From the NCBI GenBank assembly GCA_016199935.1, contig JACQFS010000070.1, positions 1 to 63,058 of the forward strand: a stretch of 63,058 bases of DNA, in the 5' to 3' direction. A model generated the notes under the pieces. That model ran no database searches. It saw only the letters and a list, made by a program, of their open reading frames with translations, and had not been told where the DNA came from. Origin of the DNA: Verrucomicrobiota bacterium (GTDB taxonomy: Bacteria > Verrucomicrobiota > Verrucomicrobiia > Limisphaerales > JACQFS01). Numbering within the stretch: the stretch's first letter is position 1; every line of letters starts with the position of its first letter. Position numbers and translations under genes: made by a program. Positions 1 to 63,058 of this stretch are shown piece after piece.

Positions 1-2
1 CG

Positions 3-2135
3 GCGCTCGACGTGCGCGCCGACCAGCCCGACACGCCGTGGGGCCGCGCGCAATCGCTCCACCTCACGCTCAACACCGCCGAGATGGCGACCAACCTCGC
101 CGGCATGAGCGCGCAGTTCGAACTCGACGCGGAGAACGCCGCCGCGCCCTGGGGTCAGGCGAAGACCATCGGGCTTTCCGCGCGGATCGGGAAGTTACCG
201 GCGGATTCCGTGCCCGCGACGAATGCCGCGCTGGGCGACTGGAATAAAATCTTTCCCTACTCGGTCGCGTGGCAGCTCCGCGCGGAATCCATCGCGGCGC
301 CGGAGTTGGAAGTGGACAAGCTCACCGCCCGCGGCCGGTGGCGTGCGCCCGAACTGGAGGTGGAGAAGCTGGCCGTGGAACTTTACGGCGGGACGTTGAA
401 CGCCGACGCGCAGCTCGACGTGCTGACGCGGGCGGTGCGCGGCGGCGCGGCGGTGACGGATTTGGACGCGAAGAAACTGGACCGCGTTTTGGGACCGAAG
501 ACGATGCAATGGCTCGGCCAGTTCGGCTGGAAAAAACCGCCGGTGGCCGGCGCACGCCTCGGACTCACGCTGCCCGCGTGGACCAACGCGCAGCCGGATT
601 GGGCCGAGGAGGTGTTGCCGACGTTGTGGCTGCGCGGTGCGCTCACGAACCAGGCCGGAAGTTTTCGCGGCATCCCGTTCGACCGCGCGCGGCTGGACTT
701 CGCGTTGAGCAATCAGGTCTGGCACCTCACTGATCTCGTCGTGGACCGGCCCGGCGGGCAGCTCGTGGGCGAGCACACGTCGGACGAGCGGACGCACGAG
801 CACTGGTGGCGCGTCGCGGGCGACGCGGACCTCAAGGCGTTCACGCCGCTGTTCAACGACGCGGAGGTGGAGCGCGTGCTCGAGGATTTCAAGCTTACCG
901 GCCCGACGCATCTCGAGGCGGAGTTGTGGGATCGCGCGCACGAGCCGGACAGCCTCGGCGCAAAGGTCCGCGTGCGCGCGACCAACTTCACTTATCGCGG
1001 CGAGTCGGTGGGCGAGTTCACCGCCGCGGTGCAATACACGAACCGCAACCTCCAGTTTCAAAATGTCCGCATCGTGCGCTTCGACGGCGAGGTCACCGTG
1101 CCGTCGGGCAGTTTCGACCTTCCCTCGGAGCGCATCTACCTCACGAACGTGCTGTCCGGCATCGAGCACGGCGCGGCGTTGCGGCCCATCGGTCCGGAGA
1201 CGGCGCGCACGATGGAGCCGTATCAGTTCGCGAAGCCGCCGCGTGTGACGGTCAACGGCGTGATCCCCGTGCATGACATCACCGCGGTGGACCTGCGCTT
1301 CGCAGTCGAGGGCGGGGCGTTTCACTGGGAGCGGTTCAACCTGCCCGCCGTGAAAGCGGACGTGCACTGGCACGACAACGGCCTCGACCTGACGAACCTC
1401 GCCGGCGTTTTTTACGACGGCAAGATCACCGCGCACGCGAAGCTGGATTTCAGTCATCCGCGCGGAACGGCCTTTGCGTTCGTCGCGGACGTGTGGGAGA
1501 GCGACTTGAACAAACTGCTCGCGGACCTGAACGCCAAAACCAACCGCGTCGAGGGCGTGCTCAACGGCCAGCTCATCGTGACCGGCGGCAACACGTGGGA
1601 CCCGCACAGTTGGCAGGGCCACGGCCGCGCGGAACTGCGCGACGGGTTGCTGTGGGACTCGCCGATGTTTGGGTTTCTTTCGCTGCCGTTGAACATGATC
1701 GCGCCCGGTCTCGGCAACAGCCGCGCGCGCGCCGCCACCGCGACCCTCGCGATCACCAACAGTGTCATCTACTCCGAGGATCTCGACATCTTCACCATCG
1801 CGGCCCGGCTGAAATACCGCGGCAATGTGGACTTCGACACGCGGGTCAACGCGCGGCTCGAGGCTGAGTTGCTGCGCGACAGCCCGGTGGTGGGGCGCGT
1901 GTTCAGCCTGCTGCTCACGCCGCTGACGAAGGTCTTCGAATACAAGGTGACGGGCACGCTGGCCGACCCGAAGCCCGAGCCGCTCTACTTTTTGCCGCGC
2001 CTGCTGCTCATCCCGTTCTCGCCGCTGCAAACGCTCAAGGACATCTTCGGCGGCGAGGAAAAGAAGCCGGAGCCGGGTGTTCCACCCCCGGCGGCTGTTC
2101 CCATACCCAGTCCCAAGGGTGCGCAAAAGCCGTAG
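3..2135 (+). CDS. AsmA-like outer-membrane biogenesis protein, 5' end missing
   Basis: The frame is open from the first bases of the window to a TAG, so the true N-terminus lies upstream and no start inside the window is trusted. About 710 residues are visible. They are rich in alternating beta-strand patterns, with a C-terminal block (about residues 620-680) that reads RLEAELLRDSPVVGRVFSLL and then TLADPKPEPLYFLPR, typical of the AsmA-like C-terminal region of YhdP/TamB-type proteins. Members of that superfamily span the periplasm and are linked to lipid transport and envelope assembly. The C-terminal 35 residues are Pro/Lys-rich. The gene converges on dinG with a 12-bp gap. The family is inferred from resemblance; the exact subfamily is not certain. 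Confidence 0.75.
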   Translation, partial: ALDVRADQPDTPWGRAQSLHLTLNTAEMATNLAGMSAQFELDAENAAAPWGQAKTIGLSARIGKLPADSVPATNAALGDWNKIFPYSVAWQLRAESIAAPELEVDKLTARGRWRAPELEVEKLAVELYGGTLNADAQLDVLTRAVRGGAAVTDLDAKKLDRVLGPKTMQWLGQFGWKKPPVAGARLGLTLPAWTNAQPDWAEEVLPTLWLRGALTNQAGSFRGIPFDRARLDFALSNQVWHLTDLVVDRPGGQLVGEHTSDERTHEHWWRVAGDADLKAFTPLFNDAEVERVLEDFKLTGPTHLEAELWDRAHEPDSLGAKVRVRATNFTYRGESVGEFTAAVQYTNRNLQFQNVRIVRFDGEVTVPSGSFDLPSERIYLTNVLSGIEHGAALRPIGPETARTMEPYQFAKPPRVTVNGVIPVHDITAVDLRFAVEGGAFHWERFNLPAVKADVHWHDNGLDLTNLAGVFYDGKITAHAKLDFSHPRGTAFAFVADVWESDLNKLLADLNAKTNRVEGVLNGQLIVTGGNTWDPHSWQGHGRAELRDGLLWDSPMFGFLSLPLNMIAPGLGNSRARAATATLAITNSVIYSEDLDIFTIAARLKYRGNVDFDTRVNARLEAELLRDSPVVGRVFSLLLTPLTKVFEYKVTGTLADPKPEPLYFLPRLLLIPFSPLQTLKDIFGGEEKKPEPGVPPPAAVPIPSPKGAQKP

Positions 2136-2147
2136 TCGAAAACCCGG

Positions 2148-4328
2148 CTACACGATTTCCACCGGACACTTCGGAATCGCCTCGAGAAAATTCCGCCCGT
2201 AGCCCTTCGTCAGCACGCGGTTGTCCAGCACCACCACAATGCCCGTGTCCGTCTTCGTGCGGATGAGGCGGCCCACGCCCTGGCGAAATTTCAAGACCGC
2301 CTCGGGCAGGCTGAACTCGCCGAAGGAATTTCCCCCGCGCGCCTCGATCGCCTCCAGCCGCGCCTCGATCAGCGGATGGTCCGGCACGGCGAACGGCAGG
2401 CGCGTGATGATCACGTTGCTCAACGCCTCGCCCGGCACATCCACGCCCTGCCAGAAGGAGTCGGTGCCGAAGAGCACGCTGTCCACGTCCTCCTTGAATT
2501 TCTCCAGCATCGTCGAGCGCGGCACGCCCTTGTTCTGCACGAAGCACGCGACGCCGAGCTTGTGGAAGAACGGTTCCATCGCCGCCGCGACCTCCTGCAT
2601 CAGCTTCGAGTTGGTGAAGAGCACGAAGGCCTTGCCGTGCGTCTGCCTCACGAAGTGCTCGATCCAGTGGATGAGCGCGTCGCGATACCCGGCCTCGCGC
2701 GGGTCGGGCATCTTGTTCGCGACGAAAACTTTCATCTGCTTCTCGTAATCAAACGGCGAGCCGACTTGCAAAAGGGTCGCGCTCTCGGCCCCGACGCGCT
2801 TGGCGAAATAGTTCAACGCGCTGTTTCGGGTTTCGGGTTTCGGGTTTCGGGTCTTGGATTGCGCGCCCTCGGAACCTGAAACGCGAAACTTGGAACTCGA
2901 AACCGTGGCGTCGGCGACGCCCAACGTCGCACTCGTCATGATCACGCTCGTCTCGCTGCCGAAGAGTCTTCGCCGCAAATACTCCGCCACGTCCACGGGT
3001 GCGGCGTTGAGCGCGAGCGAGCGCTGCGACTTGCCGCCGCGCTCGACCCAATAGACATGGTCCGGCGCGTTCTGACTGAGAAAGGTCGCGACCTCCTCGC
3101 GCAACTCGGCGAGCCGGCGGTTGCACTCGGTCAGTTCCTGCGCCATGTCGCGGTCCTCGGTGGCCTTGATGAGTTCGCTCACCGCCTCGCGCACGCGCTG
3201 GAGCGGGAGTGTCACGTTGTCGTGCGTCAGCTCCGGCCGGCGGATGCGCAGCTCCTTCCACTCGCGCTGCGCGTAGGAGCCGCCGCGCGCACGCGGACTT
3301 TGCTCCGCCGCCGCCTTCACCTGCCGCGCCAGTTCCTCGCACGCGGTCTCGACCTGCGCGAAAAATTTTTCACCCTCTTCGAGCAGTTCCGCGCAGAGCT
3401 TCACCGCATCGCCGCGGCGCAGCGTCGCGAGCAATCCCTTTTCCGTCCGCGGATTCCAAAGCCGGTGGAGCGTGTAGCGGAGCTGGCCGTTGCTCACGCT
3501 CAGGCCGATGTGCTTCGAGGCCACGCTCTCCACCGTGTGCGCCTCGTCGAAGATGACGAAATCGTTTTTGAACAGGATGCCGCCCGATTCCTCGTCCTCC
3601 TCCACACCGGGGAGCAGGGTGAAGAAGAGCGTGTGGTTCAGCACCAGCACGTCGGCGTCGAGGATGCGGCGGCGCGCGCGCTGAAAAAAACAGAGCGCGT
3701 GGTCCTTCGCGAAATCCGACTGATGGCCGCACTGCTTGGGCGAGCACAGCCCGCGCTCCGAGCAGACCTGCGACCAGACTTTGTAATCCGGCTCGATGGC
3801 GAAGTCGGAGAGGTCGCCGGTCTTCGTCTCCTTGCTCCACTCGTAGATGCGCTTGAGTTCCTCGACCTCGGGCGTGGTGAAAAGCTGGCCGGCCTGCTGC
3901 ATGGCCTTGTGCAGCCGGCGCGTGCAGACGTAATTCGCGCGGCCCTTGAGCATGGTGTAGTTGAAGGTCACCGGCTCCTTCAACGCGCCGAGCACACTCG
4001 CGAGCATCGGCAGATCTTTTTCCGTGAGCTGCTCCTGGAGATTGATGGTGTGCGTGGAGACGACGGCCTTCTTGCTTTTGGCCTTGGCGAACAGAATCGC
4101 CGGCACGAGATACGCGAGCGATTTGCCGACGCCCGTGCCCGCCTCGACGGCGAGGTGCCCGCCCGTTTGCAGCGCGCGCGCCACGGCCACGGCCATCTCC
4201 TGCTGCTGCGGGCGATACTCGAAATTTTTCGCCTTCGAGAGAATGCCGGTGGGCGAAAAAATTTCCTCCACCTGCTTCACCAAATCGGTGCCGGCGCCGG
4301 CGGGCTGGTTATCGAGGAGGCTGATCAT
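2148..4328 (-). CDS. dinG: ATP-dependent DNA helicase, DinG/XPD-like
   Basis: A superfamily 2 iron-sulfur helicase of 726 residues. Visible parts are Walker A EAGTGVGKS (about residues 62-70), cysteines at about 135, 189, 195, 200 and 213 that could hold the 4Fe-4S cluster, the DEAH box at 261-264, SATLG of motif III, GTDSFWQGVDVPG, and the motif VI stretch QGVGRLIR. DinG enzymes unwind forked DNA, R-loops and G-quadruplexes. The start ATG overlaps the stop of the upstream beta-helix gene by 4 nt, so the two are probably co-transcribed. Residues about 475-502 are an odd insert encoded by a heptanucleotide repeat (2823-2850) and its surroundings, placed in the variable loop after the SATLG motif; the frame is preserved. 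Confidence 0.93.
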   Translation of the reverse strand: MISLLDNQPAGAGTDLVKQVEEIFSPTGILSKAKNFEYRPQQQEMAVAVARALQTGGHLAVEAGTGVGKSLAYLVPAILFAKAKSKKAVVSTHTINLQEQLTEKDLPMLASVLGALKEPVTFNYTMLKGRANYVCTRRLHKAMQQAGQLFTTPEVEELKRIYEWSKETKTGDLSDFAIEPDYKVWSQVCSERGLCSPKQCGHQSDFAKDHALCFFQRARRRILDADVLVLNHTLFFTLLPGVEEDEESGGILFKNDFVIFDEAHTVESVASKHIGLSVSNGQLRYTLHRLWNPRTEKGLLATLRRGDAVKLCAELLEEGEKFFAQVETACEELARQVKAAAEQSPRARGGSYAQREWKELRIRRPELTHDNVTLPLQRVREAVSELIKATEDRDMAQELTECNRRLAELREEVATFLSQNAPDHVYWVERGGKSQRSLALNAAPVDVAEYLRRRLFGSETSVIMTSATLGVADATVSSSKFRVSGSEGAQSKTRNPKPETRNSALNYFAKRVGAESATLLQVGSPFDYEKQMKVFVANKMPDPREAGYRDALIHWIEHFVRQTHGKAFVLFTNSKLMQEVAAAMEPFFHKLGVACFVQNKGVPRSTMLEKFKEDVDSVLFGTDSFWQGVDVPGEALSNVIITRLPFAVPDHPLIEARLEAIEARGGNSFGEFSLPEAVLKFRQGVGRLIRTKTDTGIVVVLDNRVLTKGYGRNFLEAIPKCPVEIV
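2823..2850. repeat. Heptanucleotide repeat inside dinG, 4 perfect GTTTCGG units
   Basis: Four uninterrupted copies of GTTTCGG lie within the dinG coding sequence. Partly complementary GAAAC-containing words follow at 2876-2905, so the region could fold back on itself. The encoded peptide is polar and unlike the rest of the helicase. Confidence 0.9.
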
Positions 4329-5014
4329 GTGCGCGGCTTGCGCACCACGACCTCCACGGGCGCCTTGTTCTTGGCGATCATGTTCGCCGGCAGAACGCCG
4401 CGCCAGTTGGTGAGCGGATAAATGATCGAGCCGCGGCCGATGATGCTGCCGGGGTTGAGCACGGAGTTGCAGCCGATCTCGGCGTGGTCGCCCACGAGCG
4501 CGCCGAACTTGCGCAGGCCGGTGTCCACGGGCGCGCCGCTGGCGTCCTTATCCACGGTCACGTTGCCGGGAAGCGATTTGAGATTCGAGAGCACGACGCC
4601 CGCGCCGACGTGCGCCTTGTAGCCGAGGATCGAGTCGCCGACGTAGTTGAAGTGCGGCACCTGGCAGTTGTTGAACAGCACGGCGCTTTTCAGCTCGCAC
4701 GAATTGCCGACGAGGCAGCCGTCGCCCACGATCACGTGCTCGCGGATGTAGGCGTTGTGGCGGATGACGCAGTCGCGCCCGATGATCGCGGGGCCTTTGA
4801 TCATCGCGCCGTCCTCGACCACCGTGCCCTCGCCGATGAACACCATCTCGCCGATCCACGCCTTGCCCTCGCAGCGGTTGTGCAGGCCCGGCTTCACGTT
4901 CGCCTCGACGTAGGCTTTCAGTTTTTTCAGCGCGTCCCACGCGAACTCGCCGCCGTCGAAGAGCGCGGCGTGCGCGGTCTGCGAGAGGTCGAAGAGGTCG
5001 GCCGGTTTGAACAT
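4325..5014 (-). CDS. Left-handed beta-helix (hexapeptide-repeat) acyl/nucleotidyl-transferase-like protein
   Basis: This 229-residue protein carries a long run of hexapeptide repeats such as IGEGTVVEDGAMIKGPAIIG and later IGRGSIIYP, which fold as a left-handed parallel beta-helix. It resembles the C-terminal helix domain of GlmU-type sugar-nucleotide enzymes but has no nucleotidyltransferase domain, so it may act as a sugar O/N-acetyltransferase or a partner protein. The start ATG is followed by an N-terminal helical segment (residues 1-40). Its last 4 nt overlap dinG, which suggests translational coupling. The substrate cannot be told from the sequence. Confidence 0.8.
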   Translation of the reverse strand: MFKPADLFDLSQTAHAALFDGGEFAWDALKKLKAYVEANVKPGLHNRCEGKAWIGEMVFIGEGTVVEDGAMIKGPAIIGRDCVIRHNAYIREHVIVGDGCLVGNSCELKSAVLFNNCQVPHFNYVGDSILGYKAHVGAGVVLSNLKSLPGNVTVDKDASGAPVDTGLRKFGALVGDHAEIGCNSVLNPGSIIGRGSIIYPLTNWRGVLPANMIAKNKAPVEVVVRKPRT

Positions 5015-5042
5015 GGCGGGAAACTAGGGTTCCGGGTGCGAC

Positions 5043-5061
5043 GTTCAAAGTTCAAAGTTCA
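5043..5061. repeat. Heptanucleotide repeat GTTCAAA, 2.7 units
   Basis: GTTCAAA GTTCAAA GTTCA lies in the gap between the divergently transcribed beta-helix and molybdoenzyme genes. It is short, but it has the same 7-bp period as the other intergenic repeats of this window. Confidence 0.6.
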
Positions 5062-5103
5062 GCCGACGTGCCTCCGCTGCCCCAGTGTGCTAAACTCGCG
5101 CCC

Positions 5104-5736
5104 GTGAAAGAAGCCTACATCGCCGCAAAGGAACGCTGGGCGCGCAAGCTGGCCGGGAAGGAAAAGCCCGCCGTGCGCTCGGAGAACCGTCTGCCGCCGG
5201 GCCAGCGGCAGGTGCATAATTTTCCCGTGCTCGACCTCGGCATCAAGCCGGAGCTGCCGCCGGAAAAGTGGTCGCTCAAAATCCATGGGCACGTGGAGAA
5301 TCCGGTCACGCTCGACTGGGCGCAGTTCATGGCGCTGCCGCAGTTCACGGACGTGAGTGACTTTCACTGCGTGACAACGTGGAGCCAGTTCGACATGGAG
5401 TTCCAAGGCGTCGCGTTTTTTTCCATCGCGGATTTGGTGAAGCCAAAGCCCTCCGCCACGCACGTTTTTTTCAAAAGCCACGACGGCTACTCCACGAACA
5501 ACCCGCTCGAAGTGATGCTGGATGACGACGTGCTGATCGCGCATTCGTGGAACGGCGCGCCGCTGCCGGCCGAGCACGGCGGGCCGGCGCGCGTGATCGT
5601 GCCCAAGCGTTACGCGTGGAAGGGCGCGAAGTGGGTGCGCGAAATCACGTTCCTCGACCGCGACATTCTGGGCTTCTGGGAGGTGCGCGGCTACTCGAAC
5701 ACGGCGGACCCGTGGACGGAGGATCGCTTCTCGTGA
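5104..5736 (+). CDS. Molybdopterin-dependent oxidoreductase, sulfite-oxidase fold
   Basis: About 210 residues form a single oxidoreductase molybdopterin-binding domain (COG2041/YuiH type). The segment DFHCVTTWS contains the conserved cysteine expected to ligate molybdenum, followed by FQGVAFFSIADLV; the C-terminal half has IVPKRYAWKGAKWVREI and ends in GYSNTADPW, both typical of the family. No signal peptide or haem domain is seen, so it is probably cytoplasmic and the electron partner is unknown. I choose the GTG at 5104, because residues encoded from an earlier in-frame GTG at 5068 look non-coding. The physiological substrate cannot be predicted. Confidence 0.85.
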   Translation: MKEAYIAAKERWARKLAGKEKPAVRSENRLPPGQRQVHNFPVLDLGIKPELPPEKWSLKIHGHVENPVTLDWAQFMALPQFTDVSDFHCVTTWSQFDMEFQGVAFFSIADLVKPKPSATHVFFKSHDGYSTNNPLEVMLDDDVLIAHSWNGAPLPAEHGGPARVIVPKRYAWKGAKWVREITFLDRDILGFWEVRGYSNTADPWTEDRFS

Positions 5737-5843
5737 ACAAAGTTGCGGCTGGTCTTGAACGCCGGATTCTGATTTCCTGTCGCAAGCAAATCAGCCGCCG
5801 GCCGAAGCCGACACCATAAGTTCATAACCCGAACCGGACCGAC

Positions 5844-6911
5844 ATGACCGTCCTCGAAGTTCTTCGCAATGCCATGGGCCGCCCGCTCATCTCGCGGCAG
5901 GCACCCACGGAGAAAGATGACTTTGGTGACATCGCCTCCGTGTCCGTGGTGTCGGCGTTGCTGAGTGACGGCGTGACGGAGGCGGAGTTGACCGGGTTGA
6001 TGCCCAAGGCCTACGAAGGCGATGCGGTCGCGCAATTCCGGCTGGGCATGGCTTTTTACCGCGGCGTGGGCGTGACGCGCGACCACGCGGAAGCTTTCAA
6101 GTGGCTGACGCTCGGAGCCGAAAAAGGCGATCCCTCGATGGCTCAGGATCGCGCACTCATCATCCAAGGAATGGCCACCGAGGCGGTGGCGGAAGGACGC
6201 CGGCGCGTGGCCTCGTTCAAAGGCGAACCGGAACCGCCGCCGATGGGACTGAGCGCGGACGGCGAGCGCGGGTCGGCAAATGCGACGGCCCCCGTGTTGT
6301 TTCTGGAACCGGGCACCCCGAAAGACGAGCCGTGGTCACCCGAGGCACGGCGAGCCGCGGCGCTGGCCATGGCGGCGGGGCTGGTGCTGTTGGCGACGGG
6401 CGGCGTCTGGCTGGCGTTCCGTGAGACGGTGCGGCCGCAGACGGCGTCGTTTGTCGCGACCGATGGCCAGTCGGGCGGTCCGCGTGATCCGGCGGCGTTT
6501 CCCGGCGGAGTGTTCGAACCAGCCGCACCGGAATACGCCAGCGTGAGTGAGTTGCAAATCGCCGCCGACAAGGGCGAGGCGCGCGCGCAGTTTCTCCTCG
6601 GTCTGGCTTACGCGAAGGGCGAGGAGATGGCGCAGGACTTTTTGCAGGCCGTGACCTGGTATCAAAAAGCCGCGGAGCAAGGCGACGCCAACGCCCAAAA
6701 CAATCTCGGCGTCTGCCACGTCAAGGCCACCGGCGTGACGCTGGACCCGGTGACGGCCTACAAATGGTTTTCGCTGGCCGCCAAGTCCGGGCTGAAAGGC
6801 GCGGCGATGAACCGCGACCAGTTGGCGTTGATGCTGACCGGCAGCCAGCTTGCCGAGGCCGTCCGGCAGACCCAGGCCTTCGCGGTCCGGCGCGGGGCCT
6901 CCCTGCCATGA
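5844..6911 (+). CDS. Sel1-repeat membrane protein
   Basis: A 355-residue protein with an N-terminal Sel1-like (TPR-related) segment containing DAVAQFRLGMAFYRGVGV, one transmembrane helix near residues 172-190, and a C-terminal set of Sel1 repeats including ARAQFLLGLAYAKGE and ANAQNNLGVC. Sel1 repeats usually mediate protein-protein contacts. With a single central helix, one repeat domain would lie on each side of the membrane. It opens with MTVLEVLRNAMG, almost the same as its neighbour at 7038, so the two are tandem paralogues. The function is unknown. Confidence 0.85.
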   Translation: MTVLEVLRNAMGRPLISRQAPTEKDDFGDIASVSVVSALLSDGVTEAELTGLMPKAYEGDAVAQFRLGMAFYRGVGVTRDHAEAFKWLTLGAEKGDPSMAQDRALIIQGMATEAVAEGRRRVASFKGEPEPPPMGLSADGERGSANATAPVLFLEPGTPKDEPWSPEARRAAALAMAAGLVLLATGGVWLAFRETVRPQTASFVATDGQSGGPRDPAAFPGGVFEPAAPEYASVSELQIAADKGEARAQFLLGLAYAKGEEMAQDFLQAVTWYQKAAEQGDANAQNNLGVCHVKATGVTLDPVTAYKWFSLAAKSGLKGAAMNRDQLALMLTGSQLAEAVRQTQAFAVRRGASLP

Positions 6912-7037
6912 ACGCGAACCCTTCATCCTGGCCTTGCATCCGGCGGCTGGATTTGCTCGATTTGATGCAGAGTCAGCCGCAACGCGCCTGCTGCGCGCGC
7001 CGCCCGACTGTGTTATCATTCAGACGTTGACTGAACT

Positions 7038-8411
7038 ATGACGATCCTCGAAATCGTGCGCACCGCGATGGGTATGCCCCCACCGCGGCCGGAGGTTGCC
7101 GAAGTCGAGGAACCGGAGCGGATGACGCCGCTGAGCAACGACAAACTCTCCGCGGGAGAATTCCGCTCGACCCTGGAGCTGGCCGAGGCCGGCGACTTGG
7201 TGGCGCGCCGCCGAGTCGGGTTCCTTTACTACCGTGGTCTGGGCGTCCGGGTGAACCATCCGCAGGCGTTCAAGTGGCTCACCCTCGCCGCCGAGCAGAA
7301 TGACACGCAGGCCTTCGAGGGGCTCAAGGTCCTCATGCTCGGCATGACGCCCGACGACCTCGCGCTCGGTCGTCGCCTCGTCGCCCGCTACAAGGGCGAG
7401 CCCGAGCCCGATTTCTCCGAACCCGCCGAAGGTTTCGAATCGCCCGAAGAATCGCCCGACGCGGAAACCTCCCCGGACCGCGACCGGGTGACTTACGGTT
7501 TCTCCGCGTGGCAGCCGGGCGCGCGGACGGATGAAATTCGCCCCGCCGAAACTCCGGCCCGGCCGGTGACGGCGAAACTTCCCGCCGCCGCCCCAGCGCT
7601 CGTCAGTCCGCCAGTCGCGCCCCGCGTGCCGGAAGGTCGGCCCGGCCGGCCCGCGCGAGTCATCACGCCGGTCCACCGGCCATCGTCGCGCCGCTGGGTT
7701 TTCGCCGTGGTCCTGCTCGCCCTGACTGGCGGCGGCACCTGGTATTATTGGAACCAGACCCGGTCGGTCACGAACACCGGCGCGGGTTCCGGGGCTGACA
7801 CAAATTCCGTCGCGTCCCTCTCGATGCCCGGCGTCAGGCTCCTGCCCGCAACCGGCGTCGGCACCAACGCGGCCCTGGCCTCCACCAATCTCGCGGCCGC
7901 GCCCACGAATCAGGATCGCCGCTCGCTCATTGAATCGCTGCGGTCCCTCACCACCTCCGGCCGCACCGGTTCGCCACCGCCCGCCAGCGAGCTGCCGGTG
8001 GAGAAACTCGCGGAGCAGGCCGCGCGCGGAAGTGCCGACGCGCAGTTTCTGCTGGGCCTGAAATTTGCCGAGGGCAAGGGCGTGCCGCAGGATTTCACCA
8101 ACGCCGTGATCTTGTTCACCCGGGCCGCCGAGCAGGGCCAGGCTGACGCGCAAAACAATCTCGCCATCTGCCTGGGCCGCGGCACCGGTGTGAAGAAGGA
8201 TTACGTGGAGGCTTACAAATGGATTTCCCTCGCCATCGCCGGCGGCAACCGCGAGGCGTCCGCCAACCGCGACATGCTCGCGCGCCTGATGAAACCGGAG
8301 GACGTGCAGCGGGCCAGACAGCTCGCGGTGGAATTCGTCAACCGGACGCCGCCGAAGCCCGGCACGCCCGCGTCCGGCAGTCCGGAAAACAAACCGTCGC
8401 CGCCGCCCTGA
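7038..8411 (+). CDS. Sel1-repeat membrane protein, paralogue of the upstream gene
   Basis: The protein has 457 residues and starts MTILEIVRTAMG, nearly matching the previous gene. An N-terminal Sel1 segment (DLVARRRVGFLYYRGLGV) is followed by a Pro/Ala-rich linker, a transmembrane helix at about residues 215-237, a Thr/Ala/Asn-rich stretch and C-terminal Sel1 repeats (DAQFLLGLKFAEGKGV; DAQNNLAICLGRGTGV). The tail is Pro/Ser-rich. The layout equals that of the neighbour with longer linkers. Tandem duplication is the simplest explanation, and the pair may work as a heteromeric scaffold; this is inference. Confidence 0.85.
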   Translation: MTILEIVRTAMGMPPPRPEVAEVEEPERMTPLSNDKLSAGEFRSTLELAEAGDLVARRRVGFLYYRGLGVRVNHPQAFKWLTLAAEQNDTQAFEGLKVLMLGMTPDDLALGRRLVARYKGEPEPDFSEPAEGFESPEESPDAETSPDRDRVTYGFSAWQPGARTDEIRPAETPARPVTAKLPAAAPALVSPPVAPRVPEGRPGRPARVITPVHRPSSRRWVFAVVLLALTGGGTWYYWNQTRSVTNTGAGSGADTNSVASLSMPGVRLLPATGVGTNAALASTNLAAAPTNQDRRSLIESLRSLTTSGRTGSPPPASELPVEKLAEQAARGSADAQFLLGLKFAEGKGVPQDFTNAVILFTRAAEQGQADAQNNLAICLGRGTGVKKDYVEAYKWISLAIAGGNREASANRDMLARLMKPEDVQRARQLAVEFVNRTPPKPGTPASGSPENKPSPPP

Positions 8412-8438
8412 GCGGATCGGGGACGCCGCGGCGGAAGG

Positions 8439-8524
8439 TGGTGGTAGGTTCTGGATTCGAACCAGAGAAGGCGTAAGCCAGCAGATTTACAGTCTGCCCC
8501 CGTTGGCCACTTGGGTAACCTACC
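8439..8524 (-). tRNA. tRNA-Tyr (GTA), CCA encoded
   Basis: Read on the minus strand the sequence begins GGTAGGT and pairs with ACCTACC at the other end, followed by discriminator A and an encoded CCA. The anticodon loop reads CTGTAAA, giving anticodon GTA. A long variable arm makes it class II, as expected for bacterial tRNA-Tyr; the length is 86 nt with CCA. The T-arm word GGTTCGAATCC is present. Confidence 0.95.
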
Positions 8525-8670
8525 GACCGGCCGCTGCAAAGGAGCGGGATTTAGTCAAAGGCCGCCCGGGTTGTCAACGCCAGCGCCACGGCTTTTCCCT
8601 GCGGTTTTGCGTTTGACCCCTCCTTACCCGTCAGGCAACCTGCGCGCTCAATTTTTATCGGCATTCCTTT

Positions 8671-10335
8671 ATGTTCGGCACATTGCGCAAGCACAAGACC
8701 TGGCTCTGGGGAGTCATCATCACGCTCACCATCATCAGCTTCGTCTGGTATTTCAATCCGGCCGAACGCCGGAGCGGCGGCGGCCGGAGCGCGCGGCAAA
8801 GCTACGGCGTCATTGACGGCCAGGACATTTCCCGCGAGCAGGCCCTCGCCGCGCGCAACGACGTCGCCATCATCGTCCGCCTCAACACCGGCAACTGGCC
8901 CGGCCGCAACGGGCGCATCACGGATGCCGAAGTCCAGCGCGAGACGCAGATCCGCCTTTGGTTGAACAAGAAGCTCGACGATCTCGGCATCGAAGTCAGC
9001 AGCGCGACCGCCGCCGAGTGGATCGCCAACGCCGGGATGTTCCGCGACCGCGAGACGGGCTCGTTCCAGAAGCAGGCTTATGACGAATTCGTCAAGCGCA
9101 CCCTCCGCGAGGGCGGCCTGGCTGAGCACGATTTCGAGCAGTTCGTCAAACGCGAGCTGGGCCGGCAGCAGCTCGCGGCGCTCTACGGCGCGCCGGGAAA
9201 ATTCGTCACCTCCGCCGAGGCCGAGGCGCTCTACCGAGAGGAGAACGAGCAGTTCGTCACCGAGTTGGTCACCTTCAACACCGACGATTTTCGCGACAAG
9301 GTCAACGCCAGCGCCACCAACCTCGCCGCCCATTTCACCAACAACCTCGGCAACTACCGCCTCCGTGACCGCGTGGTGGCGCAGTATGTGCGGTTTGATT
9401 TCACCAACCATCTCGCCACCGCCGACGAGAACATGGCCAGGCGCACGAACCTCACGCAGCTCATTGACTCCTTCTATCAGCAGCAGATCGCGACGCGCGG
9501 ACCCAACTTCTACATGGGCACGAACAACCAGCCGCTCCCGCCCGAGGCCGCGAAGGTGAAGATCCGCCAGCAGATGCGCGAGGAAATCGCCCAGGCCGAG
9601 GCGCGCAAGGCGGCCGTCGTGTTTGCGGACCAGCTCGAAAGCGCCAAGGCCGCGGCCACTAATTTTTCCGCCGTTGCCGCAAAAAACGGGCTGAAGGTCG
9701 CCGAGACCAAACCGTTCAGTGAATTCGAGCCGCCCGCCGGCCTCGACGTGGACACCAAGTTTTCCCGCCAGGCATTTGCCCTCACGGACAAGGAGCCGTT
9801 CGCCGGCCCCGTGGTTGGCGACGATGCCGCATTCGTCTTCACCGTCACCAAGCGGCTGCCGAGCGAGGTGCCGCCGATGGAAAGCGTTTTGCAAAAAGTG
9901 ATGGATGACTTCCGGCAAGCCGAGTCGTTCAAGCTCGCGCGCGCCGCAGGCGCGGCCTTCGCCGAGAAGGTCAGGGCCGGCCTCGCCGCGAAAAAAGATT
10001 TCACCGCCATCTGCGCCGGGGCCAAGGTGCAGCCGATCGCCGTGCCGTCGTTCTCGCTCGCCACCCGCTCGCTGCCGGAAGTGGAGGGCGCCGCGAGCCT
10101 GTTCGACCTGCGCAACGTCGCCCCGCCGCTCAAGGCCGGCACCGCGAGCGATTTCGCCCCCACGCGCGCGGGCGGCTTCGTGCTCTTCATGAGCGCGCGC
10201 AAACCGGCGGACGAGACGAAGCTCAAGGCCGAGCTGCCCGCGTTCCTCGCCGAGTTGCGTCAGGAGCGTCAGGGACTCGCCTTCCAGGAATGGATGGGGA
10301 AGAACCTGCGGCTGGCTCCGAACCCGTCGGAGTGA
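8671..10335 (+). CDS. Membrane-anchored SurA/PpiD-like periplasmic chaperone
   Basis: The 554-residue product begins with a short cytoplasmic stretch and a transmembrane anchor (about residues 12-30), then a SurA-N-type helical domain containing WLNKKLDDLGIEVS and FEQFVKRELGRQQL, as in PpiD. A long helical region follows and then a region resembling the PpiD C-terminus (SFKLARAAGAAFAEKV). I do not see a clear parvulin active site, so it may be a chaperone rather than an active prolyl isomerase. It likely helps outer-membrane proteins mature, which suits a genome encoding large surface proteins. It lies downstream of the divergent tRNA-Tyr. Confidence 0.75.
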   Translation: MFGTLRKHKTWLWGVIITLTIISFVWYFNPAERRSGGGRSARQSYGVIDGQDISREQALAARNDVAIIVRLNTGNWPGRNGRITDAEVQRETQIRLWLNKKLDDLGIEVSSATAAEWIANAGMFRDRETGSFQKQAYDEFVKRTLREGGLAEHDFEQFVKRELGRQQLAALYGAPGKFVTSAEAEALYREENEQFVTELVTFNTDDFRDKVNASATNLAAHFTNNLGNYRLRDRVVAQYVRFDFTNHLATADENMARRTNLTQLIDSFYQQQIATRGPNFYMGTNNQPLPPEAAKVKIRQQMREEIAQAEARKAAVVFADQLESAKAAATNFSAVAAKNGLKVAETKPFSEFEPPAGLDVDTKFSRQAFALTDKEPFAGPVVGDDAAFVFTVTKRLPSEVPPMESVLQKVMDDFRQAESFKLARAAGAAFAEKVRAGLAAKKDFTAICAGAKVQPIAVPSFSLATRSLPEVEGAASLFDLRNVAPPLKAGTASDFAPTRAGGFVLFMSARKPADETKLKAELPAFLAELRQERQGLAFQEWMGKNLRLAPNPSE

Positions 10336-10407
10336 TCCGCCGTTCCCGCCGGCTCCGGCGAAGCATCCGTTCGTCGCGAGATTAAACTCGGGCACCCGCC
10401 GAATTTT

Positions 10408-11241
10408 TTGAGCAACACGATCAAACTTTCCTCGCCCGCGACGAAGGAGTTCTTGGAAATCCCGATCCTCTTCGAGGACGAGCACCTGCTCGCGCTCGAC
10501 AAACCCAGCGGGCTGCTCACTTCGCCGGATCGTTACGACGCGGAGCGGCCGAACCTCATGCGCCTGCTGCACGCGGGCATCGCCGCCGCCAAGCCGTGGG
10601 CCATCGAGCACCGGCTCGGCTACCTTTCCAACGCCCACCGGCTCGACTTCGAGACCAGCGGCGTGATCTTGCTCGCGAAGGAAAAGCCCGCGCTGGTGAA
10701 ACTCGCCGATCAGTTCGGCACGGAGAAACCCGCCAAGCTCTATCTCGCGCTCGTCAACGGCTCGCCGGCCGAGGACCGGTTCACCGTGGACGCGGCCATC
10801 GGGCCGGACCAGCGCACGCCCGGCCGGATGCGCGTGAACCAGCAGGACGGCAAGCCGGCGCGGACGGAGTTTGAAGTCGTCGAGCGGTTCGGGGGCTTCG
10901 CGCTGCTGCACTGCCGCCCGGCCACGGGCCGCACGCACCAGCTTCGCGTTCACCTGCGTCACGTGGGTCTGCCGATTGTCGGCGACGCCGCGTATCGCGG
11001 CGCGCATCTGTTTCTTTCGACCCTCAAACGCGGTAACTACCGGCTCAAGGAAGGCCGCGAGGAACGTCCGCTGATCCCGCGGCTCGCGCTGCACGCGCAC
11101 CAGTTGACCGTCGCGCATCCCGTCACCGGCGAACCCGTCACGATCACCGCGCCGCTGCCGAAGGACTTCAACGTGGCGTTGAAATATCTGCGCAAGTATC
11201 CGGGCGGCTCCGCGCCGGCCGCCCTCGAGCCGCCGGAGTGA
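10408..11241 (+). CDS. RluA-family pseudouridine synthase
   Basis: A 277-residue enzyme of the RluA/RluC/RluD family that isomerises uridine in rRNA or tRNA. The catalytic motif NAHRLDFETSGVILLAK contains the HRLD signature with its essential aspartate. The family motifs KLYLALVNG, RPATGRTHQLRVHL and LHAHQL follow in the expected order. No S4 domain is visible at the N-terminus. The start is a TTG at 10408 without a good ribosome-binding site; another TTG lies further downstream, so the exact N-terminus is uncertain. The target nucleotide cannot be assigned. Confidence 0.88.
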   Translation: MSNTIKLSSPATKEFLEIPILFEDEHLLALDKPSGLLTSPDRYDAERPNLMRLLHAGIAAAKPWAIEHRLGYLSNAHRLDFETSGVILLAKEKPALVKLADQFGTEKPAKLYLALVNGSPAEDRFTVDAAIGPDQRTPGRMRVNQQDGKPARTEFEVVERFGGFALLHCRPATGRTHQLRVHLRHVGLPIVGDAAYRGAHLFLSTLKRGNYRLKEGREERPLIPRLALHAHQLTVAHPVTGEPVTITAPLPKDFNVALKYLRKYPGGSAPAALEPPE

Positions 11242-11267
11242 ACGGCGCGCGCCGCGGGTCGGCGCGC

Positions 11268-11495
11268 TCAAACCGGCCGCCACTTGGCCGACCTCTTCAT
11301 TTTTTCCCGCCCTTCGCCGCCGACGTAGAAACGCGTGAGCCCGCAGTCGGAGCAGACCACGACGAGCAGCGGGGTCGTGCCCCAGAAGCCACCGAGCCGC
11401 GGCCAGAGGACGGCGGTGTGGTTCCACGTTTGGGTTTCGGTCGCGTAAAGGCGTTCGCCTTCGCACTCCGGACATTGGCGCAGGTTCATTTTCAT
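11268..11495 (-). CDS. Small zinc-ribbon protein
   Basis: This product of about 75 residues has two cysteine pairs, CPEC near the start and CSDC about 35 residues later, the pattern of a zinc ribbon. It ends in a basic tail (KMKRSAKWRPV). I place the start at 11495 because AAGGAA stands a few bases before that ATG; ATGs at 11513 and 11489 are alternatives. It follows the SPFH gene on the same strand after 59 bp and may be in its operon. The function is unknown; nucleic-acid or protein binding is possible. Confidence 0.65.
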   Translation of the reverse strand: MKMNLRQCPECEGERLYATETQTWNHTAVLWPRLGGFWGTTPLLVVVCSDCGLTRFYVGGEGREKMKRSAKWRPV

Positions 11496-11554
11496 TTGGT
11501 TCCTTTCCATGTGTGAGGAGCGGCGGCGCGAACGCCGCCGCTCCCGGACTTCCG

Positions 11555-13348
11555 TCACGCCGCCTTCTTGGTCTGCTCCTTCAGCATCACGCCGAGGAGA
11601 CCGTCCACGATTCCATTGCCGCCGGGTTGGCCGGTCACGGAAACGTCCGGCACGATGCGCACGTTGCGGTCGCCGACGATCTGCATGAGTTGCATGACCG
11701 TGTAACCCTGCACGCCGATGGACTCGACGCCGGCGCGATAGGCCTGCGCTTTCGCATCGCCCGTGGCGCGGATGGCTTCGGCCTCGCCGAGCGCGCGGAG
11801 ACGAATCGCCTCGGCTTCGCCCGTCGCGTGTTTGACGCTGGCGTTCGCTTTCAACTCGGCAATGTTCACGCCCTGTTCCGCGCCGACGACTTGCTGCTGG
11901 ATGTCGGCGAGCGACGTTTGCCGCACGAGTTGCTGCCGCTGTTTCTGCGCGGCCTCCTGCGTCTCGAACGTCTTGCGCTGTTCTTCCGCGATCTTGCGGT
12001 CGGTCTGCGTGGTCATCAATTCGGCGGGCGGATTGATGTCGCCGATGAGCGTGTCGATGGCCTGCACGTCATACGCGCCGATGGCGGCGCGGATGTGTTC
12101 CGCCGCTTCCACCTGTCGCTGACTGCGTGCGCCGAGAAAATCGAGCACCGTGAAGTCCTGCGCGGAGTTGCGGAAATAATTTCCGACCGTCGGTTGCAAA
12201 ACGTGATCCACCAGATTTTGCATCGAGCCGACGCGTGAAATCACCTTCGGCGCATCGAGCGCGCCGACGTGGATGATCTGCGACACGTCGAGGTTGAACG
12301 CGAATCCGTCCTTCGAGCGCACGGTGATGGACTGCAATTTCGAGTCGTAATTATGCGCCTCGGTGCGGTTCGCCCAGTTGAGCACGATGTTGGTCGTGGG
12401 CACGAGCTCGACTTTCATCACGCGCGTGTTGAGCGGATGTTTGCCGGGATACAGCGGCGTGACCCACACGCCTTTGTGGCCGGCGTTCACCAGGTCGCCG
12501 TGTTTGAAGTCCACGCCGCTGACGTCTTCGTGCGCCTTGCCGACGAACGAAATGACGACGCCGACGTAGCCGATGGGAATCTGCACCATCGGCACCTGCT
12601 CGACCTGCACGAACCACGGATTCAGGTTCCACGCGCCGGACAACAGGATTTGCTCCTGCAATCCACGACTGCCGCCGTCGTCGAGAAACGCCTGCGCGTT
12701 TTGAAAACTGTCGTGGCCCGCGATGGTTTGCCCGGCGATTTCGCCCGCCGCAATCGGCTGACCGTCGAGCGTGGTGACGACGCCGACCATGTCCGACTCG
12801 ACGCGATGCAGAAGCAGTTGCTCCGGCATCATGCCGTGTTCATGCGCGGTCAGCGAGGTGATGACGGTGAATTGCGCCGTGTTGATGCGATACGTGCCGG
12901 CGGTGAGGATGCCGAGTTGGCGTCCCTTCTCGCCGCCGCCCGCGAGGAACTTGCGCGCGTCCTGGAAGTCGTCGCACTCGATGCGTTTGCCGAGGATGTG
13001 TTCCGACGGCATCGCCGCGCCGTCCGCCGCCATGACGAGGGCGATCTCGCCCTGCGACACGACGGTGAAGGGCACCTTGATGACGCGGAACTGCCACGGC
13101 CAGTAGCCGAAGTGCAGGCCGGGCGCGAGCGTGTCCGCCTGCAAACCCGCCTCGCCCGCGAGCGCGATCAAGCGTCCGGGTTGGAGCGAGCGGCTGGCGA
13201 AACGTTTCACCACGATGCCCACCTGTCGTTCGCGGATGAGCACGAGGCTGGAGAGCAGCACGAACGCAATGAAGCCCGCGAGCCACCAATACCACGCGAC
13301 GTGCAGACCGAATCCACCGATTGCCAACATGACCAGGTTCGTTTTCAT
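11555..13348 (-). CDS. SPFH/Band 7 (flotillin-like) membrane protein
   Basis: About 597 residues. An N-terminal transmembrane helix (about residues 14-38) is followed by an SPFH domain (IRERQVGIVVKRF; GLHFGYWPWQFRVIKVPFT; PIGYVGVVISFVGKAHE) and a coiled-coil, Ala/Glu-rich segment (IAEEQRKTFETQEAAQKQRQ; GEAEAIRLRALGEAEAIRA) typical of flotillins. Such proteins oligomerise on membranes and organise microdomains. The ATG at 13348 has GGAG 7 bases upstream and is preferred over the ATG at 13354. A zinc-ribbon gene follows it. The precise role is not predictable. Confidence 0.88.
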   Translation of the reverse strand: MKTNLVMLAIGGFGLHVAWYWWLAGFIAFVLLSSLVLIRERQVGIVVKRFASRSLQPGRLIALAGEAGLQADTLAPGLHFGYWPWQFRVIKVPFTVVSQGEIALVMAADGAAMPSEHILGKRIECDDFQDARKFLAGGGEKGRQLGILTAGTYRINTAQFTVITSLTAHEHGMMPEQLLLHRVESDMVGVVTTLDGQPIAAGEIAGQTIAGHDSFQNAQAFLDDGGSRGLQEQILLSGAWNLNPWFVQVEQVPMVQIPIGYVGVVISFVGKAHEDVSGVDFKHGDLVNAGHKGVWVTPLYPGKHPLNTRVMKVELVPTTNIVLNWANRTEAHNYDSKLQSITVRSKDGFAFNLDVSQIIHVGALDAPKVISRVGSMQNLVDHVLQPTVGNYFRNSAQDFTVLDFLGARSQRQVEAAEHIRAAIGAYDVQAIDTLIGDINPPAELMTTQTDRKIAEEQRKTFETQEAAQKQRQQLVRQTSLADIQQQVVGAEQGVNIAELKANASVKHATGEAEAIRLRALGEAEAIRATGDAKAQAYRAGVESIGVQGYTVMQLMQIVGDRNVRIVPDVSVTGQPGGNGIVDGLLGVMLKEQTKKAA

Positions 13349-13746
13349 ACCCATTCTCCGATTGGGTCGCGCGCGCGCACGGGTTCTCGCCGTGCGCTTA
13401 CGCGACGTGTTTCAATGGGGTGACCGTGATGATCTCGCACACGCGAAATCCAGAGGATCGCCCTTCCACTTGCCTGCGAGGTTAGCTGACGGGCTTGGTC
13501 CTGGAAGTGACCTTGGCGATGGTTGCCCACCGCCGTGCGCCCCGTCCGGAAACTGATTCCGGAATTTGGTTCCCCCGCGCCGGTCCGCAGGAAGGCGGTC
13601 CGGCTTCGGCTGCTATTTCAGACGAGTGACCCAATCGCATGGGTTGGCAGCGATGTCAAATGCGTGGCGGAAATGAAGCTGACTTTCGAGGTTGCGCTGA
13701 TACGTTTTGCCCAGATTCAAAACACAAACCCCTGACGAGTCATCCC
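13349..13746. other. Gap of about 400 bp between divergent genes
   Basis: This space separates the SPFH gene and the aldehyde dehydrogenase, which point away from each other, so it should hold both promoters. I see no convincing coding frame, RNA gene or strong promoter match. A small palindrome with CCGGAA and TTCCGG arms lies near 13546-13563. Confidence 0.5.
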
Positions 13747-15228
13747 ATGAGCACCTTGCTTCCTGAAGTTTCCGCCTTCCTCAATTCCTCCCCCATCAAG
13801 CAATTCATCGGCGGCGAGTGGGTCGCCGCGGCGAGCGGCGGCTCGCTGGAGACGCGCGATCCCGGCGATGGCAAGGTCATCGCCAAGTTTGCCGCCGGCG
13901 ATGCGCGCGATGTGGACGCTGCCGTGAACGCCGCACATCAGGCGTTCCGCAAATCCGGCTGGGCCACGCTGCCCAACAACGACCGCGCCGTTTATCTCCA
14001 CCGCCTCGCCGATCTCATCGAGAAGCGCGCCGAAATTCTCGCGCAGATCGAGTCGCTCGATGTCGGCAAGCCGGTCGGCCAGGCGCGCGGCGACATCGCC
14101 AACGTCGCCGCTTCGCTCCGCTACTTCGCCGACCTCAACGTGAACATGAGACGCCGCGAGCCGATTGCCGTGAAGGGTTTCGATGCGCGCTCCATCCGCG
14201 TGCCGTATGGCGTGTGCGGATTTATTTTTCCGTGGAACTTTCCGCTGCTGCTCGTCGGCTGGGGCATTTCGCCCGCGCTCGCGGCGGGCAACACCGTCGT
14301 CATCAAGCCCGCCGAGGACACGCCGCTGAGCACGCTTTACTTCGCGAAGCTCGTCGAGGAAGTCGGCATCCCGCGTGGCGTCGTCAACGTCATCACCGGC
14401 CTTGGCGAGACGGCGGGCGCGGCGCTCTCGCGGCACACGGGCATCAAGCGCATGTCGTTCACCGGCTCGCCCGAGGTCGGCCGGCTCGTCGGCGAGGCGT
14501 GCGGAAAAAATCTCGTGCCGGTAAAACTCGAACTCGGCGGCAAAGGCGCGGCCGTGGTGTTCGACGACGTGGACGTGGCCGCGACGGCGCAGGCGCTCGC
14601 GGGCGCAATCACGTTCAACAGCGGTCAGGTCTGCTGCACCGCGACGCGCTGGCTCGTGCACGAGAAAATTTACGACGAACTCGTGGACCGCGCGTGCAAG
14701 GCGCTCACGAGCGTCGCCATCGGCCACGAGATGGACGCCGCCACGCAGATGGGCCCGGTGGTGAGCGAGAAGCAGCGCCAGCGCGTGCTCGGCTACCTCG
14801 ACCGCGGCGAGAAGGAGGGCGCGAAGGTCGTGCTGCGCGGCGGCGCGGCGAACGTGAGCGGGCATCAGGCCGGATATTACGTGAAGCCTGCGCTGCTCGG
14901 CGGCTCGCCGGACAACGTCTGCTGCCGCGAGGAAATTTTCGGCCCGACCGCCTACCTGATGAAGTTCAAGAGCGAGGACGAAGCCGTCGAGTTGGTGAAC
15001 CGCTCGACCTACGGATTGGCGAACAGCGTGTGGAGCCAGAATCTCGACCGCGCCAACCGCGTGGCCGAGGCGATGGTGGCGGGGAACAGTTGGATCAACG
15101 CGCACAACCTCTTCGCGCACGGCATCCCCTACGGCGGCTGCAATCTCAGCGGCATGGGCGGCGGCGTGAACAGCCCGGAGACGTTCCTCGATTACCTCCG
15201 TCCGCAATCCATCGTGCGACCGTTGTGA
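13747..15228 (+). CDS. NAD(P)-dependent aldehyde dehydrogenase
   Basis: A 493-residue enzyme of the classical ALDH superfamily. The cofactor and catalytic motifs are FIFPWNFPLLLVGWGISPAL, FTGSPEVGR, ELGGKGAAVVFDD (general-base glutamate) and FNSGQVCCTATRW, in which a Cys of the CC pair is the nucleophile. EEIFGPTAYLMKF and NLSGMGGG close the domain. Length and motifs fit betaine/aminobutyraldehyde-type enzymes, but the substrate is not certain. I choose the ATG at 13747, where similarity to the family begins. The last 108 bp and about 60 bp downstream recur at 16034, on the far side of a toxin-antitoxin pair. Confidence 0.92.
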   Translation: MSTLLPEVSAFLNSSPIKQFIGGEWVAAASGGSLETRDPGDGKVIAKFAAGDARDVDAAVNAAHQAFRKSGWATLPNNDRAVYLHRLADLIEKRAEILAQIESLDVGKPVGQARGDIANVAASLRYFADLNVNMRRREPIAVKGFDARSIRVPYGVCGFIFPWNFPLLLVGWGISPALAAGNTVVIKPAEDTPLSTLYFAKLVEEVGIPRGVVNVITGLGETAGAALSRHTGIKRMSFTGSPEVGRLVGEACGKNLVPVKLELGGKGAAVVFDDVDVAATAQALAGAITFNSGQVCCTATRWLVHEKIYDELVDRACKALTSVAIGHEMDAATQMGPVVSEKQRQRVLGYLDRGEKEGAKVVLRGGAANVSGHQAGYYVKPALLGGSPDNVCCREEIFGPTAYLMKFKSEDEAVELVNRSTYGLANSVWSQNLDRANRVAEAMVAGNSWINAHNLFAHGIPYGGCNLSGMGGGVNSPETFLDYLRPQSIVRPL

Positions 15229-15295
15229 GTTTTGGGAACCGAAGCGGTCGCCGGGAACTCGCCGCAACGGCACCGAGGTGCGCGTGACGGTCGGG
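15121..15295. repeat. Upstream copy of the ALDH 3'-end duplication
   Basis: This copy comprises the last 36 codons of the aldehyde dehydrogenase and flanking DNA up to about GCGCGTGACGGTCGG. The partner copy is at 16034-16180. In the 108-bp coding part the two differ at 10 positions, 9 of them synonymous (the exception is TAC to TGC). Downstream words shared by both are GGGAACCGAAGC and CGAGGTGCGCGTGACGGTCG. Confidence 0.9.
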
Positions 15296-15351
15296 GCGCG
15301 AACTGACCCCAAGGCGCGGGATCAGCGATTCCGACCGTCTGCCAGAATAAA

Positions 15352-15756
15352 CTAGCCAACCTCCTCCAACACCAGCCCTGGCACGCGCTCGAACTCGCTT
15401 CGATTGAGCGTTGCCACCGAGTGACCGGTGGCCTTGGCGATAGACGCTATCAACAGGTCGCGTTCTCCAATCAGCGTTCCCTTCTTTTCCAAATCCGCCC
15501 AGAGCCGGGCGTGTTCCCTTGCCTCAGCCAGGGCGAACGGAAGCACGGCGTAAGCCTGCAGGACGCCTTCCACAAACCGCGACCGGCGTTCACGGATGGC
15601 GGTGTCAGTGGCCCGCTCGCAGCCGTGCAGCAACTCCGACGCGGTGACCGCGGTGATGAAGAAGGGTTCGGCGGGCCGCGCCGCCAGAAAGGCGACCAGA
15701 TTGAAACGCCCGCGCTCGGTGGCGATGAGCAGCGAACTTTCGAGGATCACTCCCAT
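15352..15756 (-). CDS. VapC-type PIN-domain toxin
   Basis: A 134-residue PIN-domain protein, predicted to be a metal-dependent ribonuclease that cuts tRNA or rRNA and is held inactive by the upstream antitoxin. Visible family signatures are ILESSLLIATERG at the N-terminus, TASELLHGCERA, GERDLLIASIAKATG and the C-terminal SVATLNRSEFERVPGL. The first acidic position, normally Asp in ILDTS, is Glu here, which may change or weaken metal binding. Its start overlaps the antitoxin gene by 10 nt. The pair faces against the aldehyde dehydrogenase and lies between two copies of that gene's tail. Confidence 0.85.
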   Translation of the reverse strand: MGVILESSLLIATERGRFNLVAFLAARPAEPFFITAVTASELLHGCERATDTAIRERRSRFVEGVLQAYAVLPFALAEAREHARLWADLEKKGTLIGERDLLIASIAKATGHSVATLNRSEFERVPGLVLEEVG

Positions 15757-15995
15757 GCCAGTGAGCGCGGCGGTGATTGACGGCGGCGCGCGAGATCCAT
15801 GTCGGCGGCCAGCGTGTCAGCTTCCGTGGCGGTGAGATGGAACAATTTCGGCCAGAGGGCGGCGAGTTCGGCGCCGGTCTTTGGCGTGGTGGCAGCGGCG
15901 GGATCGGGACGCGCAAGCAGCCGTTCCCGCAGCCGCCGCAGTTCCCCGGCGGAGAGTTGTTCAATCGCGGCTTCGATTTCCGCAAACGTGCTCAT
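15747..15995 (-). CDS. Antitoxin of the VapC-type pair
   Basis: An 82-residue protein with an N-terminal helical segment (TFAEIEAAIEQLSAGELRRL) that probably dimerises or binds DNA, and a Pro/Arg-containing C-terminus ending SLAWE, the part expected to wrap the toxin. It precedes and overlaps the PIN-domain gene, the usual antitoxin-first order. Autoregulation of the pair is likely from family knowledge; no operator can be singled out. Confidence 0.75.
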   Translation of the reverse strand: MSTFAEIEAAIEQLSAGELRRLRERLLARPDPAAATTPKTGAELAALWPKLFHLTATEADTLAADMDLARRRQSPPRSLAWE

Positions 15996-16033
15996 GGGGG
16001 GAGAGTAGCCGGCGGATGGGGCTTGTTCAAGCC

Positions 16034-16141
16034 GGCATTCCCTGCGGCGGCTGCAACCTCAGCGGGATGGGCGGCGGCGTGAACAGTCCCGAGACATTCC
16101 TCGATTACCTCCGCCCCCAATCCATTGTGCGACCGTTGTGA
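16034..16141 (+). pseudogene. Detached 3' end of the aldehyde dehydrogenase gene
   Basis: These 36 codons, from GIPCGGCNLSG to the stop SIVRPL-TGA, repeat the end of the ALDH gene at 13747-15228 without any of its body. A Cys replaces the Tyr of GIPYGG; all 9 other changes are synonymous. Homology runs about 45 bp past the stop. The fragment marks the far edge of the toxin-antitoxin cassette. It is not expected to be translated. Confidence 0.9.
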
Positions 16142-16304
16142 GATATGGGGAACCGAAGCAGTTACCCGAGGTGCGCGTGACGGTCGAGCACGCGAAGGCG
16201 TAGCAGCTCGATGGGCAACGAGCATGAGCGGGGACTACGCTTGCCACGACCGGCTCTCAATTCCTGACAACTTCGCTGGATTGACCCCTTTCTTTCGGGA
16301 GCCG

Positions 16305-17294
16305 TTACTCGCGGCCCGGCCGGATGGCTTTTTCCAAGAGCCAACATCCCATGAAACCTGGATTCTCAGCGTTGACTGTCGCTCCCCACTTCTCACAAAA
16401 CGCGACTGAGAATTTTCCGAGTTTATCGCCCTGAAGTGAAGTGCAATAGCAAAATGGACCTTTGCTTGTAGTTAAAATGATCAACGGCTGATCGCCTTCA
16501 ACGATGCACACTCCGCTGACATCAATTCCGGCTTTTGCTTGAATCCCATAAATCTGGACCAACATGAAATGAACCCAAATATCTGGTTCATTGGGAGGCA
16601 AGTGTTCTGGTTGTCTAACCCCACCGCCCTTGTAAAGTAACCCGTCGTTCGTCAGCACGAGACCATATTCACGGCTCAGTTTTTCTTCATACGCTCTTTT
16701 TTGAAAAGGAGGACATTCTTTGGCGGCGTGTTGAGTCCCGATTAATGTTGTTTCGGCTGCAACTGAAGCCTGGCTGGCTATGGAAGCTGGGCGTGCGGCG
16801 ATTTGGTCGCGCAACAGTTCCTCGATGCGTGAAAAGCCCTCTCTTTCCGCCCACTGCAAAGGGGTTTGACCAAAATCATCTGTGGCTTCGACCTCTGCTT
16901 CGTTGTCTAGCAGCAACTTGACTACATCTTCATGATTTTGCATCACAGCCAAGTGAAGAGGCGTCCTGCCACAGTTAACCCGAGCATTTACATCGGCCCC
17001 GTTAGCAAGCAGAAACTCCGCTACTTCCTTGTGGCCCCCCGATACGGCACGGTGCAATGGAGTCAAGCCTGCTGAATCCTCACAAAAAACATCAGCTTTC
17101 TTGGCAAGCAGAAACTCAACTACATCCTCGTGGCCTTCGGATGCCGCCCCGTGCAATGGAGTCCAACCATCGGAGGCCCAGTCCCTTCTGAAAACAAGTT
17201 CAGGATCATCCGTGAGTAACGCCTTTATCTTTGCCAAATCGCCTTGTTTCGCCGCTTCAAGAATTGAAACTGTCGGGCTTTTCGATGCGCTCAT
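16305..17294 (-). CDS. Ankyrin-repeat protein
   Basis: A 329-residue protein. Residues about 10-165 hold four to five ankyrin repeats, for example DGWTPLHGAASEGHEDVVEF, GLTPLHRAVSGGHKEVAEFL and CGRTPLHLAVMQNHEDVVKL. The C-terminal half (about 190-329) is a domain I do not recognise, with several Cys residues (CVIEGD region, CYCTSLQG, FCEKWGA). No signal peptide is seen. The DNA is clearly lower in GC than its neighbours, which suggests a separate origin together with the lipoproteins downstream. The role is unknown; ankyrin repeats point to protein binding. Confidence 0.85.
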   Translation of the reverse strand: MSASKSPTVSILEAAKQGDLAKIKALLTDDPELVFRRDWASDGWTPLHGAASEGHEDVVEFLLAKKADVFCEDSAGLTPLHRAVSGGHKEVAEFLLANGADVNARVNCGRTPLHLAVMQNHEDVVKLLLDNEAEVEATDDFGQTPLQWAEREGFSRIEELLRDQIAARPASIASQASVAAETTLIGTQHAAKECPPFQKRAYEEKLSREYGLVLTNDGLLYKGGGVRQPEHLPPNEPDIWVHFMLVQIYGIQAKAGIDVSGVCIVEGDQPLIILTTSKGPFCYCTSLQGDKLGKFSVAFCEKWGATVNAENPGFMGCWLLEKAIRPGRE

Positions 17295-17308
17295 GGAATT
17301 GCCTATTA

Positions 17309-17935
17309 TTATTTAATCAAACTCCTAATTTCTGGCGCGTCTTTGAATGCTTTCACGGTCTTTAATGATAGATCGTCAAAAAGCATCTGATACAACTTCC
17401 GCTCATTCGAATTCATTGAGAGAAGAGTGCCGATTGGGTATTCAGCTTGTCCGTCAATCGTGGCAAGCCAAACAATCTTTTTGCTGTTCGCGTCCCGCAT
17501 AGTCCATTCCACTTGAAAAACAACCTTTCGTTTGGCCCAAGCAGACAACCCAGCGAACACTTCGTCCGCTTTGGCTATGCGCGGTTCCAGCGTCACGACC
17601 GCCTTCCCGTCCGTTGCAGTCGCATCGACCTCCCTAGTGACACTTTGAAACGTCTGTTGAGTAACGCTTTTAGCATAATTCTCAAGCACCTTCCCAAGGG
17701 GATACTCATGACGACCCGCTCCCCATTGATAGGAATAAGTGTAATTCAACCATTTTTTATCGAGCAACAAAATGACATTAAGAGGAATTTTATGTTCACC
17801 TGCTCCCTGAGCAAAGACCATTGCTTTGACCGGCATTGTATGCACTTCCGTGCATCCGGTCGAGCAAATGACTATCAGCGTAAAAAGAAAAACACTGAGC
17901 GATAGCTGAAACAAACTTCTTTTATTTGATCTCAT
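17309..17935 (-). CDS. Predicted lipoprotein
   Basis: This 208-residue protein has a lipoprotein signal: a basic start (MRSNKRS), a hydrophobic core and the lipobox CSTGC near residues 24-28. The mature part is mixed alpha/beta with no family I recognise. Its first codons overlap the last codons of the upstream lipoprotein gene, so they form an operon. GC content is low for this window. Confidence 0.75.
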   Translation of the reverse strand: MRSNKRSLFQLSLSVFLFTLIVICSTGCTEVHTMPVKAMVFAQGAGEHKIPLNVILLLDKKWLNYTYSYQWGAGRHEYPLGKVLENYAKSVTQQTFQSVTREVDATATDGKAVVTLEPRIAKADEVFAGLSAWAKRKVVFQVEWTMRDANSKKIVWLATIDGQAEYPIGTLLSMNSNERKLYQMLFDDLSLKTVKAFKDAPEIRSLIK

Positions 17936-18605
17936 AATTCAACCCGATTTCTAGTTCGACAGATGTTTCCCCGGTTGTTGTTGGAGCGCTAATTCGGAAT
18001 AACATCGCGCCTGATTTAACTTGCTGCTTTGGCATCTGATAATAAGTAAAGCCTTGAATCGATTGACCGGCGCTTAGCGTGAGGTTTGGAAGCTCCTTAT
18101 CAATGAAGTTTTTTTTAACCAGAGATGCGTTAACCATCATATTTGCACCAACAAATGCTAAGGGCAAAGCAACCAATGAACCTCATCCGAAGACCAACGC
18201 AGCGCCCGTGACGCCGACGGCTTGACCAGTAGGGCTGGATTGGTCGCGTTTTTCTTCATTGGCTCTTTTTTCCGCATCCGATCCGATCAACAAACGGAAA
18301 TTCTCCTTATGAATCAAAAAAGTGGTTGCAGTCGTCTGGTTTTCCAACTGAACGTGAAGCACCGCGATTCCTTCTTTGAGTGTGTTCAGTTTGAAATAGG
18401 TTTCCGAACGCTCTGGATCAAAGAATGGATCGACCGTAATTTTCAATCCGTCCTTTTCAATTGTCTTAGCTCCTATGGAATGTGTTGTTCCAGGATTGAA
18501 ATCTTGCATTTTCACCGAAGTGCAACCGCTTCCCAAGACAACGGAAACACAAGCAAGAATTGCAATCGCAAAGGGCGACCGGAGGTTCGCTGTTTCCGTG
18601 TTCAC
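17922..18605 (-). pseudogene. Lipoprotein gene interrupted by one in-frame TGA
   Basis: One frame runs from the ATG at 18605 to the stop at 17922 with a single TGA at 18185-18183. The first part (140 codons) has a lipobox (LGSGC) and ends in GAALVFG; the next codons continue GSLVALPLAFVGANM, a Gly-rich hydrophobic segment that would be one helix if the TGA were a sense codon such as GGA. The second part has an immunoglobulin-like beta pattern. Possible readings are a nonsense mutation, a base error or readthrough. It is probably co-transcribed with the lipoprotein at 17309. Confidence 0.7.
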
Positions 18606-18664
18606 TGTTTAGTGCGTCCTTTAAGAGAGTAATGACTTTTCGCTCAGGTAACGCCGGAAAACCG

Positions 18665-19519
18665 TCATCCTCCCACCATCACGCTCACCGGGTTGCTCCA
18701 CAGGCCGACTTGCTGATCTCCGACGCGGTAGATGCCGCGGTAGGTCCACTTCGCGGGTGTGGCGGGGAGCGGGTGCGTGTCGGTGTAGCCGGGCGTGGTG
18801 TCGTAGGCCAGCGGCACTTCGCCGCCGCCAGCGCCGCGATCCACGCGCAGTTCAATCATGTCGAGGAACGCGCCGTTGCCGCTCCAGCCCCAGCCGAGTT
18901 CCACGCCGGCGGCGGTCAGCTTCGCCTTGAAGTCGGGTTGCACGGTGGTCAGGTCCGGCCCCGCGTGCATGCTGCCGATGGCGCCGAGATCGGTGGCGAT
19001 GGCTTCGGTCAGCTTGCCGCTGTCCTTCACCGTCTGGATGAGGGCGAAGATGCGGTTGAGCGCGCCAGTGTTCACGGGCACCGTGCCGACGGGCAGCGGG
19101 GGCGCGACGAAGAGCGGCAGCACCATCAGCGCCGTGCCGTCGCCGGTCTGGGCGTCCCGCGCGGCGTCGGTGCAGGCCACGGACCAGGTGCGCACGGCCG
19201 GGAGCCAGAACTGGAGCACGTAGATGAGCCAGCGGGCGTCGGCCTGCGCGGCGGCAACCTGCGCGGCAGTGAGGGCGAGCGCGGCGGCGTTGCCGGGCAG
19301 TTTGCTGATCAAGTTGGCGAGCCAGACGAGCTGGTCGCCCACGCGGATGGGGTAATAGGCGTTTCTTTTCATGCGCTGGTGTTTGGTTGGGGGTTTAACG
19401 GGCGGGGAAACAGGCGGCACATAGCCGGGATCGCCCGGCTCCAGTTGATAAGCGGGATCGCACCAGCGGTTGTTGGGGTCGTCGAGAAAAAACCCGGCGT
19501 CGAATCGGATGATTTTCAT
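18665..19519 (-). CDS. Hypothetical protein of a family I recall from Verrucomicrobia
   Basis: About 284 residues from the ATG at 19519. After a Pro-rich linker comes a helical domain (YPIRVGDQLVWLANLISKL; ARWLIYVLQFWLPAVRTW) and a C-terminal beta domain ending YRVGDQQVGLWSNPVSVMVG, which looks fibronectin-like. An ATG at about 19372 (MKRNAYYPIR) is an alternative start matching proteins I remember in this phylum. No signal peptide is seen. The DNA just upstream is a GC-rich 21-bp-periodic array followed by an octamer array. The function is unknown. Confidence 0.6.
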   Translation of the reverse strand: MKIIRFDAGFFLDDPNNRWCDPAYQLEPGDPGYVPPVSPPVKPPTKHQRMKRNAYYPIRVGDQLVWLANLISKLPGNAAALALTAAQVAAAQADARWLIYVLQFWLPAVRTWSVACTDAARDAQTGDGTALMVLPLFVAPPLPVGTVPVNTGALNRIFALIQTVKDSGKLTEAIATDLGAIGSMHAGPDLTTVQPDFKAKLTAAGVELGWGWSGNGAFLDMIELRVDRGAGGGEVPLAYDTTPGYTDTHPLPATPAKWTYRGIYRVGDQQVGLWSNPVSVMVGG

Positions 19520-19599
19520 GCGCTTGGGAGGTGGGGGACGCGTTTTGCGGCAAAAACCGGCCATTTTCCGCGTTTCCGGAGCCTCCAACTGCGGCGGGT

Positions 19600-19900
19600 G
19601 ACGCCGCTCCTGCGGCAGGTGACGCACTTTTTGCTCCGAGGGGCGCTCCCGGCGGGAAAGGGGGCGTCACTGGCGCGGCGAGGGGCGGTCTTTCCGGCAA
19701 AAGGGGTGTCCGTGAAACGCCGTCGCGGCTTCCCGGAGCGAAAAGGGGCGTCCGTGCCGGCGCAAGTATGGTCCGCGGCGCGACGAGTGGCGCGCCCCCC
19801 GGGCCGCCGGGAACGCCCCTCGGCGCAAAAAGTCCGCCCCTTGCGGCGAAAAGTTCACCCCTCGGCGTAAAAAGTCCGCCCCTTGCCGTGGCGCGAGCGT
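19600..19900. repeat. GC-rich degenerate repeat with 21-bp period
   Basis: Words such as GGCGTAAAAAGTCCGCCCC recur in diverged form with the GT of AAAGT(C/T)C exactly 21 bp apart at 19832, 19853 and 19874. Weaker copies extend upstream. Both strands are free of stops over long stretches because of the composition. I see no credible gene in 19520-20179. Confidence 0.7.
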
Positions 19901-20040
19901 CCCCTGGCGCGGCGGCGGCGTGGGTTGGGCCGGCGGTGACGCGGATCGGAGGAACAAAGACGCCACCCGGAACGGCGGCGAACACCCCCGTGGGAAAAAG
20001 AATCAGCGGACGGACGGAAGATTCGGCACCTGCACTATTG

Positions 20041-20152
20041 CGCGGTTGCGCGGTTGCGCGGTTGCGCGGTTGCGCGGTTGCGCGGTTGCGCGGTTGCGCG
20101 GTTGCGCGGTTGCGCGGTTGCGCGGTTGCGCGGTTGCGCGGTTGCGCGGTTG
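20041..20152. repeat. 14 perfect tandem copies of the octamer CGCGGTTG
   Basis: The octamer repeats without a single mismatch over 112 bp, just downstream of the barrel-protein gene of the BMC operon. The perfection implies recent expansion or contraction, so copy number is probably variable between strains. Confidence 0.98.
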
Positions 20153-20179
20153 GGAAGCGAACCGCCGCGCTCCTTCCGC

Positions 20180-21475
20180 TCAGCCAAACGTCCGCTTCAA
20201 CCGCCAGTCGTGATAAGCGACGCGTTGCTCCGCGGTCATCTTGTCAAAGTCCGGCGAACCGTTGGCGCGCTTCGGCCAATCCTTCGTATGAGCCGACGTG
20301 AGGAGGCTCTGATCATTTCCGTTTTCCGTTTTCCGTTTTCCGCTTTCCCCGCCCGCCAGCGGATTGTTCCGCACCTCCACCGTCGAGCGTTTCGTCGCGC
20401 TGCCGTCGTAGCTCATCGCCTGGTCGGTGAGTTCCAAATCTTTTTCCAGCGCACGGTGCGGCTTGATGCCTTTGCCTTGCAGCACGCCGTGGTAGGCGCG
20501 CACGGCTTCCTCGGGCGACACCTTGCCGTCGGTGATGAGCCGCAACATCTCGATGAACGCGAGCTGGTGCTCGGCGTTGTTGATCTTGCGGCCGTAGAGC
20601 GCCACGCGCGCGCCGTATTTCTGCGCGTCGTGGATGAGCTTGAAGGCGTCGTAAGTCGTGCCCGCACTGCCGCCGAGGATGCCGACGACGAGGTTCGGAT
20701 CGTATTGCGCCAGCTCTTCCATCGCCTTCGGACCGTGATAGACGATCTTCAGAAAAATGGGCCGACCGCTTTCTGGCACGCCGGCGAGTGTGCGGAGGAT
20801 GTTGTCGTTGATGAACTCGCCGAGCTTCTCCGGCGCGATGCCGCTGCTGACGTTCGGATCGAAGACTTCGAGAAAATGCCGGAAGCCTTTCCTCTCCGCC
20901 TCCTCGCGAAATTCCTTATACCAGAGCAACGCCTCGCGGTCCTGCTCCAGCTCGTTGACGAACGTGATCGAGTAGAGGCCGAGGTTCGCGCCGGGAAATT
21001 CTCCGCTGCCGTCGCGCTCGCACTCGATCTCGCCGCACTGGATGTGATCAATGCTCGCGCTGCGGAACGGCTGGCTCGGCTCGCGTGTGTAGCAGCCGTG
21101 GCGCACGGCCCACACATCGGTCGTGTCGTTCGCGCGCGCGGCGGGTGTGACGTGCGAGTTCTTGAAGAGCCCTTCCTTGATGGCGAGTTGCTCGTTCACG
21201 TAGGCGGACATCAGCATGATGTCCACGAGCCCCTGATGCGTCACCTCGCGAATGATGTCTAGAAACTCGGGCAGGTTGCGGTAGCCGAACTCGTCACGCG
21301 ACCAGACCTCGGGGGAAAACTTCGCGGGCCGCGAACCGCGCCTCGCGAGATAATTCCGCGGCCCCGGTGAGCGCGCGCCGAACGCCATGTCCGCATCCTT
21401 CGCGTCGGCGATGATGAACGCGCGCGACTTCGGATTGGCTTTGACCTCCGCGAGTTTGGCGTCGAGGGATTTCAT
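20180..21475 (-). CDS. Predicted (beta/alpha)-barrel aldolase-like protein of the BMC operon
   Basis: A 431-residue protein from the ATG at 21475. Segments such as SRAFIIADAKDADMAFGARS, PIFLKIVYHGPKAMEEL, NLVVGILGGSAGTTYDAFKL and ARVALYGRKI alternate strands and helices as in a class I aldolase (DeoC/LacD-like) barrel, and the Lys of FLKIVYHG could form a Schiff base. This is structural inference. It is the last gene of the BMC operon, after a 72-bp gap. Residues about 377-386 (KRKTENGN) come from a heptamer repeat inserted in frame near the C-terminus. It may handle a phosphorylated sugar feeding the compartment. Confidence 0.65.
   Translation of the reverse strand: MKSLDAKLAEVKANPKSRAFIIADAKDADMAFGARSPGPRNYLARRGSRPAKFSPEVWSRDEFGYRNLPEFLDIIREVTHQGLVDIMLMSAYVNEQLAIKEGLFKNSHVTPAARANDTTDVWAVRHGCYTREPSQPFRSASIDHIQCGEIECERDGSGEFPGANLGLYSITFVNELEQDREALLWYKEFREEAERKGFRHFLEVFDPNVSSGIAPEKLGEFINDNILRTLAGVPESGRPIFLKIVYHGPKAMEELAQYDPNLVVGILGGSAGTTYDAFKLIHDAQKYGARVALYGRKINNAEHQLAFIEMLRLITDGKVSPEEAVRAYHGVLQGKGIKPHRALEKDLELTDQAMSYDGSATKRSTVEVRNNPLAGGESGKRKTENGNDQSLLTSAHTKDWPKRANGSPDFDKMTAEQRVAYHDWRLKRTFG
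20319..20346. repeat. Heptanucleotide repeat inside the barrel-protein gene, CCGTTTT units
   Basis: Three perfect copies of CCGTTTT and one CCGCTTT lie in frame in the C-terminal part of the coding sequence, giving a basic/polar peptide. Confidence 0.9.
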
Positions 21476-21476
21476 T

Positions 21477-21547
21477 GCGACACGGATTTCACGGATTAGC
21501 ACGGATGGGGACGGATTCAATCGGTGAGAATCCGTGCAATCCGTGTC
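21477..21547. repeat. Inverted repeat of CACGGAT words between BMC genes
   Basis: Direct words CACGGATT, CACGGATT and CACGGATG are followed by complementary AATCCGTG and AATCCGTG, so the transcript could form a hairpin in the gap between the aldolase and the barrel-protein gene. Confidence 0.7.
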
Positions 21548-22582
21548 TCATTTCATTTTCGCCAGAATCTGATCCGTGATGGCCTGCACGGTTTTCTCCG
21601 CGTCGGAATCGAGGCCGACCGTGGCGTCCTGCGGCACGGGCGCGGCGCAGGCCACGCCGGGACGCCACTCGTCGTTGTCGCAGAGTTCGCATTCCTTGAG
21701 GCCGTGGCGCGGGTCGGGGATGCCCAGACTCTGCTTAATTTTCAGCAGGTCCTTAAGCTGTGGCGCGGTCATCGTCTTGGCGGGCACACCGAGCTGCGCG
21801 GTCACGAGCACGGTTCGGCAGTAGGCTTCGAGGATTTCCATTTTGAAATACGCATCCTCGACGCTGTTGTGGCTCCACGAGACGACGCCGTGGTTGGCCA
21901 TCAGAATCGTGTTGTGCTTGTCCGAGAGGTCGGCCACGAGCTTGCCCATCTCCGGCGTGCCGGGCGTGCGATACGGCGCGATGGCGACGGACGCGAAGAC
22001 TTCGTATTCGGGAATCATGCACGTCGGCGGCACAAGGCCCGCGACCGCGAAGCCCGTGCTGTAAGGCGGATGGCAATGGCACGTGGCGACGGCCTTGGGC
22101 TGGCGCTTCATGATTTGCAGGTGCATGAGGATTTCGCTCGTGCGTTTTTTCGTGCCGAGCAGTTGGTTGCCCTCGAAGTCCACGAGGCACATGTCCTCCG
22201 GCTTCATGAAGCCCTTGCTCACGAGCGTGGGCGTGCAGAGCGCGATGTCCTCGCCGACGCGGATGGCGATGTTGCCGCCGTTGCCGTCCACGTAAGCGCG
22301 GCCCCAGAGGCGGCGGCCGATGTCGCAGAGCTGCTCCTTGAGTCCGTGGCAATAGGGCGAGTTGAAGAGCGCTTCGAGTTCGGCCTTCGACGACTTCGAG
22401 TTGAGCTGCTTGGCGGGTGCGGACGACGCGCCCGCGCTGGCGGGACTGCGCCGCGCGTTCGCGTAGTCGCGCAACGCGTCCTTGGCGGAAGGCGTGAGAA
22501 TGGCGTCGGCGGGGAGGCTCTTCGGATCGCCACCCTTGGCGATGATGGTTTCGATGTCTTTGGCGGTTAGAACAGTGCTCAT
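21548..22582 (-). CDS. Class II aldolase (fuculose/rhamnulose-1-phosphate type), BMC-targeted
   Basis: A 344-residue class II aldolase/adducin-family enzyme. The zinc-binding motif HCHPPYS, the upstream GGNIAIRVGE segment and the later ANHGVVSWS segment fit L-fuculose- or L-rhamnulose-1-phosphate aldolases, which yield lactaldehyde and dihydroxyacetone phosphate. The first 40 residues (VLTAKDIETIIAKGGDPKSL) form an amphipathic helix plus linker that the family lacks, and this probably acts as the encapsulation peptide. The C-terminus has a CELCDNDEW stretch and another helix (KTVQAITDQILAKMK). Its start overlaps the preceding BMC-P gene by 4 nt. Which of the two sugar phosphates is used is not clear. 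Confidence 0.88.
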   Translation of the reverse strand: MSTVLTAKDIETIIAKGGDPKSLPADAILTPSAKDALRDYANARRSPASAGASSAPAKQLNSKSSKAELEALFNSPYCHGLKEQLCDIGRRLWGRAYVDGNGGNIAIRVGEDIALCTPTLVSKGFMKPEDMCLVDFEGNQLLGTKKRTSEILMHLQIMKRQPKAVATCHCHPPYSTGFAVAGLVPPTCMIPEYEVFASVAIAPYRTPGTPEMGKLVADLSDKHNTILMANHGVVSWSHNSVEDAYFKMEILEAYCRTVLVTAQLGVPAKTMTAPQLKDLLKIKQSLGIPDPRHGLKECELCDNDEWRPGVACAAPVPQDATVGLDSDAEKTVQAITDQILAKMK

Positions 22583-22884
22583 GAATTAAATGGGTTGTAA
22601 AAAATGTCGTCCACCAGTGCGGCGTTGATCGCGTCAATGGGCGGGTAAACTTCAAACGGCTGCGCGGCCTCGCGGCCCTCGACGAATCCAATCGTCTGGC
22701 CCACGCCGCCGCCGAGGTTGTCGTAAACGACGAGGCTCGGATCGTTGCTGAGGCCCGCGGGCGTCTCGGTGCCGCGCTGGAAATGTTCGCGCGTGAACGG
22801 CGAGACGATGAGCCAGCGCGCGCCCACGAGTTCGGGCACGACCTTGTTCAAAGTCACGCGGCCGATGACGGAGCCGAGTCTCAT
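22579..22884 (-). CDS. BMC-P shell vertex protein (EutN/CcmL family)
   Basis: A 101-residue EutN/CcmL pentamer protein: MRLGSVIGRVTLNKVVPELV at the start, then WLIVSPF, VVYDNLGGGVGQTIGFVEG and the late IDAINAALVDDI. Pentamers of this type cap the twelve vertices of microcompartments. It overlaps both neighbours by 4 nt, so its translation is coupled to the previous BMC-P gene and the aldolase. Confidence 0.93.
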   Translation of the reverse strand: MRLGSVIGRVTLNKVVPELVGARWLIVSPFTREHFQRGTETPAGLSNDPSLVVYDNLGGGVGQTIGFVEGREAAQPFEVYPPIDAINAALVDDIFYNPFNS

Positions 22885-23159
22885 ACCGGCACCCCGGGTT
22901 CGATTTCGTCCACGATGCCGGCGATGAGCCAGCGCGCGGGACTTTTCTCCACGCCGACAATTTTGCGCGCCGCCGCGCCGTCGGAGGAAATGATCACGCG
23001 CTGGTGCATGCCAGCGCCGTGCGGATCAATGGCGATCTGTGGCGAGCCCTCGGGTTCGCCAGCGTTGTTGATCGGCTGGCAGATGACGAACCGCCAGCCC
23101 TCGAAGCTCGGATGCTTCCGGGTGGCGACCACGTTTCCCTCCACACGAGCTAGGAGCAT
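22881..23159 (-). CDS. BMC-P shell vertex protein (EutN/CcmL family)
   Basis: A 92-residue pentamer protein (LLARVEGNVVATRKHPSFEG; WRFVICQPIN; IAGIVDEIEPGVPV). The start is fixed by a strong ribosome-binding site, GGAGG, 5 bases before the ATG at 23159. It overlaps the next BMC-P gene by 4 nt. Together with the genes at 22579 and 24903 it makes three distinct vertex proteins, as seen in PVC-type BMC loci. Confidence 0.93.
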   Translation of the reverse strand: MLLARVEGNVVATRKHPSFEGWRFVICQPINNAGEPEGSPQIAIDPHGAGMHQRVIISSDGAAARKIVGVEKSPARWLIAGIVDEIEPGVPV

Positions 23160-23176
23160 GGAGCCTCCTTCCGTGA

Positions 23177-23314
23177 AATGACGAATGACGAATGACGAAT
23201 GACGAGGGAATGACCAAGCCCAAATGACGAAAGCGAACCGGCACGCGAGGCGCGCCATTCGTCATTCGTCATTTGGATTTCTTTCGTCATTCGGATTTCG
23301 GTTTTCGGATTTAG
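23177..23314. repeat. Heptamer hairpin repeat (AATGACG units) between BMC genes
   Basis: Four perfect AATGACG units (23177-23204) are followed by complementary CATTCGT units (23256-23269) and further TTCGTCATTCGGATTTCGG words, allowing a long stem in the mRNA. The element fills the gap between the aldehyde dehydrogenase stop and the next BMC-P gene. Confidence 0.9.
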
Positions 23315-24816
23315 TAAATGCGCAGGTTGTCCACCATCACGCAGCGACGGACGCGCGTGAAGGTCTTCGGGTTGGTGACGCCCTCGCCGGTCGGCGTGGC
23401 GATGCTGTAGCTCAGGTAACCTTCGCCGCCGAGGCCGAGGCCGGCCATGCAGGGGCCGTTCTTGATGAAGAGCGTCGTGTCGAGCGCGCGGCCCATCGCG
23501 GTCATCGCCTCGACGTCGTGCGAGTGGATGATGCTCGTGTGCTTGTAGCCGTGCTCGGCTTCGAGCGAGCGGGCGACGCCTTCTTCCAAACTCTTCACGC
23601 GCGTGATCGGCAGGAAGGGCATCATCTGCTCCTCGACCACGAACGGATGATCCGCAGCGGTCTCGGCGAAGAGAAGTTGCGTGCCGGCGGGAAGATTCAC
23701 GCCCGCGGCCTTCGCGAGCACGGCGGGATCTTTGCCGATGAAATCCCGGTTCACCGCCGCGTGGCCGCAGCCGCCGCCCTGGCCGGGCGTGATGGTGAAC
23801 GCGGCCTTGGTCAGCGCGTCGAGCTGGGCGTTGCTGAGTCGCACCGCGCCGTTCTGCTCCATCTGCGACATGAGTTTGTCCGCGATCTTGTCGAGCGCGA
23901 AGACTTCCTTCTCGCCGATGCAGAGCAGATTGTTGTCGAAGCTCGCGCCTTGGATGATCGCTTTCGCGGCGCGCGTCATGCACGCGGTGTCATCCACGAA
24001 CACGGGCGGGTTGCCGGGGCCGGCGCAGATGGCGCGCTTGCCGGTTTGCATCGCGGCCTTCACCACGCCGGGGCCGCCGGTGACGAGCAGCAAACGCACG
24101 GCCTCGTGTTTGCACATCGCAGCGAAGCTTTCCATCGTGGGCTTGGAAATGATCGTCGCGATGTTCTCGATGCCGGTCTCGCGGAAGATCGCCTCGTTGT
24201 AGGCGCGCACGGCGATGGCGGCGCACTTGGCCGCGCTCGGGTGTGGGTTGAACACGACCGCGTTGCCCGCGGCGCAGATGTTCACGATGTTGCCGGAGAG
24301 CGTGGGAATGGAGTGCGTGCTCGGCGTGACCGCGCCGACGACACCGAACGGAGTGTATTCCTCAAGTGTGATGCCGTGGTCGCCGCTGCGGCCGTCGGGG
24401 CGGATCCACTCGACGCCGGGGACGAGCTTGATGATCTCGAGCTTGGCGATCTTGTGGTCGAGCCGGCCGATCTTGGTCTCGTCGAGTTCGAGTTTGCCCC
24501 ACGTCTCGGCGTTCGCCTCGGCCATGGACTTGACGATCTCGACAATCTTCACGCGCGCGGCGATGCCGCCCTTCTGAAGCTGGAGGAAGGACTCGTGCGC
24601 AGCGGCGCAGGCTTCGTTGGCGTCCTCGAACACACCGAGGTTGCCGCGGCGCGCGGGGCTGGCGGCGGAAGTTTTTCCGTTGCAGCCACAATCTGCTTTG
24701 GCAGGCGCTGGCGCGGATGCAGGAGCGGATTTCGCCGGCGGCGCAGACACGCCACCGAGGCGGGCCAGCACATCGGCGACAACATCACGAATCAAAGTTT
24801 CATTCACGGCACTCAT
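23311..24816 (-). CDS. CoA-acylating aldehyde dehydrogenase of the microcompartment (PduP/EutE-like)
   Basis: A 501-residue enzyme converting an aldehyde, CoA and NAD+ to acyl-CoA. The nucleophile lies in SFDNNLLCIGEKEV; GVVGAVTPSTHSIPTLSGN and VTGGPGVVKAAM are nucleotide-binding segments shared with PduP and EutE. The N-terminus (NETLIRDVVADVLARLGG) is an amphipathic helix followed by a Pro/Ala linker, the classic encapsulation signal. A CGC motif near residue 45 is unusual. I choose the ATG at 24816 because it begins that helix. Lactaldehyde or propionaldehyde is the likely substrate, judged from the aldolase neighbour. Confidence 0.92.
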   Translation of the reverse strand: MSAVNETLIRDVVADVLARLGGVSAPPAKSAPASAPAPAKADCGCNGKTSAASPARRGNLGVFEDANEACAAAHESFLQLQKGGIAARVKIVEIVKSMAEANAETWGKLELDETKIGRLDHKIAKLEIIKLVPGVEWIRPDGRSGDHGITLEEYTPFGVVGAVTPSTHSIPTLSGNIVNICAAGNAVVFNPHPSAAKCAAIAVRAYNEAIFRETGIENIATIISKPTMESFAAMCKHEAVRLLLVTGGPGVVKAAMQTGKRAICAGPGNPPVFVDDTACMTRAAKAIIQGASFDNNLLCIGEKEVFALDKIADKLMSQMEQNGAVRLSNAQLDALTKAAFTITPGQGGGCGHAAVNRDFIGKDPAVLAKAAGVNLPAGTQLLFAETAADHPFVVEEQMMPFLPITRVKSLEEGVARSLEAEHGYKHTSIIHSHDVEAMTAMGRALDTTLFIKNGPCMAGLGLGGEGYLSYSIATPTGEGVTNPKTFTRVRRCVMVDNLRIY

Positions 24817-24829
24817 GATTTTTTTCAAG

Positions 24830-24902
24830 CCACGGATTGAACACGGATGAAACACGGAATCGGCCTGAGTTTATCCGTGTTCAATCTGTGTTTCATCGGT
24901 GG
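24830..24902. repeat. Inverted repeat between BMC genes
   Basis: Words CACGGATTGAACACGG and ATGAAACACGG are followed by CCGTGTTCAATCTGTG and TTTCATCGG in the opposite sense, so most of the gap between the BMC-P and aldehyde dehydrogenase genes can fold into a stem. Confidence 0.8.
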
Positions 24903-25214
24903 CTAATTCTTCGCGCTGTAGATTTGTTTCCCCAGCACATCCACGACATCCACGATGCCGATGATGACGGCGTCCACCGGCGCCTCGCGGAGTCCGCCGG
25001 CGAGACGGGCGCTGCTGCCCTGGCAGAAGAGCACCAGTTCTCCGATGCCCGCGCCGACGCTGTCCACGGCGACGATGGTGTTCTGGCCCGCGCGGAATTT
25101 GGTCGGGTCTTTGTCATCCACCAACTGCGGGCGCAACAGGAGCAGCTTGCGGCCGTTCATGGCGGCGTCCTTCTTGGTGGAGACCACCGCGCCTTCGACT
25201 TTCGCGAGGAACAT
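24903..25214 (-). CDS. BMC-P shell vertex protein (EutN/CcmL family)
   Basis: A 103-residue EutN/CcmL protein (MFLAKVEGAVVSTKKDAAMN; LLLLRPQLVD; VDSVGAGIGELVLFCQGSSA; DAVIIGIVDVVDVLGKQIY), the canonical order of strands in this fold. It is the third vertex protein of the operon and lies between the shell protein at 25288 and the aldehyde dehydrogenase. Confidence 0.93.
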   Translation of the reverse strand: MFLAKVEGAVVSTKKDAAMNGRKLLLLRPQLVDDKDPTKFRAGQNTIVAVDSVGAGIGELVLFCQGSSARLAGGLREAPVDAVIIGIVDVVDVLGKQIYSAKN

Positions 25215-25287
25215 GGTGTTGAGGAGTGAGCGGTAATTCGTAAGGGGCGCGTGCCGCCATTACGCATTACGCATCACTCGTTACGAG
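25215..25287. repeat. Short repeat/hairpin element between BMC genes
   Basis: GGTAATTCGTAA is followed by ATTACGCATTACGCATCA, containing the 7-bp unit ATTACGC in tandem, and CGTTACGAGTTAGCG. The element lies in the gap between BMC-H and BMC-P genes. Confidence 0.65.
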
Positions 25288-25572
25288 TTAGCGTTTCTTC
25301 GGCAGCACGGTCTCGACGTCGCTGTGCGGACGCGCGATGACGTGGACGCTGACGAGTTCGCCCTTGATGGCCTTGACGGCCTGGGCGCCGGCGTCGGTGG
25401 CGGCCTTCACGGCGGCGACGTCGCCGACGATGACGGCGGTGACGAGCGCGTTGCCGACCTGGGTCATCGGTCCGGCGAGTTCGACGTTCGCGGCCTTGAG
25501 CATCGCGTCGGTCGCTTCGACGAGCGCGACGAGTCCGCGGGTTTCAATCAGTCCAATTGCTTCTTGTGCCAT
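25288..25572 (-). CDS. BMC-H hexameric shell protein
   Basis: A 94-residue single BMC domain: [48 protein letters not shown] and a final ISARPH-type segment ([12 protein letters not shown]). Such hexamers tile the shell facets; the loop sequence around the pore differs between the three BMC-H copies here, which may tune permeability. It is followed by the BMC-P gene after 73 bp. Confidence 0.96.
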
Positions 25573-25596
25573 AGTTTTACTTTTTGTTGTTGGTTG

Positions 25597-25632
25597 AGTG
25601 ACGGAGTAATCAGTAATCGGTGGTCAGTAATC
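25597..25632. repeat. Heptamer repeat AGTAATC between BMC genes
   Basis: The unit AGTAATC occurs in tandem (GAGTAATCAGTAATCGG) and again after a short spacer, in the gap between acetate kinase and a BMC-H gene. Confidence 0.75.
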
Positions 25633-26821
25633 AGTTTCGGCTTTCGAGGAGGCGCTTGGACTCGCGGGCGACGACGAGTTCTTCGTTCGTCGGAATCACG
25701 AGCACTTTCACGCGCGAGTTGTCCGCGCTGATGACACCTTCGGTGGCGCGCACGGAATTATTTTTCGCCGGGTCGAGGGCGATGCTGAACTGGTCGAGGT
25801 TCGCGCAAATGGCTTCACGGAGTTCGGTGCGGTTCTCGCCAATGCCGGCGGTGAACACGATGGCGTCAGCACCGTTCATCTGGAAAAAGTAACCGCCAAT
25901 CCAACGACGCGCTTCGCAGACGAACACGTCGAGCGCGAGCTTGGCCTTCGCATTACCTTTCGTGGCGGCGTCCTGGATGTCGCGCACGTCGTTCGAGAGT
26001 CCGCCGCTGAGTCCTTTGAGGCCACCTTCCTTCGTGAGTTGGCGTTGCGCTTCCTCGATGGAAATGCCGAGCGTCTTCACGGCGTAAGGCAGCGCCTCGG
26101 AGTCGAGGTCGCCGACGCGGTTGTTGTGCGGCAGGCCGGACTGCGGGCTCATGCCGAGGCTGTTGCCAATGGCGACGCCGTTCAAAATTCCCGTGATGCT
26201 CGAACTGCCGCCAAGGTGACAGGAGATGACGCGCAGCGGCGGATTTTCCACGGGCGACTTGCCACCGTCCACGTAGAGGTTCGCAGCGCGACGGGCCACG
26301 TCTTTGCGTCCGAGCATTTCCGCGCTGCGTTCGGCAATGAATTTGTGGCTCGCGCCGTGAAAGCCCCAGCGGCGGATGCCGAGGTCGTGCCACGTTTCCG
26401 GCACGGCGTAGCGCATCATCGCGGGCGGTGCGAACTGGTAGAACGCCGTCTCGAACAGCCCGATGAGCGGCACGCGGGGCAGGCGCTTGCCGAAGAGGCG
26501 GATGCCGGTGATGTAGGGCGGGTTGTGCGCGGGCGCAAGGCCGTTGTAGGCCTCCATCGCGGCGAGAACTTTTTCGTCGAGCCGCACGCAGCCGGTCACG
26601 TCCTTCGCGATGACGGTTTTGAAACCGACCGCCGCGAGGTCGCGCCCGGACTGGATGTGGCCCGCGTCGCGGAGTTGCGCGAGGCAATCCTCAACCGCCT
26701 TGGGGTAATCGGTCACGCGCTCGAAGCCGCCCTTGTGGAGCAGCGTCTCGGCGTTGTTCGCGCAGTCGAACAAACGCCACTTGAGCGAAGTGGAGCCGAT
26801 GTTGGCGATGAGAACCTTCAT
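25631..26821 (-). CDS. ackA: Acetate/propionate kinase
   Basis: A 396-residue acetokinase-family enzyme that makes ATP from an acyl phosphate and ADP. Motifs in order are MKVLIANIGSTSLKWRLF (phosphate 1), HNPPYITGI, ETAFYQFAP, GFHGASHKFI, SCHLGGSSSITGI, MSPQSGLPHNNRVGDLD, VFTAGIGENR and the C-terminal IPTNEELVVA. It sits among shell genes and would use the acyl phosphate made by PduL. The start at 26821 is the ATG that opens the conserved N-terminus; upstream sequence is a heptamer repeat. Family members use acetate or propionate; lactate-derived acyl groups are possible. Confidence 0.95.
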   Translation of the reverse strand: MKVLIANIGSTSLKWRLFDCANNAETLLHKGGFERVTDYPKAVEDCLAQLRDAGHIQSGRDLAAVGFKTVIAKDVTGCVRLDEKVLAAMEAYNGLAPAHNPPYITGIRLFGKRLPRVPLIGLFETAFYQFAPPAMMRYAVPETWHDLGIRRWGFHGASHKFIAERSAEMLGRKDVARRAANLYVDGGKSPVENPPLRVISCHLGGSSSITGILNGVAIGNSLGMSPQSGLPHNNRVGDLDSEALPYAVKTLGISIEEAQRQLTKEGGLKGLSGGLSNDVRDIQDAATKGNAKAKLALDVFVCEARRWIGGYFFQMNGADAIVFTAGIGENRTELREAICANLDQFSIALDPAKNNSVRATEGVISADNSRVKVLVIPTNEELVVARESKRLLESRN

Positions 26822-26830
26822 GCGAAGGAA

Positions 26831-26966
26831 ATCCGAAATCCGAAATCCGAAATCCGAAGGAAGCCCGAAACCCGAAGTCCGAAATGAGCGCCAATGCACC
26901 GAAAGTTTTTCGGGCGTTCGGATTTCGGATTTGTTTCGGAATTCGTCATTCGGAATTCGGATTTTA
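26831..26966. repeat. Heptamer repeat (ATCCGAA units) with inverted partner
   Basis: Four perfect ATCCGAA units (26831-26858) and variants CCCGAAA/CCCGAAG precede inverted words TTCGGATTTCGGATTT and ATTCGGAATTCGGATTTT at 26915-26966. The element fills the gap between a BMC-H gene and ackA. Confidence 0.9.
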
Positions 26967-26973
26967 GCAGTCG

Positions 26974-27252
26974 CTATTGCAGCCATTTGCCCAAGCCAGA
27001 GAGACCATCGTGCGGCCTCGGGATGACCTGGACGCTGACAATCTGGCCGACCTGAGACGCGGCGGCGGCGCCGGCATCGGTTGCGGCCTTCACGCTGGCG
27101 ACGTCGCCGCGGAAAAACGCGGTCACGTAGCCGGAGCCGACTTTTTCCCAGCCGGTGAAGGTGACGTTGGCAGCCTTGAGCGCGGCATCGGTGGCTTCGA
27201 AGAGCGCGCAAAGGCCCTTGCATTCAATCATTCCAATCGCTTGTTGAGCCAT
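26974..27252 (-). CDS. BMC-H hexameric shell protein
   Basis: A 92-residue BMC-domain protein ([56 protein letters not shown]). It carries two Cys near the N-terminus that the other copies lack. It is the middle of the three facet proteins and is separated from ackA by a heptamer repeat. Confidence 0.96.
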
Positions 27253-27300
27253 AGTGTTGGTGTGTAGTTGAGAGTTAGTGGTTGAGAGTTCTGGCGGTGA

Positions 27301-27594
27301 TTACTTCGCGGCGGGGGCTTTGCCGTCGCCGAGGAAAAGTTTCACAAGGTCGTCGTGCGGACGCGCGAGGACGTGGGCGGCGACGAGTTCGCCAACTTTG
27401 CCGGCGGCCTTGGAGCCGGCGTCCACGGCGGCCTTGACGCTGGCGACGTCGCCGCGGCAGATGACGGTGATGAGACCGCCGCCGATGGGGATGGTCTTGG
27501 AGATGGTGACGTTCGCGGCCTTCGCCATCGCGTCGGTGGCTTCGACGTTTCCGGTGTAGCCTTTGGTTTCGATCATGCCGATTGCTTCGCTCAT
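27301..27594 (-). CDS. BMC-H hexameric shell protein
   Basis: A 97-residue BMC-domain protein (SEAIGMIETKGYTGNVEATD; TIPIGGGLITVICRGDVASV; ELVAAHVLARPHDDL). It is the first shell gene after pduL. The PIGGG segment falls where BMC-H proteins line the central pore. The C-terminus adds a short Lys/Ala tail. Confidence 0.96.
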   Translation of the reverse strand: MSEAIGMIETKGYTGNVEATDAMAKAANVTISKTIPIGGGLITVICRGDVASVKAAVDAGSKAAGKVGELVAAHVLARPHDDLVKLFLGDGKAPAAK

Positions 27595-27642
27595 AGTTTT
27601 TCTTTGGTTGATGGTTGAGAGTTCAGGAAATGTTCGGGGAAA

Positions 27643-28320
27643 TCATTTGATTAGATCGCACGGGGTGTTGGGCTGGAGGTTACAGGCGTTGCCCTCGTCG
27701 GTGTCAATGTGGACCTCGAGTTTGAAACTCTTGTCCACGCGACACAGCATCCGGTCGAGCGAAATGCCGCAGTCGCCGCCGATCTTCAGCTTCATCCAGT
27801 CGCCGGGTTTCACGCCGTAGTAATCCGCATCCGTCGGGCTCATGTGAACATGGCGCAACGCGCGGATGATGCCCGACTCCATTTCAAAAAATCCGGCCGG
27901 GCCCATGAGCATCCCGCCGAGCGTGCCCTTGATGTCGCCGGAACTGCGGAGCGGCAGATCGAAGCCGAGCGCGATGCCGTCGGTGTAGGCCAGCTCAACT
28001 TGGTTCAGATTTCGGCACGGGCCGAGGATGCGGAGATTGGAAATGACGCGACTGCGCGGGCCGACGAGCGTGACGGTCTCCTTCGCGGCGAACTGCCCTT
28101 CCTGATAAAGCCACTTGTGGACTTGGAGCTTGTGACCCTTGCCGAACAGCGCCTCGACCGCCTCGGGAGTCAGGTGGCAGTGACGGGCACTGACATTGAC
28201 GACCAAGGGATTGGGAGCGGCGGCAGCCTTGGGGAGAGGCTTGCCGAGCCGTTGATAAACGGCCTGCCGGACCATGTGTTCAACCACGGCTCGGTGCGGC
28301 GGGTTCGCCAAATCAGTCAT
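27643..28320 (-). CDS. pduL: Phosphotransacylase PduL
   Basis: A 225-residue phosphate acyltransferase that swaps CoA for phosphate, releasing CoA inside the compartment. Zinc-binding segments are VNVSARHCHLT and IRALRHVHMSPTDADYYG, with VTLVGPRSRVISNLRILGP between them, all typical of two-domain PduL. The N-terminal helix (HRAVVEHMVRQAVYQRLGK) resembles an encapsulation peptide. I choose the ATG at 28320; an in-frame start further upstream would run through the promoter region. It is the first gene of the BMC operon, opposite the DeoR gene. Confidence 0.95.
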   Translation of the reverse strand: MTDLANPPHRAVVEHMVRQAVYQRLGKPLPKAAAAPNPLVVNVSARHCHLTPEAVEALFGKGHKLQVHKWLYQEGQFAAKETVTLVGPRSRVISNLRILGPCRNLNQVELAYTDGIALGFDLPLRSSGDIKGTLGGMLMGPAGFFEMESGIIRALRHVHMSPTDADYYGVKPGDWMKLKIGGDCGISLDRMLCRVDKSFKLEVHIDTDEGNACNLQPNTPCDLIK

Positions 28321-28404
28321 AACTGGGCGCAGTTTTGACTGTATTTGAAAGTTTGTCAAACATTTTCTTGCACAAACTTCCACAATATACCAAACTCACT
28401 CCAG
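28321..28404. promoter_or_regulatory. Divergent control region of the BMC operon with inverted repeat
   Basis: The 84-bp region between pduL and the DeoR gene must carry both promoters. It holds a perfect 8-bp inverted repeat, AAGTTTGT (28349-28356) and ACAAACTT (28372-28379), 15 bp apart. This is a good operator candidate for the adjacent DeoR regulator. On the minus strand TTGACA (28354-28359) could be a -35 box for pduL; no clear -10 is seen. The region is AT-rich relative to its surroundings. Confidence 0.6.
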
Positions 28405-29394
28405 ATGACCTCCGAAGAGCGCCAAAAGCGGATCGAGGAACACCTTCAAAAGGTGGAATTTGCCTCGCTGGAGGAGCTTTCCGCCCTGTTGGGCACGTCG
28501 GTTTCCACCATCCGGCGGGATGTGACTACGCTGGAATCCATGGAAATCGTGGCCCGCACCCACGGCGGCGCCCGGATTGCCAACCCCAAGTCCGACGAAT
28601 ACGCCTTCAGCACCCGCGACACGCACCAACTGGCCGAGAAAGAAGCCATCGGGCGAGCGTGCGCCGACCTGATTTCACCGAACCAAACCGTCATCCTCGA
28701 CGCCGGGACCACCTGCTACCACGTCGCGCGGCACTTGGAGGCCAAGCGGCCGCAGATTTTCACCAACTCCCTGCCCGTCGCGAACCTCTTCTCCGCCGCC
28801 AATAAGCTGGAGGTGGTCGTCTCCGGCGGTGTCATTTACCCGCGGCTTGGCGTGCTGGTCGGGCCGCTGGCGGTCGAGGCATTCACGAAGGTCCGCGCGG
28901 ACACGGCGATCATGAGCTGCGGCGGCATCAACGCCGAGGGCATCACCAACTCGCACAGCCTGCTCATTGACATCCAGCGCGCGATGATTCACGCCGCGCG
29001 CCGCGTGATCTTCTGCGTGGACTCCTCGAAGTTCGGCCGCCAATCCATTTCGAAGCTGTGCGACCTGGACATGATTGATGTGCTCATCACCGATGCGGGC
29101 GCGCCGGCGGATTTCCTGGAACTGCTCCGCCGGCGAAACGTGGAGGTCATCGTTGCGAGCGTGCCGGTCGTGGAAGTTCCGCCCATAATGCCGGTGGCGG
29201 CTCCGGTCCCACCGAAGAAGACCACGAAAAAAATCGGCGCGGCAGAAAAGTTGACTGCGCCGGCAAACGTCAGTCCACAGAAAAAAATCGTGGCGCGGGA
29301 AAGAGCCAAGGCTCCGGTCGCGCCCATGCCGGAGGAAAAAATTGAAGCGCCCGCCGAGCCTGAGGATGAAGAAAAGCCAATTCACATGTTGTGA
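28405..29394 (+). CDS. DeoR-family transcriptional regulator of the BMC operon
   Basis: A 329-residue regulator. Residues 1-57 are the DeoR helix-turn-helix (RQKRIEEHLQKVEFASLEEL; SVSTIRRDVTTLE; RTHGGARI). The sugar-phosphate-sensing domain follows (ILDAGTTCYHVARHLE; FTNSLPVANLF; VVSGGVIYPRLGVLVGP; SSKFGRQSISKL). After about residue 252 comes a tail of some 75 residues rich in Pro, Ala, Lys and Glu that the family does not normally have. It is divergent from pduL and probably represses the operon until a sugar phosphate binds. I start it at the ATG at 28405, where the helix-turn-helix begins. Confidence 0.9.
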   Translation: MTSEERQKRIEEHLQKVEFASLEELSALLGTSVSTIRRDVTTLESMEIVARTHGGARIANPKSDEYAFSTRDTHQLAEKEAIGRACADLISPNQTVILDAGTTCYHVARHLEAKRPQIFTNSLPVANLFSAANKLEVVVSGGVIYPRLGVLVGPLAVEAFTKVRADTAIMSCGGINAEGITNSHSLLIDIQRAMIHAARRVIFCVDSSKFGRQSISKLCDLDMIDVLITDAGAPADFLELLRRRNVEVIVASVPVVEVPPIMPVAAPVPPKKTTKKIGAAEKLTAPANVSPQKKIVARERAKAPVAPMPEEKIEAPAEPEDEEKPIHML

Positions 29395-29436
29395 TGGCCG
29401 CCGGGAAAAATCCGCCCCACCCGCATCCGCGCTGCT

Positions 29437-30492
29437 TCATCCATTCCGCAGCCACGCCTTCGTGCCGAGCTTCGAGCGGCGCTTGTTCACAGTGTAAGTG
29501 TGCTCCTTGCGCTGCTCGGCGATGAACGCCAGTTCGCGCTGAAGTTTCAGGAAGCTCTCATAACGAGCACGCGGAACCGTGCCGCTCTCGACCGCGGCCT
29601 TCACCGCGCAGCCCGGCTCGTTTTGATGCGAGCAGTCGCGGAATTTGCAGCCCGCGCCGAGAGCCATGAGGTCAGGGAACGCCTCGTCAATCCCCTCGTC
29701 GGCGAAGCCCATGTGGAACTCGCGCATCCCCGGCGTGTCAATCACGAGGCCGCCGGCGGGCAGCGGAATCAACTCGCGCCACGTCGTCGAGTGGCGGCCC
29801 TTCGAGTCGCTCGCGCGCACTTCGAGCGTGGGCTGCGTCGCCTCGCCATTGAGGCGGTTTATCAGCGAAGACTTGCCAACGCCCGACGTGCCGATGAAGA
29901 CGACCGTCTCGCCCGGCTTGATGAACTCGCGCAATTGCCCGATGCCTTTGCGCGTCTTCGCGCTTACCACGATGACCGGCGTGTTGCCCGCGGCCGCGTG
30001 CGCCTCGGCCACACGCGCGTCCACTTCCGCGCACAAGTCGGCCTTGTTCAACACGACCACAGGCTGCGCGCCGCCGTCGTGGACCATGACGAGGAAACGT
30101 TCCATGCGCCGCAGATTGAAAGTCACATCGAGCGCCTGCACGACGAACGCCGTGTCCATGTTCGTCGCGAGCACCTGCTCGGTGGATTCGCGGCCCGTCT
30201 CCTTGCGCGTGAGATGCGTGCGACGCGGCAGCACGGCGTGGATCACGGCCTTGTTCTCGCCCGGCTGCGGCGCGATGGCCACCCAGTCGCCGACCTTGGG
30301 CAACGCGGCGTTCGCGCCACGGTGGTGCAACATTTTTCCGGCGATGACGGCGATCATGTCGCCCGTCTCGCCGACGACGGTGTAATGAAGTTTGTCCTCG
30401 GTGACGACGCGCGCGGGCAGCAGCCCCTGCTCTCGATGCCCGGCAAAATTAGCCGCGAAGAAATCCGACCAGCCGAGCGAAGCGAGATCCAT
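29437..30492 (-). CDS. rsgA: Ribosome small-subunit maturation GTPase RsgA
   Basis: A 351-residue circularly permuted GTPase acting late in 30S assembly. An N-terminal OB-fold part (GDWVAIAPQ; RRTHLTRKETGR) is followed by NKAD (G4), VSAKT (G5), GTSGVGKSS (P-loop, G1), the TTWRE region (G2) and DTPGMREF (G3), the permuted order that defines the family. The C-terminal zinc motif is CKFRDCSHQNEPGC. The C-terminus is basic. Confidence 0.96.
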   Translation of the reverse strand: MDLASLGWSDFFAANFAGHREQGLLPARVVTEDKLHYTVVGETGDMIAVIAGKMLHHRGANAALPKVGDWVAIAPQPGENKAVIHAVLPRRTHLTRKETGRESTEQVLATNMDTAFVVQALDVTFNLRRMERFLVMVHDGGAQPVVVLNKADLCAEVDARVAEAHAAAGNTPVIVVSAKTRKGIGQLREFIKPGETVVFIGTSGVGKSSLINRLNGEATQPTLEVRASDSKGRHSTTWRELIPLPAGGLVIDTPGMREFHMGFADEGIDEAFPDLMALGAGCKFRDCSHQNEPGCAVKAAVESGTVPRARYESFLKLQRELAFIAEQRKEHTYTVNKRRSKLGTKAWLRNG

Positions 30493-30504
30493 GCGCGCCT
30501 CAAC

Positions 30505-31674
30505 TCACTTCACCGGGAGAAACATGACGCACACCGGCGAGCCGACCTCGTGCTTCGTGCCGGTGAAGGCGAGCTTGCCCGTCGCCGCGTCCACCTTGAA
30601 GAGCGCCACGTCATCCGAGTTCTGTCCGCCGGTGATGAGCCACTTGCCCGACGGATCAAGGTTGAAGCCGCGCGGCACCTTCACCTCGGCGGGCGCGTTC
30701 TGCACGAGCGTGAGCTTGCCGTTCTCCGCGACGGAATAGACGGCGATGGTGTCGTGCCCGCGGTTCGAGCCGTAGAGAAACTTCCCGTTCGGATGCGCGA
30801 AAATTTCGGCCGTGCTGTAGCCCTTCTCCACGTTCACTCCCGCCGGCAAAGTGGAGACCGTGTGCAACTCCGTGAGCGCGCCCTTCTTCGAGTCCCACCC
30901 GAAGGCCGTGACCGTGCAGGTCATTTCATTGATGACGTAGGCGAACTTGCCCTCCGGATGAAACGCAAAGTGCCGCGGCCCGTTCCCCGGCGCGACCTTC
31001 GCGAAGGGCGGCTCGTTCGCCGTGAGCGTGGCGCTGGCGGCGTTGAGCCGGTAGATCATCACCTTGTCCATGCCGAGATCCGCGACGAGCGCGTAGCGGG
31101 CGTCGGACGAGATCGTCGCGCAATGCGCGTGCGGCTCCTTCTGGCGCGCGGGGTTCACACTGGAACCGGCGTGCTGAATGAAAGAAGTGTGCGGCTTGAG
31201 CGAGCCATCGCTGTTGACGGAAAAGGACGCGACACTCCCCCCGCTGTAATTCGCCACCACCAGCGCCTTGCCGCTCGCGTCCACGCTCAGATGCGTCGGC
31301 CCCGCGCCGCCGGAATCCTGCTGGTTGAGCAACGTGAGCTTGCCCGACGCGCGGTCCACCTTGAACGCGCTCACCCCGCCGCCACTCGGCAATTCGCCCA
31401 CCGCATACACATACCTGCCGCTGGGATGCACCGCGAGGAAGCCGGGATTCGCCGCCTCCACCGCCAACTCCGGCGCGGAGAGCTTGCCCGTCGCGGTGTC
31501 GAGCCGGCTGACGTAAATGCCTTTGCTCTTGGCGTTCTTGGCGCGCGTGTAGGTGCCGTAATAAACGAAGCACTCCTTGGAGTCGGCGGCGCGGAGCGCG
31601 GGCGCGGCGAGGGCGCCGAGGAGGAGCGCGGCAAAAAACTGCCGGCGCGATGGAGCAAGGCGATGGGTTTTCAT
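30505..31674 (-). CDS. Exported lactonase-type seven-bladed beta-propeller protein
   Basis: About 389 residues. The start SRRQFFAALLLGALAAPALR is a Tat-like signal peptide, so the protein is exported. The mature part is a lactonase-family propeller (YVYAVGELPSGGGVSAFKVD; HCATISSDARYALVADLGMD; PRHFAFHPEGKFAYVINEM), related to the E. coli YbhE 6-phosphogluconolactonase. An extracytoplasmic location argues against a pentose-phosphate role and for a sugar-lactone substrate outside. The ATG at 31674 is preferred because it opens the signal peptide. Confidence 0.85.
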   Translation of the reverse strand: MKTHRLAPSRRQFFAALLLGALAAPALRAADSKECFVYYGTYTRAKNAKSKGIYVSRLDTATGKLSAPELAVEAANPGFLAVHPSGRYVYAVGELPSGGGVSAFKVDRASGKLTLLNQQDSGGAGPTHLSVDASGKALVVANYSGGSVASFSVNSDGSLKPHTSFIQHAGSSVNPARQKEPHAHCATISSDARYALVADLGMDKVMIYRLNAASATLTANEPPFAKVAPGNGPRHFAFHPEGKFAYVINEMTCTVTAFGWDSKKGALTELHTVSTLPAGVNVEKGYSTAEIFAHPNGKFLYGSNRGHDTIAVYSVAENGKLTLVQNAPAEVKVPRGFNLDPSGKWLITGGQNSDDVALFKVDAATGKLAFTGTKHEVGSPVCVMFLPVK

Positions 31675-31742
31675 TCTGGAGTCAGACGTTCGGTGCGGTG
31701 GATTCAATCACGACGAATCGCCCGAGGCCAGCCCCAAGGAGG

Positions 31743-31811
31743 GGCGAAATTTTTGTCGCCCTCGTTCCTCAAACTAAAAAATCAGATGACAACGGCGACA
31801 AAAATGTCGCC
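31743..31811. repeat. Pair of short palindromes in inverted orientation
   Basis: GGCGAAATTTTTGTCGCC (31743-31760) and GGCGACAAAAATGTCGCC (31794-31811) are each palindromic and are nearly reverse complements of each other. They lie between the divergent lactonase and SET-domain genes and could form single hairpins or one larger stem. Confidence 0.8.
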
Positions 31812-31843
31812 GCTCCGTTCGCGTTGTCCGACACTCCGCCGCC

Positions 31844-32275
31844 ATGTTGCTCATTCAAACGCGCGTCGCACCCAGCACGATTCACGGCCTGGGACTTTTC
31901 ACCATTGGCCCGGTGAAACGCGGCACCCCCGTGTGGCGCTTCGAGCCGGGCTTCGACCGCGATTTTTCCCCGGAGCAATTCGCCGCGCTGCCGCCGCTCG
32001 CGCGCGAGCACACGCGCTGGTTTGCTTTCGTGAGCAAGGCGGACGGCCACCTGATCCGCAGCGGCGACCACGCGTGTTTCATGAACCACTCGCCCGCGCC
32101 CAACACCGGAGCGCCCGTTGATGCGACGGCACCCGTGACGACCGTCGCGCTGCGCGACCTCGCGGCGGACGAGGAGCTCACGTGCGACTACTGGACCTTC
32201 GACGCGGACGCGCCGTGGAAGCTGGGCCAGGTCCCGCGCGCCGCGCCGCTCGGCGCCGGGCCGACCCGCGTTTGA
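31844..32275 (+). CDS. SET-domain protein
   Basis: A 143-residue stand-alone SET domain. The signatures are IHGLGLFTIGPVKRGTPVW at the N-terminus, CFMNHSPAPNT (the NHS core that binds S-adenosylmethionine) and ELTCDYW at the end. SET domains methylate protein lysines; short bacterial members exist but their substrates are mostly unknown. No histone-like target lies nearby. Confidence 0.88.
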   Translation: MLLIQTRVAPSTIHGLGLFTIGPVKRGTPVWRFEPGFDRDFSPEQFAALPPLAREHTRWFAFVSKADGHLIRSGDHACFMNHSPAPNTGAPVDATAPVTTVALRDLAADEELTCDYWTFDADAPWKLGQVPRAAPLGAGPTRV

Positions 32276-32313
32276 GATTTGAGCTTGGACTCACGGCCCA
32301 CTACACTCGCGCC

Positions 32314-32682
32314 ATGCAACATTCACCCGGCTTCCTCAAAATCGTGGACGACGCCAAGTCGCGCGTGAAAGAAATCTCGCTCGAACAGGCTCGCGCCCGG
32401 GTGAAGGCGAACCCGCGCGTCGTCCTGCTCGACGTGCGCGAGGAAAGCGAGTGGGCCGCCGGCCACGCGGCGGAGGCGAAGCAACTCGGCAAGGGCATCC
32501 TCGAACGCGACCTGGAGAAAATGGTCCCCGATGCGGACGCGGAGATCATCATGTATTGCGGCGGCGGCTTCCGCTCCGCGCTCACGTGCGACGCGGCGCA
32601 GAAAATGGGTTTCAAAAATGTCTGGTCGCTCGCCGGCGGCTACAAGGCGATGGCCGCGGCGGGCTGGCCGATGACGAAATGA
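32314..32682 (+). CDS. Rhodanese-like sulfurtransferase
   Basis: A single rhodanese domain of 122 residues. LLDVREESEWAAGH is the typical N-terminal motif and the active-site loop MYCGGGFRSA carries the catalytic Cys, followed by NVWSLAGGYKAM. It probably transfers sulfane sulfur. It stands 46 bp upstream of the NDH-2-like fusion gene and could share its transcript. Confidence 0.92.
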   Translation: MQHSPGFLKIVDDAKSRVKEISLEQARARVKANPRVVLLDVREESEWAAGHAAEAKQLGKGILERDLEKMVPDADAEIIMYCGGGFRSALTCDAAQKMGFKNVWSLAGGYKAMAAAGWPMTK

Positions 32683-32727
32683 TCCACCAGCTCCGAGCTC
32701 CGGCTCACATGGCCTGCTGAGAATTTT

Positions 32728-34749
32728 ATGGCTGCGGCGCGCATCATCATCCTCGGTGGCGGTTTCGCCGGCGTGAAATGCGCGAAGACGCTGCGCAAGC
32801 GGCTCCGGCCGTCCGAGGCGGAGATCGTTCTGTTCAACAAGGAGAATCATCTCGTCTTCAGCCCGCTCCTCGCCGATGCCGTTGGGGCGTCGCTCAACTA
32901 CTCCGACGTCGTCGTGCCGTTGCGCGAATTGCTGCCGGGCGTTTTCTGCCGCACCGAGGAGGTGCGCCGCGTCGTGCCGGAGAGCAACGAGGTTGAGTTC
33001 GAGGCCGAGGACGGCTCGCTGCGCCGGCTTCAATTCGACCATCTCGTGCTCGCGTGCGGCAATGTCGCGAACCTCAATGTCGTCCCCGGCATGGCCGACC
33101 ACGCCTTCGCGCTCAAGACCGTCGGCGACGCGGCGGTCCTCCGCACGCACGTGCTCGAACAACTCGAACAGGCCGAGGTCTGCGACGACCCGGCGCGGCG
33201 GCGCTGGCGGCTGTCGTTCGCCGTCGTGGGCGGCGGCTACAGCGGCGTCGAGGTCGCGGGCGAGATCAACGACCTCGTGCGCGGCGCCGTGAAACTTTTT
33301 TCCAACATCCGCGCGGCCGACATTACGGTGACGCTCGTCCACTCGCGCGACGAGTTGCTGCCGGAAATCGGCGCGGCGCTCCGGCAGTTCGCGCGCCGCA
33401 AGCTCGAGGCCGCCGGCGTGAAGGTGCTGCTCAACGCGCGCGTCGCGATTGCCACGCCGCAGGGCGTCGGCCTCGCGGACGGGACGTTCATCAACGCCGG
33501 CACAGTCGTCTGCACCGTCGGCAGCACCACGGCTCCCGTCGTGGACCGGCTCGACACGCCGAAGGAAAAGTCCCGCGTCGTGACGGAGCCGGACATGCGC
33601 GTGAAGGGCCGCGCGAACATCTGGGCCATCGGCGACTGCGCGCAGATCATCAACGCGCACGACGGCCAGCCCTCGCCGCCGACCGGGCAGTTCGCCGAGC
33701 GACAGGGCCGGCAGTGCGCGGAGAACATCGCGCGCGCGCTGCGCCGCCAGCCGACCGAGCCGTTCCGCTTCAAGGTGCTCGGGCAGCTTTGCTCCATCGG
33801 CGGACATTGCGCCGTGGCGGAGATGTTCGGCGTGCAGCTCTCCGGTTTCCTCGCGTGGTTCGTGTGGCGCGGCGTTTATCTTTTGAAAACGCCGACGTGG
33901 TCGCGCCGGTTCCAGATCAGCTTCGACTGGGCGTGGCTGCTGATGTTCCCGCGCGACCTGAGCCACGTGCGCACGAGCGTGACCGACCGCGTGACGCACG
34001 CGCACTACGCGGCGGGCGATTTCATTTTCAAACAGGGCGATCCGCGCACGAACTTCTACGTCATCGAGCAGGGCGAGGTGGAAATCGTGCGCGCCGCGAC
34101 GGACCAGCCGGCCGAAGTCATCGCTGTGCTCGGCCCCGGCTCGTTCTTTGGCGAACACGCGCTGCTGAACAACGAGCCACGCAACACCTCCGCGCACGCG
34201 CGCACGGCGGTCGAGGTGCTCGTGATGGGCGCGGGCGTATTCACGCAGGTCTCGAAGGCGCTCGCGCCGCTGCGGCAGGCGCTCGCCACCGCCCTCAACC
34301 GCCGCTCGCTCGACCTGCGCAAGACCCTTCCCGGCGCCGAGGCCATCCTCGACCGCACGCCGCTCGCCGAACTTGTCGAACCCGTTCCGCAACCGCTGCT
34401 CAAGCCCGCGGCGTCGATGTTCGAGGTGAGCCAGGCGTTCATCGAGGACGGCCACGATTTCTTCTACGTCTCCGACGACGGCGCGACGCTCGACGGCATC
34501 GTGACGATGACCGACCTCGTCCGTGCGCAATCGCAGGGCGCGGGCCGCGACACGCCGGTGGCGGAGTTCATGGTGAAAAATCCGGTGGCCATCTGCATGG
34601 GCGACTCCTGCGCGACGGCCGCGGCGACGTTGCGCGAGCACGGCCTGAAGACGCTGCCGGTCTTCGCGCAACCGGACGGCCGCAAGCTCGCCGGCTGCAT
34701 CCGCGCGCGAAAGCTCATGGCGCACGTGCTGCGGGAGTTGAAAGTGTGA
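32728..34749 (+). CDS. NDH-2-like NADH dehydrogenase fused to cNMP-binding and CBS domains
   Basis: A 673-residue fusion. Residues 1-410 form a type II NADH dehydrogenase: the FAD motif IILGGGFAG, the NADH-binding motif VVGGGYSGVEVAGE (about 166-179), IWAIGDCAQI, and a C-terminal membrane-associating segment (WFVWRGVYLL). Residues about 425-530 are a cyclic-nucleotide-binding domain (GDFIFKQGDPRTNFYVIEQG; GSFFGEHALLNNEPRNT). Residues about 560-673 are a CBS pair (VTMTDLVRA; KTLPVFAQPDGRKLAGC). Ordinary NDH-2 enzymes are about 400-450 residues and lack these parts, so control by a nucleotide signal is likely. Confidence 0.9.
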   Translation: MAAARIIILGGGFAGVKCAKTLRKRLRPSEAEIVLFNKENHLVFSPLLADAVGASLNYSDVVVPLRELLPGVFCRTEEVRRVVPESNEVEFEAEDGSLRRLQFDHLVLACGNVANLNVVPGMADHAFALKTVGDAAVLRTHVLEQLEQAEVCDDPARRRWRLSFAVVGGGYSGVEVAGEINDLVRGAVKLFSNIRAADITVTLVHSRDELLPEIGAALRQFARRKLEAAGVKVLLNARVAIATPQGVGLADGTFINAGTVVCTVGSTTAPVVDRLDTPKEKSRVVTEPDMRVKGRANIWAIGDCAQIINAHDGQPSPPTGQFAERQGRQCAENIARALRRQPTEPFRFKVLGQLCSIGGHCAVAEMFGVQLSGFLAWFVWRGVYLLKTPTWSRRFQISFDWAWLLMFPRDLSHVRTSVTDRVTHAHYAAGDFIFKQGDPRTNFYVIEQGEVEIVRAATDQPAEVIAVLGPGSFFGEHALLNNEPRNTSAHARTAVEVLVMGAGVFTQVSKALAPLRQALATALNRRSLDLRKTLPGAEAILDRTPLAELVEPVPQPLLKPAASMFEVSQAFIEDGHDFFYVSDDGATLDGIVTMTDLVRAQSQGAGRDTPVAEFMVKNPVAICMGDSCATAAATLREHGLKTLPVFAQPDGRKLAGCIRARKLMAHVLRELKV

Positions 34750-34844
34750 GCCGGCGGTTTGACAATGCGCGTGCCGCCGCCGATAAGTCTGCCCGGCTGG
34801 CCGGCCGGTTTGGTGAAACGAAACGCGGCGGCACAATTTCCAAA

Positions 34845-36209
34845 ATGTCTTTCAGCAAAATGATGAGGTTGAAAGTTTGCGCGCTGCTCGGCGCGGTCTG
34901 GCTCGCGGGCGGTTGCGGATTCGCCGCGGAGACCAATGGCCTCCCGGGCTGGCTCACGCGACCGCTCACGCTCGCCGATGCGCTCAACACCGCCGAGGCC
35001 CAGAGCGCCGCGCTGCTTCAGGCGCGTCAGGAACTTGACGCGCAGTTTGGCATCGCCGTGCAGACGCGCGCGATTGCGATGCCCAAGCTGCGCGCCACCT
35101 CGCAATACAAGGCGGTGGACACGAAGTTGATCGAGGGCTTCGGCCCGTTCTCGCCGCAGGACCAGAGCTGGAACACCGGCGTGCAGGTCGTGCAGTCCAT
35201 CTACGAGGGCGGGCGCATCCAGTCGAACCTCCGCGCGTCGAGGCTCACGCGCGACGCCGCGCTGCTCAACTACCAGACCGCGCTCGCGGACACGCTGCTC
35301 ACGGTGCGCCTCGCGTATGACGACGCATTGCTCGCGCGTTCGTTGATCGGCGTGCAGGAGGCTTCGGTGAAACTTTTGGAAAAGGAACTCGACGACACGA
35401 AGAAGCGTTACGATGCCGGCACGGTGCCGCAGTTCAACGTCCTTCGCGCCGAGACCGAGCTGGGCAACGCCCGTCCCAAGCTCAGCCGCGTGCGCAACGC
35501 CTTTCGCATCGCCAAGCAGCGGCTCATCACCGAGCTGGGCTACAATTTGCCGCCGTCGGTGCTCGAGGACGCGCCGCTCGAACTGGCCGGCGCGTTCCTC
35601 GCCGAGCCGTATCCCACGACGCTCGCCGAGGCGTTGCCGCTCGCGCTCGCCAACCGCACCGAGCTGGCCGCGTTGCGCAAGGCCGAGGAATTGCGCAAGG
35701 AAGGCGTCGTGAGCGCGAAGGCGCAGCAGTTGCCGAGCATCGGCCTCTTTGCGGGCTACGGCGCGCAGAGCAAGACCTTCGTGCGCGACCTCGCGGACCC
35801 ACTTTACGGGTGGAACGCCGGCGCGCAGGCGAGCTGGGACATCTGGGACGGCAACCTCACCGCCGGCAAGGTGCAGGAGGCGCGCGCGCAAAAGGAAAAG
35901 GCCGCCATCGCCGTCGAGGAAGCCGGGCGCCGCATCGAGCTCGACGTGCGCACGGCCTACTCGACGCTCATCGAGTCGTGGGAAGTCCTCGCGTCGCAGG
36001 AGAAAGTGGTGAAGACCGCGGAGGAGGCGTTGCGCCTGGCCAACTCCCGCGCCGACGCCGGCACCGCGACGCAGCTCGACGTGCTCGGCGCGCAGACCTC
36101 GCTCACCGACGCGCGCACCACCTACGTGCAGGCGCTGCACGATTACTCCGTCGCCCGCGCGCGGCTGGAACGCGCCACGGGGCAGAGCGTGAAGGTGGAA
36201 AAGAAATGA
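34845..36209 (+). CDS. TolC-family outer-membrane efflux protein
   Basis: About 454 residues. A signal sequence (RLKVCALLGAVWLAGGCGF) may end in a lipobox cysteine. Two outer-membrane-factor repeats follow, each with long helices: LTLADALNTAEAQSAALLQA to KKRYDAGTVPQFNVLRAETE, then TLAEALPLALANRTELAALR to ANSRADAGTATQLDVLGAQT. The repeated RYDAGT/RADAGT words are the TolC signature. No inner-membrane pump or adaptor is adjacent, so the export partner is unknown. The stop codon lies within the first heptamer of the following repeat. Confidence 0.9.
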   Translation: MSFSKMMRLKVCALLGAVWLAGGCGFAAETNGLPGWLTRPLTLADALNTAEAQSAALLQARQELDAQFGIAVQTRAIAMPKLRATSQYKAVDTKLIEGFGPFSPQDQSWNTGVQVVQSIYEGGRIQSNLRASRLTRDAALLNYQTALADTLLTVRLAYDDALLARSLIGVQEASVKLLEKELDDTKKRYDAGTVPQFNVLRAETELGNARPKLSRVRNAFRIAKQRLITELGYNLPPSVLEDAPLELAGAFLAEPYPTTLAEALPLALANRTELAALRKAEELRKEGVVSAKAQQLPSIGLFAGYGAQSKTFVRDLADPLYGWNAGAQASWDIWDGNLTAGKVQEARAQKEKAAIAVEEAGRRIELDVRTAYSTLIESWEVLASQEKVVKTAEEALRLANSRADAGTATQLDVLGAQTSLTDARTTYVQALHDYSVARARLERATGQSVKVEKK

Positions 36210-36284
36210 CGAATGACGAATGGCCAACGAACGCACTCCTGAAAATTCTGTGAACCTGTCATTCGTCATTCGTCATTTGTCATT
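36206..36284. repeat. Heptamer hairpin repeat (AATGACG) between tolC-like gene and glk
   Basis: AATGACGAATGACGAATGG begins at the stop codon of the TolC-type gene, and GTCATTCGTCATTCGTCATT stands just before glk. The two are reverse complements and can form a stem of about 15 bp. It may act as a terminator or mRNA stabiliser. Confidence 0.9.
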
Positions 36285-36290
36285 TTCCCC

Positions 36291-37292
36291 ATGATCCTCG
36301 CGGGCGACATCGGCGGGACCTCCACGCGGCTCGGTTTATTCGAGATCAAGGGCAGGCGGCCCAGCCTCGTCGCGACGGAAACTTTTTCCAGCCGCGACGC
36401 GAAGGGGCTGGATGAAATCGTCCGCAAGTTCAAGGCGGCGCACAAACTCTCCGTCGAGGTCGCGTGCTTCGGCATCGCCGGGCCGGTGAAGAGCCAGCGC
36501 GTCGAGACGCCCAACCTCCCGTGGCACGTGGACGCCGCGCAACTCTCGCTCGCGCTCAGCCTCCCCGTCGTCTGGCTCATCAACGACCTCGAAGCGAACG
36601 CCTATGGCGCGGCGGCGCTGAAGAAAAAAGATTTCGAGGTGCTCAACGCCGGCCACGCCGACCTCATCGGCAACGCCGCGATCATCTCCGCCGGCACCGG
36701 GCTGGGCGAGGCGGGTTTTTATTTCGATGGCAAACGCTACCGGCCCTTCGCCAGCGAGGGCGGCCACGTGGACTTCGCGCCGCGCAACGAACTCGAGATC
36801 GAGATGCTCCGTTTCCTCATCGGCAAGTTCGGGCGCGTGAGCTACGAGCGCGTGCTCTCCGGGCCGGGCCTGCGCAACATTTACGGGTTCCTCCGCGACA
36901 CCGGGCGCGGCGCGGAGACGCCGGCCGTGGCGGAGCAGATGCAGGCGGGCGATCCCTCGGCGGCGATTGCCAAGGCGGCGCTCGAGGGGAAATGCGACCT
37001 GTGCGGCCAGGCGCTGGACCTGTTCGTGGCGATCTACGGCGCGGAGGCGGGCAACCTCGCGCTCAAGCTCAAGGCCACGCGCGGCGTGCTCATTGGCGGG
37101 GGGATTGCGCCGAAGATACTGCCGCGGCTGCGGGGTGCGGCGTTCATGGCGGCGTTCATGGACAAGGGGCGGATGAAGGCGCTGCTGGAGCCGATCCCGG
37201 TGCGCGTGATCCTCAACGACCGGACCGCGCTGCTGGGCGCGGCGCTCTACGCGGCGCTCGAGGCGGGCCTGGTCGAGCACGCGCTGGTGTGA
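36291..37292 (+). CDS. glk: Glucokinase
   Basis: A 333-residue Glk-family (PF02685-type) hexokinase. The ATP-binding motif LAGDIGGTSTRLGLF opens the protein. WLINDLEANAYG holds the catalytic Asp, SAGTGLGEAGF and ASEGGHVDFAP are the sugar- and phosphate-binding segments, and GVLIGGGIAPKIL lies near the end. It phosphorylates glucose for glycolysis and the pentose phosphate branch. The last part of the gene recurs downstream at 37581 and 38224. Confidence 0.93.
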   Translation: MILAGDIGGTSTRLGLFEIKGRRPSLVATETFSSRDAKGLDEIVRKFKAAHKLSVEVACFGIAGPVKSQRVETPNLPWHVDAAQLSLALSLPVVWLINDLEANAYGAAALKKKDFEVLNAGHADLIGNAAIISAGTGLGEAGFYFDGKRYRPFASEGGHVDFAPRNELEIEMLRFLIGKFGRVSYERVLSGPGLRNIYGFLRDTGRGAETPAVAEQMQAGDPSAAIAKAALEGKCDLCGQALDLFVAIYGAEAGNLALKLKATRGVLIGGGIAPKILPRLRGAAFMAAFMDKGRMKALLEPIPVRVILNDRTALLGAALYAALEAGLVEHALV

Positions 37293-37307
37293 AAGGAAAT
37301 GGGCGGG
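37207..37307. repeat. Copy A of the glk 3'-end repeat
   Basis: This is the tail of the intact glk gene with 15 bp after its stop. Against copy B (37581-37681) it has 4 differences in 101 bp: three synonymous and one after the stop. Against copy C (38224-38295) it is identical over 72 bp. Confidence 0.95.
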
Positions 37308-37308
37308 G

Positions 37309-37533
37309 CTAGCTGGATTTCCCCTTGCCGTTCGCCTGATACGTCAGGCCCGTCATGGTCAGCAACGGCAGGACGAAGACGTGTTCCTGGTCGTCGAACA
37401 CCACGACGAACGCGCCGCGCGGCGGCAGCGAAATGTAATCCCGGTGCGGAACGTGATACTCCTTGCCATCCGCCATGCTCAGCGAGAACGGCTGGTTGCG
37501 TTGCACGGCGGCTTCAATCTGGCTCCGATTCAT
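37309..37533 (-). CDS. Small conserved-looking protein in a glk-tail cassette
   Basis: A 74-residue protein (MNRSQIEAAVQRNQPFSLSM; DGKEYHVPHRDYISLPPRGA; FVLPLLTMTGLTY). I recall similar short proteins annotated as hypothetical in Planctomycetes and Verrucomicrobia. It is the only gene between glk tail copies A and B and points against glk. No toxin partner is visible, so it is either a solitary gene or half of a former pair. Confidence 0.7.
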   Translation of the reverse strand: MNRSQIEAAVQRNQPFSLSMADGKEYHVPHRDYISLPPRGAFVVVFDDQEHVFVLPLLTMTGLTYQANGKGKSS

Positions 37534-37580
37534 GGGCGGAAATTAAGCCGGGCACGCCGGGCAGGCGAACATTATTTGGA

Positions 37581-37666
37581 TGATCCTCAACGACCGGACC
37601 GCGCTGCTGGGCGCGGCGCTCTATGCGGCGCTCGAAGCGGGGCTGGTCGAGCACGCGCTGGTGTGA
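37581..37666 (+). pseudogene. Detached glk 3' end, copy B
   Basis: These codons repeat the glk C-terminus from ILNDRTALLGAAL to the stop. Changes from copy A are TAC/TAT, GAG/GAA and GGC/GGG, all synonymous; similarity continues to 37681 after the stop. There is no gene body upstream. It marks the boundary between the two cassettes. Confidence 0.92.
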
Positions 37667-37737
37667 AAGGAAACGGGCGGGTTTAAGAAGCCAAGCTCAA
37701 CGTGCAGTCGGGCGTTCGGTCGAATTGGCAACGAGGT

Positions 37738-37962
37738 TCACCGGTGGCTCAGAAACGCTTCGAGATTCGAGCCGATGTCCTTGATGATCTGGCGCAGAAT
37801 CACCGGCGACACGTCCCGGCCGGCATGATTGGGAACGGTGGTGCCGCGCCCGTCGGGATGCCGGTATTGCATGTGCGAGCCGCGCTGGCGGGCGAGGACA
37901 AACCCCAAGGCTTCGAGGATGCGGCACACCTCGCGCGGCTTGAGGACGGGCGGCCGCGGCAT
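37738..37962 (-). CDS. hicA: HicA-type mRNA interferase toxin
   Basis: A 74-residue HicA/YcfA protein. LKPREVCRILEALGFVLARQ, GSHMQYRHPDGRGTTVPNHA (with the catalytic His of the GSH motif) and LRQIIKDIG give the double-stranded-RNA-binding-like fold of HicA toxins, which cleave mRNA. It follows the HicB gene after 3 bp. The pair lies reverse to glk between tail copies B and C. Confidence 0.9.
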   Translation of the reverse strand: MPRPPVLKPREVCRILEALGFVLARQRGSHMQYRHPDGRGTTVPNHAGRDVSPVILRQIIKDIGSNLEAFLSHR

Positions 37963-37965
37963 ACG

Positions 37966-38178
37966 CTACGCGGCGACCGTGATGCTTTGGGTGCCGATGA
38001 ACTCCGAGTCCAGGTCCGGTTCGCCGTCCTCCAGGAGCATCTCGATCACCTCGCGGAGGTTGCGCTGCAACTCGTCGAGCGATTCACCCTGCGAGTGCGC
38101 CCCGGCGAAACCGGGAACAAAGCCGACGTAAAGTCCCGTCTCCGGACAACGCTCGATGACGGCGGTGAAAGCTTTCAT
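37966..38178 (-). CDS. hicB: HicB-type antitoxin
   Basis: A 70-residue partial-RNase-H-fold HicB protein (MKAFTAVIERCPETGLYVGF; PGFAGAHSQGESLDELQRNL; EVIEMLLEDGE). It lacks the C-terminal DNA-binding domain found in longer HicB proteins, so it may not repress transcription on its own. The ATG at 38178 fits the family start. HicB-before-HicA order is common for the short HicB class. Confidence 0.88.
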   Translation of the reverse strand: MKAFTAVIERCPETGLYVGFVPGFAGAHSQGESLDELQRNLREVIEMLLEDGEPDLDSEFIGTQSITVAA

Positions 38179-38223
38179 GGTCGGGAAGGTATGGGCGTCC
38201 GCCTGCGGAGTCAATGAGGGCGA

Positions 38224-38293
38224 GACCGCGCTGCTGGGCGCGGCGCTCTACGCGGCGCTCGAGGCGGGCCTGGTCGAGCACGCGCTGGTGTGA
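38224..38293 (+). pseudogene. Detached glk 3' end, copy C
   Basis: This 72-bp match (to 38295) is identical to the end of the intact glk, from GACCGCGCTGCTGGGCGC to the stop and two bases beyond. It closes the second cassette. Confidence 0.93.
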
Positions 38294-38347
38294 AAAGGGG
38301 GAGGGTCGGCGGCCACAAAGAAAAACACTCCGTCCTCCCGCGATTGC

Positions 38348-38686
38348 TTATCCCTGGCGAGGCGAATCACCCTTTGCCGGCAACAAATGAGTGATGAACG
38401 AATACAGGACGATAAAAAGTCCAGCCGCTCCACAGACCGCACCGACGAGCATCGGAATAAGACTGAAGAACATCTGCGACCCGGTTTGACCAAATGTCTG
38501 TCCGAAGTCTGGAATAGTTCCGGGAGGCGTGCGGAGAATCGACTGTTGCATTGAGGTGGCGGTGTGGAAGAAACCCGCGATGGTAAGAACCCAACCAATG
38601 ACGGGGCCAAAAATCATCAGTGCAATTCCAACGATCAGCTTCGTTCGCGTTCTCTGGTTCATTGTGCGCGTCGTGTTGCCAGACAT
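38348..38686 (-). CDS. Small two-helix membrane protein
   Basis: A 112-residue protein with transmembrane helices at about residues 17-38 (LIVGIALMIFGPVIGWVLTI) and 72-97 (MFFSLIPMLVGAVCGAAGLF), joined by a polar, Gln/Thr-rich loop. No family is recognised with confidence. An internal ATG at residue 9 is a possible start. The 21-bp phased array lies upstream of it. Confidence 0.6.
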   Translation of the reverse strand: MSGNTTRTMNQRTRTKLIVGIALMIFGPVIGWVLTIAGFFHTATSMQQSILRTPPGTIPDFGQTFGQTGSQMFFSLIPMLVGAVCGAAGLFIVLYSFITHLLPAKGDSPRQG

Positions 38687-38809
38687 ATTTTGTTATCACC
38701 CTCCGCCCAAGTCTGATCCGACCGGCTTCAGGTTGCTTTCGGAGGGCGCTCGCAGTTATCGGCCTTTTGGGCGGGTTGTCCAGCCTTGGCTTGTGCTGGG
38801 CGCGTCGTC

Positions 38810-39040
38810 ATTGGGCCGGAAATCATCACCGAAGAGCGGAAAACCATCATCATTGGTCACTTCGCCACTTTAATTGATCGGTCCCGGAGGTGGATTGATG
38901 CCTTTTCGATCAAAATTGATCGTTTTACGACCATAATTGATCGTTTTCGGATTATTCTTGATGCCCAAAGCCATCAATTTTGACCCCTTTTCGATCAATT
39001 TTGATGGCTTAGCCCATCAATTTTTGCGCCATTTCGGCGC
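38810..39040. repeat. Phased 21-bp repeat array, 11 units, AT-rich
   Basis: Eleven consecutive 21-bp windows starting at 38810 align with no insertion or deletion. Most begin ATTGAT or TTTTGA: ATTGGT at 38852, ATTGATCG at 38873, 38915 and 38936, ATTGATG at 38894, CTTGATG at 38957, TTTTGA at 38978 and 38999. GATCAA words near unit ends make parts of it palindromic. It lies right after the stop of the gene at 39055. Confidence 0.85.
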
Positions 39041-39054
39041 AACTTGGCGGTTGC

Positions 39055-39546
39055 TCAAGGTCCGGGCGGAGGCGGGGTGGCGGGCGGTCCCGCCGGGCCG
39101 CGACCGGGGAAGCTCTGGTGCAGGTCGTCGTGAATGGCGTCGGAGCCGGCCAGGCCAATGAGGCCGCCAAACTCGGTGTAGTGGTAGAAGCGCAGGTTCA
39201 AATCCATCCGGTCGGAGCCGAGCACGATGGCGGTGTCTTCCAGGAGAGTTTCGAGGGGGCCGACGGAGGCTTTCATGCGTTTGACGCGCGTGAGGGCGGC
39301 GCCGTCCTTGTCGTATTCGGGCAGGCTGGAGTTGGGCGGGACGAGGTCGGCGCGCTGGTGCATGTAGTTGTCGCACTTCGTGTCGAATTCGAGGCGGGCG
39401 GCGCCCAGCTTGAAATACTTGGCGCGCTGGTCGTCGTTGAGGCTGATGGCCCAGGCCATGATGAGTTCGCGCAACTCGGCGGCCTTGGCATGGATGTCGT
39501 CTTCCTGCGCCTGGGTGATGGTGATGGAGATGTCGTTCTGTTGCAT
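39055..39546 (-). CDS. Hypothetical helical protein beside the 21-bp array
   Basis: About 163 residues from the ATG at 39546 (MQQNDISITITQAQEDDIHA). It is mostly helical (AELRELIMAWAISLNDDQRA; RVKRMKASVGPLETLLEDTA; SDRMDLNLRFYHYTEFGGLI) with a Pro-rich end. The frame is open further upstream to a GTG at 39666 and would add a Pro/Arg/Tyr-rich leader with a repeated PLRYGM, so the start is uncertain. I recall related families in Verrucomicrobia; the function is unknown. Confidence 0.6.
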   Translation of the reverse strand: MQQNDISITITQAQEDDIHAKAAELRELIMAWAISLNDDQRAKYFKLGAARLEFDTKCDNYMHQRADLVPPNSSLPEYDKDGAALTRVKRMKASVGPLETLLEDTAIVLGSDRMDLNLRFYHYTEFGGLIGLAGSDAIHDDLHQSFPGRGPAGPPATPPPPGP

Positions 39547-39759
39547 GGGTGTGTTTTGGTTTAGGTTTGCCGGAACATTTCCGCGGTAAACGAACTGCGG
39601 ACCCATGCCGTATCGGAGCGGTTGGCCGTTGGGCAGAACCATTCCGTAGCGGAGGGGCTGGGGCACGGCCGTTTGTCGTTCCGGCGGCCGGGACTGTCAA
39701 CGGTTCTTCGCGATTGTTTCCATTGAAGAAACCCCCTAGCGTCCCGTCTCACAAAGCCT

Positions 39760-40467
39760 ATGAACCGAACCCAGAACATTCTCTTTCTCACGCTCGCCCT
39801 CGCCGTCACCGCGCTCACCGCCTGCAAGTCCACCGATTCGTGCTGCGCGCCCGGCGCGTGGACCGTGCTCTTCGACGGCACGGGCACGGAGGCGTTCCGC
39901 GGCTACAAGGCGGAGGCGATTCCCGAGGGCTGGGCCGTCGAGGGCAAGGTGCTCCACGTGCTCCCCGGCAAACACGGCGGCGACCTGATGACCAAGGAGC
40001 AGTTCGAGGACTTCGAGTTGAGCTACGAGTGGAAGGTCTCGCCCGGCGGCAACAGCGGCGTGATCTACAAGGTGCTCGAAACCAAAGGCCCCGCCTGGCA
40101 CACCGGTTACGAGGCGCAAATCCTCGACGACTCCGGCCACGGCGACGGCAAGAATCCCAAGACTTCCGCCGGCGCGCTCTACGCCCTCATCGCCCCGAAC
40201 GCGAACAAGAAGGTCAATCCCGTCGGCGAATGGAACGCGGCGAAGATCATCGTCCACGGCAAACACGGCGAGCACTGGCTCAACGGCAAGAAGGTCGTGG
40301 AATACGAGCAGGGCAGCCCGGAACTCAAGGCGCTGATCGCGGAGAGCAAGTTCAGCAAGATCAAGGACCCGGAGGTGCCATTCGGTTCGGTGACCAAGGG
40401 GCACATCTGCCTGCAGGCGCACGGGCAGGAGGTGTGGTTCCGCAACGTCAAGATTCGGAAGCTGTGA
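39760..40467 (+). CDS. DUF1080 (3-keto-disaccharide hydrolase type) lipoprotein
   Basis: A 235-residue lipoprotein (lipobox LTAC near residue 22, then CCAPG). The mature part is a concanavalin-like DUF1080 domain: WTVLFDGTGTEAFRGYKAEA, WAVEGKVLHVLPG, DFELSYEWKVSPGGNSGVIY, EYQILDD-like YEAQILDD and a late HWLNGKKVVEYE. The family is often annotated as 3-keto-disaccharide hydrolase. It is abundant in Planctomycetes and Verrucomicrobia, where it probably acts on oxidised sugars in the periplasm. The next gene is its paralogue. Confidence 0.9.
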   Translation: MNRTQNILFLTLALAVTALTACKSTDSCCAPGAWTVLFDGTGTEAFRGYKAEAIPEGWAVEGKVLHVLPGKHGGDLMTKEQFEDFELSYEWKVSPGGNSGVIYKVLETKGPAWHTGYEAQILDDSGHGDGKNPKTSAGALYALIAPNANKKVNPVGEWNAAKIIVHGKHGEHWLNGKKVVEYEQGSPELKALIAESKFSKIKDPEVPFGSVTKGHICLQAHGQEVWFRNVKIRKL

Positions 40468-40505
40468 AGCGAGACGAGTAAGGAGTAATCCGTAATCCGT
40501 AATCA
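40462..40505. repeat. Heptamer repeat (TAATCCG) between DUF1080 genes
   Basis: AGTAAGGAGTAATCCGTAAT contains the 7-bp unit TAATCCG in tandem, ending TAATCAAAAAACA. It occupies the gap between the two DUF1080 genes. Confidence 0.8.
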
Positions 40506-40524
40506 AAAAACATTTCCGACCAAT

Positions 40525-41220
40525 ATGAAACTCACCTCGATTCTCACACTCGCCGCGGCGCTCGCCACTTTTTCTCTCCCCGCCGCTGACAACCAACTCA
40601 CCGCCGGGGAAAAGGCCGCGGGCTGGAAACTCCTTTTCAACGGCAAGAACCTCGACGGCTGGCGCGGCTACATGATGAAGGGCCTGCCGGAGGCCGGTTG
40701 GGAAATCAACGGCGGCCTGCTCAAGACCGTCCCGAAGGTGAAGGGCAAGGAACTCATCACGGTGGAGAAGTTCGGCGACTTCGAGTTGAGCTGGGAGTGG
40801 AAGATCGCGGAGGCCGGCAACAACGGCATCAAGTATTTCGTCAGCGAAAGTCGCAAGGCGCCCGGCCCCGAGTATCAGATGCTCGACGACGCGAAGCATC
40901 CCGACGGCGGACGCGGCCCGATCCATCAGACCGCGTCATTCTACGACGTGCTTCCGCCCGCCGCCGACAAGCCGCTCAAGGCGCCCGGCGAGTGGAATTC
41001 CTCGCGCATCATCGCGAAGGGGAACCACGTCGAGCACTGGCTCAACGGCAAGAACGTGCTGACCTTCGAGCTCGACAGCGCCGAGGTGAAGGACGGCATC
41101 GCCAAGAGCAAGTTCAAGAGCATCCCCGACTTCGGCACGCACCTCGAGGGTCACATCATGCTGACCTACCACAACGACGAGTGCTGGTATCGGAGCATCA
41201 AGCTTCGCGAGCTGAAGTGA
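40525..41220 (+). CDS. DUF1080 (3-keto-disaccharide hydrolase type) exported protein
   Basis: A 231-residue paralogue of the preceding protein with a cleavable signal peptide (LTSILTLAAALATFSLPAAD) instead of a lipobox. Domain motifs are WKLLFNGKNLDGWRGY, WEINGGLLKTVPKVKG, DFELSWEWKIAEAGNNGIKY, PEYQMLDDAKHPDG and HWLNGKNVLTFELD. One member is membrane-anchored and one soluble, so they may work on the same substrate in two places. Confidence 0.92.
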   Translation: MKLTSILTLAAALATFSLPAADNQLTAGEKAAGWKLLFNGKNLDGWRGYMMKGLPEAGWEINGGLLKTVPKVKGKELITVEKFGDFELSWEWKIAEAGNNGIKYFVSESRKAPGPEYQMLDDAKHPDGGRGPIHQTASFYDVLPPAADKPLKAPGEWNSSRIIAKGNHVEHWLNGKNVLTFELDSAEVKDGIAKSKFKSIPDFGTHLEGHIMLTYHNDECWYRSIKLRELK

Positions 41221-41300
41221 GGCGTGAGGAGTAACAAGTAAGGAGTAATCCGTAATCCGTAAGGCCGGGTCTTCTTACGCATCACTCCTTACTCATTACT
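41219..41300. repeat. Heptamer hairpin repeat between DUF1080 gene and ruvC
   Basis: AGTAAGGAGTAATCCGTAAT on one side faces TTACGCATCACTCCTTACTC and ATTAC on the other. The arms are largely complementary with a GC-rich loop. The 7-bp unit TAATCCG is again in tandem. Confidence 0.85.
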
Positions 41301-41353
41301 GCCACCCACGTCCTGCTCGACTCCCGAACCCCGCGCCGCCATCCTCGCCGCGC

Positions 41354-41965
41354 ATGGGCATCTCGCCGCAGCAATTCGAGCAGATGAAAAGCCGCGTCAG
41401 CGGCGTGCGTCGCTCGGCCGCGCCGGTCTTCGCGAGCAGCCGCGTGCCGATCGTGGCGAACGGACACGCCGTGATCCTCGGCATTGATCCCTCGCTTCGC
41501 GGCACCGGCTTCGGCGTCATCCGGCTGGCGAAACCGAATCCGGTCCTCATCGCGTGCGGCACGATCACGTGCCCGGCCAGTTGGGAACACTCGCGCTGCC
41601 TCGTGAAAATTTCGCAGACGCTCCGCGACGTGGTGAAGGAGACGAAGCCGACCGTGTGCGTGATCGAGGGACTGTTCTTCGCGCAAAATCTCCAGACCGC
41701 CATCGTCATGGGCGAGGCGCGCGGCGCGGCGATGGCGGCGGTGGCCGAGGCGGGGCTGGAGATTTACGAGATCGCCACGCGCAAGGTGAAGCAGGCCATC
41801 GTCGGCTACGGCGCGGCGCAAAAAATCGCTGTCGCGAAAATGGTCCAGCGGATGTTGCAACTGCCCGAGCTCCCCGCGCCCGACGCCGCGGACGCGCTCG
41901 CGCTCGCGCTGGCCCACGCACAAACCAACGGACGCCCCGGCCTCACCCCGCCGAAAAAAATCTGA
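41354..41965 (+). CDS. ruvC: Holliday junction resolvase RuvC
   Basis: A 203-residue endonuclease that cuts Holliday junctions after RuvAB branch migration. Catalytic acids are in LGIDPSLRGTGFGV, VIEGLFFAQN and the pair in PDAADALALALAH. The normal protein begins near residue 40 here; the first 38 residues are an extension of unknown role, or the true start may be a later codon. ruvA follows after one intervening small gene. Confidence 0.93.
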   Translation: MGISPQQFEQMKSRVSGVRRSAAPVFASSRVPIVANGHAVILGIDPSLRGTGFGVIRLAKPNPVLIACGTITCPASWEHSRCLVKISQTLRDVVKETKPTVCVIEGLFFAQNLQTAIVMGEARGAAMAAVAEAGLEIYEIATRKVKQAIVGYGAAQKIAVAKMVQRMLQLPELPAPDAADALALALAHAQTNGRPGLTPPKKI

Positions 41966-41972
41966 GCGCACC

Positions 41973-42272
41973 ATGGGATTCCTCATTCTCATCGGCCTCA
42001 CGGTCACGGCGCTGGTCATTGCGATCGTCGTCGTGCTGCGGCGCAAGAACCCGACCGGCGGCGCGAGCAGCGGCACCACGTGGAATTCCGGCGACTCCGG
42101 ATTCAGCACCGGCTTCTTCTCCGCCGGCGACGCCGGGCCGGGAAGTCCCGGCCCGGATGCTTCCCCGTCGCCCGGCTCCACCGGTGGTGACTCCGGCGCG
42201 GGCGCGAGCAGTGGCGGTGGCGACGCGGGCGGCGGCGGTAGTGGTGACAGTGGCGGCAGCGGCTGCGGTTGA
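41973..42272 (+). CDS. Small membrane protein with Gly/Ser-rich tail
   Basis: A 99-residue protein: one N-terminal transmembrane helix (FLILIGLTVTALVIAIVVVL), an RRKN stop-transfer, then about 75 residues of Gly, Ser, Asp and Pro ending in GCG. It starts 8 bp after ruvC and ends 12 bp before ruvA, so it belongs to the ruv operon. The tail is low-complexity and probably disordered. The function is unknown. Confidence 0.7.
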   Translation: MGFLILIGLTVTALVIAIVVVLRRKNPTGGASSGTTWNSGDSGFSTGFFSAGDAGPGSPGPDASPSPGSTGGDSGAGASSGGGDAGGGGSGDSGGSGCG

Positions 42273-42284
42273 TTTCAACAAAGC

Positions 42285-42890
42285 ATGATCACGTTTCTTC
42301 ACGGCAAACTCGTCGAGGCGCTGCCCACGCAGGCCATCGTGGACGTCCACGGCGTCGGCTACGAGGTGCTCATCCCGCTTTCTTCCTTCGACAAACTCCC
42401 CGCGCCCGGCAGCGAGGTGCGGCTGCTCACGCACCTCGCCGTGCGCGAGGACGCCCACGTGCTCTACGGCTTCATGTCCGCCGCCGAGCGCGATCTGTTC
42501 CGCCTGCTCATCCACGCCGTCAGCGGCATCGGGCCGAAGACGGCGCTGAACATCTTGAGCGGCGTGAGCGCGGGCGCGTTCCGCCACGCGGTGGCCCACG
42601 GTGACGTGAAGGCGCTCTCGCAAATTTCCGGGGTGGGGAAAAAAACCGCCGAGCGCATCATCGTCGAACTGCGCGACAAGCTCGGCGCGCCCGGTGCGTT
42701 CGATTCCGTTGCCGGGACGAAGCCGCTCACCGCCGACGAGCAGCGGTTGCACGACGCCGTGCTCGCGCTCGTCGCGCTCGGTTACAAGCAGCCCGACGCG
42801 CACGAGGCCGTGAAGGCGTCGCTCGCGGTGCTCGGCGCACAGGCGACGGTGGAGCAGCTCGTCCGCGCCGCGCTGAAGAAAGGCGCGTGA
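42285..42890 (+). CDS. ruvA: Holliday junction DNA-binding protein RuvA
   Basis: A 201-residue protein with the OB-fold domain I (MITFLHGKLVEALPTQAIVD; GYEVLIPLSS), helix-hairpin-helix domain II (GIGPKTALNILSGV; ISGVGKKTAERIIVELRDKL) and the C-terminal domain III that contacts RuvB (DAVLALVALGYKQPDAHEAV). It targets the RuvB motor to junctions. ruvB is not in the window. Its stop overlaps the start of the acyltransferase gene. Confidence 0.96.
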   Translation: MITFLHGKLVEALPTQAIVDVHGVGYEVLIPLSSFDKLPAPGSEVRLLTHLAVREDAHVLYGFMSAAERDLFRLLIHAVSGIGPKTALNILSGVSAGAFRHAVAHGDVKALSQISGVGKKTAERIIVELRDKLGAPGAFDSVAGTKPLTADEQRLHDAVLALVALGYKQPDAHEAVKASLAVLGAQATVEQLVRAALKKGA

Positions 42891-43606
42891 TGGCAGAGCC
42901 AGTTACGCAACCCACCGTCCGCGCGCCGCGCTCCTCCGGCATCGTCGTGCCCCACCGCGCGAAATGGTATCAGCGCCTCGCCGCGCGGCTCATCCACGGC
43001 GCCATCGTCATCGTCGCGCGCACGCTTCGCTACAAGTGGACCGACACGAGCGGGATGTTCGCGGCAGACCAGCCGGCGACGCCCCTGGTGTTCGTGACCT
43101 GGCACAACCGGCTCGTGCTTTCCATGATGGCGTATCACTGGCACATCCGGAAATTTCAGAAGCAGCGGCGGCTTGCGGCGCTGGTCAGCGCAAGCAAGGA
43201 CGGCGGGATGCTCGCACATGTGCTGGAATTGTTCGACGTGGAGCCGGTGCGCGGCAGCAGCAGCCGGCGCGGCGGCCAGGCGCTGCTCGAAATGGCCGGC
43301 TGCGCCGGGCGTGGCTTCGACCTCGCCGTCACGCCCGACGGCCCGCGCGGGCCGTGCTACGTGATGCAGCCCGGCGTCATCGGGCTGGCGCAGGTCTGCG
43401 GTCGGCCGGTGGTGCCGGTGTCATATCGGGTCGGCTGGAAAATCCAGATGAACAGTTGGGACCGCTTCCAGATTCCGCTGCCCTTCTCGCGGTGCGAAAT
43501 GTTTTTCGGCGAACCGCTCCCTGTGCCGCGCGAGGCCGACGACGCGGAACGCGAGCGCCTCCGCGCCGAACTCGAAGCGCGCCTCCGGGCCATCACGCAC
43601 GACTGA
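42890..43606 (+). CDS. DUF374-type lysophospholipid acyltransferase
   Basis: A 238-residue membrane-associated acyltransferase. VFVTWHNRLVLSMMAYHWH holds the catalytic HN-type motif of the DUF374 subfamily; VSASKDGGMLAHVLELF, GSSSRRGGQALLEM and FDLAVTPDGPRGPCYVMQPG follow. Such proteins acylate lipid A or phospholipid precursors. The ATG at 42890 overlaps the ruvA stop. The next genes are glycosyltransferases, which supports a role in envelope lipids. Confidence 0.9.
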   Translation: MAEPVTQPTVRAPRSSGIVVPHRAKWYQRLAARLIHGAIVIVARTLRYKWTDTSGMFAADQPATPLVFVTWHNRLVLSMMAYHWHIRKFQKQRRLAALVSASKDGGMLAHVLELFDVEPVRGSSSRRGGQALLEMAGCAGRGFDLAVTPDGPRGPCYVMQPGVIGLAQVCGRPVVPVSYRVGWKIQMNSWDRFQIPLPFSRCEMFFGEPLPVPREADDAERERLRAELEARLRAITHD

Positions 43607-43617
43607 TCGCGCGCCGC

Positions 43618-44724
43618 ATGAAACTCGCGCTCATCCGCCGCCAGTTCTCCGCCTCGGGCGGCGCGGAGCTATACCTTCAACGTCTTCTCGAAGCCCTCGC
43701 GGGCGCGGGCCATGAGTTGCACCTCTTCGCGGAGAAATGGGACACGGTGCCGGCCGGCGTGACGTTTCATTCCATCGCCGGCGGCGGTTCGCGGGCCGCG
43801 CGGCCGTTGAACTTTGCCCGCGCCGTCGAGGCCGCGCTCGCGGCGGAAAAATTCGACTGCGTGTTCAGCCTCGAACGCACGCTGCGGCAGAACGTGTATC
43901 GCGCCGGCGACGGCGTGCATCACGTGTGGCTCGAGCAGCGGCGGAAATTCGCGCCGTGGTGGAAGCGGCCGTTCATCGGGCACGGCGCGTTTCACCGGAC
44001 GATGCTGGCGCTCGAAGCGCAGACCTTCGATCCGCGCCGCACGCGTCGCGTGATCGTGAACTCGGAAATGGTGCGCGCCGAAATCCTCCGGCACTTCAAC
44101 TTTCCCGCGGAGCGAATCCACCTCGTTCGCAATGGCGTCAACGTCGCGCGCTTCCGCGCCGGCCGCCGCGCCGAGACGCGCGCGCGGTTCGGCGTGCGCG
44201 ACGACGAGTTCCTCCTGCTCTTCGCCGGCTCCGGGTGGGAGCGGAAGGGACTGCCCGCTTTGCTCAAAGCGCTCCCGAAAATTTCCGCGGCCTCGAACGG
44301 GCGACGCGTGAAGCTGCTCGTCGCGGGCAAAGGCCGCGCCACCGCCGCGCCCGCCGATGTGATCTTCGCCGGCCCGTTCGCCGACGTGGAGAACGCCTAC
44401 GCGGCGGCCGACCTGTTTGTGTTCCCGCCGATTTACGAGCCGTCGGCGAACGTCGTCTTCGAGGCGCTGGCGGCGGGTTTGCCCGTCATCACCACCGCGT
44501 GCAACGGTGCGAGCGAAGTGCTCGTCGAGGGCGTGAACGGCACGGTCCTCCACGAGCCGGACAATGTGCCGGCGCTTGCCGACGCGGTGTGCGCATGGAT
44601 GACTCGCCCCGTGACGCGCCCGGTGCCGAACACGTTTGATCTGAGTCTCGAACGCAACGTCGCCGAGACCATCGCGGTGATCGAACTCGCGGCGAAGGAG
44701 AAATTGGCAGGGATTCGGAACTGA
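43618..44724 (+). CDS. Glycosyltransferase family 4 (WaaG-like)
   Basis: A 368-residue GT-B enzyme. The N-terminal acceptor domain starts KLALIRRQFSASGGAELYLQ; the donor domain has RIHLVRNGVNVARFR, LLFAGSGWERKGLPALLKAL and the EX7E motif PPIYEPSANVVFEALAAGLP. The closest resemblance is to lipopolysaccharide core glucosyltransferases. It follows the acyltransferase by 11 bp. Confidence 0.9.
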   Translation: MKLALIRRQFSASGGAELYLQRLLEALAGAGHELHLFAEKWDTVPAGVTFHSIAGGGSRAARPLNFARAVEAALAAEKFDCVFSLERTLRQNVYRAGDGVHHVWLEQRRKFAPWWKRPFIGHGAFHRTMLALEAQTFDPRRTRRVIVNSEMVRAEILRHFNFPAERIHLVRNGVNVARFRAGRRAETRARFGVRDDEFLLLFAGSGWERKGLPALLKALPKISAASNGRRVKLLVAGKGRATAAPADVIFAGPFADVENAYAAADLFVFPPIYEPSANVVFEALAAGLPVITTACNGASEVLVEGVNGTVLHEPDNVPALADAVCAWMTRPVTRPVPNTFDLSLERNVAETIAVIELAAKEKLAGIRN

Positions 44725-44755
44725 CATTCCCAAACGACCGGGATAAACTTTGTGC

Positions 44756-44992
44756 ATGAAAACCAAGCTTGACCACGAGACGCAGCGACGGCTCGTGCGC
44801 CAGTGGGGCAAGACCGGCGAGTGGCTTGAAGAAGTGAAGCGGAAGGAGCTCGCCGCGCTGACGGACGCGGAGGCGTGGCGTCAGACCGAGGCGCTCCTGA
44901 GCCTCGCCCCGCATTACCGCCGGCGGCGGCGCACCTCGGGATTGGTGCAGCAACAGGCGTGGTTTCACCGGCTGCCGCACCGCCGGAAATGA
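44756..44992 (+). CDS. Small basic protein paired with a nucleotidyltransferase
   Basis: A 78-residue helical protein (LDHETQRRLVRQWGKTGEWL; EEVKRKELAALTDAEAWRQT) with an Arg-rich end. Its stop overlaps the start of the nucleotidyltransferase, the usual arrangement of a two-gene toxin-antitoxin or partner pair. I take it as the likely antitoxin or regulator; no DNA-binding domain is clear. Confidence 0.65.
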   Translation: MKTKLDHETQRRLVRQWGKTGEWLEEVKRKELAALTDAEAWRQTEALLSLAPHYRRRRRTSGLVQQQAWFHRLPHRRK

Positions 44993-45597
44993 ACCCCGTA
45001 TTCACTGGCGCGCTCGCGTTGCAGACCGTCTGCCGGCAGCACGGCTGGCGGTTCTGTTTCATCGGCGGAGTCGCGGTGCAGCGGTGGAGCGAACCCCGTT
45101 TCACCGAGGATGCGGACCTGACTTTGTTGAGCGGCTTTGGCCGGGAGGAGGAATTCATCAGGCCGTTGATCGAGGCGTTTCGTCCGCGAATTCCCGAAGC
45201 CGCCGAGTTCGCCCTGCGCAATCGCGTTCTGCTGCTGCGCGATCCCCACGGGACCAATCTGGATGTCGCCCTCGGCGCGCTGCCGTTTGAAATTCATGCG
45301 GTGGGGCGGGCCTCGGAGTTCGAGTTTCCCGGTGGCCCGCGGCTGGTGACGTGCGGCGCGGAGGATCTGCTGGTCCACAAGTGCTTTGCGGCGCGGCAAA
45401 AAGACTGGCTGGATGTCGAAGGCATCCTGCGGCGGCAGCATGGGAAACTGGATCTGGCCTTGGTGCGCCGCGAACTCAAGCCACTCGTCCGACTCAAGGA
45501 GATGCCGGAAATCCTCACGGAGTTTGAACGGAAGGTCGCCGCTTCTGAGCGCCCGTTCCGGCACCAGCAGCTCAAAGGTCGCAAGCGCCGAACGTGA
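44989..45597 (+). CDS. Nucleotidyltransferase (AbiEii/MNT-like)
   Basis: A 202-residue protein of the nucleotidyltransferase fold. FCFIGGVAVQRWSEPRFTED gives the GG...W signature, and EDADLTLLS plus NLDVALGALPFE give the acidic metal-binding residues. DLLVHKCFAARQKDWLDVEG is typical of AbiEii/AbiGii-related proteins. Such proteins can act as toxins by modifying tRNA or as phage-defence parts. The gene starts within the stop of the small upstream gene and its end overlaps the next glycosyltransferase by 4 nt, inside an envelope gene cluster. Confidence 0.8.
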   Translation: MNPVFTGALALQTVCRQHGWRFCFIGGVAVQRWSEPRFTEDADLTLLSGFGREEEFIRPLIEAFRPRIPEAAEFALRNRVLLLRDPHGTNLDVALGALPFEIHAVGRASEFEFPGGPRLVTCGAEDLLVHKCFAARQKDWLDVEGILRRQHGKLDLALVRRELKPLVRLKEMPEILTEFERKVAASERPFRHQQLKGRKRRT

Positions 45598-46349
45598 ACA
45601 TTTCCTTCTGCCTCATCACGCTCAACGAGGAGCAGAACCTCCCGCGCTGCCTGCGCAGCGTGCGCGACCTCGCGGACGAGATCGTGGTCGTGGACTCGGG
45701 CAGCACCGACGCGACGGTGCCGACGGCGCAGCGCTTCGGCGCGCGCGTGGTGGCGCGCGACTGGCTCGGTTACGTGAACCAGAAAAATTTCGCGCTCTCG
45801 CTCGCGACGAACGACTGGGTGTTCAGCATTGATGCCGACGAGGAGCTGTCGCCGGAACTGCAAGCGGAGGTCGCGGCGCTCAAAAAGAACGGACTGCCGG
45901 AAAATGTCGCGGGTTTCTCGATGCCTCGCTGCGTGCTTTACGACGGCCGGTGGATCCGGCACGGCGACTGGTATCCGGACCGGCTCGTGCGGCTGTTCCG
46001 CCGCGACCGCGCGACGTTCGCCGGCGGCAAAGTCCACGAGCGGCTCGAACTCGACGGCCCCGTGCGCGAGCTGCGCGGCGAACTTTTTCATTACTCCTTC
46101 CGCGATGCCACCGATCACTGGGCGCGATGCGAAAAATACGCGCGCCTCTGGGCCGAGACGCAACACGAGGCCGGGCGGCGTGCCGGTCCGCTCGCGCCGC
46201 CGCTGCACGCGTTGTTCCGCTGGTTCCGCGGCTACGTGTTGCGGCGCGGTTATCTCGATGGCGAGCAGGGCCGGCGCATCGCGCGGATGAATGCGCGCGA
46301 GGTGGCGTTGAAATACCGGCTGCTGCGGGGGATGAATCGTAACGAGTAA
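45594..46349 (+). CDS. Glycosyltransferase family 2 (WaaE/KdtX-like)
   Basis: A 251-residue GT-A enzyme. ISFCLITLNEEQNLPRCLRS, IVVVDSGSTDATV, NQKNFALSLATNDWVFSIDA and DADEEL are the nucleotide-sugar and DXD motifs; the C-terminal half (FHYSFRDATDHWARCEKYAR) matches lipopolysaccharide core beta-glucosyltransferases of the WaaE type. The start is a GTG overlapping the nucleotidyltransferase stop. Confidence 0.92.
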   Translation: MNISFCLITLNEEQNLPRCLRSVRDLADEIVVVDSGSTDATVPTAQRFGARVVARDWLGYVNQKNFALSLATNDWVFSIDADEELSPELQAEVAALKKNGLPENVAGFSMPRCVLYDGRWIRHGDWYPDRLVRLFRRDRATFAGGKVHERLELDGPVRELRGELFHYSFRDATDHWARCEKYARLWAETQHEAGRRAGPLAPPLHALFRWFRGYVLRRGYLDGEQGRRIARMNAREVALKYRLLRGMNRNE

Positions 46350-46411
46350 GGAGTAATCCGTAAGCGAGGTGTCGGCCGCCTGGTTTTTACGGATTACTCC
46401 TTACTCCTTAC
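46347..46411. repeat. Heptamer hairpin repeat between convergent genes
   Basis: CGAGTAAGGAGTAATCCGTAA faces TTACGGATTACTCCTTACTC and CTTACC, a near-perfect stem of about 19 bp around a GC-rich loop. It lies between two convergent genes and is a plausible bidirectional terminator. Confidence 0.88.
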
Positions 46412-46413
46412 CC

Positions 46414-46821
46414 TCACACATCAATCGTCTTGTCGTCGGGCTTCGGCTTCATCCGGCGGATGCTCACGCGGCTGCGGCTGGTGCCGGTGATCAGATTCAG
46501 CACGAGCGAGACGAAGCTGATGATGAGCGCGCCCCAGAACGCCGGCCAGAAACCGGCCACCGTGAAGTGCGGCGCGAGGATGCTGCCGGTGAGCCAGAGG
46601 AGCAGCGCGTTGATGACGAGCGTGAACAGGCCGAGCGTGAAGATGACGAGCGAGATGGAGAGCGCCACGAGGAGGGGCCGCACGATGGCGTTGAGGACGC
46701 CGAGCACGAGCGACGCGACGATCAGGTCGAGCGGTGACTCGTAGTGGATGCCCTTGATCAGGTAGACCGCGACGAGGACGGCAAGCGTGTTGATGGCCCA
46801 GCGTTGGAGAAATTCTTTCAC
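46414..46821 (-). CDS. Membrane protein of the phage-holin-4/DUF360 family (PF04020-type)
   Basis: A 135-residue protein with four predicted helices (AINTLAVLVAVYLIKGIHY; LIVASLVLGVLNAIVRPLLV; SLVIFTLGLFTLVINALLLW; FWPAFWGALIISFVSLVLNL). The motif VLNAIVRPLL is typical of this widespread small integral membrane family. A GTG at 46821 begins the conserved part. The basic tail ends in MKPKPDDKTIDV. The function is unknown. Confidence 0.88.
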   Translation of the reverse strand: MKEFLQRWAINTLAVLVAVYLIKGIHYESPLDLIVASLVLGVLNAIVRPLLVALSISLVIFTLGLFTLVINALLLWLTGSILAPHFTVAGFWPAFWGALIISFVSLVLNLITGTSRSRVSIRRMKPKPDDKTIDV

Positions 46822-46828
46822 GCGCAAC

Positions 46829-47800
46829 TCACTTCGGTTCGGCGAGGAGGAAGGTCGTGTCGGCGCCGGTTTCGATCTGGCGGCGCGGCAGCACCCACGG
46901 CAGCACGGCGAACTCACCGGCCTTGAGCGTCACGGCATTCGCACCGTCGGAGGCGATGACCTGGCCCTGCACGATGGCGAGCATCTGGAGTTGCTGATAA
47001 TCAAACGTGACGTGCTGTCCGGCCTTCACCTTCCAAAGCGTGACGCGTAAGAGATCGTGATCCACGAGCACGCACTTCTGAACGGCGGTGCCGGTCGCAG
47101 AAGTGTTGAGCAGCGGCGGCTCGAAGTCGGCGAAGTCAATCGAGGCGAGCGCCTGCGCCACGTGCAGTTCGCGCGGTTGGCCGTCAAGACCGGTGCGGTT
47201 CCAATCGAACACGCGGTAGGTGGTGTCGGAGTTCTGCTGAATCTCGAACAGCACGCTGCCCGCGCCCAGGGCATGCACGCGGCCGCTCGGGAGAAACATC
47301 GCGTCGCCGCATTTCACCTCGTGGCGATGGAAACATTCCGCCACCGTGCCGTCGCCGACGCGCCGCTTGAACTCGTCCGGCGTCACGCCGCGCTTGAGGC
47401 CGGTGAAAATATCCGCGCCCGGATCGCACTCGGCGAAATACCACATCTCCGTCTTCGGCTCGCCGTGCAGTTCGGCGGCCTTGTGCGCGGGCGGGTGGAC
47501 TTGGAGCGAAAGTTTTTCGCGCGCATCGAGGAGCTTCACGAGCAGCGGGAAGCGGCCGCCGGCCGCGGACTTCGCGGGACCGAGCAGGTCGCGCGCGCCG
47601 TTTTCCATGAGCCAGCGCAAATTTTTTCCGGCGAGCGGGCCGTTGCCGATGACGCTCACGCCCTCGGGCCGGTCGGTGATTTCCCAGGATTCGCCGATGA
47701 CCGCGCCGGCGGGCAGACGCTTGCCGAACAACTCGGCGAGCCGGCGTCCGCCCCAGACGCGCTCTTTGAAAATGGGATGGAAGGTCAGCGGATAGAGCAT
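46829..47800 (-). CDS. manA: Mannose-6-phosphate isomerase, class I
   Basis: A 323-residue cupin enzyme interconverting mannose 6-phosphate and fructose 6-phosphate. FKERVWGGRRLAELFGKRLP, GESWEITDRPEG, PLLVKLLDAREKLSLQVHPP (zinc-binding Gln and His), KTEMWYFAECDPGA (zinc-binding Glu) and FLPSGRVHALGAGSVLFEIQ (zinc-binding His and catalytic region) are in order. It is the short class without the C-terminal extension. It feeds mannose into glycolysis or supplies GDP-sugars for the envelope genes nearby. Confidence 0.94.
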   Translation of the reverse strand: MLYPLTFHPIFKERVWGGRRLAELFGKRLPAGAVIGESWEITDRPEGVSVIGNGPLAGKNLRWLMENGARDLLGPAKSAAGGRFPLLVKLLDAREKLSLQVHPPAHKAAELHGEPKTEMWYFAECDPGADIFTGLKRGVTPDEFKRRVGDGTVAECFHRHEVKCGDAMFLPSGRVHALGAGSVLFEIQQNSDTTYRVFDWNRTGLDGQPRELHVAQALASIDFADFEPPLLNTSATGTAVQKCVLVDHDLLRVTLWKVKAGQHVTFDYQQLQMLAIVQGQVIASDGANAVTLKAGEFAVLPWVLPRRQIETGADTTFLLAEPK

Positions 47801-47806
47801 GGAAAA

Positions 47807-47882
47807 TTACTTACGCGTTACTCATTACTTCTTACGGCTGATCCCCGGCTCGCGTGACGAGTAAGGAGTGATGCGTAAAAAA
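47807..47882. repeat. Hairpin repeat of TTACTCATTAC words
   Basis: TTACGCGTTACTCATTACTTC faces GACGAGTAAGGAGTGATGCG and TAAAAAAACTTACG across a GC-rich loop, between manA and accA on the same strand. It belongs to the same repeat class as 41219-41300 and 46347-46411. Confidence 0.75.
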
Positions 47883-47884
47883 AC

Positions 47885-48856
47885 TTACGCCGTGGCCGGC
47901 TCGTCGAACTTGCCGTGCCGGCGGAATTTTTGGTAGCGCTGGTGCATCCGCTCGCCCGTCGGGAGCGCGCTGAGTTCGCGCAGGTGCCGGAGCACGGCTT
48001 CGCTGAAGGACTTGGCGATGGCCGCGGTGTCCTGGTGCGCGCCGCCGAGCGGTTCGGCGATGATCTCGTCCACGAGGCCGAGTTCGAGCAGGTCGGAAGC
48101 GGTGATCTTGAGCGCCTCGGCGGCCTGTGGCGCGGCCTTGCGGTCCTTCCATAAAATCGCCGCGCAACCCTCGGGGCTGATGACGGAGTAGTAGGCGTTT
48201 TCCAAAATGAGCACGCGATCCGCGACGCCGATGCCGAGCGCGCCGCCGGAGCCGCCTTCGCCGATGACCACGGCAATGATCGGCACCTCGAGCAGCATCA
48301 TTTCGCGGAGATTCACGGCGATGGCCTCGCCAATGTGGCGCTCCTCCGAGCCGATGCCGGGGTAGGCGCCCGCGGTGTCAATGATCGTGATGACCGGAAG
48401 GTTGAACTTGTGGGCGAGCTGCATCAGGCGGAGCGCCTTGCGGTAGCCCTCGGGGTGCGCGGAGCCGAAGTTGCGGAGAATGTTTTCCTTCGTGTCGCGA
48501 CCCTTTTGCGTGCCGATGACGACGACCTTTTGCCCGCCGATTTTGGCGAAGCCGCCGACCACAGCGCGGTCGTCCGAGTAAAGCCGGTCGCCATGCAGTT
48601 CGGAAAAATCAGTGAACGCGTGCTTGAGGTAGTCGAGCGTGTAAGGCCGGAGCGGGTGGCGGGCGATCTGGACGCGTTGCCAAGCATTGAGGTTGGAATA
48701 GACCTCCTGCTGCATCTCGCCGAGCTTCCGTTCCATGAGGCGGATTTCCTCGTCGAAATTCACGCTCAGGTCGTGCTGTTCCGGATGGGCCTTCAGCTCG
48801 TCCAGCTTGCGCTGCAGCTCAAACAGGGGCTTCTCGAACTCGAGCTGATGTTTCAT
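47885..48856 (-). CDS. accA: Acetyl-CoA carboxylase carboxyltransferase alpha subunit
   Basis: A 323-residue subunit of the enzyme making malonyl-CoA for fatty-acid synthesis. The N-terminal helices (EFEKPLFELQRKLDELKAHP) and carboxyltransferase motifs PYTLDYLKHAFTDFSELHGD, VIGTQKGRDTKEN, FGSAHPEGYRKALRLM, TIIDTAGAYPGIGSEERHIG and VIGEGGSGGALGIG match the family. The start at 48856 opens the conserved N-terminus. The beta subunit gene is elsewhere. Confidence 0.97.
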   Translation of the reverse strand: MKHQLEFEKPLFELQRKLDELKAHPEQHDLSVNFDEEIRLMERKLGEMQQEVYSNLNAWQRVQIARHPLRPYTLDYLKHAFTDFSELHGDRLYSDDRAVVGGFAKIGGQKVVVIGTQKGRDTKENILRNFGSAHPEGYRKALRLMQLAHKFNLPVITIIDTAGAYPGIGSEERHIGEAIAVNLREMMLLEVPIIAVVIGEGGSGGALGIGVADRVLILENAYYSVISPEGCAAILWKDRKAAPQAAEALKITASDLLELGLVDEIIAEPLGGAHQDTAAIAKSFSEAVLRHLRELSALPTGERMHQRYQKFRRHGKFDEPATA

Positions 48857-48985
48857 TTGCGGGCGGAGAATAGGTTTGCCGCGAAAGTGGCGCAATGCCG
48901 ATGTTCGTCCGGCACCGAACCCGGCATGGAAAAGGCTTTGTCGCAGGAGCCCGGACTGTGCTACGGTTCGGCCAAACCAACGACC

Positions 48986-49243
48986 ATGCAGTCTCCGCAA
49001 TATTCCATCGGTCAGGCCGTGTTCATCCGCACGGACGTGCCGGACTATGCGGAGGAGACCATCCCCTTCCAAAACCTCGACGAGTTGGTGCGCCTCTGTT
49101 CGGAGCCGCGCCCCAACCTCGTGCTGGAGAAAATCGTCGTCTTCAGCGTGGTCAACGAAGCCCCGGTGTCCGTGACACTGGGATTCGTCTCGGCCAGCAC
49201 CGGCCACCGGCCCGGCGGACTCGAAGCGGTGGAGCCGGGGTGA
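48986..49243 (+). CDS. Small hypothetical protein
   Basis: An 85-residue protein (MQSPQYSIGQAVFIRTDVPD; EETIPFQNLDELVRLCSEPR; LEKIVVFSVVNEAPVSVTLG), compact alpha/beta and without Cys clusters or helices for a membrane. The ATG at 48986 is the most likely start. It is divergent from accA and followed by a strong hairpin, which supports it as a real single-gene unit. No family is recognised. Confidence 0.6.
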   Translation: MQSPQYSIGQAVFIRTDVPDYAEETIPFQNLDELVRLCSEPRPNLVLEKIVVFSVVNEAPVSVTLGFVSASTGHRPGGLEAVEPG

Positions 49244-49250
49244 AAAAGAA

Positions 49251-49274
49251 CGGGCCGGAGTTTCCTCCGGCCCG
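49251..49274 (+). terminator. Strong hairpin after the small gene
   Basis: CGGGCCGGAG, a TTTC loop and CTCCGGCCCG form a perfect 10-bp stem 8 bases after a stop codon. There is no T-run after it, so it is a terminator or mRNA-end stabiliser rather than a textbook rho-independent site. The rest of the gap to 49500 holds nothing I can name. Confidence 0.65.
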
Positions 49275-49500
49275 CTTGCTGACAAGGTCAATTACGCCTT
49301 CAGCCAGGCGCTCAGATGTGCGACAAGGGCAACGTGTGAGGCACCGCCCAACCCCTGCCGCTAACAGGACCCTTCTGCCAACCCTTTTGGGCGGCGGATG
49401 TTCCTTACAGACGATTCAGACCGGGAATGGTTTCGCCGCGTTCAAGAAATTTGCCCGCCGGCCGCCAAAAAATGGCGCCACAAACGTGTAGCGCTTTCCG

Positions 49501-50220
49501 CTACAAATTCTGGTCCGTGAACAATTTCGTCCGCGGGCGCAGGCGGATAACCCGCGCCAGGGGCGTCCGGCCCGCCGCGGACAAAGACTCGCGCAGCGCC
49601 GCTTCCTTCCCCGCGCCCGCCGCGAGCACCCACACCTCGCGCGCCGCGGCCAGCGCCGCGTAAGTCAGCGTGAGGCGGTTCGGCGGCGGCTTGGGCGAGT
49701 TCGTGAGGTGGAGAAACGGACCGCGGCCCTGCTCGACCTCCGCCGCCGCGCCCGGAAAGAGTGACGCCACGTGTCCGTCCTCGCCCATGCCGAGGAACAC
49801 GAGGTCGAGCAACGGCATCCCGCTCGAATCCATTTCCGCCACGCGGCACAACTCCGCGTCCGCCTCCGCGACGGCGAACGCCGGGTCCGCCTCGCCGCGC
49901 AAGCGGTGGATGAAATCACCGGCGATGCCGAGCGGGGTGAACAGCGCCGACTGCGCGAGCGCAAAATTGCTGTCGGGATTCGTCGGCGCCACGCAGCGCT
50001 CATCGGCCCAGAAGAAATGCACGCCGGCGAGCGCGGCCGGCTTCGCTTGCGCGACGATTTCGCCGAAAAAAGTTTTCGTGATGCGTCCGCCGGAAAGGGC
50101 GACGGTGAAAATTTTTCACGCCGGCTGCCGCGCCGCGAGCAGCGCGAGCCACTGCGCGGCCACGGCTGCGGCGAGTTCGCGGTCGGAGGTGAATTTGAAA
50201 AGTTCGATGCGGTCGGGCAT
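49501..50220 (-). pseudogene. pgl: 6-phosphogluconolactonase gene with an in-frame TGA at codon 35
   Basis: From the ATG at 50220 the frame encodes 239 residues, the usual Pgl length: MPDRIELFKFTSDRELAAAV, then TGA at 50118-50116, then KIFTVALSGGRITKTFFGEI (the conserved VALSGG motif), HFFWADERCVAP and GMGEDGHVASLFPG. A Gly codon GGA at the TGA would fit. An internal GTG at 50022 could only make a 173-residue fragment that lacks VALSGG. The gene follows parE by 6 bp and zwf lies beyond, so its place in the pentose phosphate operon is clear. Mutation, base error and readthrough are all possible. Confidence 0.8.
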
Positions 50221-50226
50221 GGGAAA

Positions 50227-50523
50227 TCAGTCGTGACCCAGGACGCGGGGCAAATCGCGCGCGCCATACACCACGCGTTGCAACTGGAGGGAGTTGTCCC
50301 GGACGCGGTAGAAGATCAGCCACTTTCCGAAACCCGGCACCCGCCACGAGCGCCGGCCCTCGCCATGTTCCAGACGCAGCCGGCCAAGGAACGGCTGCCG
50401 CGCCAGTTCGGCGACCGCCGATTCGACGGCGTCCAAAAAGCGAAGCCCGGCTTGCGGATGCTCAAACTCGCGGGCGATGCCGGCGGCGTCAGCCTCGAAG
50501 CGGCTGGCCCGGGTGACGTTCAT
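50227..50523 (-). CDS. ParE/RelE-type toxin
   Basis: A 98-residue ParE-superfamily protein. The motifs are RFEADAAGIAREFEHPQAGL, ARQPFLGRLRLE and WRVPGFGKWLIFYRVRDNSL, the last being the strand-rich core of RelE/ParE toxins. ParE poisons DNA gyrase; the RelE branch cleaves mRNA, and the two cannot be separated here. Its ATG at 50523 overlaps the antitoxin stop by 4 nt. Confidence 0.88.
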   Translation of the reverse strand: MNVTRASRFEADAAGIAREFEHPQAGLRFLDAVESAVAELARQPFLGRLRLEHGEGRRSWRVPGFGKWLIFYRVRDNSLQLQRVVYGARDLPRVLGHD

Positions 50524-50816
50524 GCGGCCTTGCGCCTCGGCGCTTTGAGGCGCGCGCGCAGCTCGGCGCGCACGGCGGCAAAATCTTTCGCCGGGTTCCA
50601 CGGGCGATATTCATCGGCGTCCGCCTCGGCCAGCAGCTCGGCGACGGTCTTCGTGCCGTGACCATCCGGCAGCGCGGCGAGACGCGCGCGCTCCTTCTCC
50701 CGGTCGTCCAGCGCGCGCAGGCCGGCGCGGATCACGTCGCCTTCGTCGCGGTAGCGGCCGCTGGCGACCCACTTGCGGAGGATTTTTTTTGAACCGGGCG
50801 AAAGGGCGATGGTCAT
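50520..50816 (-). CDS. ParD-type antitoxin
   Basis: A 98-residue protein whose first half (IALSPGSKKILRKWVASGRY; DEGDVIRAGLRALDDREKER) is the ribbon-helix-helix of ParD antitoxins. The second half is an extended toxin-binding arm with a basic end. It is longer than the usual 80 residues. It lies 44 bp after zwf on the same strand, so the pair is inserted inside the zwf-pgl operon. Confidence 0.88.
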   Translation of the reverse strand: MTIALSPGSKKILRKWVASGRYRDEGDVIRAGLRALDDREKERARLAALPDGHGTKTVAELLAEADADEYRPWNPAKDFAAVRAELRARLKAPRRKAA

Positions 50817-50860
50817 GGCGGAAAACTAGCGGACTTTCGGCGGCGGCTCAAGCGCGGCGC

Positions 50861-52435
50861 TTACGTCGTCTTCGGCGCCATCGGCAGCGGGTTGCGCCAC
50901 GCGTGGCCCGCCTGCGCCAGCAAATCATCCGAGGCCACCGGTCCCCACGTGCCCGCCGAGTAAAATTCGCGGTTCGACAACGGCTTGCCATTCCACCCGG
51001 CGCGGATGGCGTCCACGATGCCCCACGCCGTCTCGACCTCGTCGCGGCGGATGAAGAGCGTCGCGTCGCCGGCGATCGCTTCGAGCAGCAGCCGCTCGTA
51101 AGCCTCGGGCGTGTAGGCGCCGAACTCGCTTTCGTAACTGAAGCTCATCCGCACCGGCCGCACCGAGAGCGACGTGCCGGGAATTTTGCCGTTGAAGCGC
51201 AGCGTGATGCCCTCCTCCGGCTGAAGCCGCAGCGTGATGGCGTTCGCATCGAGCTTCTGCCCGGCCTGCGCCGCGAAGAGCACGCTCGGCGTCGGGCGGA
51301 ACTGCACGCGCACTTCCGACGCGCCGAGCGGGAGATTTTTTCCGGTGCGCAAATAAAACGGCACGCTGCTCCAGCGCCAGTTGTCAATGAACAGCTTCAT
51401 CGCCACGAAGGTCTCCACGTTCGAGTCGGGCTTCACCTTCGGCTCCTGCCGGTAGCCGGGACGAAACTCCGTGCCGACCTGGCCCGCGAAATATTGCCCG
51501 CGCACCACCTGCTTCTCGACATCGGCCGGGCGCAGCGGCCGGATGGACTTGAGCAGCTTCACCTTCTCGTCGCGGATCGCCTCGGCTTCGAGCGTGGCAG
51601 GCGGCTCCATCGCGACGAGCGCGAGGATTTGCAGCAGATGGTTCTGCACCATATCGCGCAACGCCCCCGCCTCCTCGTAGTAGCCGCCGCGTCCGCCGAC
51701 GCCGATCTTCTCCGACACAGTGATCTGCACCTGCTCGACAGAGGCGCGGTTCCAGATCTGCTCGAAGATCGAATTGGAAAAGCGGAACATCAGGATGTTC
51801 TGCACCGTCTCCTTGCCGAGGTAATGATCAATGCGGAGGATCTGCTTCTCGTGCGCGTGCTTGGTGAGGCCGGCATTGAGTTCGTGCGCGGAGGCGAGGT
51901 CGTGGCCGAACGGCTTCTCCACCACCACGCGCTGCCAGTGGGCGTTCGTGTCTTTGCGCAGCAGGTTCACATTGTGCAGATGCTCCACGCACTCAGCGAA
52001 CTGGCTCGGCGACGTGGCGAGATAAAAGAGGAGATTGTCCGCCAGCTTCGGTTCGCCAAAACTTTTCAGCAGCTTCGCCAGCTTCTCGTAGGCCGCCGCG
52101 TCGCCGAAGTCACCCATGCAGTAGAAGATGTTCGCGGAAAAAGCGGCCCACACTTTTTCATCCACCGGCTTGGTGCGCGAAAACTGTTTCAACGCCTCGC
52201 CCAGCTCAGCGCGAAACGCCTCGTCCGTCTTCTCGCGCCGCGCGAAGCCGACCACGCGGAACGGCACGGGCAGCGACTGCTCCTTGAACAGATGGTAGAG
52301 CGCGGGGATGAGCTTGCGCGCCGTGAGGTCGCCGCTCGCGCCAAAGATGACAATCGTGCAGGGGTCCACCGCTTTGCGGCCGTCGTCGAGCTTGCACATC
52401 AGCACTTCTTCCAGAGCGTCCATGCGCGCGAGCAT
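50861..52435 (-). CDS. zwf: Glucose-6-phosphate 1-dehydrogenase
   Basis: About 524 residues. The coenzyme motif TIVIFGASGDLTARKLIPAL, the substrate site RIDHYLGKETVQNILMFRFS and the structural segments NRASVEQVQITVSEKIGVGG and PVRMSFSYESEFGAYTPEAY are all typical. It makes 6-phosphogluconolactone and NAD(P)H from glucose 6-phosphate, the substrate supplied by Glk. The start is uncertain: ATG codons at 52435, 52423 and 52399 and a TTG at 52459 precede the conserved part. Confidence 0.95.
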   Translation of the reverse strand: MLARMDALEEVLMCKLDDGRKAVDPCTIVIFGASGDLTARKLIPALYHLFKEQSLPVPFRVVGFARREKTDEAFRAELGEALKQFSRTKPVDEKVWAAFSANIFYCMGDFGDAAAYEKLAKLLKSFGEPKLADNLLFYLATSPSQFAECVEHLHNVNLLRKDTNAHWQRVVVEKPFGHDLASAHELNAGLTKHAHEKQILRIDHYLGKETVQNILMFRFSNSIFEQIWNRASVEQVQITVSEKIGVGGRGGYYEEAGALRDMVQNHLLQILALVAMEPPATLEAEAIRDEKVKLLKSIRPLRPADVEKQVVRGQYFAGQVGTEFRPGYRQEPKVKPDSNVETFVAMKLFIDNWRWSSVPFYLRTGKNLPLGASEVRVQFRPTPSVLFAAQAGQKLDANAITLRLQPEEGITLRFNGKIPGTSLSVRPVRMSFSYESEFGAYTPEAYERLLLEAIAGDATLFIRRDEVETAWGIVDAIRAGWNGKPLSNREFYSAGTWGPVASDDLLAQAGHAWRNPLPMAPKTT

Positions 52436-52495
52436 TGCCGAGCGGGGGAGGGTTGGCAACAGGGCAAACGGAGCGGCGATGTTCTCAAATAAAAA

Positions 52496-52588
52496 CCTCT
52501 CCGCGTCCTCTGCGCAGTCCTCTGCGTCCTCTGCGTTAAAAATTAAACGCAGAGGGCGCAGAGGGTGACGCAGAGGAACGCAGAGGGA
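52496..52588. repeat. CCTCTGCG repeat with inverted partner
   Basis: CCTCTGCG recurs on one arm, with a 9-bp spacing for the last pair, and CGCAGAGG three to four times on the other, joined through GTTAAAAATTAAAC. The whole can fold as one stem in the intergenic space before tal. Confidence 0.88.
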
Positions 52589-52641
52589 GCCGATTCAGAA
52601 AACTGGCGGCACGAGAGAGAACAGCCGCTCGAGGTCAGCCT

Positions 52642-52785
52642 CTCATTAACACCCGGCTTTAGCCGGGTGAAAAAGTGCGGCGCGTCTTCAACCGCTTCAG
52701 CGGTTTTTTACGCCCGGCAAACCGCTGAAGCGGTTGGGGACGTGGTTCTCCGCCCGACACCCGGCTGAAGCCGGGTGCTAATGAG
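52642..52785. repeat. Nested REP-like palindromic element
   Basis: An outer inverted repeat (CTCATTAACACCCGGC at 52642, GCCGGGTGCTAATGAG at the far end) encloses four smaller palindromes: CACCCGGCT/AGCCGGGTG at 52650-52669 and 52758-52777, and AACCGCTTCAGCGGTT (52690-52705) and AACCGCTGAAGCGGTT (52720-52735). The second is followed by TTTTT. The layout resembles REP/BIME elements. No transposase of the RAYT type is in the window. Confidence 0.88.
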
Positions 52786-52916
52786 AAGAGGCACGCGGGA
52801 GCAACCCGGACGCGCCGTCCGTCCCAAAAAGCGTGCGCCGAGCTTGGGCTTGTCTCGCCCCGGCCCGCGCCGTAGTTTCCTCGGAAGCGAGTCCCAACCA
52901 TCAACCAGTTTATTTT

Positions 52917-53876
52917 ATGAGCAACCTTCTCGACGGATTGAAGCAACACAGCATCGTCGTCGCCGACACCGGCGACTTCGACAGCATCCGCAAATACCAG
53001 CCGCGCGATGCCACCACCAACCCCAGCCTCCTCCTCAAGGCCGCCACGATGCCCGAATACGCCGCGCTCGTGGACAAGACCATCGCCGATTCCAAGCAGG
53101 AGGCCGCCGGCGCGAACGCCCTCGGCATCACGATGGACAGGCTCGCCGTCGCGTTCGGCCTCGAGATTTTGAAGATCGTCCCCGGCCGCGTCTCGACCGA
53201 GGTGGATGCGCGCCTCTCCTTCGACACCGCCGCGTCCGTGGCCAAGGCCCGCTCGCTCATCGCCCGCTACGAGAAGGCCGGGATGCCGCGCGAGCGCATC
53301 CTTATCAAGCTCGCTTCCACGTGGGAGGGCATCCGCGCCGCGGCCGAGCTGAAGAAGGACAAGATCAACTGCAACCTCACCCTCCTCTTTTCCTTCGCGC
53401 AGGCCGTGGCGTGCGCCGAGGCGGGCGTGCAACTCGTCTCGCCCTTCGTCGGCCGCATCCTCGACTGGTGGAAGAAGAGCACCGGCAAGGCCGACTACGC
53501 CGCCGCCGAGGATCCGGGCGTCGTCTCGGTGACGAGGATTTACAACTACTACAAAAAGTTCGGCCACGCGACGGAAGTGATGGGCGCGAGCTTCCGCAAC
53601 GTCGGCGAGATCATCGAGCTGGCGGGGTGCGACCTGCTCACCATCAGCCCGGCGTTGCTGGAGGAGATGGCGAAGACCAACGGCGCCGTGCCGCGCAAGC
53701 TCGCGCCTGAGTCCGCCGCGAAGACCGACCTCAAGCAGATCGCGCTCGACGAGAAAGCCTTCCGCTGGCTGCACAACGAGGACCAGATGGCCACCGAGAA
53801 ACTCTCCGAAGGCATCCGCCTCTTCGCCGCCGACACGCTCAAGCTGGAGAAGGTGGTGGGGGAGAAGCTGAAGTAG
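52917..53876 (+). CDS. tal: Transaldolase
   Basis: A 319-residue class I transaldolase. [20 protein letters not shown] is the conserved start with the catalytic Asp; [20 protein letters not shown] holds the Schiff-base Lys; [32 protein letters not shown] and [12 protein letters not shown] complete the family set. It links the pentose phosphate pathway to glycolysis. It is divergent from zwf across the repeat-rich gap. The ATG at 52917 opens the conserved N-terminus. Confidence 0.97.
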
Positions 53877-53881
53877 GCAGC

Positions 53882-54739
53882 TCACGGCCTTTCGACCATG
53901 ACAACAGATTCAGAACTGTTGGCTGCAAACAGATTGTCGTTACTCAGCATGATGGATTTGCCCTTGTCGTCGTCCACCGAAACCCACACGAGCCAATTAT
54001 ACGATTCGCGCCCCGCAGGCGTAGTGCGTTCCGCTTCGGCTGCGATTGCAAACCGCGTCTTGGCTGGCAGCTTCAAAGAAAATTTCCCGTCCGCATCGGT
54101 CTTCGCCGTGGAAACCGGCTCAGGCAAACCAGCGAAGTAAATGACCGCGCAGGTTTGCGGCCAGCGAGAGGCTTCTTCCATTGTCGCCTTCACCGCCGGG
54201 ACAAGGTCTTGCGCTTCCGAACGGAGCTTGAAGGCTGAATTAGTCAGAGCGTATGCCTCAATGAACAGATCGTGTGCGACTTCGACTTTATCGGTCTTTC
54301 CTTGTGGTTCGCTGGCTTTTTCTGTTTTTTGCCTTATTAGCAACTGATGTTTGATTTGTTGATTATCGAGCCCCAAAATTTGCGCAACATGTTCGCTGTC
54401 TAACAAAGCATAACCTAGATGATCTTTTGTTTTTCCTTCGGCCTCTTTGGTGTCCGCGTCCGTGAACAATTTACCGCTCCTCACGGTGTCGTCTTTGGCT
54501 TGGGATATTTTTGTGCGGAGAGAGGACAGCGCGGTATCAACTGCGGCTTTCTGAGCCTTCACCATCAACAGGGCGTCTGCTTCTTTGAAAACGCGAATCG
54601 TAACCAAGCCCATCTTGATGTTCTCCCGCCCCTCAGTGACGATGAACACACTGCCGTCCACAGTTAGTTCCTTCGGAGGGCGGTCACAGCCAGTAAGGAA
54701 CGCAAGGCACCCGAAAAGGGCAGCTGTTATTCTGCGCAT
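53882..54739 (-). CDS. Predicted lipoprotein with a carboxypeptidase-regulatory-like region
   Basis: A 285-residue lipoprotein (lipobox LTGC at about residues 15-18). A helical middle part (VKAQKAAVDTALSSLRTKIS) is followed by a strand-rich end (STAKTDADGKFSLKLPAKTR) that looks like a carboxypeptidase-regulatory fold. GC is lower than that of the metabolic neighbours. The small gene at 54755 precedes it on the same strand. Confidence 0.75.
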   Translation of the reverse strand: MRRITAALFGCLAFLTGCDRPPKELTVDGSVFIVTEGRENIKMGLVTIRVFKEADALLMVKAQKAAVDTALSSLRTKISQAKDDTVRSGKLFTDADTKEAEGKTKDHLGYALLDSEHVAQILGLDNQQIKHQLLIRQKTEKASEPQGKTDKVEVAHDLFIEAYALTNSAFKLRSEAQDLVPAVKATMEEASRWPQTCAVIYFAGLPEPVSTAKTDADGKFSLKLPAKTRFAIAAEAERTTPAGRESYNWLVWVSVDDDKGKSIMLSNDNLFAANSSESVVMVERP

Positions 54740-54754
54740 GTGGTGGTGCTTACG

Positions 54755-54940
54755 CTAATAACCGGAGAGCTTCCGCCCTTCACCCTTCGCCGGAGGCTTC
54801 GGCGGTTCTACAAGCTCTGGATCGTTTACAGCTTCCTTTATCTTCAGGTAGGTATCATAAAGCTTTCGATACTTTTCACTGAGTGCCGCGTGTTCTTTTT
54901 CCAACGCAGAATACGCCTTCTCGAGTTCATCGTCCGTCAT
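54755..54940 (-). CDS. Small coiled-coil protein
   Basis: A 61-residue protein, mostly one helix with coiled-coil character (DDELEKAYSALEKEHAALSE; KYRKLYDTYLKIKEAV) and a Pro/Lys-rich end. It stands 15 bp upstream of the lipoprotein gene and is probably co-transcribed. The function is unknown. Confidence 0.65.
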   Translation of the reverse strand: MTDDELEKAYSALEKEHAALSEKYRKLYDTYLKIKEAVNDPELVEPPKPPAKGEGRKLSGY

Positions 54941-55039
54941 GGGTTTAGGAAACCAGACCGGCGCAGTTCTGTGAAGGTTTTTTCACGCCGCTCCTTGCGC
55001 CTTTGCGTCCTGGCGGCTTTGCGTTAAACCTCCCGCGCC

Positions 55040-56059
55040 ATGATCCCGGACACCCAGCCGCTCCCGCCCGTGGACGCCCACGTTCACATCGTCGGCACCG
55101 GCGCGGGCGGGACGGGCTGCTGGCTCGCGGCGGACAGTTGGTTCCGCAAACTCCAGGCGCGGCTGCTCCTCTCCGCCATAGGCATGAAGCCGGAGGATTT
55201 GCGCGGCGACTTCGACCGGCTCTACGTCGAGCATCTGCTGGCGCGGCTGCGCGAGTCGTCACTCGGCGCGGCGGTGGTGCTGGTGCAGGAGCAGGTGTAT
55301 GACGCGCAGGGGAGGCTCGTCGCGGGCGCGGGACTTTTCCACGTGCCGAATGACTACGTGCTCGCGCTCGCGCGGAAGCATCCGGAGTTTTTCCCCGCCG
55401 TCTCCATCCATCCCTGCCGACCCGATGCGCTGGAGGAACTGGACCGCTGCCTCGCCGGCGGCGCGGTGATGATGAAAATTTTGCCGAACGTGCAGAACAT
55501 TGACTGCTCGGACCGGCGCTTCACGAAATTCTGGGAGCGCATGGCCGCGGCGAAGCTCCCGCTGCTCGCGCACACGGGCGGGGAAAAAACTTTGCCCGTG
55601 GTGAATGCGGAGCTGGCGAATCCGCACCAGCTGACGTTGCCGCTGGAGGTTGGCGTGACGGTGATCGCGGCGCATTGCGCGACGAAGAGCGCGCTGTTCG
55701 ATGCGAACTGGTTTTCCGATTTCGCCGCGATGACGGAGCGGCACGAAAATTTTTATGGCGATAATTCGGCCTTCTGCGTTCTGAACAACCGCATCCGCGG
55801 CGACACCGTTCCGCGCACGCTCGCGGAGCCGCTGGCGTCGCGCATCATTCACGGTAGCGACTGGCCGGTGCCGGTGAGCGGGTTCTGGCCGCGCGCGAAG
55901 GGCCTCATGAGCGCGGAGGCGCACGGGCAATGGAGGAAACATCCGAACCTGCTGGAGCGGGACTTCCAGTTGAAGCGGGCGATGGGCTACGCGCCGGAGA
56001 CGTTCACACGGATCCGGCGTCTGCTGCGGCCGCGAATTCCTGCCGCGCCGACGCGGTGA
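55040..56059 (+). CDS. Amidohydrolase-family metal-dependent hydrolase
   Basis: A 339-residue TIM-barrel hydrolase of the amidohydrolase-2 type. Metal ligands are expected at VDAHVHIVG (N-terminal HxH), LLAHTGGEK, VIAAHCATKSA and HGSDWPVPVSG. Such enzymes hydrolyse or decarboxylate varied substrates; which one cannot be told. The 3' end overlaps the convergent small membrane gene by 56 bp. Confidence 0.88.
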   Translation: MIPDTQPLPPVDAHVHIVGTGAGGTGCWLAADSWFRKLQARLLLSAIGMKPEDLRGDFDRLYVEHLLARLRESSLGAAVVLVQEQVYDAQGRLVAGAGLFHVPNDYVLALARKHPEFFPAVSIHPCRPDALEELDRCLAGGAVMMKILPNVQNIDCSDRRFTKFWERMAAAKLPLLAHTGGEKTLPVVNAELANPHQLTLPLEVGVTVIAAHCATKSALFDANWFSDFAAMTERHENFYGDNSAFCVLNNRIRGDTVPRTLAEPLASRIIHGSDWPVPVSGFWPRAKGLMSAEAHGQWRKHPNLLERDFQLKRAMGYAPETFTRIRRLLRPRIPAAPTR

Positions 56060-56249
56060 GGAACAGCAGCACGGCGACGCTGTGCGCCGCGATCAGCAGC
56101 CCGAACCAGATGGAACTTTCCGCGACGAGGATGCCGCCGCAGAAAATCCCCAGCGCCGCCACGGCGACGCCGATCAGCACGAGCTTGCAGGTGCGGCCGG
56201 CGTCGGTGGCGGAGCGATCCCGGTCGAGGGAGGTTGGGTTCGCTGTCAT
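56004..56249 (-). CDS. Small two-helix membrane protein
   Basis: An 81-residue protein with helices at about residues 23-43 (LVLIGVAVAALGIFCGGILV) and 46-66 (IWFGLLIAAHSVAVLLFLTA). The ATG at 56249 is preferred over one six codons upstream. The overlap with the end of the amidohydrolase is acceptable for convergent genes, but it lowers the certainty. Confidence 0.5.
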   Translation of the reverse strand: MTANPTSLDRDRSATDAGRTCKLVLIGVAVAALGIFCGGILVAESSIWFGLLIAAHSVAVLLFLTASARQEFAAAADAGSV

Positions 56250-56494
56250 ATGGGTTGGTCGTTTCACCCGCCGCCGCCTTACAACGGGAACCCGCGGTTC
56301 CCAAAGCAGCTTCGCGGTGGCGGGTATTATGGGCGGAACTTCGACCCGGTTTCCGCGCCTGTCAAATGGCCGGCTGAAAGGGTTCCATTTGCAGCAACAG
56401 AAGGATGGCCAAACCGGACTTTGTGGGTAAAGTGCCGCCCTGAATTTTGGCGGATAAAGCCGCCACCCGAGACAAAACCAAGTTTTCCAAATCC

Positions 56495-58270
56495 ATGTCC
56501 GCGAAATCTTCCGGCGCCGCCAACACCACCAATCCCACCGTCACCGCCTGGGTGGATGAGGTCGCGCACCTCACCCGGCCCGAGCGCATCCACTGGTGCG
56601 ACGGCTCCGAGGCGGAGAAGGAGGCGCTGACGAAACTGGCCGTCGAACTCGGCGTCCTCACGCCGCTGAACCAGACCAAACGCCCCGGCTGTTACTACCA
56701 CCGCTCGAATGCGAACGACGTCGCGCGCGTGGAGCAGTGCACTTTCATCTGCACCTCGAACCCCGAAGATGCCGGCCCGACGAACAACTGGATGGCCCCG
56801 CGCGACATGTATGCGAAGCTGCGCGCGCTCTGCGAGGGCGCGATGCGCGGGCGCACAATGTATGTGGTGCCCTACCTCATGGGCCCGCCCGGCTCGCCGC
56901 TCACGAAGGTGGGCGTGGAGATCACGGACTCGATTTACGTGGTGCTCTCGATGCGCATCATGACGCGCATGGGCTCGGCGGCCTACGCGCAACTCGGCAA
57001 CTCGCCGAATTTCAACCGGGGCCTCCATTGCATGCTCGACGTGCATCCCGACCGTCGCTTCATCGCGCACTTTCCCGAGGACAACGCGGTCATCTCCGTC
57101 GGCTCGAACTACGGCGGCAACGTGCTGCTCGGAAAAAAATGCCTCGCGCTGCGCATCGGCTCGTGGCTCGGCCGCAAGGAAGGCTGGATGGCCGAGCACA
57201 TGTTGATCCTCGGCGTCGAATCGCCGACGGGCGAAAAAACTTTTGTCGCGGCGGCGTTTCCGAGTGCGTGCGGCAAGACGAACTTCGCGATGCTCGTGCC
57301 GCCGCCGGCGTTCAAGGGCTGGAAGGTGTGGACCATCGGCGATGACATCGCGTGGATGAAGCCGGGGCCGGATGGAAAACTTTACGCCATCAATCCCGAG
57401 GCCGGCTACTTCGGTGTCGCGCCTGGCACGAGCATGAAGTCGAATCCGAACGCGATGAAGTCCATCGCGCGCGATACGATTTTCACCAACGTCGCGCTCA
57501 CGCCCGACGGCGACGTGTGGTGGGAAGGCCACGACGCTCCGCCGCCGAAGGAATGCCTCGACTGGCGCGGGCAAAAGTGGACGCCCGACTCAAAGGAAAA
57601 AGCCGCGCACCCGAACAGCCGCTTCTGCGCGCCCGCCGCGAACAACCCGATGCTCGCGCCGGAGGCGAGCGACCCGAACGGCGTGCCCATCAGCGCGATC
57701 ATCTTCGGCGCGCGCCGCTCGACGACGATGCCGCTGGTGTATCAGGCGTTCAACTGGATTCACGGCGTGTATGTCGGCGCGACGATGGGGAGCGAGATGA
57801 CGGCGGCGGCGGCGGGCGTGCTCGGCCAGGTGCGGCTGGACCCGATGGCGATGCTGCCGTTCTGCGGCTACAACATGGGCGAGTATTTTCTCCACTGGCT
57901 GCGGATGCGGAAGCTCATCACGCATCCGCCGCGCATTTTCCACGTGAACTGGTTCCGCAAGGGCGAGGACGGGAAATTTCTCTGGCCCGGATTCGGCGAA
58001 AACATGCGCGTGCTCAAATGGATCGTGGACCGCTGCCGCGGCGGCGCCAACGCCGAGGAGACGCCGCTGGGCTGGGTGCCCGGACCGAATGCGTTCGACC
58101 TGACGGGCATGGAGGACTTCAACGTGGACGATCTCGCAAGGGCGCAGAGCTTCAACGTGGAGGAGTGGCGCAACGAAGTGGTGAAATCGAACGAACTGTT
58201 TCTGAAACTCTACTCGCACCTGCCGAAGGAACTCATTTTCCAGCGCGAGCTGCTGGTGTCGAGGTTTTGA
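56495..58270 (+). CDS. pckG: Phosphoenolpyruvate carboxykinase (GTP)
   Basis: A 591-residue GTP-dependent PEPCK converting oxaloacetate to phosphoenolpyruvate. The substrate-binding ends (HWCDGSEAEKEAL; CYYHRSNANDVARVEQCTFI) and the kinase P-loop FPSACGKTNFAML, in which the Cys is specific to the GTP class, are visible, with TIGDDIAWMKPG and NPEAGYFGVAPGT following. NNPM and RRSTTMPLVYQAFNWIHGVY lie later. It serves gluconeogenesis or anaplerosis. It converges with the methyltransferase with no gap. Confidence 0.97.
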   Translation: MSAKSSGAANTTNPTVTAWVDEVAHLTRPERIHWCDGSEAEKEALTKLAVELGVLTPLNQTKRPGCYYHRSNANDVARVEQCTFICTSNPEDAGPTNNWMAPRDMYAKLRALCEGAMRGRTMYVVPYLMGPPGSPLTKVGVEITDSIYVVLSMRIMTRMGSAAYAQLGNSPNFNRGLHCMLDVHPDRRFIAHFPEDNAVISVGSNYGGNVLLGKKCLALRIGSWLGRKEGWMAEHMLILGVESPTGEKTFVAAAFPSACGKTNFAMLVPPPAFKGWKVWTIGDDIAWMKPGPDGKLYAINPEAGYFGVAPGTSMKSNPNAMKSIARDTIFTNVALTPDGDVWWEGHDAPPPKECLDWRGQKWTPDSKEKAAHPNSRFCAPAANNPMLAPEASDPNGVPISAIIFGARRSTTMPLVYQAFNWIHGVYVGATMGSEMTAAAAGVLGQVRLDPMAMLPFCGYNMGEYFLHWLRMRKLITHPPRIFHVNWFRKGEDGKFLWPGFGENMRVLKWIVDRCRGGANAEETPLGWVPGPNAFDLTGMEDFNVDDLARAQSFNVEEWRNEVVKSNELFLKLYSHLPKELIFQRELLVSRF

Positions 58271-58855
58271 TTATTTCTTCCGCCACCAAAACATCCGCTC
58301 CAGCCCAGTGCGGTTCGGATACGAGCGCGGCACCCAGTCGTCCACGCGCTCGAAGTGCGGCGAGAAGCGCGCGACCACTTCCTCGCGCGTGGTGCCGAAG
58401 GGCGGGCCGTCGGTGTCGGGAATGAGGTAATGCACCGCGAGCAACTGGCCGCCGGGCTTGAGCCAGCGCACCGCGGCCTGCACATACTCGGGGCGCAGCG
58501 ACGGATCAATGGCGCAAAAGCAGGTGTGCTCGAACAGCCAGTCGAACTGCGCGCACGGCTCATCGAAAAGAAAATCGCCGCCACGAAACTCGGCCGGCAG
58601 GTCGGCCGGCGTCATCGCGCTCGCCAACCGCACGGCGCTCGGCGCGAGATCGTAGCCCGTTGCGCGGAAGCCGCGCCGCGCCAGCACGCGCACATCGTGT
58701 CCGAAGCCGCAGCCCGGCACGAGCACCGTGCCCAGCGCGAGGTCCGTGCGCTCGGCGAGAAAATCCACCAGCCCCGGCGACGGCTCACCCTTTTCCCACG
58801 GCGTGTCACCGGCGCGATACTTCGACTCCCAATCAGTTGGGCTTGCTTCGGCCAT
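58271..58855 (-). CDS. TPMT-like SAM-dependent methyltransferase
   Basis: A 194-residue class I methyltransferase of the thiopurine-methyltransferase-like family. DWESKYRAGDTPWEKGEPSP is the family start, VLVPGCGFGHDVRVLARRGF is the SAM-binding loop and YDLAPSAVRLA the acidic strand end. FEHTCFCAIDPSLRPEYVQA is a family signature. The substrate is likely a small thiol or chalcogen compound. Confidence 0.92.
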   Translation of the reverse strand: MAEASPTDWESKYRAGDTPWEKGEPSPGLVDFLAERTDLALGTVLVPGCGFGHDVRVLARRGFRATGYDLAPSAVRLASAMTPADLPAEFRGGDFLFDEPCAQFDWLFEHTCFCAIDPSLRPEYVQAAVRWLKPGGQLLAVHYLIPDTDGPPFGTTREEVVARFSPHFERVDDWVPRSYPNRTGLERMFWWRKK

Positions 58856-58903
58856 GCATCATTCGCGGTTGGTCATCGGACATCGGTCATTGGACATTTG
58901 AAA

Positions 58904-58979
58904 TGGTGCCCCCGCCGGGAATTGAACCTGGATCAACGGTTTAGGAAACCGCTGCTCTATCCATTTGAGCTACGGGGGC
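58904..58979 (-). tRNA. tRNA-Arg (CCT), CCA encoded
   Basis: On the minus strand the acceptor arms GCCCCCG and CGGGGGC pair, followed by A and an encoded CCA. The anticodon loop is TTCCTAA, giving CCT. D-arm AGCTCAAATGGATAGAGC and T-arm GGTTCAATTCC are normal. Length is 76 nt with CCA. An integrase-like fragment lies 76 bp away, so the gene may have served as an integration site. Confidence 0.96.
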
Positions 58980-59055
58980 AAACACGAGCTAATTAAGGAC
59001 TGAATCACCAATCGAAGGGCTCTCGGATTTTGACTTGTAACCCGGCACTGAAAAC

Positions 59056-59325
59056 ATGAATCGAGAACCTTCACCAACACCTGCGAAAACTCCGCGGCAA
59101 GCCGTTCACAAATTCGCTGAACGTCGCTGCCGGCACGCATCAGGAACCCATTATGTGTTGGTCAAACGGGGCGGCAAGCAGTTTACGAAACGCCTCAAGA
59201 CCAACGACCGCAAATCGCCCGGCATCGCCGCGCCGATCGCTGCGGCGAAGATCGGCAACAAGAAAGGTGATCGGTGCCGGCCGGTAGCTTGCCCTGCTTC
59301 AAATGTGGACACGATTCCGGCTTAA
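59056..59325 (+). pseudogene. Remnant of a tyrosine-recombinase N-terminus
   Basis: An 89-residue frame whose middle, HYVLVKRGGKQFTKRLKTND, resembles the arm-binding N-terminal strand region of phage-type integrases. After about residue 52 the similarity stops and the rest reads as unrelated sequence. No catalytic domain with the R-H-R-Y residues follows. Its place next to tRNA-Arg fits a decayed integrative element. The assignment rests on a short motif. Confidence 0.5.
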
Positions 59326-59493
59326 CGGCGGCATGATGGCGCGTTTCAAAAAAATGTGGTGGCCGACCTCCACTTCAATCAGGACGAAGCACAGCGGGCG
59401 TGGCCGGTCGCAGGTTCATCAGAGAGGATGATCCCAGGGAAGATTCGCGACTGCTGGAAGCCGATTTTTCGAAAACCGGCAGGTTTCTAGCTT

Positions 59494-62400
59494 TTGCGAC
59501 GCATCGAACTCAGACTCGATACCGCCCAACCATTGCCGAGAATTGGCCGGCCCACACGTGGGCCGTTGCCGTTTCTGATGCTGGCTCTGGCCTTTTTTGC
59601 CGGGTTGTTTGACTCCGCGCTCGCGCAGTCCACCTGGGATGGCGGCGCGGGCACGGGCAGTTGGGGCGACGCCACCAATTGGAGCGCCAATCTGCTGCCG
59701 GGCACGGTGGCGCTGATCTTCGATGCGGCCAATGCCAACAGCCAGTGGGGGATCACGCTGGGCGCGAACCGGACCGCGACGAGCCTGACTTTCAACAACG
59801 CCGCCGGCAGCCAGGGGTTCACGTTCACCAACGACGGCTTCGCGCTCACGATCAATGCGGGCGGCATAACCAACAACGACGCCGACCTCCAGACGTTCAA
59901 CGAAGCGATCGTGCTGGGGGCCGCGCAGACTTGGAACGCCGCGGCGGGCGGACTGGGGTTCAACGGAAATGTGACCAACGCGGGCTTTCTGTTGACGGTC
60001 AGCGGCGCCAGCAACCTCACCATTGGCGGGATCATCAGCGGGGCCGGTGGATTGACGCAGACAGGAACGGGCACCCTCACGCTGAGCGGGGCCAATACGT
60101 TCAGCGGCACGGTGACCTTGAATGTGGCGGGCGGCACGTTGCGGGCGACCACCAGTTCCAATGCGCTGGGAACCGGGACGCTGACGCTCACGGCGGGCAC
60201 GCTCCAACTGGCCAACGACACCGACCTGGCCTTCAACCGCAACACGACGGTCACCGGTTCCTCGACGATCACCGCCGATCGCCTGACCACGGGAACGGGC
60301 GTGAGCTACACGCTTGGGACGTTGAGCATCGGCGCGCAAACCCTGACCCTGGGCGCGGGGACCAACGTGACCAACGGCAGCGCCGGCGTCACCTTTGGTG
60401 CGACCACGTTGAGTGCGAGCGGCACCATCTTCAGCGTGGGCAGCAACACCGTGTTGACGCTTGGAGCGATCAGCGGAGCCGCGAAAAATCTCACGGTCAG
60501 CGGCGTCGGCAACACCGTCATCACGGGAGCCGTTGCCACCACCACGGGCACCCTCACCAAGACGGGTGTCGGCACCTTGACCTTGGGCGCCTCGAACAGT
60601 TTCAGCGGCAGCACCACGCTGACGGCGGGGACGCTCGCGGTTGGAACCAGCAACGCGCTCGGGACGGGGACGCTGCTCCTGAATGGCGGCGCGCTCCAGG
60701 CCACGGGCGGCAGCATCACCCTGGGAAACGCCATCACGTTGCAGGTCAGTTCCACGATCAGCGGCAACCAGAACCTGACTCTCAACGGCGTGATGACCCA
60801 GAGCGGCAGCCGGTCTTTGACAAATAACAACACCGGCACGACGACCTTCGCCGGCGGCATCAATCTCACGACCAGCTCCACCGCGCGCACGTTGACCATC
60901 ACCGGCCCGGGCAACATGACGGTCAATTCCCTCATCGCCAACGGCGGTTCCGGCAAGGGCAGCGTGACGAAGAACGGCAGCGGCACGCTGACCCTGACCG
61001 GCACGAACACCTACACCGGCACCACCACCTTGACGGCGGGAACGCTCGCGATCGCGAACAGCAACGCCGTGGGAAAAGGAACGCTGTCGTTGAATGGCGG
61101 CACGCTGCTGGCGACGGGCGGCATCATCCTGACGAACACGATTTCCATCGCGGCGAACTCCACCATCGGCGGCAGCCAGAATCTCACCTTCAGCGGCGCG
61201 GTGACGGAGACCAGCAGCCGCACGTTGAACGTCACCAACTCCGGCACCACGACCTTCCTCGGCGGCCTCAAGCTGACGACCAGTTCCACCGCGCGCACCC
61301 TGGCCATCACCGGCACGGGCAACGTGGTGGTGAATTCCGTCATCGCCAACGGCAGCACTGGCGCGGGCAGCCTCACCATGAGCAATTCGGGAATCCTGAC
61401 ATTGAGCGGAAACAACACCTACACCGGCACCACCACGTTGAACAACCCCGCGGGCACACTCCGCGCGGTCACGAACGCCAGCGCGCTCGGCGCGGGCGTC
61501 GCCACGCTCACGCTCACGGCCGGAACGTTGCAGTTGGCCAACGACACCGGCCTGGCTTTCAACCGGAACACCACGGCGAACGGTTCCACCACGATTGTTT
61601 CCGATCGCCTGACCGCCGGGGCCGGCGTGACCCACACGCTCGGCACGTTGAGCATCGCGGGTCAGACGCTGACGGTGAACGCGGGAAGCAACGTCGCGAG
61701 CGGCACCGCCGGCATCACGTTCGGTGCCACGACCCTGAGCAACACCGGTTCGATTTTCAGTCTCGGCTCGAACACGCTGTTGACCCTCGCCTCGATCACC
61801 GGGAGCAACCGGAGTTTTTCCGTGACCGGCTCGGGCAACGCCACCATCACCGGCGTCATCGCCACCACCACCGGCAGCCTCACCAATTCCAGCACCGGCA
61901 CGCTGACCTTGAGCGGCGCGAACACCTACAGCGGCGGGACGATCGCGACGGTCGGCACCCTGCGCGCGACCACGAGTGCCGGCGCGCTGGGCACCGGGTC
62001 GCTTTCGCTCGCCGCCGGCACGGCGTTGCAACTGGTGAATGACAGCGCCACCGCGTTCAACAACAACACCGCCATTTCCGGGAGCGGCGCGGTCACCTTC
62101 ACCTCCGATCGTCTGACCGCCGGAGCCGGGGCGACGCACACGCTCGGCACCTTGAGCGTGGGTGATCAAACTTTGAATGTCGTCACCGGCACCAATGTGA
62201 ACAGCGGCACCGCCGGCATCACCTTCGGCAGTCTCACGCTCACGGGCAGCCCCACGCTCAACGTCGGCACCAACGCCCTGCTGACGCTCGGCGGATTTTC
62301 CAGCAGCGGCCGCACGCTCACGATTCAGGGCGCCGGCGGCACCACCTTCAGCAACACGATCAACGACGCGACGGGAACCCTGGCCATGACCGGCGCCGGC

Positions 62401-63058
62401 ACCCTGACGTTGAACGGTTCAAACGGGGTGATGCAAACAACGAGCATCACCAACGGCACGGTGATCCTCGGTGCCGTCAACGCACTCCAATCGTCCACGC
62501 TGACGGTGGACGGCGGGAATTCCATTTTGAATGTGGGCGCCAACGCGGCCTCCGGCGGCGCGGTCACTTTGAAAAACGGCGCGAGAATTCTCGGCACCAC
62601 GGGCGCGCTGACCGGCACGTCGTTCGCCGTGGAAAGCGGAACGATCAGCGCCGCGCTTGCCGGCAGCGGAGCCGCCCTGACCAAATCCACCGCCGGCACG
62701 GTGACGCTGAGCGGGACGAACAGTTTTGGCGGCGGGACGGTGGTGAGCGCGGGCACGCTGCGCGCGACGACGAGCGGCAGCGCCCTGGGCACGGGTGCGC
62801 TGACGCTCTCGGCGGGCACCACGCTGCAACTGGCCAACGACACTGACCTCGTCTTCAGCAACAACACCACCCTCAACGGCGCGGGCACGTTCACCCTCAC
62901 CGCCGATCGTCTGACCGCGGGCGCGGGCAGGACGCTCACGCTCGGCACGCTCGCGCTGGGCGCGCAGACTTTGTCGGTGAACGCGGGCACCAATGTCACC
63001 AGCGGCACCGCCGGGATCACCTTCGGCGCGGCCACGCTCTCGGCCGGCGGCGCGGTTT
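59494..63058 (+). CDS. Autotransporter-type beta-strand-repeat surface protein, 3' end missing
   Basis: The frame is open from just after a TAG at 59488 to the window end, at least 1188 residues. A TTG at 59494 or the ATG at 59578 starts it; a signal peptide (LMLALAFFAGLFDSALAQS) follows. Most of the protein is autotransporter-associated beta-strand repeats (PF12951 type): GTLTLSGANTFSGTVTL, GTLTLTGTNTYTGTTTL, GTLTLSGNNTYTGTTTL. A larger unit with SDRLTAGAGVTHTLGTLS recurs about four times. The protein is probably a very large secreted or surface-exposed beta-helix. Whether an autotransporter barrel or a sorting domain ends it cannot be seen. Confidence 0.9.
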   Translation, partial: MRRIELRLDTAQPLPRIGRPTRGPLPFLMLALAFFAGLFDSALAQSTWDGGAGTGSWGDATNWSANLLPGTVALIFDAANANSQWGITLGANRTATSLTFNNAAGSQGFTFTNDGFALTINAGGITNNDADLQTFNEAIVLGAAQTWNAAAGGLGFNGNVTNAGFLLTVSGASNLTIGGIISGAGGLTQTGTGTLTLSGANTFSGTVTLNVAGGTLRATTSSNALGTGTLTLTAGTLQLANDTDLAFNRNTTVTGSSTITADRLTTGTGVSYTLGTLSIGAQTLTLGAGTNVTNGSAGVTFGATTLSASGTIFSVGSNTVLTLGAISGAAKNLTVSGVGNTVITGAVATTTGTLTKTGVGTLTLGASNSFSGSTTLTAGTLAVGTSNALGTGTLLLNGGALQATGGSITLGNAITLQVSSTISGNQNLTLNGVMTQSGSRSLTNNNTGTTTFAGGINLTTSSTARTLTITGPGNMTVNSLIANGGSGKGSVTKNGSGTLTLTGTNTYTGTTTLTAGTLAIANSNAVGKGTLSLNGGTLLATGGIILTNTISIAANSTIGGSQNLTFSGAVTETSSRTLNVTNSGTTTFLGGLKLTTSSTARTLAITGTGNVVVNSVIANGSTGAGSLTMSNSGILTLSGNNTYTGTTTLNNPAGTLRAVTNASALGAGVATLTLTAGTLQLANDTGLAFNRNTTANGSTTIVSDRLTAGAGVTHTLGTLSIAGQTLTVNAGSNVASGTAGITFGATTLSNTGSIFSLGSNTLLTLASITGSNRSFSVTGSGNATITGVIATTTGSLTNSSTGTLTLSGANTYSGGTIATVGTLRATTSAGALGTGSLSLAAGTALQLVNDSATAFNNNTAISGSGAVTFTSDRLTAGAGATHTLGTLSVGDQTLNVVTGTNVNSGTAGITFGSLTLTGSPTLNVGTNALLTLGGFSSSGRTLTIQGAGGTTFSNTINDATGTLAMTGAGTLTLNGSNGVMQTTSITNGTVILGAVNALQSSTLTVDGGNSILNVGANAASGGAVTLKNGARILGTTGALTGTSFAVESGTISAALAGSGAALTKSTAGTVTLSGTNSFGGGTVVSAGTLRATTSGSALGTGALTLSAGTTLQLANDTDLVFSNNTTLNGAGTFTLTADRLTAGAGRTLTLGTLALGAQTLSVNAGTNVTSGTAGITFGAATLSAGGAV

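Follow-up and report, generated by a model that had tools for sequence, protein, structure and literature searches.

We found that the gene for 6-phosphogluconolactonase (pgl) in the window (the whole stretch of 63,058 nucleotides that we analysed) is broken by a single in-frame TGA and, judged by its alignment with relatives, is free of decay apart from that one codon. The stop most likely has an ordinary cause, either a wrong or minority base or a recent mutation, and is not a new reading of the genetic code. We tentatively favour a base that is false or unfixed in the assembly, which we infer to be of the same kind as a stop in leuS of the same draft genome. This draft, G000 (5.03 Mb, 260 contigs, 97.7% complete, 4.3% contaminated), is presumably itself a metagenome bin. 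The 57 other genomes compared with it all lie outside its family, as do the genomes among the listed matches of an order-wide search.

The pgl frame comprises 239 residues on the minus strand, begins with the ATG at 50220, and has the TAG at 49501–49503 as its next stop (Table 1). The preliminary description had placed an in-frame TGA at codon 35 (50116–50118), and it is there: the reading frame is interrupted at this codon and resumes in frame with KIFTVALSGGRITKTFFGE. When the TGA is counted as an amino acid, the product matches TIGR01198, the 6-phosphogluconolactonase model, with 157.1 bits (cut-off 124.45) and PF01182 with 187.8 bits. The 204 codons on the 3′ side of the stop have a GC3 of 0.86 and a codon score of +0.18 per codon, where the longer frames in the window have a median score of 0.24. 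The TIGR01198 match, the GC3, and the positive codon score rule out a random open frame and leave a broken gene.

Table 1. Coordinates in the window of the pgl segments, the neighbouring genes, and an additional lactonase gene.
Feature	Position	Strand	Basis
pgl codons 1–34, 5′ of the stop	50119..50220	-	aligned with N-termini of relatives
In-frame TGA, pgl codon 35, next base A	50116..50118	-	read from sequence
Remainder of pgl, 204 codons and TAG stop	49501..50115	-	TIGR01198 match and conserved columns
parE-type gene of a type II toxin-antitoxin pair	50227..50523	-	PF05016 (scanned as 50227–50520)
parD-type antitoxin gene	50520..50816	-	PF03693; TIGR02606 below its cut-off
zwf, glucose-6-phosphate dehydrogenase, intact	50861..52459	-	TIGR00871
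PF10282 beta-propeller lactonase, RR-containing N-terminus	30505..31707	-	export judged by eye

The pgl alignment comprises 99 loci (93 distinct rows) and has 46 strongly conserved columns, i.e., columns kept in at least 95% of the rows. All 46 are intact over the whole frame of the window gene, as they are in 45 of the 93 relatives. Together with the TIGR01198 score above its cut-off, this bears out the earlier claim that the rest of the gene is well conserved. Its mean identity to the relatives is 0.530 (median 0.522, rank 54 of 93), and the best relatives, mostly records named as Verrucomicrobia or Limisphaerales metagenome bins, share 60–63% identity on the 3′ side of the stop. Codons 1–34 have a mean identity of 0.348 (median of the relatives 0.371, rank 37 of 91); judged by their in-frame alignment with the N-termini of relatives, the start and the reading frame are right. 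Across the aligned part of pgl, all 108 relative loci (94 distinct sequences) are free of stops. The order-wide search matched 266 of 320 genomes, with roughly 150 rows among the matches listed, and among these listed matches (roughly 150 of the 266 genomes) only G000 carries a pgl stop.

The residues found at the stop column in the 93 distinct rows are G (40), A (14), S (9), D (7), P (6), R (5), K (3), N (2), T (2), and E (1), and four rows have a gap. By this spread of residues, the stop sits in a variable, tolerant loop. Glycine, which had been proposed to fit here, is the commonest residue of the column, but nine others occur too, and it is not a unique choice. A shorter functional Pgl could conceivably start on the 3′ side of the stop, where there is an open GTG at 50022 (giving 173 residues) and an ATT two codons past the stop. 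We regard this as barely credible: the GTG product would lack the conserved SGGR motif (residues 43–46) as well as the N-terminal part, and 91 of the 93 relatives have over 25 of the 34 residues of that part.

On the minus strand, the gene order is zwf, parD, parE, and pgl. The gene was said to lie in its natural place behind zwf, and zwf indeed precedes it with the same orientation, an arrangement found in 70 of 94 distinct relatives, but a parD-parE pair that the description overlooked intervenes. The parE start overlaps the parD stop (ATGA), and the parE stop lies 6 bases upstream of the pgl ATG. No parD-parE-like pair was found in the 108 loci of relatives (tblastn, E 1e-3), and the search for DNA-level phage relatives found none. 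The window gene thus resembles the Pgl of known zwf-pgl loci (TIGR01198, PF01182) in its score above the cut-off, its conserved columns, and its position behind zwf, and differs from it by the internal TGA and by the intervening parDE, which is unseen in the loci of relatives. The parDE pair shows that the zwf-pgl operon of this lineage has really been disturbed, and this speaks slightly for a true loss of pgl. On the 5′ side of zwf, positions 52495–52583 contain a possible inverted repeat with matches to microRNA models, all below the gathering scores and the best of them on both strands.

A genuine recent nonsense mutation, nearly as likely as a false base, would mean a strain or population without cytoplasmic Pgl, in which 6-phosphogluconolactone would hydrolyse spontaneously or be dealt with by a gluconate by-pass, and gnd would complete the pathway. 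The disturbed operon fits this, and both zwf and gnd lack an internal stop. Only one of the PF01182 proteins in the draft is of the Pgl type; the other was rejected as a second Pgl since it is NagB-like, although it scores under every nagB cut-off. Two strong PF10282 lactonases, one of them in the window at 30505–31707, were likewise rejected as cytoplasmic substitutes, as their N-termini carry an RR motif and look exported (judged by eye), and a third PF10282 match in the draft is partial and barely over the cut-off (23.1 versus 21.7 bits). No second cytoplasmic Pgl was thus found among the PF01182 and PF10282 matches of the draft (97.7% complete), which adds weight to the lack of cytoplasmic Pgl that the preliminary description had offered as one option. 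In Staphylococcus aureus, pgl is called the sole non-essential enzyme of the oxidative branch, and in pgl mutants of Escherichia coli and Listeria the lactone reportedly loses its phosphate, leaves the cell, and undergoes hydrolysis (PMC10399904). By analogy, a genuine loss of pgl would probably be survivable. A recent stop would come without decay, so the intact remainder of the gene is expected under this reading. Against it stand the absence of a second lesion, with no loss at any of the 46 conserved columns, and a stop in leuS, which ought to be functional; the lone stops of this draft are therefore not to be trusted.

The leuS stop came from a scan for lone in-frame stops flanked on either side by coding signal, which covered the window and 39 other stretches (721,580 bases in all, 14% of the draft). 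Strict settings missed the pgl stop and were relaxed. The scan gave 11 rows, of which eight looked, on inspection by eye, like gene ends or short frames outside genes and were dropped, and three were kept (pgl, leuS, and a gene for an RDD-family protein); since only stops well inside genes are detected, three is a lower bound. In the RDD-family gene, a TAG (L175, G000:C256:100001-120000, 16499–16501) separates the GYF_2 and RDD domains, and the pieces on its two sides look like one gene; the stop column has no consensus across eight aligned relatives. In leuS, the stop is a TGA (L186, G000:C148, 5773–5775; next base C), and the flanking pieces match TIGR00396 at 143–467 (best stretch) and 481–842 of 843. 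The draft has six leuS matches, of which one is strong and five rank below the last of the matches listed. All 29 relatives have Trp in the leuS stop column, and the G000 sequence differs at two others of the 301 fully invariant columns.

Leucyl-tRNA synthetase, the product of leuS, is essential. The stop in the one strong leuS of the draft must therefore be missing from most of the living population or be read through, and the leuS UGA is more telling than the pgl stop: it is either a false base or a hint that UGA is read as Trp. A leuS stop also occurs in one of 47 other genomes, a lone TAG in G043, which belongs to the same order (L255, G043:C454, about base 864 of the locus). The G000 leuS stop was itself selected by the stop search and gives no rate, whereas the G043 stop was unselected. 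If this one event is typical, its frequency (47 genomes, about 2.9 kb from each) corresponds to some tens of stops per 5-Mb draft, enough on that single event to explain the pgl stop.

On the strength of these leuS stops, we tentatively place the wrong or unfixed base first. The TGA would be a consensus error or a minority strain variant that entered the consensus; most cells would carry an ordinary sense codon in the variable loop of pgl and make normal Pgl. The lone stops in leuS and the RDD-family gene of G000 and the leuS TAG of G043 point in this direction, as do the two types of stop among them (TGA and TAG), which sporadic changes would give, and a pgl gene with 46 of 46 conserved columns, typical identity, and relatives whose 108 loci all lack a stop in the aligned part of the gene. 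Several points weigh on the other side. The counts amount to one to three events, and the leuS argument to two, one of them selected; pgl stops are rare elsewhere, with G000 the only case among the matches listed; leuS could be kept alive by readthrough instead of its stop being an error; and pgl is dispensable in other bacteria, so that a true mutation needs no special excuse. The pgl stop resembles other lone nonsense codons in draft genomes, being single, lying in an otherwise intact gene, and occurring in a draft where more than one stop type is affected and leuS is hit too; a literature search on lone stops in metagenome assemblies found nothing. Since lone in-frame stops in such drafts reach even leuS, a single one gives little support to gene loss or recoding.

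UGA is the ordinary and main stop codon of this genome. It ends 396 of 512 coding frames picked by codon usage from the 721,580 sampled bases, compared with 60 for TAG and 56 for TAA. The gene for release factor RF2 (prfB) is present, and its start region carries an in-frame GGAGG TTT CTT TGA, which we take to be the layout of the well-known RF2 frameshift site. The stop usage and this RF2 gene rule out a genome-wide code change with UGA as a sense codon (codes 4 and 25). Selenocysteine recoding at the pgl TGA was rejected, as neither tRNA-Sec nor SelB was found in the draft (97.7% complete): the sole match to the tRNA-Sec model above the cut-off (52.2 versus 47 bits) is named tRNA-Ser(tga) by ARAGORN, and seven SelB matches all fall short of the cut-off (best 161.4 versus 242.25). 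We read the best of these, a 406-aa frame beside tRNA genes, as EF-Tu. None of the 41 tRNAs found (ARAGORN named 40, and the other was read from its alignment) has a UCA anticodon, in a set that is incomplete with Cys and Ile unnamed, and there is no suppressor tRNA among them. The single one that ARAGORN did not call, a 98-nt RF00005 match (L165, G000:C122, 112–209), has a long variable arm and the anticodon loop CTTGGAA, which is without TCA.

The pgl UGA might instead be read through, chiefly as Trp by the near-cognate tRNA-Trp, to give useful full-length Pgl. Among the stops, TGA leaks most in E. coli, and the amino acid put in is mostly Trp; a single reporter position showed 0.7 to 6% readthrough according to the stop used, and the same paper quotes an older value of up to 14% for TGA (PMC11126739). 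By analogy, some full-length Pgl could be made in this way, and Trp would probably be tolerated in the pgl loop, where the column takes 10 residue types plus gaps. We nonetheless consider useful readthrough improbable. Trp is absent from the stop column in all 93 aligned rows, strong misreading would be costly where TGA ends 396 of 512 sampled frames, and prfB retains its UGA frameshift site. A UCA anticodon is absent from the 41 tRNAs of the incomplete set, and the third lone stop of the draft is a TAG. The RNA on the 3′ side of the pgl stop has no unusual structure (z -0.50), and no RNA family was matched at the stop site. The one observation that keeps this option alive is the leuS TGA at an invariant Trp. 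The preliminary description had offered loss of cytoplasmic Pgl, a wrong base, and readthrough without choosing; all three survive with unequal weight, the wrong base having gained from the leuS TGA and readthrough having lost from UGA being the main stop and from no special decoder having been found.

The tRNA-Trp(CCA) of the draft (L142, G000:C69, 1501–1576) has the ordinary A9 and G24, without an A9C or G24A change. Its anticodon stem is topped by a wobble, G27-U43, and loss of this top pair reportedly promotes the decoding of UGA (PMC13092985). This wobble is common to 26 of the 29 relatives examined, and the same source gives 2677 standard-code genomes in which a tRNA-Trp with a 4-bp stem is the only one, so that recoding does not follow from such a stem. 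That UGA is misread as Trp well enough for both pgl and leuS, as an early ambiguous stage toward UGA reassignment and perhaps with help from the G27-U43 wobble that many tRNA-Trp of the order share, is very improbable. The in-frame UGA at a leuS Trp recalls the UGA-to-Trp reassignment that a figure legend in PMC13092985 gives for Ca. Pinguicoccus supinus, also of the Verrucomicrobiota. In contrast to that reassignment as described there, G000 keeps UGA as its main stop and RF2 with its frameshift site. If the UGAs of pgl and leuS were both true, they would make a rare natural case of tolerated UGA ambiguity.

Elsewhere in the window, at 27301–28383, a gene for a bacterial microcompartment (BMC) shell protein adjoins one for a PF06130 phosphate propanoyltransferase, which suggests a bacterial microcompartment locus.
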